Source: Flavobacteriales bacterium (GTDB lineage: Bacteria; Bacteroidota; Bacteroidia; Flavobacteriales; JANQLC01). Taken from it: a stretch of DNA of 34,152 bases. The notes below the pieces were generated by a model. That model was not told the DNA's origin, did no database searches, and saw only the letters and a program-made list of their open reading frames with translations. The number at the start of each line of letters is the position of its first letter. The first letter of the stretch is position 1. The stretch lies in the NCBI GenBank assembly GCA_028280815.1, contig JANQLC010000018.1, forward strand, positions 1 to 34,152. The letters are read 5' to 3'. The position numbers and the translations under genes are program-made. Below are positions 1 through 34,152 of the stretch, piece by piece.

Positions 1-196
1 CAAGAATAAAAGACTCGGCGAACAGGCGAGCCTTGACGCCAGGCATAAAAAGGCGTTTATCGCAGTAGAGAGTTAACCAACGCAGGAAAAGTTAGCAGTA
101 TCGGAGCACATCGCAAGGCCAAAGCATGCGCCGTGCAAAGGCACAACCCACAAATGCTCGCCGACAAAAGACCCGTTTCCCGAATCCAATTCCGCG

Positions 197-1132
197 CTAA
201 ATCCGGTATATCCGCGCTATATTGTAATCTTTTAAAAGGCGCTTGGCCTTTTCATAATCCAGGGTAAAGCCCAAAACGTAACCGCCGCCGCCACTGCCAC
301 AGAGCTTTAGATAATAATCATCAGATTGGATTCCCTGCGCCCAGATCTCGAGCAGAGAATCGGGAATCATCGGGCGCAGATGCGCATAGACCCAGATGGA
401 AAGGGCCTTTAAATCACCGAACAACACCCCCAGCTTTCCCTTCATAAATGAGTCGATGCAAGCACTGCTGTATTTGACGAACTCATCTTTCACAGTCTGC
501 CTAAAGCCTTGGCTTTTGAGCTTTTCAAAGAAGATATTGATCATGGAGGCCGTCTGCCCAGGCGTCCCCGAGTTCAACAGGAAAATAGCGCCTTCTCCCC
601 TTTTGCACGCAGGTACATCTACTGCATCTACATCCGTTTTGGAATGAATCAGCAAGGGGAGTTTTAAGTAACAAACCAAGGGATCGAAGCCTGAGCTGGT
701 ACCGTGAAAGTAGTTTTCCATCTTGGCAAAGACGTTTTTCAGACGCTTGATTTTTTCCTTGTCCAAATCCCGCTCCACATCGATCTTTCGGATCGCATAG
801 CGCTTGTAAAATGCAGCCACTAAGGCACCGCTACTGCCTATCCCATAGCACTGTGGAATATTGGAATCAAAATACAGGCCCTTTGCTATATCCCGATTGA
901 GCTGCTCCATATCGAAGCGCAAATCCAAATCGGCGGACTGATTTAAAGCAGCGAGATTATCGACGTATGCCCGCAACAGCCGATTCGACTCTGTAATCCC
1001 CTCTGATCTTGCGGTGGGAAATTTTAAAGAGCCTTTAAAATCACCCAGTGGCAGGCTTAAACCTTTGGAATTTTGTACGACGCCGTATTCGCCAAAGAGC
1101 AGCACCTTGGCATAGAACAAGGGATTTTTCAT
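197..1132 (-). CDS. mvk: GHMP kinase, probable mevalonate kinase
   Basis: Probable ATP-dependent phosphorylation of mevalonate in the cytoplasmic mevalonate pathway. The 311-residue protein shows the three GHMP-kinase motifs: KVLLFGEYGVV (residues 9-19), the ATP-loop IPQCYGIGSSGAL (92-104) and GSGGGG near the C-terminus (279-284). It starts at ATG 1132, 43 bases behind the decarboxylase gene, so the two are very likely co-transcribed. The family contains several substrate specificities. The mevalonate assignment rests on the neighbour and on the usual pairing of such a short GHMP kinase with diphosphomevalonate decarboxylase in Bacteroidota, not on diagnostic substrate residues. No phosphomevalonate kinase is present in this window. 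Confidence 0.82.
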   Translation of the reverse strand: MKNPLFYAKVLLFGEYGVVQNSKGLSLPLGDFKGSLKFPTARSEGITESNRLLRAYVDNLAALNQSADLDLRFDMEQLNRDIAKGLYFDSNIPQCYGIGSSGALVAAFYKRYAIRKIDVERDLDKEKIKRLKNVFAKMENYFHGTSSGFDPLVCYLKLPLLIHSKTDVDAVDVPACKRGEGAIFLLNSGTPGQTASMINIFFEKLKSQGFRQTVKDEFVKYSSACIDSFMKGKLGVLFGDLKALSIWVYAHLRPMIPDSLLEIWAQGIQSDDYYLKLCGSGGGGYVLGFTLDYEKAKRLLKDYNIARIYRI

Positions 1133-1175
1133 CGCGACTGCGTTTTCTCCTCAGCATGCAAAGATATGAATAACC

Positions 1176-2201
1176 TCAGTACGCTGCACGATCTGCCATA
1201 TAGCCCTGGCCTTGACAATACCTCAGCAATTCTCCATCGATAAAATCCAAAATGAGTTGCCGATGTGTTTCGGGGTATAAGAGGTGCACATTGGCGCCTG
1301 CATCTAGGGTAAAACAAAGCGGATGTCCCGTCTGTTTTCGATAGTCCCAGACCGCATGCAACACGGCGACGGTGTTGGGCAGCATCAGCAGATAAGCCGG
1401 TGTAGCAGTCATCATCATAGCGTGAAGGGAGAGCGCCTCACGCTCTACCAAGCCGCCAAAAGCCTCCCAATCCCCAGACTTTAAAACCGGAATGAGGGAT
1501 TCCAAATTTTTCTCGGCCTCCTCAAAGCGCGGTTTCGCATGGGGATGGCCCTGCATCAATTCATGCCCCAGGCTGCTCGCTAGGCTTTTTTGCCCGCGTT
1601 GAATGAGCAAAATGGTATCTTGAACCCCCCGAAAAATGGGGTGAACGCCATAGGGATAGGGAATGGCATATGCATCGCTGCTGCCCGGGATAGCGGAAAT
1701 ACGGCCCCACACGACCAGTCCTTTGTATAGGCTCCGGCATGCGCTGCCAGAACCCAAGCGCGCCAAAAAGGAAGCCCTGCGCGCTGCGGCAAAAGCATCT
1801 AAGTCGGCTCCCAAATCCCGTTCCAGCTGAACGAGCGCCAATGCCAAAGCGCTCATGCCCGAAGCCGAAGAGGCCATTCCGCTGCTGTGCGGAAAAGTGT
1901 TGCGGCTGTGAATTTCAAAATGGTAATCTCTCAAAAAAGGGATGTGAGCGGCTACTCGCCGAAAAAAAGTTGCGATTTTGGGCTCGAAATCGGGCCTGTG
2001 CCGCCCGTGAAAAAAAAACCTAAACCCAGGGCCTTCAGATGGCTCTTCGACAAACGACAATTCGGTTTCCGTAAGGGAATGGGAAAGCGTAAAGCTCAAG
2101 GAAGCATGGGCCGGGATTTGCTCACCGCGCTTACCCCAATATTTGATCAAGGCGATATTCGATGGGCTGGTAACCCTTATCTTTCCGCTTTTTAAACCCA
2201 T
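1176..2201 (-). CDS. mvaD: Diphosphomevalonate decarboxylase
   Basis: Converts mevalonate diphosphate to isopentenyl diphosphate using ATP, the last step of the mevalonate pathway. The N-terminal signature SNIALIKYWGK lies at residues 14-24, the ATP-binding loop PHSSGMASSASGMSAL at 104-119, and the catalytic Asp in TLDAGANVHLL near residue 300. The reading frame is open back to an ATG at 2315. I chose the internal ATG at 2201 (341 aa) because MGLKSGKIRV then runs straight into the conserved core, as in short Gram-positive homologues. The extra 38 residues of the longer form resemble nothing. However, a TAnnTTTG-like box at 2368-2375 on this strand would also fit the 2315 start. It leads the mevalonate pair and is divergent from metK. 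Confidence 0.9.
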   Translation of the reverse strand: MGLKSGKIRVTSPSNIALIKYWGKRGEQIPAHASLSFTLSHSLTETELSFVEEPSEGPGFRFFFHGRHRPDFEPKIATFFRRVAAHIPFLRDYHFEIHSRNTFPHSSGMASSASGMSALALALVQLERDLGADLDAFAAARRASFLARLGSGSACRSLYKGLVVWGRISAIPGSSDAYAIPYPYGVHPIFRGVQDTILLIQRGQKSLASSLGHELMQGHPHAKPRFEEAEKNLESLIPVLKSGDWEAFGGLVEREALSLHAMMMTATPAYLLMLPNTVAVLHAVWDYRKQTGHPLCFTLDAGANVHLLYPETHRQLILDFIDGELLRYCQGQGYMADRAAY

Positions 2202-2470
2202 TCGCAATCCCCTGCAAATCCATAACGCCTTGACGGCATTTTTCTCCTTCTCGGAAACCGCCCAAACACGGGATTCCAAGTGCCGGGGCCGCAATGGACG
2301 GACACCCCGGCCCACACCGCGTTCACGCGATCAAAGGCGAGGCGCCGAGCCGAAAATTTCGGGGCTTCAAAAATACAAAAATCCATTGGCTCGTCAGGCT
2401 GGAAGCGCTGAAGGATTGCGATGGAAAGTGCAGAGACGACCGGGTTGACAAGAAGGGACCGAAGACCCAA
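2202..2470. other. Divergent upstream region of mvaD/metK, mostly unassigned
   Basis: This is the mvaD-proximal part of the 423-base gap between divergent mvaD and metK; the metK-proximal part holds the promoter and riboswitch listed separately. On the minus strand, positions 2375-2368 read TATTTTTG, a match to the Bacteroidota -7 box, but I see no TTG at the proper distance. Open frames here are overlapping on both strands and have no family resemblance. Confidence 0.4.
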
Positions 2471-2473
2471 TTT

Positions 2474-2501
2474 TTGCACAAGAGATATTTTCCTAACTTG
2501 C
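2474..2501 (+). promoter_or_regulatory. Candidate metK promoter
   Basis: TTG at 2474-2476, then 17 bases, then TAACTTG at 2494-2500. This approximates the flavobacterial TTG-N17-23-TAnnTTTG consensus; the last two bases of the -7 box deviate. Transcription would begin near 2506, a few bases before the riboswitch stem, which supports both calls. Confidence 0.45.
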
Positions 2502-2510
2502 AGCGTATAT

Positions 2511-2560
2511 TGAGGAGAGATTTGGTTGCTTGCAACCTCATTAAAAAATGCTAAAAATCA
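2511..2560 (+). ncRNA. SAM-II riboswitch candidate, metK leader
   Basis: The region matches the SAM-II (metA-type) pseudoknot by eye. P1 is UGAGG at 2511-2515 pairing with CCUCA at 2536-2540. The L1 loop contains GAUUU (2519-2523), which can pair with AAAUC (2555-2559) to form the pseudoknot. Conserved UUGCAA (2530-2535) lies directly before the 3' strand of P1, and the hallmark 3' tail GCUAAAAA is at 2550-2557. The element sits 64 bases before the metK start and just behind a promoter candidate. SAM-II binds S-adenosylmethionine, the MetK product, so feedback repression of metK is the expected role. The class is best known from Alphaproteobacteria; placement here rests on motif and context, not on a covariance search. 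Confidence 0.72.
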
Positions 2561-2566
2561 GCATTT
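2546..2566 (+). promoter_or_regulatory. Alternative hairpin overlapping the riboswitch 3' tail
   Basis: AAATGCT (2546-2552) and AGCATTT (2560-2566) form a perfect 7-bp stem with the loop AAAAATC. This stem and loop use the same bases the SAM-II pseudoknot needs, so the two folds are mutually exclusive. No T-run follows, so it is not an ordinary intrinsic terminator. It could be the SAM-free conformation. Confidence 0.45.
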
Positions 2567-2624
2567 CCCGCACAGCCCAATCCATCCCTTAGTTTACCCG
2601 TATCAACGAAAAGAGCAGTGATTT

Positions 2625-3881
2625 ATGCCGTACCTATTCACATCGGAATCCGTTTCTGAAGGGCATCCCGATAAGGTTGCCGATCAGATATCCGACGCCT
2701 TGTTGGACCATTTTTTAGCCTTTGACCCCAACGCCAAAGTGGCTTGTGAAACCCTGGTGACCACCGGGCAGGTCATCTTGGCTGGAGAGGTGAGATCCAA
2801 AACCTATATCGATGTGCAAAACGTTGCACGCCAAGTGATTAACAAAATCGGATACACCCGAGAGGCCTATGGATTCAGCGGTGACTCCTGCGGGGTGATC
2901 TCCTTGATTCACGGACAGTCTCCCGACATCCACCGAGCTGTCAAACGCAGTCACAACGAACAGCAAGGGGCGGGCGATCAGGGAATCATGTTTGGCTACG
3001 CGACGAGAGAAACGGAAAACCGCATGCCCCTGGCCCTGGATTTATCGCACCGCATTCTGCAAGAACTGGCTCAACTGCGCCGCGAGCGCGCGGCAATCCC
3101 CTACCTGCGCCCAGATGCCAAAGCACAGGTAACCGTGGCTTATTCCGATACAGACGAGCCCTTGTACATCGATACCATCGTGGTTTCTACCCAACACGAT
3201 GACTTTGATGCAGATGAAAAAATGCTGCGGCGGATAAAAACCGATTTGAAATCTATCCTGATGCCGCGCGTCATCAAAAAATTGCCCGCAAAAGCCCAAT
3301 CGCTCTTCACCGACCGAACTACCTATTACATCAACCCGACCGGCAAGTTTGTCATCGGCGGGCCGCACGGGGATTCGGGCTTAACCGGCCGAAAGATCAT
3401 CGTGGATACCTACGGTGGCAAAGGCTCGCACGGTGGGGGCGCTTTTTCAGGGAAGGACCCCTCCAAGGTGGATCGCTCCGCGAGCTATGCCGCACGACAC
3501 ATCGCCAAGAATTTGGTGGCCGCCGGCCTGGCGGATCAGGTTTTGGTGCAACTGTCTTACGCCATCGGCGTGGCAGAACCGACTTCTGTTTACGTGAATA
3601 CCTTTGGCAGCGCAAAAGTGAAGGCAAGCGATGGCGAAATAGCCCGAAAAGTGCAGGCGCTCTTCGATCTGAGGCCAGCTGCCATTGCAGATCGGCTCAG
3701 GCTCCACCAACCGATCTACTCAGAAACGGCCGCCTATGGGCACATGGGCAAAAAACCTCGGGTCGTAACCAAAATTTTTGAGTCCCCACACATCGGAAAG
3801 ATCGAGCGGGAGGTGACGCTGTTCACCTGGGAAAAACTGGACTATGTGGAACGGATAAAAAAGATTTTTGGATTGCGATAA
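2625..3881 (+). CDS. metK: S-adenosylmethionine synthetase
   Basis: Makes S-adenosylmethionine from methionine and ATP in the cytoplasm. The 418-residue protein begins with the classic N-terminus containing [18 protein letters not shown] (GHPDK at 13-17), followed by [12 protein letters not shown] (115-126) and the glycine-rich phosphate loop GGGAFSGKD (270-278). The ATG at 2625 places the conserved start exactly. It is somewhat longer than the 384-residue E. coli enzyme. It is a single-gene unit preceded by a promoter candidate and a SAM-II riboswitch candidate, and it ends at a repeat array that separates it from convergent ftsZ. SAM is also the methyl donor for RsmH and the DNA methyltransferase, and the ribosyl donor for QueA, all in this window. 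Confidence 0.98.
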
Positions 3882-3984
3882 GTCGCCTTATTTTCAATTT
3901 ACCGATTTTTGAGCATTGCGCAAAGGCCTCGTATGGTATCCACCCCGTGCGAGAGTCGTGCCTTTTAGGTTGGCTCTTTCGATT

Positions 3985-4690
3985 TCACCCTTATTAGATG
4001 ACCGCTTAAAAAGTGAGGCTTATCCCTTGCTTTCCGCCTTTTGTGAAGGTTTGAAAAGGACGGCATTTCTCCATTCCCCTTGGAGAATTAAAAGGGGATT
4101 CTCTATCCTTCTCCCTGTGTAGATCCACCCGCTTTGACCTCTGGCCTTTGCTTTCCGCCTTTTGTGAAGGTTTGAAAAGGGCGGCATTTCTCCATTCCCC
4201 TTGGAGAATTAAAAAGGGGCATTCTCTGTCCTTCTCCCTGTGTAGATCCACCCGCTTTGGCCTTTGCTGTCATCCTTTTGTGAGCGTTTAAAAAAGGCTT
4301 ATTTCTCTGGTGTTTATCTCTGAAGGAGACCACTTGGAAAGGGCGCTCGCCCTTGTCCTATAGTTCGGTCTAAATCCCAACTTTACCCCTTGGCGTTTGC
4401 TCTTTATAGGGGCTTAAAAAGGGGCTCTTTTCTCACCCGTTGGCAGTTTAAAAAGAAAAGGCTTACCCCTTTGATACTTGGTCCGTATAAGACAGCTTGA
4501 AAAAGACGCTTGTTTTTTGACTTCGTCCCATGTGGTGATTTAAAGATCGGGATTGGCTCTTATCCCGTGTATCGGTTTGGAAGAGTGGGCTTATTTTTTG
4601 TTCCTGTGGAGCAGTCTGAAAGGCTTTTTGCTTTTATCTCATGGTTTGAAAAGATGCTTCTCTTTTCGGCTGTAAACCCGATCAAACACC
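3985..4690 (+). repeat. Degenerate intergenic repeat array A (about 18 units)
   Basis: The 898-base gap between the 3' ends of metK and ftsZ is filled by short imperfect repeats, about 30-50 bases apart (mean near 39). Read on the plus strand, a unit approximates TNTCCCNTGTGNNN-CGGTTTGAAAAG-GGGCTT. Clear cores are GGTTTGAAAAGG at 4049 and 4170, GTTTAAAAAAGG at 4286, GCTTAAAAAGG at 4412, CGGTTTGGAAG at 4573 and GGTTTGAAAAG at 4643. Open frames across the array translate the repeat itself and resemble no protein. The same unit, inverted, recurs at 23.6-25.0 kb and 27.2-27.5 kb. Confidence 0.8.
4027..4259 (+). repeat. Recent tandem duplication inside array A
   Basis: Positions 4027-4135 and 4148-4259 are near-identical direct copies offset by 121 bases. 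I count only four differences: two substitutions and two single-base insertions in the second copy. Each copy spans about three of the degenerate units, so the array has grown by block duplication. Confidence 0.9.
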
Positions 4691-4779
4691 CGCTCCATCA
4701 ACCGGCTTGACAAACGCATAAGTGCAGGGTTCAGTCCACGTTATCACGTAAAAATGTAAAGCGCGATAGCTGGGTCTCA

Positions 4780-6339
4780 TCACTCGACAGGTCGCCCCCC
4801 TCCCTGGCGCTTATCGGCGGGTTGATCGGCGTATTCGGTGGATTCGGACCTACGTTCAAAGTGGTGATTGTACACGTGCAATCGCTGCCTGCGCTCTAAG
4901 GCTTTGCGCGTCACCGTCTCGGAAATGAGGCTATCAAACGGATTCTCCAATGCCCTGTCCTCAGGTGTCGGCTTTTTGTCGGGTTGGGTGTCCATTTCTG
5001 CTGCCGCATTCCTGACTTCAAACCGCAGGTCAGGCTGTGTTTCAGGCGTATTTTCCGATTCGGGTATATCGAATGAAAAGCGCTGCTGATGGGGTGAGAT
5101 GGGGTCGCACTTTTCTCTTTGCGCCAAGGGTTGGTTTAAAACCGCGTCGGACCGCATCTTTTCCTTTAGAGAAGGCTTTAAGTCAGGGGGTTCTACATCG
5201 TATATGCCGCTCGATTCGGGCTCGTTTTCTCGGGGTTCATCATCGCGGACCAATTCGCCCGGCCGGGCGATCATGGTTTTCGTGATGGGTTGCTCATCGC
5301 CTAGGGTGTGGTATATCTTTTTGGATTCCTCACTTACGATGATCTCTTGTTGTGAATCCGAAAAGCCGGTTGCCACGACTGTGATGCTCACCCCTCCTTC
5401 CAAATCCTCATCCTCGCCAATGCCCATGATGATATCGGCGTTGTTTCCCGCTTCGTTTTGGATGTATTCATTGATGCTCGCTATCTCGTCCATGGTGATC
5501 TCTTTGGTTCCAGAAACGATCAGGAGTAAGACGTTTTGGGAACCCGTAATCTTATTGTTGTTCAACAAGGGGGAGTCCAATGCTTCGACAATTGCTTCTT
5601 TGGCGCGATTCGCACCGGTGGCCGTCGCCGAGCCCATGATGGCCGTACCACTGTTTGCCAAGACGGTCTTCACATCGTGCAAATCGATGTTTTGCGTGAA
5701 GTGATGGGTGATGACATCGGCAATTCCCTTTGCAGCTGTAGTCAAAACCCTATCGGCCTTGGAAAACCCTTCTTTAAAGCCCAAATCACCGTAGAGCGCT
5801 CTGAGCTTCTCGTTGTTGATCACAATGAGGGAATCGACGTGTCTGCGCATTTCTTCAATACCCGATTTGGCTTGTTGGAGGCGTTTTTTCCCTTCAAAGC
5901 AGAAGGGTACGGTCACGATTCCCACGGTCAAAATACCCAAATCACGGGCTACTGAAGCGATGACCGGTGCCGCGCCTGTACCGGTGCCGCCACCCATACC
6001 AGCTGTGATAAAGAGCATTTTGGTGTTCGCCGATAGGGCGCTCTTTATCTCATCGGCGCTCTCGACGGCTGCCTTTTTCCCAATTTCGGGATTGGCACCC
6101 GCGCCCAAGCCTTCGGTCAGGGAAATCCCCAATTGCACCTTGCTCGGGACTGGACTGTTGTCAAGCGCTTGGGCATCGGTATTGCACACGACGAAGTCCA
6201 CACCGTTAATGCCCTGGTTAAACATATAATTCACGGCATTGGTGCCCCCACCGCCTACGCCCATCACCTTGATGGAAGCAGAACGGTTCTTGGGCAGATC
6301 AAAGCTTATCCCGCCTCCTGGAAAATTTGTATCGCTCAT
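4780..6339 (-). CDS. ftsZ: Cell division protein FtsZ
   Basis: Tubulin-like GTPase that polymerises into the cytokinetic ring. The glycine-rich N-terminal motif GVGGGGTNAVN, the tubulin signature GGGTGTG (around residues 116-122) and the T7-loop catalytic segment IDLHDVKTVL are all present. The frame opens with GTG at 6342 followed directly by ATG at 6339; I use the ATG (519 aa). It is the last gene of the dcw cluster, 18 bases behind ftsA. After the GTPase core (ending near residue 330) comes a long charged linker. The extreme C-terminus ends in GGGRPVE, and I cannot recognise the usual FtsA-binding C-terminal peptide there. The segment KALERRQRLHVYNHHF, about 40 residues from the end, may serve instead. 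Confidence 0.97.
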   Translation of the reverse strand: MSDTNFPGGGISFDLPKNRSASIKVMGVGGGGTNAVNYMFNQGINGVDFVVCNTDAQALDNSPVPSKVQLGISLTEGLGAGANPEIGKKAAVESADEIKSALSANTKMLFITAGMGGGTGTGAAPVIASVARDLGILTVGIVTVPFCFEGKKRLQQAKSGIEEMRRHVDSLIVINNEKLRALYGDLGFKEGFSKADRVLTTAAKGIADVITHHFTQNIDLHDVKTVLANSGTAIMGSATATGANRAKEAIVEALDSPLLNNNKITGSQNVLLLIVSGTKEITMDEIASINEYIQNEAGNNADIIMGIGEDEDLEGGVSITVVATGFSDSQQEIIVSEESKKIYHTLGDEQPITKTMIARPGELVRDDEPRENEPESSGIYDVEPPDLKPSLKEKMRSDAVLNQPLAQREKCDPISPHQQRFSFDIPESENTPETQPDLRFEVRNAAAEMDTQPDKKPTPEDRALENPFDSLISETVTRKALERRQRLHVYNHHFERRSESTEYADQPADKRQGGGRPVE

Positions 6340-6357
6340 CACCTATCATTTCTAAGT

Positions 6358-7665
6358 CTATTCAGAATCGTTTAAAAATTGCTTAAACCGCTCTGTCCAC
6401 TTGTCGAAAAAAGATTTTATGCCCTTGTCGGCTGTTTTCTCCCGTTGGTGATCCAGGGCTGTGCGCGAGGCTTCCCCTTCATCACCCGGAGCCCGTCCCG
6501 CTCGATTCTCATCCAACCCCTTCATGACCAAGCCAACAGCGGTTGCGTAGATCGGACTGCTCAGTTCCTCAGGGGCCCCACCCGCCAAATGCTCGTTGGG
6601 ATAGCCGATTCTCGTATCCATACCGGTGATGTACTCGGTGAGCTGGCGCAGGTGTTTCAATTGCGCACCTCCACCGGTCAGCACGATACCTGCGATCAAT
6701 TTCTTCTTCTGCTCCGCATGTCCATAATTGGCAATCTCCATATTCACCTGCCCTATGATTTCGCTCACGCGGGCGTGGATGATTTGAGAGAGCCGTTTTA
6801 GGGAGATCTCTTTGGGCTCACGACCGCGCAAGCCGGGGATGGAAACGATATCGGTCTCCCTGTTTTCACCCGGCCAAGCAGAACCAAACCTCACCTTGAG
6901 CTGTTCGGCTTGGCGTTCGATGATGCTACACCCGATCTTGATATCTTCCGTAACCACATTGCCCCCGTAAGGAATGACAGCGGTATGGTGAATGGTACCA
7001 TTTTTGAAGATCGCTATATCCGTCGTGCCGCCACCGATATCCACCAGCGCGACCCCGGCTTCCTTCTCTTCTCGACTCAACACGGCATCGGCTGAAGCCA
7101 AAGGCTCCAATGTAATACCCGAGAGTTCCAGCCCGGCGCTCTTAATGCAACGGCCTATATTGCGGATGGAGGATACCTGTCCGACCACTACGTGAAAGTT
7201 GGCCTCCAAACGGCTGCCATACATGCCGATGGGCTGCCGTACTTCGGATTGGCCATCCACTTTAAAGTCCTGTGGCAAGACGTGTATAATCTCCTCACCC
7301 GGCAGCATGACCAACTTGTGAACCTGTGCGATCAAATCATCTATATCCGATTGCTCAATCACCTCTTCAAAGTGGCTTCGCGTGACGTAATCCCTGTGTT
7401 GCAAGCTGCGAATATGCTGACCGGCAATGCCGACTACCACAGCTCGAATATCCGCGCCAGAATCTGAAGCGGCCTGCACGACAGCCCCTTGAATGGAGTG
7501 TATGGTCTGTGTAATATTGTTGACCACACCCCGATGTACACCGAGACTCCTCGCCCGGCCGCGTCCCAACACCTCGAGTTTGCCGTATTCATTCCTCCGA
7601 CCCACCATGGCTGCAATCTTGGTGGTCCCCACATCCAAACCGATAGCGAAGTCGTCCGTTTCCAT
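6358..7665 (-). CDS. ftsA: Cell division protein FtsA
   Basis: Actin-like ATPase that tethers FtsZ filaments to the membrane. The phosphate-1 motif IGLDVGTTKIAAMVG is at the N-terminus, and DIGGGTTDIAIF forms phosphate 2. The C-terminal IKSFFDKWTERFKQFL is amphipathic and basic, as expected of the FtsA membrane-targeting helix. The frame stays open to an ATG at 7701 inside ftsQ. I chose ATG 7665 (435 aa) because it puts the conserved strand right after the start and begins four bases past the ftsQ stop. It lies between ftsQ and ftsZ, the standard dcw order. Confidence 0.96.
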   Translation of the reverse strand: METDDFAIGLDVGTTKIAAMVGRRNEYGKLEVLGRGRARSLGVHRGVVNNITQTIHSIQGAVVQAASDSGADIRAVVVGIAGQHIRSLQHRDYVTRSHFEEVIEQSDIDDLIAQVHKLVMLPGEEIIHVLPQDFKVDGQSEVRQPIGMYGSRLEANFHVVVGQVSSIRNIGRCIKSAGLELSGITLEPLASADAVLSREEKEAGVALVDIGGGTTDIAIFKNGTIHHTAVIPYGGNVVTEDIKIGCSIIERQAEQLKVRFGSAWPGENRETDIVSIPGLRGREPKEISLKRLSQIIHARVSEIIGQVNMEIANYGHAEQKKKLIAGIVLTGGGAQLKHLRQLTEYITGMDTRIGYPNEHLAGGAPEELSSPIYATAVGLVMKGLDENRAGRAPGDEGEASRTALDHQREKTADKGIKSFFDKWTERFKQFLNDSE

Positions 7666-7669
7666 ATCT

Positions 7670-8383
7670 CTATGATTGGGTGCAAATGACTTGATCCCCA
7701 TATTTCAAATTGACGAGGCGGTACGTCGCCCACCCCCTTGTATCTAATACGCTTTTATAAAATGCGATCAATTTATCCAATTTTTCACCCATGTGTCGTG
7801 GGCTGCCAAATAGGACACGGTGCACACCGCTGCGCGTGAACAACACGTAATCGGCTCCCTTCAACGCTATGCCGATGATAAACTGGGATAGAAAGGGGCG
7901 CTGCAGCAGCGCCTTGACAAGGGCTTTCAAATCCTGCAAATCAGCACCCGTAAATTCACCCTGCACCAAGATGACATCGGCGGTGTAATCCGGGGAAAGG
8001 GGCATCCGACCCCCTGTGTCGGTCAGATAGTAATCGGCTTTCGTCGTGTGAACCCGAGCCAAAACGGTCTTTTGTCTCAGTGCCACCCTTAGTTTACCAT
8101 CGATTGAAACATAGACTTGGGCTTCGGCCACATAGGGCAACCCGTTTAGTTCTCGCTCTATTTTTCTCAGGTTCAGCGCCTGCAGCGGTTTTTGAACCTG
8201 CGCCGCATGGTTGCGGAGTATGCCCTCGATCTCTTCCCGGTTTAAAAAACGGTCTCCCGCCCTTGTGTCGGTCAAAACCTGAATGGCGCTGATGCGCGCC
8301 CGGCGGCTTCGGCCTCTTGCAAAGCCCAGCAAAAATAGGACCGCTGGGATGCCTACCAACATATATGGGATGCTGTGCTTCAT
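7670..8383 (-). CDS. ftsQ: Cell division protein FtsQ/DivIB
   Basis: Bitopic inner-membrane divisome protein that links early and late division proteins. The 237 residues show a short cytoplasmic start, one hydrophobic segment (about 5-22, IPYMLVGIPAVLFLLGFA), then a basic stop and a periplasmic region. The first part of that region (about 32-100) looks like a POTRA domain: IQVLTDTRAGDRFLNREEI. Sequence conservation in this family is low, so the call leans on size, topology and its place between murC and ftsA. The start overlaps the murC stop (ATGA, 8380-8383). Confidence 0.88.
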   Translation of the reverse strand: MKHSIPYMLVGIPAVLFLLGFARGRSRRARISAIQVLTDTRAGDRFLNREEIEGILRNHAAQVQKPLQALNLRKIERELNGLPYVAEAQVYVSIDGKLRVALRQKTVLARVHTTKADYYLTDTGGRMPLSPDYTADVILVQGEFTGADLQDLKALVKALLQRPFLSQFIIGIALKGADYVLFTRSGVHRVLFGSPRHMGEKLDKLIAFYKSVLDTRGWATYRLVNLKYGDQVICTQS

Positions 8384-9720
8384 CGGATGAGTCGTCTCTT
8401 TATAGGTGCGGCCAAATCGCCTATATCTCCGGCTCCCATGGTGACCAGCACCTCAAAATCGATGTGTTTCAGTTCGTTCAACAATTTTCTCTTTGTCGTG
8501 ATCCGCTTATCCCTTATCTGAACCCTGTCGAGCAGGCTCGCCGCGCTCACCCCCTCTATGGGCGCTTCTCTGGCCGGATAAACCCCCAACAGCAACAAGC
8601 GGTCGAGACCGGAAAGCGCACGGGCAAAGTCATCGATGAAATCACGCGTACGACTGAACAAATGGGGCTGAAAAACACCGGTTATCTCCTTACCGGGGTA
8701 GCATGTGCGCACCGCGCTTAAAAAGGAGTCGATCTCCCTCGGGTGATGGGCGTAATCATCGATGTAAATGCGCTTGCCATCATCATAATGCACCGAGAAC
8801 CTGCGTCTTACACCTTTAAATTCTCTTAGGAGTGGACGCAATCCCTCAGGGTCAACGCCCAAAACATCGGCCATGGCCAAGGCGGCCAAAGCGTTCTCTA
8901 AGTTATACAGGCCCGGCAGCGGCCATATCCAATCCGACACGACTCGTGAGGGGGTTTTTAAGTCAAAGCGGTAACCCCGCTCTTGAATTCGAATGTTTTG
9001 GGCTTCGTAGTCGGCTGATTCTAAAGTAGAATAAGTCAAGCCTTTAAATGGGAGCCCTTTCTGGATCACCAGCCGAGCGGGATCTAGCCCGGAAACAAAG
9101 GCCTGAAAAGCCCGCTGTACACCCGCAGCGGTTTCATAGGTGTCCAAGTGGTCCGCGTCCATGCTGGTGACACAAGCGATCGCAGGGCGCAATTGCAAAA
9201 AGGAGCGATCGTACTCATCGGCCTCTACCACGGTTATATCGCCTGGATTTAAAATTAAATTGGATCGGTAATTTTCGGCAATCCCACCGAGAAAGGAAGT
9301 GGCTCCTACACGGGCCCGATCCAATACGTAACCCAATAGGGCAGTCGTAGTGGTTTTGCCGTGTGTGCCCGCCACCGCTAAGCAACGGGTATTTTCGGTA
9401 ATATGCCCCAACAGCTGGGCGCGCTTCCAAATGCGGAACCCCCCGTCCCTGAAATGACACCATACCGCGTGTGCCCGAGGGATGGCCGGTGTGGTGACCA
9501 CCAGCGTATCGGAAACGTCGAAGTCTCGCGGGATTTGATCGACATCCTCACCGTAGTGTACGGAGCAACCCGCTGAAGCGAGTTGTCGGGTCAAGGCCGT
9601 CTCCCTACGGTCGCAACCCGCAACGCGAAAAGACCGAGCGAGAAAGTAACGCGCCAAAGCGCTCATGCCGATCCCGCCGATGCCGATAAAGTAGAGCTTA
9701 TGTATCGAGTCCCATCTCAT
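8380..9720 (-). CDS. murC: UDP-N-acetylmuramate--L-alanine ligase
   Basis: Adds L-alanine to UDP-MurNAc, the first amino-acid step of peptidoglycan precursor synthesis. The Rossmann motif FIGIGGIGMSALA (11-23), the ATP loop GTHGKTTTT (118-126) and the downstream DEYDRSFL and HHPREI motifs are typical of MurC. The length, 446 aa, is normal. ATG 9720 overlaps the murG stop by four bases, and its own stop overlaps ftsQ, so translational coupling is likely. Confidence 0.97.
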   Translation of the reverse strand: MRWDSIHKLYFIGIGGIGMSALARYFLARSFRVAGCDRRETALTRQLASAGCSVHYGEDVDQIPRDFDVSDTLVVTTPAIPRAHAVWCHFRDGGFRIWKRAQLLGHITENTRCLAVAGTHGKTTTTALLGYVLDRARVGATSFLGGIAENYRSNLILNPGDITVVEADEYDRSFLQLRPAIACVTSMDADHLDTYETAAGVQRAFQAFVSGLDPARLVIQKGLPFKGLTYSTLESADYEAQNIRIQERGYRFDLKTPSRVVSDWIWPLPGLYNLENALAALAMADVLGVDPEGLRPLLREFKGVRRRFSVHYDDGKRIYIDDYAHHPREIDSFLSAVRTCYPGKEITGVFQPHLFSRTRDFIDDFARALSGLDRLLLLGVYPAREAPIEGVSAASLLDRVQIRDKRITTKRKLLNELKHIDFEVLVTMGAGDIGDLAAPIKRRLIR

Positions 9721-10808
9721 CTCATCAGCGTAAAGATTAGGTCTACGATCTCATGGGTGGCGCCTGGCCTGGCAAACTGTGCGATATTGCGTTCCAGCTC
9801 GCGCAGGGATTCCTCGTCCGCCAGCAAACTCGAAACTTTGGGCCAAAGCCGTTCCGAAGCGCGTTCGTCACTCACCCAAACCGCTGCTGCTGACCGCACC
9901 AATGCATCTGCATTTTTAGTCTGGTGATCCGCTGCAGCATGGGGCAAGGGTACCAGAACGGCTGCTTTTTGGGCTGCGCTCAATTCGGAAATGGCCATGG
10001 CACCGGCGCGTGAAACCACCAGATCGGCGGCCGCATAAGCCACGGACACATCGGGGACAAAATCGACGATTTTCACATGCTGTCTCTGCAAACCCTTCAA
10101 ATCGAGGTACTCTCGCACACCGGTTTGCCAGAGCAACTGCACATCGAGCCGATCTATCACCCCTTTCCAGACTCGATTCAAAGTCCGACTGCCCTGGCTA
10201 CCGCCAAAGGAACAGACCAATTTCGCATCCGGCCGAAAGCCGAGGACTTCCTTGGCTCTTTTCTTCTCCAGCCCCCCGACAAACAAATGCCTACGCACCG
10301 GATTGCCCGTCAGCCTGATCTTCTGTCTCGGGAAGTAGCGTTCCATATGGGGGTAAGCGACGCATATGTAGTCCGCCGTTCTCGCCAAAATTCTATTGGT
10401 CAGGCCCGGAACGGCATTCTGCTCTTGCACTATCGTAGGAACCTTCTTCTTTGCAGCCATATACAGCGCAGGGCCGCTGGCATAGCCGCCGGTACCGATG
10501 GCGACATCGGGTTGAAAGCCGCTCAGGATTTGTCCGGCTCGACGCAGGCTCTTCCACAGCTTAAAAGGGAAAGTCATATGCGTAAAGCTAACCTTTCTCT
10601 CTATGCCACTGATCGGCAAGGCTTGAATTTTATAGCCCGCTCGGGGTACGCTTTGCATTTCCATCCGGCCTGCAGCACCGACAAACAGAATGCGGGCAGC
10701 TGGCAAACGGTTTCTGATCTCATCAGCCAGCGCCAGGGCCGGAGAGATATGGCCGCCGGTTCCACCACCGCTAATCAATATGCTGGGCAATCGTTCTTGC
10801 AAATCCAC
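9717..10808 (-). CDS. murG: UDP-GlcNAc:lipid I N-acetylglucosaminyltransferase
   Basis: Peripheral inner-membrane enzyme that converts lipid I to lipid II. The N-terminal donor-fold loop ISGGGTGGHISPALALA (12-28) is diagnostic, and GSQGSRTLN and the C-terminal SRAGAMAISELSA and PLPHAAADHQ motifs follow the family. It is 363 aa from a GTG at 10808, which lies 38 bases inside the end of ftsW. No ATG is near, and the first conserved strand begins only eight residues in, so this start is the most likely. Confidence 0.96.
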   Translation of the reverse strand: MDLQERLPSILISGGGTGGHISPALALADEIRNRLPAARILFVGAAGRMEMQSVPRAGYKIQALPISGIERKVSFTHMTFPFKLWKSLRRAGQILSGFQPDVAIGTGGYASGPALYMAAKKKVPTIVQEQNAVPGLTNRILARTADYICVAYPHMERYFPRQKIRLTGNPVRRHLFVGGLEKKRAKEVLGFRPDAKLVCSFGGSQGSRTLNRVWKGVIDRLDVQLLWQTGVREYLDLKGLQRQHVKIVDFVPDVSVAYAAADLVVSRAGAMAISELSAAQKAAVLVPLPHAAADHQTKNADALVRSAAAVWVSDERASERLWPKVSSLLADEESLRELERNIAQFARPGATHEIVDLIFTLMR

Positions 10809-11970
10809 TTTCCGCCGATTCCAATCTGTCCTCTCGTTTCCCCTCAGTCAACACCCGACTGGCTGAAAGTATGATTCCCACTTCGAGACAGCTCATCCAC
10901 AGCGCAGTCCCACCACTGCTGATAAAGGGCATGGTCTGCCCGGTAACCGGGAGTAAGCCCACCGCTACGCCCATATTGACAAAGGCTTGAAATGCGATGG
11001 GCAACGCCATGCCGATCACCAAAAGAATACCAAAAAGGCTTGGCATCTTAGTGCTTATCACCATAATTCTGATAAAAAACAGTATGAACAACAATAAGAT
11101 AAGCGTACCGCCGACCCATCCGTATTCCTCTACGATAACGGCAAAGATAAAGTCCGATGAAGACTGGGGTAAAAAATCTTTTTGAGCGCTCTTTCCAGGT
11201 CCGACCCCGAACACACCGCCAGATGCTATCGCGATCTTCGCTTTCTCACTTTGATAGCCATCTCCTGCTGCCCGGTTGCAAAAGCGCTGCACACGGCTTA
11301 TCCAAGTGTTCACTCGACTGGGCAACACATCGGGAAAAGCCTTGGCAGTCAGTACAAAGAGGATGAATCCAAGCGTCGCGAATGCCAGTATAAGACCCGT
11401 ATACCGAGCGGGGAAACCACCGATGAAAAGCATGATTAAGACCATGGTGAACAAGAGTGCTGCCGTTGAGAAGCCGGCCGGTAAAATGAGTCCACAAATC
11501 AAGGAAACCGGTACAAAAAAATCGACCAAAGCCTCTCTAAACCGCAGCGGAACCCCTTGTATTTTGCTGAGGTAACGAGCCGTATAGGCCATGACAACCC
11601 AGGTGGCCAGAGAAGCGGTTTGAAAGGAGAGGTGGACAAAGGGAACCTGAATCCAGCGGCTGGCATTTGCGCCCGCAACCGTCTTGCCCTGCAACAGGGT
11701 AGCGACCAAGAGCACGACTACCACGGGCAAGCCGATGACGGACAGCCCACCGATATACCGGTAATTGATGCGGTGCGTGAAGTATAAAATGGCAAACCCG
11801 CTGCCGAGGAGCAGGGCGTGTTTAAAGAGGTATCGAAAGGTGTTGCCGTTGCCATACAGATAAGCCAAATTGCTGCTGGCGCTGTAAATGGGCAGGAATG
11901 AAAACAGCCCGATAAGCGCGATATAAGCCCATAGGTATTTGTCTCCCCGTATGTGTAACCCCTTAGACAC
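10771..11970 (-). CDS. ftsW: Septal peptidoglycan polymerase FtsW (SEDS)
   Basis: SEDS-family integral membrane glycosyltransferase that works with the septal transpeptidase FtsI. The 399 residues are mostly hydrophobic, with about ten membrane spans. The region GDGYQSEKAKIAIASGGVFG and the C-terminal PFISSGGTALWMSCLEVGI are SEDS hallmarks. It starts at GTG 11970, three bases after murD ends, and overlaps murG. FtsW rather than RodA is chosen because it is embedded in the dcw cluster. Confidence 0.95.
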   Translation of the reverse strand: MSKGLHIRGDKYLWAYIALIGLFSFLPIYSASSNLAYLYGNGNTFRYLFKHALLLGSGFAILYFTHRINYRYIGGLSVIGLPVVVVLLVATLLQGKTVAGANASRWIQVPFVHLSFQTASLATWVVMAYTARYLSKIQGVPLRFREALVDFFVPVSLICGLILPAGFSTAALLFTMVLIMLFIGGFPARYTGLILAFATLGFILFVLTAKAFPDVLPSRVNTWISRVQRFCNRAAGDGYQSEKAKIAIASGGVFGVGPGKSAQKDFLPQSSSDFIFAVIVEEYGWVGGTLILLLFILFFIRIMVISTKMPSLFGILLVIGMALPIAFQAFVNMGVAVGLLPVTGQTMPFISSGGTALWMSCLEVGIILSASRVLTEGKREDRLESAESGFARTIAQHID

Positions 11971-11973
11971 GCC

Positions 11974-13311
11974 CTATAATTTTTTTACCTCTGCTTTAAA
12001 CTGGTCTCCCCTATCCGCATAGTCTTCAAAGAGGTCAAAGCTCGCACAAGCGGGTGACAACAATACGTTGTCTCCTTTTTTCCCCAATATATAGGCCGTT
12101 TTTACCGCCTTTCTCATGGACGTCGTCTCTACGATGATCGGAACGTGGGGTTCAAAAAAACCGACGATTCTAGAATTGTCGATTCCCAAGGCTACCATCG
12201 CCCGCACTTTCTCCTTTACCAGGGGGAGCAAATCGCGGTAATCATTCCCTTTATCGACACCCCCCGCGATCCATACGGTGGGGCTTTCCATGCTTTGCAA
12301 GGCGTAAAACGCAGCGTTCACATTGGTCGCCTTGGAGTCGTTTACAAAGCGCATCTCGTGAATTTTCAAGACGGGTTCTAAGCGATGGGGTACCGCGGCA
12401 AAGTCCGATAAGCTCTGACGTATGGTTTCCTTGCTGATCTGCATCAGAGAAGCCGCCAATCCAGCTGCCATCGCATTTTGCACATTGTGTTTTCCGCTCA
12501 ATGCCAAGTCACTTATCTTCATCGTAAAACTGTTTTTGCGCGTTTTAAATCGGACTTCACCGCCCTGCACCCAGGCGCCTTCCGCTAGGGTTTGATCGGT
12601 TGAAAAAGCATAGGTCTCAGCCGGCGATCGATGGGTCTCTAAGCGGCTTGCGATGGTTTTATCATCTGCGTTATAGAGGAGAAAACCTCGGGCGTCCTGG
12701 TTCATCGCGATTTTAAACTTGGCTGCCGCGTAGCTTTCAAAACCGCCGGCATAGCGATCTAAGTGATCGGGCGTAATATTGGTAATCACAGCGATATGGG
12801 GTTTAAAGGTTTGGATGTTATCCAGCTGAAAACTGCTGATTTCCAACGCGTAAACCGGATGGGGCTCCACGGCGACCATATGGGCAAAACTCCGGCCTGT
12901 GTTGCCGCCCAGTCCCGAATCGATTCCCCCGCTTTTCAAAATGTGGTGAATCCAAGACGCCGTGGTCGTCTTACCATTGCTGCCGGTCACCCCGACGAGG
13001 ACGGAATCCGTATGACGCGCGGCGAGTTCCACCTCCGAGATCACCGATATGTCGCGCTCGAACAAACGCTGTACAATGGGAATTTCATTTGGAATGCCCG
13101 GGCTTTTCACCACCTCATCTGCATGTAAAATCTCAATCTCGGCGTGGCCGTTTTCTTCAAATCGGATTCCGTGGCGCAAGAGAAGATCTCTGTATTGGGC
13201 TTTGAGGCTACCGCTATCGGACAAGAAGACATCAAAACCCTTCCGCTTACCTAAGATCGCAGCGCCGACGCCGCTTTCTCCTCCCCCTAAGACGATCAAC
13301 TTTTTCATCAT
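11974..13311 (-). CDS. murD: UDP-MurNAc-L-Ala:D-glutamate ligase
   Basis: Adds D-glutamate to UDP-MurNAc-L-Ala. The N-terminal dinucleotide-like loop VLGGGESGVGAAILG (7-21), the ATP loop VTGSNGKTTT (108-117), the segment NITPDHLDRY and the C-terminal LSPACASFDLFEDYADRG are all typical. The length is 445 aa. ATG 13311 overlaps the mraY stop (ATGATG), with a second in-frame ATG directly after; either could be used. Confidence 0.97.
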   Translation of the reverse strand: MMKKLIVLGGGESGVGAAILGKRKGFDVFLSDSGSLKAQYRDLLLRHGIRFEENGHAEIEILHADEVVKSPGIPNEIPIVQRLFERDISVISEVELAARHTDSVLVGVTGSNGKTTTASWIHHILKSGGIDSGLGGNTGRSFAHMVAVEPHPVYALEISSFQLDNIQTFKPHIAVITNITPDHLDRYAGGFESYAAAKFKIAMNQDARGFLLYNADDKTIASRLETHRSPAETYAFSTDQTLAEGAWVQGGEVRFKTRKNSFTMKISDLALSGKHNVQNAMAAGLAASLMQISKETIRQSLSDFAAVPHRLEPVLKIHEMRFVNDSKATNVNAAFYALQSMESPTVWIAGGVDKGNDYRDLLPLVKEKVRAMVALGIDNSRIVGFFEPHVPIIVETTSMRKAVKTAYILGKKGDNVLLSPACASFDLFEDYADRGDQFKAEVKKL

Positions 13312-14522
13312 CGCACTTTTAGGGTGATAAGGGCTACGAGAGCCAGCAAAAATGCCACGATTAAAAATCGCGACACGATCTTACTCTCGTGCCAACCCTT
13401 TTTCTGATAATGGTGGTGCAGCGGAGCCATTAAAAACACCCGCCTGCCAGTCCCATATTTCTCTTTGGTGTACCGGAAGTAGGCGAGCTGTAGAATGACC
13501 GATAGACTCTCGATGAAAAACACACCCCCTATCAAAATCAACAACAACTCCTTGCGAACCGCCACCGCAATAACGGCGAGGACACCGCCGATGGTCAAGC
13601 TGCCGGTGTCACCCATAAAAACCTGTGCTGGGTAGGTGTTATACCAGAGAAAGCCGATCAATCCGCCTGCCAGCGCAGCGATAAAGACCACCACCTCACC
13701 GATATGGGGGATGTACATGATGTCGAGGTAATTCGCAAAGACGATGTTGCCAGACACCCATACCAAAACGGCATAAGCACCCAAGGCTACAGAAGCCGTG
13801 CTAGCAGCCAAGCCATCTAAACCATCCGTCAAGTTAATCGCATTGGAAACGGCTGTAATGATAAATATGACCACGGGTATAAAGACGATCCAGGCACAGC
13901 GCTGATAATCCCTTCCCACCCATTTGAGCCAGGCGGCATAATCCAATTCATTGTGCTTGGTGAACGGCAAGGTGGTTTTTAAAGCGTGCTTTTCTTCTTT
14001 GAATGCCGGGTTTGCCATTTGAGCTGTCGATTTGTAATCCTTCTCTTTGATGGTAACCCCATCGTTAAAGTAGAGGGTAGCGCCTACCACCACACCGAGG
14101 ACGACTTGTCCAAATACCTTAAACCTCGCCTTTAGACCTCGTTTGTTCTTCCTAAAAATTTTGATGTAATCATCGGCAAAACCGATAAAGCCCATCCACA
14201 GGGTGGTAAAGATGAGGAGCGCCACATATACATTGTCGAGCCGCGCGAAGAGTAGCGTCGGGATGAGCGTAGCCGCTATGATGATCAAGCCCCCCAAAGT
14301 GGGGGTTCCCCGCTTTTGACTCTGCCCTTCCAAACCCAGGTCCCGTACGGATTCACCGATTTGTCTCCGCCTTAAAAAACCGATGACACGCCTGCCGTAG
14401 AGCGCCGCGATCAACAGGGAGAGCACGCCGGTCAAACCCGCGCGAAACGACAAGTACCGAAACATCCTCGCACCGGGGAAATCATAGCTCCTCCTCAGAA
14501 AATCAAACAGGTAGTACAGCAT
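13308..14522 (-). CDS. mraY: Phospho-MurNAc-pentapeptide translocase
   Basis: Integral membrane enzyme that transfers phospho-MurNAc-pentapeptide to undecaprenyl phosphate, giving lipid I. The catalytic aspartate motif FADDYIK (115-121), NLTDGLDGLA (230-239) and the C-terminal MAPLHHHYQ are present, with about ten membrane spans. At 404 aa it is longer than the roughly 360-aa E. coli protein. The extra length is a polar stretch around residues 155-205, an insertion I associate with Bacteroidota MraY. It begins at ATG 14522, overlapping the murE stop by one base. Confidence 0.97.
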   Translation of the reverse strand: MLYYLFDFLRRSYDFPGARMFRYLSFRAGLTGVLSLLIAALYGRRVIGFLRRRQIGESVRDLGLEGQSQKRGTPTLGGLIIIAATLIPTLLFARLDNVYVALLIFTTLWMGFIGFADDYIKIFRKNKRGLKARFKVFGQVVLGVVVGATLYFNDGVTIKEKDYKSTAQMANPAFKEEKHALKTTLPFTKHNELDYAAWLKWVGRDYQRCAWIVFIPVVIFIITAVSNAINLTDGLDGLAASTASVALGAYAVLVWVSGNIVFANYLDIMYIPHIGEVVVFIAALAGGLIGFLWYNTYPAQVFMGDTGSLTIGGVLAVIAVAVRKELLLILIGGVFFIESLSVILQLAYFRYTKEKYGTGRRVFLMAPLHHHYQKKGWHESKIVSRFLIVAFLLALVALITLKVR

Positions 14523-15985
14523 TACTTCTCTCGCTCTTGTAAGGATTCCATCAAAACGGCAAAGTCGTCAAAAGGGTATCGAACGCCTTGGATTTCCTCG
14601 TAGTCTTGGTGCCCTTTTCCCGCGAGCAGAACGATATCAGCCGCAGCAGCCCGCGCACCGGCCATGCGGATGGCTTCTGCTCGATCGGGAACGACTAAAA
14701 CGCGGGACGTTAAACGAGGGGGAATCCCAGCTTGCATATCCCTTAGGATAACCGAAGGGTCTTCAAATCGCGGGTTGTCTGAGGTCAGTATCACCTCATC
14801 CGATAGATTTGCTGCAATTCGCCCCATCTCAGGTCTTTTCGACTTGTCTCGATTTCCGCCACAGCCCAATACGGTGATGAGCTTTTCGCCTCGGGTTCGC
14901 AGCTCGCCAATCGTCTTCAGCACCTTTGAAAGTGCGTCCGGCGTATGCGCGTAATCGACCACCACATGAACCCCGGTATCGGATTGCGCATATTGAAACC
15001 GGCCCTTCACACCGCGCAACAGACTCATGGCTTGTAAAACCGCTGGGGCATCCTGGCCCAACAACCTGGCGATCCCATATACAGCGAGTAAATTATAGGC
15101 GTTAAAGTCGCCCACCAGGGGGGAAGACAAATCTGTACCGCCTAGGGAAAGCAGCATGCCGGAAAAGCGGTTTTCCAAAACCCGAGCCTTAAAATCCGCA
15201 GCGCGTCGCAAGGCGTAAGTGTAAACCTCGGCCCGGGTGTTTTGGACCATCACCCTACCATTTTTATCATCGGCATTGAAAAGCGCAAAGGATTGCCTAG
15301 GCAATCGGTCAAAAAAGCGCTTTTTGGTATCCCTGTAATTCGCAAAGCGCCGGTGGTAATCCAAGTGCTCGTGTGTGAGATTGGTAAACACAGCCCCAGC
15401 AAAGTGCAAGCCTTCTATGCGATATTGAGAGATGGCGTGTGAGCTCACCTCCATGAAGGCATAAGCAACTCCTGCGTCTAACATCTGCTTCAACACCCGA
15501 TTGAGCTGAACCGCATCGGGGGTGGTCCGCTCGGTTTCCAAGCGTTTGTCCCCTATGAGAATCTGAATGGTGGAAATCAAGCCACAAGCATAGCCCAATG
15601 CGCTGAACAACCGATGGGAAAGCGTTGCCGTGGTCGTCTTGCCGTTCGTGCCGGTTATGCCGATCAACTTCAGCTTGGAGCTGGGATTGCCGTAGTAGCT
15701 CGAAGCGACAAGGCCCAAAGCCCGCGCTGTGTTTTTTACCACCACATAGGTCACCTTAGCACTTCGCTCAGCTGGCATTTCTTCGCAAAGGACTGCGATA
15801 GCACCCTTGGAGATGGCGGCTGACATATATTGATGCCCATCTGTTATCGTACCGCGAATCGCTACGAAAAGCGCGCGATCCCGCACGCGCCGCGAATCGA
15901 ATCGAACGGATGTTATCACCACAGACGGATCGCCCGTGATTTCCACAATCGAAACACCATGCAATATGTCCGCCAAATTTTTCAC
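14522..15985 (-). CDS. murE: UDP-MurNAc-L-Ala-D-Glu:meso-diaminopimelate ligase
   Basis: Adds the third peptide residue to the peptidoglycan precursor. The ATP loop GTNGKTTT (112-119), THEHLDYH and DYAHTPDAL are typical Mur-ligase motifs. The DNPR motif at 403-406 marks enzymes that use meso-diaminopimelate rather than lysine, so a DAP-type peptidoglycan is predicted. It is 487 aa from GTG 15985, which overlaps the ftsI stop by four bases (GTGA). Confidence 0.97.
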   Translation of the reverse strand: MKNLADILHGVSIVEITGDPSVVITSVRFDSRRVRDRALFVAIRGTITDGHQYMSAAISKGAIAVLCEEMPAERSAKVTYVVVKNTARALGLVASSYYGNPSSKLKLIGITGTNGKTTTATLSHRLFSALGYACGLISTIQILIGDKRLETERTTPDAVQLNRVLKQMLDAGVAYAFMEVSSHAISQYRIEGLHFAGAVFTNLTHEHLDYHRRFANYRDTKKRFFDRLPRQSFALFNADDKNGRVMVQNTRAEVYTYALRRAADFKARVLENRFSGMLLSLGGTDLSSPLVGDFNAYNLLAVYGIARLLGQDAPAVLQAMSLLRGVKGRFQYAQSDTGVHVVVDYAHTPDALSKVLKTIGELRTRGEKLITVLGCGGNRDKSKRPEMGRIAANLSDEVILTSDNPRFEDPSVILRDMQAGIPPRLTSRVLVVPDRAEAIRMAGARAAAADIVLLAGKGHQDYEEIQGVRYPFDDFAVLMESLQEREK

Positions 15986-17970
15986 GACTGCAAACGAAGA
16001 CGGATTGCGGAATGAGGTGAAATGGGGGTCCCGGCCTTGGGATACTGAGCCACCACCTTTCCCACGCCGCGATAAGTCACCTTCAGGCCGCGGTTCTCCA
16101 ATTGAGAGACGATCTGCATACCGGGTGCGTTCAATACATTGGGCATCTCATTCAAGTGCGCACTTAGTTTTCGGTATGGAAAGCGCTTTTCGGTTAGCCC
16201 TTGGGTTGCCACTGCGGTCTGACGGGCTTGGGCATCGACTTTTGGGGTGTGTGCGTAAAGGTAGTGTGCGATTCGTTTAAAAACCGGGCCGGCCACCTGT
16301 GCGCCATAATGACCGCCTTGCGGCTTGTGCACGACCACTATGCAGGAATACCTCAGATGTTCAGCTGGGAAGTAGCCGCACAGAGACGCTCTGTACTGCA
16401 GCGGTTGATCCTTTCGCCAGTATTCGACCTGTACCGTTCCGGTTTTACCCGCCATGGTAAACGCATCGGATCGCAAATGTTTAGCCGTTCCGTCCACAAA
16501 GACACCTTTGAGCATGTCTTGCGCTTTTCCCAGTGTCTCCTCAGAGCAGATAGCGGGGTTTAAAATTTCCGGTCCAAACACCCTTTCCACTTTTCCACCG
16601 CGCGAGATCGCCTTCACGAATCTGGGTTTTACCAGCTCACCGTCATTGGCCACCGCATTGTAAAAGCTGAGTATTTGCAAGGGCGTCAATCGCAGGCCAT
16701 AGCCATAGGCCATCCAGGGCAATGCGATCCCCGACCAGCTCGGGTCATTTGGATTCGGAATCCGCGGCTCGCCTTCACCGGGAATAGCCAAGTGGAGCTT
16801 TTCATTTAACCGCCATTTGTACAAGCGATCGACAAATCTCTCCGGATGGTCTTTGTAGTGCTTCAAAATGAGCTTGGCCATGCCGACGTTTGAGGATACC
16901 TCAAAAACCCTTTTGGCGCTGATCACGCCGTATCCCCCAGGACGGGCATCCCGAATGTAATTGCCGTAGTAGCGCATCACGCCGCCCTGCGTATCGACCT
17001 GAGTCGTCGTATCGATTACGCGGTCTTCCAGAGCCACCATCAGGGACATCAATTTAAAGAGCGAACCGGGCTCTGCAGATTCGAATACGGCGTAATTTCG
17101 CTTTTCGTAAAGCGATCCATCCGCAGCGCGCCCCAGGTTCACCATCGCTTTTATCTCTCCCGTCTTCACTTCCATAACCACCGCGCAGCCGTGGTCGGCT
17201 CGAAACTTCTCCACAGCCTCCAACAAGGCGTGATGCGCTATATTTTGAATATCCAGGTCGATCGTGGTCACCACATCCGCACCGTCTTCGGGTTCGATCT
17301 CATCCGAATCGCCAAGGGGCTTCCACCGCCCCTGTGCAATGCGCTGCTCCAAGCGCCGTCCATCCCTGCCGCGCAAATAATAACCATATACCCCTTCTAT
17401 TCCAACACGGCCGCGGTAATCATCAAATCCGATGGTTCGGGCTGCCAGCACACCCATGGGATTTACGCGTACCAGCTTGCGCACTGCGATTAATCCCCCT
17501 TTGAAACGCCCGTGATTCAATATCGGAAATGCCTGCAGGCGCATGTAATCGGGATAGGTCAAATTTCGATTCAACAGCAAATAGCGATTGCCTTTGCGGC
17601 GATTGCTGAGCAAAAGCTTCCTGTAGTAAGCGGCCGTTTGGCTATGCGGTAGGGCTGCCAAGGAATCGGCCAAGGCTTCGTAATTTCGATCGAAAAGGTC
17701 TCTATCAACTGCTTTTAAATCGATCCGAATGTCGTACGCCGATAGGGTGACAGCCATCAAATCGCCCTTTTCGGTGTAAATATTGCCTCGCTTAGCTGGC
17801 ACTACGGCATTCCTTATCGCGCTCGATGCCGCCATTTTTTTATACGCAGCACCTCGATAAACGGAAATGTAAATCATCTGTAACCAAATGGCTGCGCCAA
17901 AGCACAGCAAAAAGGCTGAAAACAGATAAAACCGCCCCAATATCTTCGTCTTCTCAAATCCCACGATCAC
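15982..17970 (-). CDS. ftsI: Septal penicillin-binding protein with C-terminal PASTA domain
   Basis: Septum-specific DD-transpeptidase (PBP3 class) that cross-links peptidoglycan in partnership with FtsW. A signal-anchor lies at about 12-36, followed by the PBP dimerisation domain and the transpeptidase domain. The catalytic motifs are SLFK (serine 303, lysine 306), SSN (359-361) and KTGT (509-512). Residues 610-662 form one PASTA repeat (PNVLNAPGMQIVSQLENRGL). The 662-aa length is usual for PASTA-bearing homologues. It starts at GTG 17970, overlapping the ftsL-like gene by four bases. Confidence 0.96.
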   Translation of the reverse strand: MIVGFEKTKILGRFYLFSAFLLCFGAAIWLQMIYISVYRGAAYKKMAASSAIRNAVVPAKRGNIYTEKGDLMAVTLSAYDIRIDLKAVDRDLFDRNYEALADSLAALPHSQTAAYYRKLLLSNRRKGNRYLLLNRNLTYPDYMRLQAFPILNHGRFKGGLIAVRKLVRVNPMGVLAARTIGFDDYRGRVGIEGVYGYYLRGRDGRRLEQRIAQGRWKPLGDSDEIEPEDGADVVTTIDLDIQNIAHHALLEAVEKFRADHGCAVVMEVKTGEIKAMVNLGRAADGSLYEKRNYAVFESAEPGSLFKLMSLMVALEDRVIDTTTQVDTQGGVMRYYGNYIRDARPGGYGVISAKRVFEVSSNVGMAKLILKHYKDHPERFVDRLYKWRLNEKLHLAIPGEGEPRIPNPNDPSWSGIALPWMAYGYGLRLTPLQILSFYNAVANDGELVKPRFVKAISRGGKVERVFGPEILNPAICSEETLGKAQDMLKGVFVDGTAKHLRSDAFTMAGKTGTVQVEYWRKDQPLQYRASLCGYFPAEHLRYSCIVVVHKPQGGHYGAQVAGPVFKRIAHYLYAHTPKVDAQARQTAVATQGLTEKRFPYRKLSAHLNEMPNVLNAPGMQIVSQLENRGLKVTYRGVGKVVAQYPKAGTPISPHSAIRLRLQS

Positions 17971-18281
17971 CCTTTATCCACATAGATCAAAGCAGGGGGA
18001 TGGGAGGGAGGCTTCAACCCCGCCTCCTCCACCTGAGCCGCTACTTCCATTTCCAACCCGCTGGTTCGCAAATGGGCACGGATGCTGATAAACTCAGCCT
18101 TCAACCCGCGCACTTCATCCCTCAACTCGGCTATTTGAAATATCTTTCGATCCATCCGATGTGAACCGGCTATACTGATCAACCCCAAAACAGCGAGGAA
18201 AACGACAAACCGCCAATTTCTAACCGCCGTTTGGTCTACCAAAAATTTCCCCTTTACCAGGCTTATCAAGACATGAATCAT
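17967..18281 (-). CDS. ftsL: FtsL-like small bitopic division protein
   Basis: The 104-residue protein has one hydrophobic segment (about 22-40, NWRFVVFLAVLGLISIAG) and then a heptad-like stretch (FQIAELRDEVRGLKAEFISI) that predicts a short periplasmic coiled coil. That is FtsL topology. Sequence similarity in this family is weak, and the call depends on its place between rsmH and ftsI. Its ATG overlaps the rsmH stop and its stop overlaps the ftsI start, so expression is tightly coupled. The known role is scaffolding FtsQ and the FtsW-FtsI synthase. Confidence 0.78.
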   Translation of the reverse strand: MIHVLISLVKGKFLVDQTAVRNWRFVVFLAVLGLISIAGSHRMDRKIFQIAELRDEVRGLKAEFISIRAHLRTSGLEMEVAAQVEEAGLKPPSHPPALIYVDKG

Positions 18282-19177
18282 CGTTTTTCCGCTATTCTCA
18301 ACTTGGCGCTCCGCGCCCGGTTGTTTCTTTCCAATTCCGCGGCGGAAGGCCGGATAACGCGCCGGTTAAGCTGTTTAAACGGATGGTGCACACCCCCGTA
18401 AAAATCCCTTATCGACTCCCCAGCGAAGTTTCCGGTTTTCAAAAAGCGCTTGACCAATCGATCCTCCAGCGAATGGTAGCTGATCACAACCAATCGGCCA
18501 CCCGTCTTCAACACGTGTAAAGCCTGTGCTAACATTTGCCTCAAAGCTTCCAATTCATCGTTTACCTCGATTCGTATGGCCTGAAACACCTGTGCATAAA
18601 ACCTGTGCACACGCCTCTTGGGTGCAAACCGATGCAAGGCTTTTTCGAGCTGAAAAGTCGTCTCGATAGCCGCTTGCGCCCGGACTGCAACGATCTGCTT
18701 CGCCAGGACTCGAGCGGGTCGCAATTCGCCGTACGATCTAAAGACGCGCTGCAACTGCGATTCTCCATAACCATTGACCACCTCGTAGGCACAGCGCTTT
18801 GCCGACGCATCCATGCGCATATCCAAAGGCGCATCAAAACGGGTGGAAAACCCCCTTCTACCTTCGTCAAGTTGATGAGACGAAACGCCTAGGTCAGCCA
18901 ATATGCCGTCTACCCGATCGATTCCATTTGCCTGTAGCACCCCTTGCAAATACCTAAAATTCTGATGTATGAGCACCAATCGCTCATCTTTCACCGCATT
19001 TTCCTGGGCCGCTGCATCTCGGTCAAAGGCAAACAGCCTGCCACGCGCGCCGAGCCGTGAAAGGATCGCCTTGGCATGCCCACCCCCCCCAAAGGTGCTA
19101 TCGACATAAATGCCATGGGGGCAAATGGCGAGTCCTTCGATACTCTCTTGCAGCAATACCGCCTTATGACAACCCAT
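18278..19177 (-). CDS. rsmH: 16S rRNA m4C1402 methyltransferase RsmH (MraW)
   Basis: SAM-dependent N4-methylation of C1402 in 16S rRNA. The SAM-binding motif DSTFGGGGHAKAIL (26-39), ADLGVSSHQLDEGRRGFS and the C-terminal SYHSLEDRLVKRF are diagnostic. The frame opens with GTG 19180 followed by ATG 19177; I use the ATG (299 aa). It overlaps the end of mraZ by 14 bases. It is second in the dcw cluster, its standard place. Confidence 0.96.
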   Translation of the reverse strand: MGCHKAVLLQESIEGLAICPHGIYVDSTFGGGGHAKAILSRLGARGRLFAFDRDAAAQENAVKDERLVLIHQNFRYLQGVLQANGIDRVDGILADLGVSSHQLDEGRRGFSTRFDAPLDMRMDASAKRCAYEVVNGYGESQLQRVFRSYGELRPARVLAKQIVAVRAQAAIETTFQLEKALHRFAPKRRVHRFYAQVFQAIRIEVNDELEALRQMLAQALHVLKTGGRLVVISYHSLEDRLVKRFLKTGNFAGESIRDFYGGVHHPFKQLNRRVIRPSAAELERNNRARSAKLRIAEKR

Positions 19178-19622
19178 CACCTGGCATTGAACCCATCACA
19201 TCTTCCGCCAACTCGCTGAAATCAATCGCCGTATTCCCAATCGCATCTTCATATCGCTGCTTATCCCAAATCTCGAGGATATCGATACTGGAAGACAATA
19301 CGATTTCCTTGCGCAATCCGGCGAAACCGATCAGGTCTCTGGGCACCAAAATACGCGTGTGCCCATCGATCTCTATGCACTTAACACCAGCGGTAAACAA
19401 GCGGACGAAGTCGCTGTTCTTTTTGACGAATCGATTCAGTCGGTTCAGCTTCTGCATAACCGCTCGCCACGCTGCCATGGGGTAGAGCTCCAAACAAGAC
19501 TCAAAAACCGAACGCTTGAGCACAAATCCCTCTTCCAGGGCATGTATGAGCTGTTTTCGCAAGGGTACCGGCATAGCAAAGCGCCCCTTTGCGTCCAGCT
19601 TGCATTCATAAGTGCCGATCAC
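19164..19622 (-). CDS. mraZ: Transcriptional regulator MraZ
   Basis: Double SpoVT/AbrB-like DNA-binding protein that autoregulates the dcw cluster. The first domain is IGTYECKLDAKGRFAMP at the N-terminus; the second, around CIEIDGHTRILVPRDLIGFAG, is the repeat characteristic of MraZ. No ATG exists. The frame extends to a TTG at 19652, but those bases lie inside a strong -7 promoter box (19650-19657). I therefore prefer GTG 19622 (152 aa), which starts right at the conserved IGTYECK; TTG 19631 is a second option. Operator-like repeats lie directly upstream. Confidence 0.93.
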   Translation of the reverse strand: MIGTYECKLDAKGRFAMPVPLRKQLIHALEEGFVLKRSVFESCLELYPMAAWRAVMQKLNRLNRFVKKNSDFVRLFTAGVKCIEIDGHTRILVPRDLIGFAGLRKEIVLSSSIDILEIWDKQRYEDAIGNTAIDFSELAEDVMGSMPGDGLS

Positions 19623-19649
19623 GCGAGTCAAGGCGGACGAATTTTGGGT

Positions 19650-19657
19650 CAAATGTA
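19650..19657 (-). promoter_or_regulatory. Candidate -7 box of the dcw operon promoter
   Basis: On the minus strand, 19657-19650 reads TACATTTG, a perfect TAnnTTTG. The nearest upstream TTG (19684-19682) is 24 bases away, slightly too far, and lies inside the MraZ repeats, so activation or repression at this site is plausible. Transcription would start near 19643, leaving a leader of about 20 bases to GTG 19622. Confidence 0.5.
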
Positions 19658-19662
19658 CACAT

Positions 19663-19692
19663 ATTTATCCACTTTGTACCACAATTTACCAC
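19663..19692 (-). promoter_or_regulatory. MraZ-type operator: three 10-bp direct repeats
   Basis: On the minus strand there are three successive decamers, GTGGTAAATT, GTGGTACAAA and GTGGATAAAT. GTGG recurs with an exact 10-base period (CCAC on the plus strand at 19669, 19679 and 19689). MraZ proteins of other phyla bind short G-rich direct repeats with one helical turn spacing just upstream of mraZ. Position, orientation and spacing fit that pattern here. Confidence 0.68.
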
Positions 19693-19860
19693 ATTGTTAA
19701 TAAATTTTAAAGTGCGGATAGGCTGGCGCGTATTCTCGCATGCAAAATGGGTTGAAGGCGGAAAAATATTGGAAAGTCCTCATTTTTCTAGCCTTTTCCA
19801 CCGGGCACGTCGAAGTACAAGCCGCCTTTACGTCAATTTTCGCATTCAAACACTTGTGCG

Positions 19861-19868
19861 TATTTTTG
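19861..19868 (+). promoter_or_regulatory. Candidate -7 box for the hydrolase-engB operon
   Basis: TATTTTTG matches TAnnTTTG exactly and lies 22 bases before the hydrolase ATG. I see no good TTG at the expected distance. Confidence 0.4.
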
Positions 19869-19890
19869 CGGGTTTAAGGGTTGGATCCAA

Positions 19891-20670
19891 ATGGAGTTTG
19901 AGCTGAAGCGAGCCGGTCGTTTTAACTATATCGATGCAGGGCGTGGTTGCCCGCTGATCCTGTTACATGGCCTAATGGGCAGCTTGAGCAACTTCAGCGA
20001 AACCATCGCTCATTTTTCCAAAAAAAATTATCGCGTTGTCGCGCCCTGTTTGCCCATGTACAAGCTCCCGTTGTTAAAGACCAATGTGACGAGCTTTGCG
20101 CAATATTTGGATGAGCTCATCAAATGCTTAGAAATCAAAGGCGCAACACTTATCGGCAATTCGCTGGGCGGACACATCGCCTTGATCTATGCCAAACGAC
20201 GTCCTGAAAGGATTCACAGCATCGTACTCACCGGCAGTTCGGGGCTGTATGAGAGCGCCGTGGGAAACAGCTTTCCAAAGCGGAAAAACGTCGAATACAT
20301 ACGCAAAAAAGCGCTGGATGTATTCCACGACCCAGACATGGTAACCGACGAGCTGGTGGCAGAATTATTCGAATTGGTAAACGACAGAAACAAAGTGATA
20401 AAAACCTTGTCGGTGGCCAAAAGCGCCATACGTCACAACATGGCTCAAGAGCTGAGCTCTTTTAGAATGCCGTTCTGCTTGATATGGGGCAAGAACGACA
20501 AAGTAACCCCACCGGATGTGGCTGAAGACTTTCACCGGCTCCTGCCCGACTCGGATTTGTATTGGATCGATCGTTGCGGTCATGCGCCCATGATGGAAAA
20601 GCCCAGGGAGTTCAATGAAATTTTAGACAGGTGGTTAGCCCGATTTGTCCGTCTGACACATGCGAATTAA
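19891..20670 (+). CDS. Alpha/beta-fold hydrolase
   Basis: Serine hydrolase of the alpha/beta fold; substrate unknown. The oxyanion segment LLHGLMGS (24-31), the nucleophile elbow GNSLGG with Ser91, the acid Asp203 in WGKNDKVTP and His231 in CGHAPMMEKP form a complete catalytic triad. At 259 aa with no signal peptide, it should be cytoplasmic. It is divergent from mraZ and overlaps engB by 11 bases. A hydrolase gene next to mraZ and engB is, to my knowledge, a common arrangement in flavobacteria, but it does not reveal the substrate. Confidence 0.93.
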   Translation: MEFELKRAGRFNYIDAGRGCPLILLHGLMGSLSNFSETIAHFSKKNYRVVAPCLPMYKLPLLKTNVTSFAQYLDELIKCLEIKGATLIGNSLGGHIALIYAKRRPERIHSIVLTGSSGLYESAVGNSFPKRKNVEYIRKKALDVFHDPDMVTDELVAELFELVNDRNKVIKTLSVAKSAIRHNMAQELSSFRMPFCLIWGKNDKVTPPDVAEDFHRLLPDSDLYWIDRCGHAPMMEKPREFNEILDRWLARFVRLTHAN

Positions 20671-21337
20671 AGAGGTCCAGTTTATCAGCAGCAGCGCAGA
20701 TATCGAAGACTGCCCCAGAGCACCATTGCCCGAGTACGCCTTTATCGGGCGATCCAATGTGGGCAAGTCTTCGCTCATCAATTGTTTGACAGGTCGAAAA
20801 TCCCTGGCAAAAACCGCTGCCAGGCCTGGCAAAACCCAGACCGTCGACCACTTCCTCGTAAATGATCGCTGGTTTCTGGTCGATTTACCCGGTTGTGGCC
20901 ATGCCCGCGTTTCCAAGACCCGAAGGGATCGCTTTGGAAGGTTAATCGAAAGCTATATCAGCGAGCGAGTGCAATTGGTCTGCCTCTTCGTCCTGGTAGA
21001 CGCAAGGCGTGAATGGCAAAAGTCGGATGCTGGATTTTTGCGCTGGCTCGGCGAAGGGGAGATCCCCTTTGCATTGGTCCTCACCAAAACGGACAAGCTC
21101 AGACGAGGCGAACTGCAAAAAAACCTGAGCCATTACAAGGCGCAAATGCGTCATGACTGGGAAGTGATGCCGAAATTTTTTTCAACCAGTGCCTTGAAAA
21201 AATGGGGCGGGGATTCCATCTTAACCTATATCGATGAATTGAATCAATCGCTGCGGCTTGTCCCCCAAAATCAATCCAGCCGGCTTGCCAACAAAGTGAG
21301 ACCTACCAGCTGCACAATCCACTTTGAAAGAGGATAA
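20660..21337 (+). CDS. engB: Ribosome biogenesis GTPase EngB (YihA/YsxC)
   Basis: Essential GTPase for late large-subunit assembly. G1 is GRSNVGKS (30-37), with G3 DLPG (75-78) and G4 TKTD (142-145); the switch-I region ARPGKTQTVDHF is typical of the family. G3 continues as CGHA where homologues usually have YGYA, a mild substitution. The length, 225 aa, includes a C-terminal tail about 20 residues past the usual end. The start ATG 20660 lies 11 bases inside the hydrolase gene, so translation is probably coupled. It is convergent with gldC. Confidence 0.96.
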   Translation: MRIKEVQFISSSADIEDCPRAPLPEYAFIGRSNVGKSSLINCLTGRKSLAKTAARPGKTQTVDHFLVNDRWFLVDLPGCGHARVSKTRRDRFGRLIESYISERVQLVCLFVLVDARREWQKSDAGFLRWLGEGEIPFALVLTKTDKLRRGELQKNLSHYKAQMRHDWEVMPKFFSTSALKKWGGDSILTYIDELNQSLRLVPQNQSSRLANKVRPTSCTIHFERG

Positions 21338-21434
21338 ACAGGCTTAACACCCCAACTGCTGAAAAACCGCCTCCCAAAATCCCCGCTGGTAAACAGCGCG
21401 CCCAAATACATACAACTGGTGGGAATCGAGTTCG

Positions 21435-21785
21435 TTAAAAATCCCCTGCGCCCTTATGCGATAAACCGGCCTGCTTCGCAAAGTGGTTGCCAAACGATTC
21501 GATTTCAGTCGCCAGCTCTTCCTCCGAAGTGGCACGGCTATAGGTAGTGGACATGGCGATAAACAGCTGGTGGAAAAACTTTTTCATATCGTCTAAGGGC
21601 ATGTCTTTTGTCCACAGGTCTACGCGCAGCGCTTCCCGTTTTGTAGAGTCCCATACGGAGAGAAAAACGGCCTTTACCGCCTGGTTTTCCAAGCTGCCCT
21701 CTTCTGCACACCACTCGATTTTCTCCGGCACCCGGTTTTCATCCAGACCGACTGTAAGGGTTATTTTGGTTTCTGTCTTAACCAT
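21435..21785 (-). CDS. gldC: Gliding motility protein GldC
   Basis: Small soluble protein of the Bacteroidota Gld set. The 116-residue sequence matches GldC: TKITLTVGLDENRVPEKIEW near the start, then a run around SVWDSTKREALRVDLWTKDM and a C-terminal helix (EEELATEIESFGNHFAKQAG). No signal peptide is visible. It lies 82 bases behind gldB on the same strand. GldC is dispensable or auxiliary for gliding in studied species and also occurs in non-gliding members, so motility cannot be concluded. Confidence 0.88.
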   Translation of the reverse strand: MVKTETKITLTVGLDENRVPEKIEWCAEEGSLENQAVKAVFLSVWDSTKREALRVDLWTKDMPLDDMKKFFHQLFIAMSTTYSRATSEEELATEIESFGNHFAKQAGLSHKGAGDF

Positions 21786-21867
21786 CTGCTCAGGGTTTGG
21801 GTTTGTAGTGCGAGGCTTTTAGTATGACCATCGGATCGTTTTCTTCGATAAGCGCTGGCAAAGCGCA

Positions 21868-22737
21868 TTACGGGTTTTTATCTCGATACGCCTGCACGAT
21901 CCGCCAACCGACCCAAATGCCAACCCCACCCGGGGAATCCTTATCGATTTCCAAATAAAACTTAGAAAAAGGAGCGATGGATAAAAAGCGACTTTCCAAT
22001 CTCTTATCTTTTCGGTACAACATATCAGCGGTTACGAAGTAATTCCAAATTTGGAACTCATTATCGAGACACCACTGCTGCGATGCTCGGGTATAGCCCA
22101 TCAGCTGGTAAGCCGGAATTTGCGGTGCAAGCGCTTGGGCCAGCATCCTGATCTTTCCAAAATAGATCAGCTCAGATAAAAAAGTCTGATCTCTCGGCAG
22201 CGGTACAAAGGCCTTAGCCAGGGCTAGGGCGAGGTGGGGCAAGATTTGCGCCGGTTCAAAGCGCGCGCGCATATATCGGGGTAACCCCCGATAAAATTTC
22301 GAATCGGCACCCAAAAACAAATCACCAGCCACCAAGAGCAGGCTGTCCCGATAGCATACCGGATTTTGCCAGTCGAGACCGGAGACATACCAATAAGTCG
22401 TAGGTATTTTACAGTCGGGGTAGTAAAATTTCAGGTGTTTAAACAAATCGAGCAGTTTGGGCTTGTACCGATGGAAATGCAGGGATTCAGTCGCCCTGTA
22501 TAGGGAGCGCTCCCATGCATTGCGACGCTTCGCTTCCCAAACCGAATCCGGCGTAGCGGCATCGAAAAAAAATGGAAATCGCACTTTGACTGCGGCCAAG
22601 GTGCGAGTGGTATCGTAAAAAGCGCGTGCAAAATCCACCGTCTCAGCTGCCACTTGAATGCCCGAAACAGCCCCATCTGGTTTCTTACCGGCATGACAGG
22701 AAGTCAACAAGAACAAAAAGACAGCAGCATACTTCAC
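21868..22737 (-). CDS. gldB: Gliding motility lipoprotein GldB
   Basis: Predicted lipoprotein with a type II signal peptide ending in the lipobox LLTSC. The family is required for gliding in Flavobacterium; its biochemical role is unknown. The frame extends to TTG 22761, but those bases overlap a -7 promoter box. I prefer GTG 22737 (289 aa), which gives a compact signal peptide (VKYAAVFLFLLTSC, Cys14) and a leader of about 15 bases. Family features include KLLDLFKHLKFYYPD and the C-terminal YLEIDKDSPGGVGIWVGWRI. It is first in a gldB-gldC operon and divergent from nadE. Confidence 0.88.
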   Translation of the reverse strand: MKYAAVFLFLLTSCHAGKKPDGAVSGIQVAAETVDFARAFYDTTRTLAAVKVRFPFFFDAATPDSVWEAKRRNAWERSLYRATESLHFHRYKPKLLDLFKHLKFYYPDCKIPTTYWYVSGLDWQNPVCYRDSLLLVAGDLFLGADSKFYRGLPRYMRARFEPAQILPHLALALAKAFVPLPRDQTFLSELIYFGKIRMLAQALAPQIPAYQLMGYTRASQQWCLDNEFQIWNYFVTADMLYRKDKRLESRFLSIAPFSKFYLEIDKDSPGGVGIWVGWRIVQAYRDKNP

Positions 22738-22758
22738 GAAAAGCCGTATTTTTAGGCG

Positions 22759-22766
22759 CAAAGTTA
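22759..22766 (-). promoter_or_regulatory. Candidate -7 box of the gldB promoter
   Basis: On the minus strand, 22766-22759 reads TAACTTTG, an exact TAnnTTTG. It lies in the 44-base gap between the divergent gldB and nadE starts. No clear TTG is found upstream, where nadE coding sequence begins. Confidence 0.45.
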
Positions 22767-22781
22767 AAAACTAAAACGCGG

Positions 22782-23570
22782 ATGCAGCTGGAAGAAGTAA
22801 TCGATTTCATCGTTCATTGGCTCACCGATTACCGCGAAAAATCCGGTGCAAAAGGCTTCGTAGTCGGCGTTTCCGGGGGTGTTGACAGCGCTGTTACCGC
22901 TGCGCTAAGCGCCCTGACGGCAGCGCCTACACGCCTGGTCGAAATGCCCATTCACCAAGCGGAGAGCCAGCGCACCCGAGCCCAAAACCACATAGCATTT
23001 TTAAAGAAAAATCACCCAAACGTGAGCGATTTGCAGCTGGATCTCACAGGCCCCTTTGACGTTTTACAACGCGTGCTGACACAAGACCCGGCTGCGGAAA
23101 CCCATTCCTTAGCATTGGCTAACACACGTGCGCGTTTGCGCATGGTTACCCTGTATTTTGAGGCGCAAGTCCACGGCTACCTCGTGGTGGGCACCGGAAA
23201 CAAAGTCGAGGATTTCGGAGTCGGTTTCTTCACCAAGTACGGTGATGGTGGCGTAGACCTCAGCCCCATTGCCGACCTGTACAAATCCGAAGTATACGCG
23301 CTCGCAAAGGCATTGGGCATTGACGAGGCCATTGCAAAAGCAGAACCCACCGACGGGCTTTGGAGCGACAACCGAAGCGACCAAGCTCAATTGGGCGCCA
23401 CCTATGACGAATTGGAGTGGGCGATGAAAAACCATCCGGATTTAGATGTCAAAACCCTGTCGGGCAGGGAGAGATGGGTTTACCAGCGCTATGCCGAGCT
23501 CCACGAAAAAAACGCGCACAAATGGCGCCCCATACCCGTGGCAAAAATACCCGACTCATTGAAGAACTGA
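22782..23570 (+). CDS. nadE: NH3-dependent NAD+ synthetase
   Basis: Final step of NAD synthesis: amidation of nicotinate adenine dinucleotide. The PP-loop SGGVDSA lies at 31-37, and GTGNKVEDFGVGFFTKYGDG is the conserved deamido-NAD and ATP-binding segment. At 262 aa it contains only the synthetase domain. There is no N-terminal glutaminase, so ammonia is the predicted nitrogen source. The frame is open upstream to 22626 inside gldB on the other strand. I chose ATG 22782, where MQLEEVIDFIVHWL begins the conserved fold. It ends at a repeat array. Confidence 0.96.
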   Translation: MQLEEVIDFIVHWLTDYREKSGAKGFVVGVSGGVDSAVTAALSALTAAPTRLVEMPIHQAESQRTRAQNHIAFLKKNHPNVSDLQLDLTGPFDVLQRVLTQDPAAETHSLALANTRARLRMVTLYFEAQVHGYLVVGTGNKVEDFGVGFFTKYGDGGVDLSPIADLYKSEVYALAKALGIDEAIAKAEPTDGLWSDNRSDQAQLGATYDELEWAMKNHPDLDVKTLSGRERWVYQRYAELHEKNAHKWRPIPVAKIPDSLKN

Positions 23571-23616
23571 GCAAATCCGACGAGACTTTACGAGCTCGAC
23601 ACAAGCGCGCAATCAG

Positions 23617-23961
23617 CGAGACAAACACCAAAAAACAAGCCCTCTTCTCAAGCCGACCATTGGAAATAAAAGAGCAAGCCCTGACTTCAAACCGTCCAGC
23701 GTCAAATAGGCGACAAAGTCGGCTGTGCTGACCACAGACCCATACAAAAAAACAAGTCCCGCTTTCAAGTCGCATCCAGAGACAAATACAAAGCGTAGGG
23801 TTGGAGGCTCAGACCGGCCCATAGGACAAGAGCGATCCCCTTTTCAAACGGTCTCCTTCAGAGACGAAACCCAAAAAACACCCCTCACTTCTCAGACGCA
23901 CGCCAAGTGAAAAATACAACGAACGACAGCGGGCTGGCCACGGGAATAAAAAGGGTCTGCT
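23617..23961 (-). repeat. Degenerate repeat array B, left part
   Basis: Irregular units follow nadE. On the plus strand they approximate CTTTCAAACCG-N4-8-CAGAGACAAANACC-AAAAACAAGCC. Anchors are near 23646, 23686, 23725, 23764, 23807, 23843 and 23891, with spacing 36-48. The orientation is opposite to array A, so I assign the minus strand for the GGTTTGAAAAG form. Open frames here translate repeats only. Confidence 0.7.
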
Positions 23962-24233
23962 TTCAAACCCGCACACACAGGGACTAACGCGGCTCGCGGC
24001 TGTGGGCGAGTGGGATATCATTTTCAAACCCGCACACACAGGGACTAACGGCAAATATAAGCTGCCACGCACTGCCAAAAAAGTTCAAACCCGCGCACAC
24101 AGGGACTAACGCCATATAAAAGCGATATAAAAAGCCACGATTTATTCAAACCCGCGCATACAGGGACTAACGCATAAAAATTTGATTATCAACAACTTAA
24201 TACTGTTCAAACCCGCGCACACAGGGACTAACG
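23962..24233 (-). CRISPR. Short CRISPR-like array, five repeats, four spacers
   Basis: Five 28-base repeats begin at 23962, 24023, 24084, 24145 and 24206, an exact 61-base period. All begin TTCAAACCCGC and end CAGGGACTAACG (plus-strand reading). They differ at only two inner positions: A or G in repeats 1-2 versus 3-5, and one T in repeat 4. The four 33-base spacers share no similarity with one another. A 61-base unit is the geometry of type I-E arrays (29+32), and a C follows four of the five repeats. The internal palindrome is weak (CCC/GGG). No cas gene lies in the window, and transcription direction is not certain; the minus strand is assigned only for consistency with neighbouring repeats. 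Confidence 0.62.
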
Positions 24234-24345
24234 CCAAAACACAGGTCGTCTTTCAAACGTCAAAAGGAAGTAAAAATAAGCGCAGCGTTTGAGCTGACTC
24301 CCTCAGAGACAAACCCCAAAAACAAAGGCTGGTGTGTTCCAGACC
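24234..24345 (-). repeat. Degenerate repeat array B, middle part
   Basis: Irregular units resume immediately after the last 61-base-period repeat. TTCAAACGTC lies at 24252, CTCAGAGACAAACCCC near 24302 and a TTCCAGACC-like anchor at 24337. They have the same core as the CRISPR-like repeat but no regular period. Confidence 0.6.
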
Positions 24346-24530
24346 CCCACGCGGATTGCCTATCGCAATTGGGACTTGTTTTCGTCTGAATAGATAGAAT
24401 GACGATTCTCTTACGCCATTTCAATGCAAGAAAAATTGTATTGCCGGGTAGTATGTGTTTTCCAAAAAAAGGACGATTCGTTTTTCGGACTATATTTGCA
24501 ACTGGAGCCTAGGGCAGAAACCAAAAAAAT
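24346..24530. other. AT-rich non-repeat island within array B
   Basis: About 185 bases interrupt the array and contain no repeat units and no credible ORF. At 24491-24498 the plus strand reads TATATTTG, an exact -7 promoter box, without a good TTG upstream. If the CRISPR-like array is transcribed on the minus strand, this AT-rich DNA is where a leader could sit. Otherwise I see no feature. Confidence 0.3.
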
Positions 24531-24534
24531 AAAA

Positions 24535-24990
24535 GTCGCCTTTTAAACTGGATCCCACAGGTAAAAATCAAAGAGCAACCCTAGATTTTCAGACCCACGC
24601 CAGCTCAAAATACGCGGCAAAAGTGACCGGTTTGACCTATTGGATGCACACCTCTTACCCAAATCTGCGCAGCAGGTCAACGAGGGTGTTTCCCATGTGA
24701 TCGATACCGAGATTAGACTGTTGAAACAAAACGCGGGGATAAAAAAACAAATCCTTTTTCGACCGATCGGCACAGCGCAAAAACGAGAGGATAAGACCCG
24801 CTTTTCAGCTGACATAGGAGACAAAGAGCTCCCCCTTTTCAAACCGACTGAGAAGACAAATACCCAAAAACAAGCCCGCCCTTCAGACCTTCCACAGAGA
24901 CAAAGGCCAAAAAATGGAGCCGAATTTCCAAACTGCCAAGCGGGAACGGAAAATAAGCCTCGTCCTTCAGGTCGCAGGGGAATCGATGGA
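24535..24990 (-). repeat. Degenerate repeat array B, right part
   Basis: Repeat units continue to the dnaG stop. Anchors are at 24541 (TTTTAAACTGG with CCCACAGG), 24594, 24757, 24799, 24836 (TTTTCAAACCGACTGAG), 24880 (CTTCAGACC with CCACAGAGACAAAGG), 24925 and 24965. Spacing is 37-45 in the well-preserved stretch. Roughly 24620-24745 is too degenerate to assign. Confidence 0.65.
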
Positions 24991-25001
24991 CGAAAAACCC
25001 A

Positions 25002-26921
25002 TCAAACCACCCGCGTTAAAAATTTATCCAAAACGACCATCAACCTCTTTGTGTTCATGATTTCTCGTATCGCAGCGGTTCTCTCGGATTCTCCCTGGGC
25101 TTTTAACCCCTGCGCCAGGGTTTTCAGCTGCCTCTCCAAAAACTGCCTCTTGTAGCGAAAAATGGTATCCAAGAGTTCACGACTCAAACGCGTACCCGGT
25201 CGGGCGACATAAACGCCCATGCGCTTCCAGTCGTGCAAAGGTTGTTCTTCTAACATTAGGTCAGCGGCCATAGCCGCCACTTCAGGGTCGGGGTGGACGG
25301 CGAAATGCGCACCGCTGAGCAGCTCGTCTCGGGATTCCCAATGTCGTCTGATCTCTTCAAAAATCTTTCTGAGAACGGGATGCTGCAAGGTTATGGCGTC
25401 CTCTACCAATAGCTGAATGGCTTCTTCAGCAAGCGTGGTCTCATAGGATTCGGATTCACCGGGTATTTTTATCGCGATCTCTTCGGTCCCGTACAGCAAC
25501 ATAGCGCGCAGCAATGCCCGCTCGAGTTCCGCTTCGTGAGGACGCATTTCGCGCGGTTCCGACTGGAGGACTTCAAAGGCCTTTCGCTTTGGCCTTCCCG
25601 CCGCTTCCCGCCCGTCTCTTTGGAGGTATCGATTCAATTGGCTGAAGAGCGCCTGTTCCGATACCTGAAAGATAGCAGCGCTCTCCCGAATGTACAGCTC
25701 CCGCTTGATAAAATCATCTACCTTAGCGATACTGCGCACGACATCGCCGACGACCGCTGCCTTTTTCAAGGGATCACCCTGGGCTTCTGCAGCCTTCAAT
25801 CGCGCTTTGAATCGAATGAAGTCCTCGCTTTCCCGTTGTAAAAATTCGCGCAAGGCATCGGTTGAGCAACTGCGTGCAAAAGCATCTGGATCCCGACCCG
25901 CTGGGAAGAGCAAGACCCTTACATTCATCCCTTGTTCCAAGACCAAATCCAAACCGCGAAGCGCCGCTTTGACCCCTGCTGAATCCCCATCGAAAAGTAT
26001 GGTTAGGTTTTGCGTCAACCGCTTGATCAGGCGTATTTGTGCCACCGTCAGGGAAGTACCCAAGCTCGCTACCGCGTTTTTCACCCCGCTTTGATGCAGC
26101 GAAATCACATCGGTATAGCCCTCGACCAAATAGCAGTTGTCCCGTTTGACGATTTCTCTCTTCGACTGAAAAATACCGTACAGCGTCTCGCTCTTGTTGT
26201 AAATAACACTCTGCGGAGAATTGATATACTTGGGCAATTCACCATCCGATTTCAAAATGCGGCCGCCAAAACCCAGTGTACGGCCTGAAAAACTGTGGAT
26301 GGGAAAGATCAGACGCCCCCGAAAGCGATCCAAGTGCGCATCACCGCTTTCCCGAGTGATTGTCAAGCCGGTCTGCGCCAAAAATTCCAATCGATAGCCG
26401 CGCTCGAGCGCTGCGACCGTAAAAGCACTCCGCTCATCGAGGCAATAGCCCAATTCAAATCCTCCAATCGCCGCCGCCGAAAAGCCGCGCGCCTTACAAT
26501 ACGCCAATCCGACTGCCCTCCCCTTGGGATTTTCGGTTAGGACCTTTTGAAAATACCCCTTGGCGAAATCCGTGACGATGTAGAGGCTCTCGCGCTCGCT
26601 CGCCCGCTGCACTCGCTCCGGCGTCTGCCGCTCTTCTCTGATCTCAACGCCATATTTCTCAGCGAGATAACGCAGGGCTTCAGGATAGGAATAATGCTCG
26701 TGCTCCATCAAAAAAGTAACCGCGTTGCCCCCCTTCCCAGAACTGAAATCCTTCCAGATCTGCTTGGCCGGCGAAACCACAAAAGAGGGCGTTTTTTCAT
26801 CGCTAAACGGGCTTAAAGCCTTGAAGTTGCGCCCGGACTTTTTGAGCCTGACAAATTCTCCGACCACTTCCTCAACGCGGGCAACCGCAAAAATTTCAGC
26901 TATGGTTTCCTGGGTGATCAT
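25002..26921 (-). CDS. dnaG: DNA primase DnaG, zinc ligands replaced
   Basis: Synthesises RNA primers for replication. The N-terminal zinc-finger-like fold (about 1-95) is recognisable from FKALSPFSDEKTPSFVVS. The four positions that hold Cys-His-Cys-Cys in most bacteria are Ser37, Ser40, Asp58 and Ser61, so no zinc site can form. TOPRIM motifs are intact: EGYTDV (267-272) and DGDSAG (311-316). The C-terminal DnaB-binding region is degenerate, as usual. It is 639 aa from ATG 26921. I recall the same loss (QIWKDFSSGKGGN) from flavobacterial primases, so it is probably a lineage trait rather than damage. Confidence 0.97.
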   Translation of the reverse strand: MITQETIAEIFAVARVEEVVGEFVRLKKSGRNFKALSPFSDEKTPSFVVSPAKQIWKDFSSGKGGNAVTFLMEHEHYSYPEALRYLAEKYGVEIREERQTPERVQRASERESLYIVTDFAKGYFQKVLTENPKGRAVGLAYCKARGFSAAAIGGFELGYCLDERSAFTVAALERGYRLEFLAQTGLTITRESGDAHLDRFRGRLIFPIHSFSGRTLGFGGRILKSDGELPKYINSPQSVIYNKSETLYGIFQSKREIVKRDNCYLVEGYTDVISLHQSGVKNAVASLGTSLTVAQIRLIKRLTQNLTILFDGDSAGVKAALRGLDLVLEQGMNVRVLLFPAGRDPDAFARSCSTDALREFLQRESEDFIRFKARLKAAEAQGDPLKKAAVVGDVVRSIAKVDDFIKRELYIRESAAIFQVSEQALFSQLNRYLQRDGREAAGRPKRKAFEVLQSEPREMRPHEAELERALLRAMLLYGTEEIAIKIPGESESYETTLAEEAIQLLVEDAITLQHPVLRKIFEEIRRHWESRDELLSGAHFAVHPDPEVAAMAADLMLEEQPLHDWKRMGVYVARPGTRLSRELLDTIFRYKRQFLERQLKTLAQGLKAQGESERTAAIREIMNTKRLMVVLDKFLTRVV

Positions 26922-27026
26922 CTGCCATACAAAATTAGCGATTTAAACCCTTGGGCCTATCGGTGGGAGTCGGATCAAAGAGTAACGCAGCCCAAAATAC
27001 CGAAAAAGCCTTTACACTATGGCTTT

Positions 27027-27034
27027 CAAAGGTA
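27027..27034 (-). promoter_or_regulatory. Candidate -7 box upstream of dnaG
   Basis: On the minus strand, 27034-27027 reads TACCTTTG, an exact TAnnTTTG. A TTG lies only 14 bases upstream (27051-27049), shorter than the usual 17-23. The implied leader to dnaG is about 100 bases. Confidence 0.35.
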
Positions 27035-27199
27035 TAATCCAGCATGGGCAACGAGTCCTGTTTACGATCTGAGGCCGGGTATTTTCCAAGGCTTTAGGAT
27101 CTGATTTTTGTATTTGCGCATTTTCTACGCTGCGTGAGCGAGGATGCCATATGCCTTTGCAATCGGAGGTTTTATCGCCTCTACGCCACTCACTTCGAG

Positions 27200-27510
27200 A
27201 GGAGGTACACGACCACAGCCCCTTGAAATTCCCATTGGAAATACGCCGCTCTTCAAAACCGCCACCCCAATACAAGAGCAAAAGACAATCCGCCTCTCAA
27301 ACCGACTCAAAAGACAAAGACTGAATTTTCAAGGCGAAGCACAGAGAGGAGAAAAGAATGAGCTCCGTCTTTAGACAGCCTAGCGGACAAAAGCACAAGC
27401 ATAAGGCCGAGTTTCAAATTCCCCCGAATTGAGATATATGATAAAGATGAGCGCGGCTTTTCAAACCGTCTCGAGTTCGAATAGGGGATAAAAACCAACG
27501 TGGTCAGCCC
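27200..27510 (-). repeat. Degenerate repeat array C
   Basis: This is the third array, between the queA stop and dnaG start. Plus-strand anchors are CTTCAAAACCGCC at 27251, CTCAAACCGACTC at 27295, TTTTCAAGGCGAAGCACAGA near 27328, a degenerate unit near 27369, TTTCAAATTCC near 27413 and TTTTCAAACCGTCTCGAG near 27459. Spacing is 34-47. The orientation equals array B, and in both cases the GGTTTGAAAAG form is co-directional with dnaG. The remainder of the 686-base gap (26922-27200 and 27510-27607) holds only the -7 candidate and no gene. Confidence 0.65.
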
Positions 27511-27607
27511 GGCTTGATCGACGATGGGATTGGATGACCGCCATACACAGCTGTTGATATGTATCAACACTTATAGGCTCTATTCTATAATATTCAGCTC
27601 CCAACCG

Positions 27608-28657
27608 TTATAAAATTAACATCGCATCCCCGTAAGAGTAGAATCGATACCCTTCCCTTATGGCTTCCCTGTACGCTTTCATGATCAAATCGTAGCCTGC
27701 AAAGGCAGCCACCATCATCAGTAGCATGGATTTGGGGGTGTGAAAGTTGGTCACCATGCAGCTCGCAATCCTAAAATCATAGGGTGGAAAGATAAATTTA
27801 TTGGTCCATCCATCAAAAGGATTCAGGCGACCATCGGATGAAACCGAGCTTTCAATGGCGCGCATAACCGTCGTACCTACGGCGCATATACGCTTTCTTT
27901 CACCGATGGCTTCATTCACAATTTTAGCCGCCTGCTCGCCGATGCGAAGGGCTTCGGAATCCACTTTGTGCTTGGACAGATCCTCTACCTCTACCGGGCG
28001 AAAAGTACCCAACCCCAGGTGCAGGGTTATTTCAGGCAGGTGCACCCCTTTGATTTCCAACCGTTTTAATAAGTGTTTTGAAAAATGCAAGCCAGCCGTC
28101 GGGGCAGCTACAGATCCTTCTTCTTTCGCATAAACGGTCTGGTAGCGCGCTGCATCTTCCGGCCTTAAGTCTCTTTTGATGTACTTGGGAAGTGGGGTCT
28201 TTCCCAATTTCCTGAGCTTTTTTCGAAAGCTGCTGTAGGAACCATCGAACAAAAAGCGAATCGTGCGTCCGCGCGAAGTGGTGTTGTCGATCACTTCTGC
28301 AACCAAGCTGTCACCATCACCGAAAAACAACTTATTTCCAATCCGAATCTTGCGGGCCGGATCCACCAAAACATCCCACAAGCGGCTCTCCGGATTCAGC
28401 TCGCGCAACAGGAAAACCTCAATGTGGGCACCGGTCTTCTCCTTGCTGCCGAAAAGGCGGGCTGGGAAAACCTTGGTGTTGTTCAGTATCAGCACATCAC
28501 CTTCATCAAAATAATCGATTAAGTCCTTGAATGACCGATGTTCAATCTCACCCGTATCCCGACGCAAAACCATGAGCCGGGACTCATCGCGATGCTTAGC
28601 AGGAAACTCCGCCAGCAACCGATCGGGAAGTTTAAAACTGAAATGAGAGGTCTTCAT
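27608..28657 (-). CDS. queA: S-adenosylmethionine:tRNA ribosyltransferase-isomerase
   Basis: Transfers and isomerises the ribosyl moiety of SAM onto 7-aminomethyl-7-deazaguanine at tRNA position 34, giving epoxyqueuosine. Typical motifs include [20 protein letters not shown] at the N-terminus, [28 protein letters not shown] and the C-terminal [13 protein letters not shown]. The frame extends 39 residues upstream to 28774 without similarity to the family. ATG 28657 (349 aa, normal length) gives the standard [11 protein letters not shown] start and lies just behind a strong promoter candidate. It neighbours aroA across the inserted restriction-modification module. Confidence 0.97.
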
Positions 28658-28685
28658 TCTCAAAACGCAAGGGCTTTTGGACGGG

Positions 28686-28717
28686 CAAATATACGATTTG
28701 AAGGCTGGGCATGTCAA
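28686..28717 (-). promoter_or_regulatory. Candidate queA promoter
   Basis: On the minus strand, TTG at 28717-28715, a 21-base spacer, then TATATTTG at 28693-28686. Both boxes and the spacing fit the flavobacterial consensus. The -7 box lies 29 bases before ATG 28657. That queA has its own promoter fits with its separation from aroA by the inserted module. Confidence 0.55.
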
Positions 28718-28864
28718 GGCAGTGGATACGAGATTACGCCTTTGGGCATCCCGGTAAAACGAGCGGTGAATCACTTAGAACGATTGTAATCACGACCATT
28801 TGCTGTTGTATAAATGTTCATATAGTCAGAACTTTGTAAAACGAATTGGCAAAGGGGATTTAGC

Positions 28865-29053
28865 ATGGATTTAAAAGCGATTCAACCCGAGCTATATACT
28901 TCCCGCAAAATCCTAAAAGTCAAGCCCATATGGATAAAACGCATCAGCGATATCGAGGGCCGAGCGGTAAGCATTTCTCACCTATTATTGAAAGATCAGT
29001 CAACCCAAGTCAAGCGTTTATTAGCAGAACACTCAAAAAATAGGTATATATGA
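28865..29053 (+). CDS. Small basic protein preceding the restriction gene
   Basis: An ORF of 62 residues that I do not recognise. It starts at ATG 28865, is rich in Lys and Ile (RKILKVKPIWIKRI), and ends in a predicted helix (STQVKRLLAEHSKNRYI). Its stop codon overlaps the nuclease start (ATGA, 29050-29053), the arrangement of a translationally coupled gene. The position in front of a restriction gene would suit a regulator. However, no helix-turn-helix of the C-protein type is visible, and it could be a remnant of a longer gene. A weak promoter (TTG 28806-28808, GAACTTTG 28829-28836) lies upstream. Confidence 0.5.
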   Translation: MDLKAIQPELYTSRKILKVKPIWIKRISDIEGRAVSISHLLLKDQSTQVKRLLAEHSKNRYI

Positions 29054-30000
29054 AAAAGCTAAGTGATTATATAAAGGAGAAGTTCGGCATCCACGAAGAC
29101 AAATTTCTGGAGGCTATGCAAATGAGCCCCGGCGCAGAAGGCTATCTACACGGCTCTTTGGGCGAATTGCTATTTAAAGAATACGTTGAACTCAAAGGTT
29201 TTGAAGCGCTCAGAATCAAAGAAAAACCCAAAGGTGGTTACAACGCCAAAAGCGATAAAGCGAGAGGCAACTTTTACATCAGAAAAAAGGCGAGCACAAG
29301 AGATGGGTGGTATGTAATCGAGAACAAAGGAATCAAAACCAATGCTGAGACACACCTCTTCGGGTTGTATACCAAAAAAAATCTCTTTACTCATTTAAAG
29401 AGCCTCGCCTTCCCCAAACCCGATTATTTGGAAAGGTCGTATCGAAAGGGACTAAATGCCTATAAAAAAGCAAGAGCAGAATGGGAACGCAAAAATCCGG
29501 GTGCGCATTTTCCAGCATTTAGCTGGGATAAAAAAACCCCTGGATCAAGGGCTTTTAACCTGATTGGCTATTGGAAAAACGAAGCGGAATTGAAGACTTG
29601 GGTAGAGAATCTCAACGATATGAGCCTGACAAAGGACGACTATTTAAACCTCAAAGGCCCCATTAGAATACTGGCAACCCATGCGCCGAGCAACAGGGTC
29701 GCGCCCGCCACTGGCATCAAGCAAACCGCACCATTGGTTTCAGATTTCAATATAATGTGTGTGGATTTGTTTCAGAGAATTGGGGCACACCAATTCGTGT
29801 TCATGAATCCCAATAGCATTTCTCACTCACCGACAAGCCCTGAACACCTATACCAAAATTACTACATCGACTACATCATACCAGGGGTTAAAGATACGCT
29901 AAAACTATCACACCCTTGGTATGGCGATATTGAGCAATGCATCAAGCAGACGCATCCCATTCCCAGAAAAATGGACAAATCACAATTGGATTTGAGATAA
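29050..30000 (+). CDS. Putative type II restriction endonuclease, PD-(D/E)XK-like
   Basis: A 316-residue protein that is probably the nuclease of the module. The segment HGSLGELLFKEYV (34-46) resembles the first helix of PD-(D/E)XK nucleases, with Glu39. A strand ending in WYVIENKG (87-94) offers the E-x-K pair Glu91 and Lys93. An acidic residue between them (Asp69 or Asp85) could complete the site. There is no helicase or translocase motif, so this is not an HsdR. It is coupled to the small upstream ORF (ATGA) and lies 52 bases before the methyltransferase-specificity gene. Base composition is AT-richer than the dcw genes, suggesting acquisition. The nuclease role is inferred from motif and context; I recognise no named homologue. 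Confidence 0.68.
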   Translation: MKKLSDYIKEKFGIHEDKFLEAMQMSPGAEGYLHGSLGELLFKEYVELKGFEALRIKEKPKGGYNAKSDKARGNFYIRKKASTRDGWYVIENKGIKTNAETHLFGLYTKKNLFTHLKSLAFPKPDYLERSYRKGLNAYKKARAEWERKNPGAHFPAFSWDKKTPGSRAFNLIGYWKNEAELKTWVENLNDMSLTKDDYLNLKGPIRILATHAPSNRVAPATGIKQTAPLVSDFNIMCVDLFQRIGAHQFVFMNPNSISHSPTSPEHLYQNYYIDYIIPGVKDTLKLSHPWYGDIEQCIKQTHPIPRKMDKSQLDLR

Positions 30001-30005
30001 CTCCC

Positions 30006-30035
30006 TTGTCTTACGGGTGTTTGTGATTATATTTG
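30006..30035 (+). promoter_or_regulatory. Candidate promoter of the methyltransferase gene
   Basis: TTG at 30006-30008, a 19-base spacer, then TATATTTG at 30028-30035, an exact TAnnTTTG. Transcription would begin near 30042, leaving about 10 bases before ATG 30053. This would let the methylase be made independently of the nuclease. Confidence 0.6.
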
Positions 30036-30042
30036 TCACAAA
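30020..30042 (+). promoter_or_regulatory. Operator-like inverted repeat on the methylase promoter
   Basis: TTTGTGA (30020-30026) and TCACAAA (30036-30042) are perfect 7-base inverted arms separated by nine bases, and the -7 box lies almost entirely between them. Such a position predicts repression by a dimer. The arms resemble a CRP half-site, but the spacing is 9, not 6. Confidence 0.6.
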
Positions 30043-30052
30043 TGTGCAGATA

Positions 30053-32059
30053 ATGGCGCTCCAACTGGACTTTGAATTGAGCAGAAGCGACAAGATTTTA
30101 GGAAAGTTTGAAAAAATTCACAATTTTATATACGCCCACGACGGGCTTTCCACGCAACAAACCCTAGAGGAATTCATCAAAATTCTATTTATCAAGGTAA
30201 TCGATGAAAAAACGAGAGCAGGAAACTTCCACATGCGTGAAATTGAGCTCGACCACAATGAGAGTTCGAAAAAACCACAGCAGCTGATAGACGGAATCAA
30301 CGGGCTTTTTTCCGATACGATAAAGGCGTATCCCGAATTGTTTGACAAACACGATAGAATAAAGTTAAGCCCTATTTCTCTGGCCAATACCATACATAAA
30401 CTGCAGGACATCTCGCTTACAAACTCGCTCAATGATGCCAAGGGGCTGGCCTTTCAAAAGTTTCTCTCACACCGAGAAAGAGATGGAAGGGGCCAATTTT
30501 TCACGCCCGAACCCATCGTTGACTTTTGTGTGCGTTTCATCCAGCCCAAACCCGATGAAACCATTATTGACCCAGCTTGTGGAAGCGGCGGATTTTTGAG
30601 TGCTTCGTTCAACTATATTTTAAAAAACAACGGAGACATAGATACCGAAAAAATCGTCTCAGAAAATCTTTACGGACTGGACATCAACAAAAGCGTAGCG
30701 CGAATCGCCAAGATGAAACTGCTCCTCGAAGCCCATGTCGATACCCACGTAAGGTGTGTTAACGCGCTGACTGACTTGGGAGAAATACTTCTAAAATTAA
30801 CGGGGGACAAATCTTTCAAAGGCTTTGATGTGGTACTGACAAATCCACCATTTGGCACAGCTGGTAAAATCACCGATAAAAAAATTCTCTCCGCTTTCGA
30901 TTTGGGTCACAAGTGGAAAAAGGTGGGTCCAGAGAACTTCGTAAAAACAACTGCGCTTCACGCCGGTCAGGTAGCCGAAATACTATTCATTGAAAGGTGT
31001 ATCGATCTGCTAAAAGAAGGTGGCAGAATGGGCATTGTCCTTCCAAATGGACACTTTGAAAATCCCTCATTGGAATATTTGAGATCCTACATCAAGCAGC
31101 GGACTAAAATTCTGGGTGTCGTCAATTTGCCGCAAGAGACATTTATCCCATATGGCACGGGTATAAAAGCTTCTCTGCTATTCGTACAAAAAGTCAGGCC
31201 CAACACAGCGCAAAAGTATACAGTATTTTTCAGTCAAATCCGGAAAATCGGTTACCGAGGGAACAAAAATGGCGGCCCGATCTACTTAAAGGACAATTAC
31301 GGAAAAATATTGAGAGACGAAAATAAAAACCCGATATTAGACGAGGACCTACCCAATGTCATCAGCGATTACGCCCTCTTCAATAATGAAAATCACATAG
31401 AGACGACCCATTCATTCTCCATTGAATACGACGAGATGGGCGATCGTTTTGACTACGACTTTTACTCTCCCCAATACAGGCGACTGATCGAGAAAATCAA
31501 AGAACGCCATGCCGTCATGCTATCCGATATCGCCGACATCGTAAAGACCAAGAGCGAGCGCTTATCAAACAAGGATGCCATAGTTGAATACGTAGAGCTC
31601 TCAGATATCAGCACATCCTCCCTTGAGATTACCAGCTCGACCCAAATAGTCGTTCACGAATTGCCGAGCAGGGCATCCTACGCCTTGGAAAAAGGAGATA
31701 TTATCACAGCGGTAGCTGGAAATTCGATCGGCTCGCGCAAACACGCCACCGCTCTCGTGGGCGCAGAGTTTAAAGGCACCATATGCACCAACGGGTTTCG
31801 GGTGCTGAGAAATTTTAAAATCGACCCCTATTACTTGATCTATTATCTCAGGTCGAGGTATTTCCTCGAGCAAATTTCAGCTTTGAGAACGGGTGCTGCC
31901 ATTCCCAGTATTTCCGATGAGGACCTCGGAAAGCTATGGATCATCATTCCGGATGTCGATACGATAAAACAAATCGGTGATAGTGTACGTAAATCATTTA
32001 AATTAAGGGAAAGATCAAAAAGAGAACTCAATAGCATAGCGCATAAGCTCACCTTATGA
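30053..32059 (+). CDS. Adenine-N6 DNA methyltransferase fused to a specificity domain (M-S)
   Basis: Type I-like modification protein. The N-terminal helical HsdM region (about 1-130) is followed by the methyltransferase domain with GQFFTPEPIVDF (147-158), the SAM motif DPACGSGGFL (173-182) and catalytic NPPF (264-267). From about 465 to 668 comes an HsdS-like target-recognition domain (IADIVKTKSERL, LEKGDIITAVAGNSIGSR, AAIPSISDEDLGKLWIIIP) ending in a helical stretch. Only one target domain is present, so a symmetric, bipartite recognition site read by a dimer is predicted. The frame is open from GTG 30017, but those bases overlap the promoter and operator; ATG 30053 (668 aa) is preferred. 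No hsdR is present; the partner nuclease is the preceding gene. Confidence 0.9.
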   Translation: MALQLDFELSRSDKILGKFEKIHNFIYAHDGLSTQQTLEEFIKILFIKVIDEKTRAGNFHMREIELDHNESSKKPQQLIDGINGLFSDTIKAYPELFDKHDRIKLSPISLANTIHKLQDISLTNSLNDAKGLAFQKFLSHRERDGRGQFFTPEPIVDFCVRFIQPKPDETIIDPACGSGGFLSASFNYILKNNGDIDTEKIVSENLYGLDINKSVARIAKMKLLLEAHVDTHVRCVNALTDLGEILLKLTGDKSFKGFDVVLTNPPFGTAGKITDKKILSAFDLGHKWKKVGPENFVKTTALHAGQVAEILFIERCIDLLKEGGRMGIVLPNGHFENPSLEYLRSYIKQRTKILGVVNLPQETFIPYGTGIKASLLFVQKVRPNTAQKYTVFFSQIRKIGYRGNKNGGPIYLKDNYGKILRDENKNPILDEDLPNVISDYALFNNENHIETTHSFSIEYDEMGDRFDYDFYSPQYRRLIEKIKERHAVMLSDIADIVKTKSERLSNKDAIVEYVELSDISTSSLEITSSTQIVVHELPSRASYALEKGDIITAVAGNSIGSRKHATALVGAEFKGTICTNGFRVLRNFKIDPYYLIYYLRSRYFLEQISALRTGAAIPSISDEDLGKLWIIIPDVDTIKQIGDSVRKSFKLRERSKRELNSIAHKLTL

Positions 32060-32124
32060 GTATGTCATAAACCCAAAGGTAAGCGCATTTAAGTCCGATT
32101 GAGGTGTAGCCAAGTGCACCGGTT

Positions 32125-33354
32125 TCAGCATTCGGATCGGATCGCCTCTACCACAAAGCCCAGCTGCTGCAAATCACGCCAAAAGCGGGGATAAGACTTT
32201 TCCACGACTTCGGGTGCTTCAATGGCGATGGGTACCTTCAAGGCCAGTGGGGCAAAGGCCATCGCCATACGGTGATCGCCATAGGTTTTAATCCGAACAC
32301 CCGTATGAATCGTTTCAGACTTATCCAAATGCAGCGAATCACTTGTAACGGTGAGGCGCGCGCCGAGCTTTTGCAGTTCGTTCTGCAAGGCGAGCAACCG
32401 ATCGGTCTCCTTGATTTTCAAGGTGTGTAAGCCCCTAAGCCGGCATCCCCCCCCCAGGCCAAAACAGCTGACAGCAATCGTCTGAGCCAGGTCGGGCGTC
32501 CCCACCAAGTCCAATGCGACAAAGGGGGGTAGCGCGCATTCCTCTTTTTGCAAGATCAAATGGGGTGGCTCAAAATTGGAATGCACGCCAAAGCCTTTGT
32601 AGATATCCCGCAATTTACTGTCACCCTGTATGCTGTAGGGTATAAAAGTCTTTAGGCGCAGGCTGGCCCGTTTGGCCAAAGCCGCTATGGCGTAGTAGTA
32701 AGAAGCGGCACTCCAATCGGATTCTATCGCTATGCTTTTTGACGAGGGTTTTCGCCCCGGAAAAACGCGGATGGTGTGTCTATCCCAATTCACCGTGATG
32801 CCCAATTGGCGCAACAGGTGCACCGTCATGCCGATATAAGGCATCGAAGTGATCGTCCCTTCCAGTGTCAAGGTCAGGCCGCGCTTTAGCCTTGCTGCGA
32901 TGAGCAACAAAGCTGTCGCGTATTGGCTGCTCACCCCTGCGCTGATGCGCACCCTACCGCCGAGCAACTCTCTTCCACTGATCAAAAGCGGGGGGTAGCC
33001 TTCTCTTTCGACGTAACGAATTTCCGCACCCAATTCCCGAAGTGCATCGACCAAAATTTTTATCGGGCGCTGTTTCATCCGGGTCGAACCCGTCAGCAGG
33101 GTTTCACGCCCCTGTCGTATGGAAAAATAAGCGGTCAAAAAGCGCATAGCCGTCCCGGCGTGACCGATATCGATTTCCCGCTCCCCACGCCCAAGCGCCT
33201 TTTGCAACAACTCGGTATCCGCAGCCTCAGAAGGGTTTTCAACTTTTACCCCCCCATACAGGGCTTCCAAAATCAACAGGCGGTTGGTCTCGCTCTTAGA
33301 ACCGCTGAGCTGTAGGGCACCCGCAACCGCCTGTGCGGGATGGCTGAGGCGCAT
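32125..33354 (-). CDS. aroA: 3-phosphoshikimate 1-carboxyvinyltransferase (EPSP synthase)
   Basis: Sixth step of the shikimate pathway: joins phosphoenolpyruvate to shikimate-3-phosphate. Substrate-binding GSKSETNR lies at 18-25, followed by GHAGTAMRFLTAYF, the ESDWSAASYYY segment, KIKETDRL and TYGDHRMAMAFAPLAL, all expected. The frame opens at TTG 33363, but ATG 33354 (409 aa) is more likely and leaves 12 bases after the upstream pyrophosphohydrolase gene. It is the third gene of dtd-mazG-aroA and convergent with the restriction-modification module. Confidence 0.96.
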   Translation of the reverse strand: MRLSHPAQAVAGALQLSGSKSETNRLLILEALYGGVKVENPSEAADTELLQKALGRGEREIDIGHAGTAMRFLTAYFSIRQGRETLLTGSTRMKQRPIKILVDALRELGAEIRYVEREGYPPLLISGRELLGGRVRISAGVSSQYATALLLIAARLKRGLTLTLEGTITSMPYIGMTVHLLRQLGITVNWDRHTIRVFPGRKPSSKSIAIESDWSAASYYYAIAALAKRASLRLKTFIPYSIQGDSKLRDIYKGFGVHSNFEPPHLILQKEECALPPFVALDLVGTPDLAQTIAVSCFGLGGGCRLRGLHTLKIKETDRLLALQNELQKLGARLTVTSDSLHLDKSETIHTGVRIKTYGDHRMAMAFAPLALKVPIAIEAPEVVEKSYPRFWRDLQQLGFVVEAIRSEC

Positions 33355-33366
33355 GACTTTCAAGGC

Positions 33367-33696
33367 TTACCTCAGTTTTTCATTGTGGCGGTGCCGGTCT
33401 CGATCGCGCTCCGCTTTGACCTGAAGCCTTTTATCGAAAGCCTCTCGCAAATCCACACCGGTTTGATTGGCCAAGCAGAGTGTGACGAAGAGTACATCGG
33501 CCAGCTCCTCGCCCAGGTCTCTCTGCTTATCGCTTTCCTTCTCGCTTTGCTCCCCATACCGCCGGGCGATGATGCGCGCCACTTCCCCCACCTCTTCGGC
33601 GAGTTGTGCCATATTGGTCAATACGTCGAAATAACGAACGCCGTGCGCTTTAATCCAGTCATCCGCGATTTGCTGTAACTCTGAAAGCTCCTTCAT
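33367..33696 (-). CDS. MazG-type nucleotide pyrophosphohydrolase
   Basis: A single-domain MazG-like protein of 109 residues, predicted to hydrolyse nucleoside triphosphates to monophosphate and pyrophosphate. The metal-binding pattern is visible as EEVGEVA (34-40) and EELADVLF (63-70), the ExxE and ExxD pairs of the all-alpha NTP pyrophosphatase fold. It is half the size of the two-domain E. coli MazG. ATG 33696 lies 38 bases inside the end of dtd. The C-terminal tail is strongly charged. Substrate preference cannot be told from sequence. Confidence 0.92.
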   Translation of the reverse strand: MKELSELQQIADDWIKAHGVRYFDVLTNMAQLAEEVGEVARIIARRYGEQSEKESDKQRDLGEELADVLFVTLCLANQTGVDLREAFDKRLQVKAERDRDRHRHNEKLR

Positions 33697-34144
33697 CCCT
33701 CATTTTTGTATCGATTACCAGCGTGACCGGTCCGTCGTTGACGAGCGTCAGCTGCATGTCAGCCCCAAAGATACCGGTTTGTACAGGACGCCCGCTCTCC
33801 GCAGCCAATTTCCCCACAAAATCCGCGTACAAGTGACGCGCCGCTTCAGGCTTAGCCGCCCGGCTATAAGATAGACGGTTCCCCTTTTTCGCACTGGCGC
33901 ATAGGATAAATTGGCTCACGACCAGCAGCTCAGCGTTCCCATCGCGTATGGACTTATTCATCACGCCCTGTGCATCGTTAAAGACGCGCAATTTGCTGAT
34001 CTTATTCGCCAAGCCGTCCACCGATTCCAAATCGTCTGAAGCAGCTATTCCCAAAAGAATCAACAGGCCCTTATCGATTTCAGCTGTAACCTGACCCGCC
34101 ACCGCAACCGATGCGCAGCACACGCGCTGTATCACCGCCCGCAT
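33659..34144 (-). CDS. dtd: D-aminoacyl-tRNA deacylase
   Basis: Hydrolyses D-amino acids mischarged onto tRNA. The start MRAVIQRVCCASVAVAG is classic for DTD. The active-site segment is SQFILCASAKKGNRLSY (77-93; family SQFTL-x4-KGNRPSF), and NDGPVTLVIDTK carries the conserved cis-proline motif GP. At 161 aa it is about ten residues longer than usual. The extra C-terminal tail (MRDEGAFRVTANRG) is encoded in the 38 bases that overlap the pyrophosphohydrolase gene. It begins eight bases from the window end, so any upstream operon partner is not visible. Confidence 0.95.
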   Translation of the reverse strand: MRAVIQRVCCASVAVAGQVTAEIDKGLLILLGIAASDDLESVDGLANKISKLRVFNDAQGVMNKSIRDGNAELLVVSQFILCASAKKGNRLSYSRAAKPEAARHLYADFVGKLAAESGRPVQTGIFGADMQLTLVNDGPVTLVIDTKMRDEGAFRVTANRG

Positions 34145-34152
34145 CTAAGCGC

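Follow-up and report, generated by a model that had tools for sequence, protein, structure and literature searches.

Very probable origin of a five-repeat CRISPR array by off-target type I-E integration into an intergenic repeat family of a Flavobacteriales bacterium

Does a short CRISPR-like array that lies apart from any cas gene, among irregular repeats with which it shares a core, descend from an older array, merely resemble one, or record a different process? We examined this question for a 34,152-nucleotide stretch of DNA (the window), which is contig C22 of a draft Flavobacteriales assembly (1.59 Mb in 42 contigs, 92% complete); a single genome was analysed, from its sequence. At 23962-24233 we observed five near-identical 28-nt repeats (TTCAAACCCGCRCAYACAGGGACTAACG; in short form TTCAAACCC...ACTAACG) with a period of exactly 61 nt, separated by four mutually unlike 33-nt spacers. 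The surrounding open reading frames (ORFs) were read by eye as nadE-like and dnaG-like, and no cas genes adjoined the array. The array and the repeat tracts had no RNA family match in Rfam, the sole match in the window being a SAM-II riboswitch (2506-2564; 60.5 bits) upstream of a metK-like gene. Adjoining ORFs at 29050-32059 were read by eye as a restriction enzyme and an N6-adenine DNA methylase. A sequence-only reading of the window had offered two explanations for the array, either a CRISPR array that had decayed or spread into intergenic DNA, or an unrelated repeat family that had given rise to a regular segment mimicking CRISPR. The features of the locus, together with related loci elsewhere in the genome, are collected in Table 1.

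Table 1. Positions of the array, its parts, the repeat tracts and the further loci; positions without a contig prefix are those of the window
Feature	Position	Strand	Remark
Irregular tract hosting the array	23617-24990	+	Between convergent nadE-like and dnaG-like genes (names by eye)
Family tract	3985-4690	-	Between convergent metK-like and ftsZ-like genes (names by eye)
Family tract	27200-27500	+	Between dnaG-like and queA-like genes (names by eye)
Native upstream flank of opened unit	23938-23961	+	PSSM score 5.4
R1, left-most repeat, variant GCACACA	23962-23989	+	Left border of opened native unit
Spacer 1, 33 nt	23990-24022	+	Exact copy of own chromosome, C37:138780-138812; flank AA|C forward
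R2	24023-24050	+	Same sequence as R1
Spacer 2	24051-24083	+	29/33 to contig C24 of the same genome, close upstream of tRNA-Arg(acg)
R3, variant GCGCACA	24084-24111	+	
Spacer 3	24112-24144	+	Source not found
R4, variant GCGCATA	24145-24172	+	
Spacer 4	24173-24205	+	Without convincing source
R5, right-most repeat	24206-24233	+	
Native tail of opened unit	24234-24251	+	Runs into next unit at 24252
Further locus	C10		Three copies, two spacers inside PfkB sugar-kinase gene
Further locus	C12		Single spacer within a different native unit of the family
Further locus	C17		One spacer in DUF2586 gene
Further locus	C29		One spacer upstream of aldehyde dehydrogenase gene
Further locus O1	C12:26692		Diverged copies, period 60; inside OMP beta-barrel (outer-membrane) gene

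The search for cas genes elsewhere in the genome, which the sequence-only reading had proposed, returned two systems. A type I-E locus was found on contig C20 (Cas3, Cse1, Cse2, Cas6e, Cas7, Cas5, Cas1e and Cas2e by NCBIfam) and a type II locus on contig C15 (Cas9 and an NMENI-type Cas1), and the Cas1 genes found in the genome were of these two types only. Beside the type I-E cas genes lies a canonical array of 37 repeats of GTCTTCCCCACGCATGTGGGGGTGTTTC, in which 34 of the 36 periods are exactly 61 nt, and its 28-nt repeats and 33-nt spacers give the same geometry as the window array. Since 28 plus 33 gives 61, while the type II repeat period is near 76, only the I-E geometry fits. Like a canonical type I-E array, whether that of E. 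coli or the organism's own, the window array combines a 28-nt duplication with a 33-nt insert, and its repeats are uniform, its spacers unique and its lengths fixed; unlike a canonical array, it has an unrelated repeat, a weak hairpin, no adjoining cas genes and mostly self spacers. Its repeat matched the I-E repeat at 12 of 28 positions in the forward direction, with the reverse direction as good or better. The type II system has two arrays with a nearly identical 46-nt repeat, at L091:7480-8587 and L244:1501-1849 (minus strand). Degenerate pieces of this repeat were observed at L091:4980-5182, 6447-6580 and 7362-7450, with more on other contigs by BLAST, and at least three type II spacers within L091:8285-8541 matched the organism's own DNA at 97-100% over 29-33 nt (C4, C15, C26).

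The irregular relatives that had been described around the array, in inverted form at 3985-4690 and again at 27.2-27.5 kb, were all seen. A profile built from 33 units of the window, with the array copies excluded, was run over 133 kb from elsewhere in the same genome and gave 94 matches scoring 5 bits or more, compared with 1.0 in dinucleotide shuffles; most of these 133 kb were picked by the core pattern, which guarantees only about one match per locus. An array copy scored 5.8 bits under this profile, so that the likeness between the array repeat and the irregular units lies above the shuffled expectation. The family was also present in 24 of 29 stretches picked independently of matches (580 kb, 128 matches) and is dispersed through the genome. 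Only 10 of these 128 matches fell inside ORFs of at least 200 aa, though such ORFs make up 64% of the sequence, and the 93 matches outside ORFs with an ORF on both sides were divided into 54 convergent, 28 codirectional and 11 divergent settings. The core CTTTTCAAACCG, with at most one mismatch, occurred 126 times in the genome and its reversed pattern 13 times, an excess of about tenfold. No comparable excess was observed in 39 relatives from the order, none of them nearer than the same order, where the highest ratio was 25 to 10. Outside the window the family consensus has a run of A followed by CC.CTTTTCAAACCG; after a brief variable stretch come CAcaGGgaaAAAA and a further A-rich linker. 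Within the minus-strand tract we also observed two 74-nt copies, 96% alike and 121 nt apart (4024-4218).

The common core of the array repeat and the irregular units is what would be expected if the family consisted of decayed CRISPR arrays with the five-repeat segment as their last intact part. The remaining evidence runs against this explanation, the first of the two offered earlier. All 34 distances below 70 nt between native units lay at 35-49 nt and none at 50-69 nt, so a CRISPR spacing has not been kept, and the units showed little likeness to the organism's own I-E repeat, with a mean of 8.5 of 28 identities versus 7.0 for random genome 28-mers in the same script. The prevalence of the family in the unbiased stretches, the non-native flanks of R2-R5 given below and the presence of a recent, exact self copy among the spacers likewise speak against decay, which we consider highly improbable.

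The position of the array relative to the native units was determined with a position-weight matrix of the 24 nt preceding native units, for which the native median was 10.0 and the tenth percentile 2.7. The upstream flank of R1 was native-like, at the 22nd percentile of native units, while those of R2 to R5 scored -6.7, -19.1, -1.7 and -14.8 and were not native. The 24 nt preceding the unit at 24252, which include the tail of R5, again scored as native-like (4.5), and the distance from R5 to that unit is 46 nt, within the native spacing mode. When four periods of 61 bp were removed in a script, a single unit of 5.5 bits with normal neighbours was left. Because of these flank scores, the 46-nt spacing and the score of the empty site, we place the whole array inside a single 46-nt native unit. 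Ordinary tandem duplication, or slippage during replication, might come to mind for a family that is itself tandem-like, but slippage copies the linker along with the entire unit. In the array 28 nt were kept around four unrelated 33-nt inserts, one of which is an exact copy of a distant gene, and we regard such an origin as extremely improbable.

The same geometry was observed at other places in the genome. We scanned 748,578 distinct 31-mers of the organism's own DNA, equal to 47% of the genome, with the window and the canonical arrays excluded. Exact 28/28 duplications at an offset of 61 were found at five junctions in four loci, and the other 60 offsets from 40 to 100 together gave eight. 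In 1.25 Mb from 80 loci of relatives there were no 28/28 duplications at any offset from 40 to 100; dnaG relatives at 43-52% identity (Flavobacteriales and other Bacteroidota) served as a negative control only. With one older locus at a period of 60, a total of five further loci were found in the scanned 47%, or six including the window. Two of the exact loci lie within genes. The PfkB gene has a broken frame of 48 aa, which became 315 aa when the insert was removed in a script, and the open frame of the DUF2586 gene spans 282 codons with the spacer and 370 without it. At the older locus, O1, a by-eye reading suggests that removal of one period leaves the frame unrestored, and this locus was counted as off-target only because its 32-nt insert matches the organism's own contig C18 at 31 of 32 positions. 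The five exact sites, the window included, summed to 56 identities with the I-E repeat in register (p = 1e-4 against random genome positions), and each of the five had at least three G at positions 18-22; the site labelled N1 matched the I-E repeat at 7 of 28 positions in the forward direction. Beside the C29 insertion we observed an A/C-rich low-complexity intergenic tract (L228:5461-6780; CCAATCC/CCAACC words by eye) that is distinct from the family.

These loci bear on another explanation, in which the window array would be canonical and belong to a second CRISPR-Cas system, different or acquired, with its cas genes in the unassembled part of the genome. The regular geometry and the I-E-like length are compatible with this, as is the 92% completeness of the assembly. 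Against it, the array repeat belongs to the intergenic family of the host itself, and the array borders fall within one native unit. The restriction of the Cas1 genes found to types I-E and II, and the five other loci with other repeats and the same or nearly the same 28 + 33 geometry, also count against a second system, and we find it very unlikely.

The sources of the spacers separated the off-target loci from the canonical array. Matches to the organism's own chromosome were found for 8 of 10 off-target spacers versus 3 of 36 canonical I-E spacers (Fisher, 2.5e-5), and under a stricter cut of BLAST matches of at least 97% for 6 of 10 versus 3 of 36 (1.4e-3); these are small numbers, drawn from about half of the genome. 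Four off-target spacers matched own DNA at 33 of 33 positions (spacer 1 of the window, both PfkB spacers and the C17 spacer), as did all three canonical self spacers. The match of spacer 1, from the start of a DAO-family gene, ends exactly at the repeat borders. Matches were less complete for the C29 spacer, with 28/29 in BLAST and 28/33 at full length, and for the spacer in the C12 family unit, with 28/33. Outside the genome, the array region gave five phage records, all with E >= 1, and no plasmid records, and 20-nt exact scans of IMG/VR gave a single match, between the first 20 nt of spacer 4 and one viral contig. This match extends to only 24 of 33 positions and was treated as chance.

The dinucleotide AA adjoined an end of 8 of the 11 self protospacers, where 0.157 was expected for each (p = 4e-5); these were all three canonical ones and five of the eight off-target ones. 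It was absent from both ends for the off-target spacers P2 and N1, the latter a 28/33 match to own DNA, and for the 32-nt insert of O1 it appeared only after a shift of one base. In the canonical self spacers (array L092:11115-13336) AA was always on the reverse side, as if they had been inserted flipped, while off-target protospacers had it forward in four cases and reverse in one, namely spacer 2 of the window, with AA|C. This contrast in forward flanks (4/5 off-target versus 0/3 canonical) is suggestive and not significant, with p = 0.14 in the literal count and p = 0.048 if the O1 insert is shifted by one base. A pyrimidine stood first in the insert for 9 of 10 off-target spacers and for 31 of 36 canonical ones.

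Taken with the loci above, we consider it very probable that the window array is a neo-CRISPR, formed by four off-target integrations of the organism's own type I-E Cas1-Cas2 into a native unit of the repeat family. The integrase would have mistaken the intergenic unit for a leader-repeat site, and in each of the four events a 33-bp prespacer would have been inserted and the 28-bp target copied, adding 61 bp. Site choice by Cas1e-Cas2e may favour a G-rich right arm resembling that of the canonical repeat, and the same enzyme would have inserted spacer units at no fewer than five further loci, genes included. Growth of the array was probably always at the left (R1) end, because R1 and R2 share a substitution and because the source match falls from spacer 1 to spacers 3 and 4. 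The second of the earlier explanations thus holds in its first half, that the family gave rise to the regular segment, but not in its second, since the segment appears to be a real product of adaptation and so a genuine CRISPR array rather than a mimic.

Such an array could also be a working one, with processed transcripts and self spacers that regulate or target the organism's own genes. The exact match of spacer 1 to its source gene, with a forward AA|C flank, would fit this, as would the short hairpin possible in some neo-repeats, two of which fold moderately (C29 site, -6.9 kcal/mol; PfkB site, -5.7 kcal/mol). The window repeat, however, has a predicted fold of -3.6 kcal/mol versus -11.7 kcal/mol for the canonical repeat; because of this weak fold and the lack of the canonical I-E hairpin, processing by Cas6e is improbable. 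If used, a self spacer that matches perfectly and has the flank deduced here in forward orientation should moreover kill the cell, and all three canonical self spacers have the flank on the reverse side. We therefore regard a working array as unlikely, and the neo-CRISPR in the window as probably silent, which would explain why a perfect self spacer with the right flank is tolerated.

In the E. coli work on such events, the sites used reportedly look like the native CRISPR locus, and the same work is reported to list a few putative natural examples, in Yersinia pestis and Sulfolobus islandicus. Off-target integration by Cas1-Cas2 is itself known in E. coli (Nivala, Shipman and Church 2018, Nat Microbiol 3:310; cited in PMC11788318, PMC9456107). 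The likeness to those neo-CRISPR loci lies in Cas1-Cas2 insertion at off-target chromosomal sites that yields a new CRISPR-like locus; the present case differs in being natural, in its six loci within roughly half of a single genome, one with four spacers in a dispersed intergenic family and others in genes, and in its mostly self-derived spacers. Type II-A Cas1-Cas2 in vitro also uses off-target sites that resemble the leader-repeat junction (PMC6895254), non-CRISPR sites as here but with a type II system and purified proteins on plasmids, and Streptococcus thermophilus and S. mutans acquire ectopic spacers away from the leader end (PMC7999890, PMC8265633), a similar off-leader placement whose events, unlike those described here, stay within an existing array. 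In E. coli the protospacer is 33 bp, with the last repeat nucleotide derived from the PAM, and naive adaptation may capture self DNA, with up to 50% of its spacers having a canonical PAM (PMC10011333). A review of the self-targeting paradox mentions that acquisition without negative selection is possible where only Cas1 and Cas2 remain (PMC6990116). The open literature, subscription papers being outside our scope, yielded no earlier description of one genome carrying several off-target arrays in nature, nor any account of how much self DNA such arrays contain. We see here a natural case of a mechanism known from E. coli, made unusual by the six loci in one genome, the four-spacer array, the broken genes and the mostly self spacers.

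The origin of new CRISPR arrays, and the amount of self DNA that naive adaptation captures in nature, are hard to learn from working arrays, where selection acts against self spacers. Several off-target arrays in one genome, probably silent, make both questions measurable from sequence, as in the contrast of 8 of 10 versus 3 of 36 self spacers. A caution also follows for annotation, since a short CRISPR called where cas genes are missing may be a side product of a system located in another part of the same genome. The broken genes provide an apparent case of a CRISPR integrase disrupting genes of its host. Beyond this, we give an even chance to a broader reading in which the off-target arrays form an unfiltered archive of naive adaptation, mostly of own DNA. 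They would keep what Cas1-Cas2 captures because they are not made into working crRNAs, while the canonical array would be purged of correctly oriented self spacers because of autoimmunity, and in this lineage the integrase would act as a slow insertional mutagen, opening up intergenic repeats and disrupting genes. The arrays would then preserve, from nature, what the machinery takes up under little selection.
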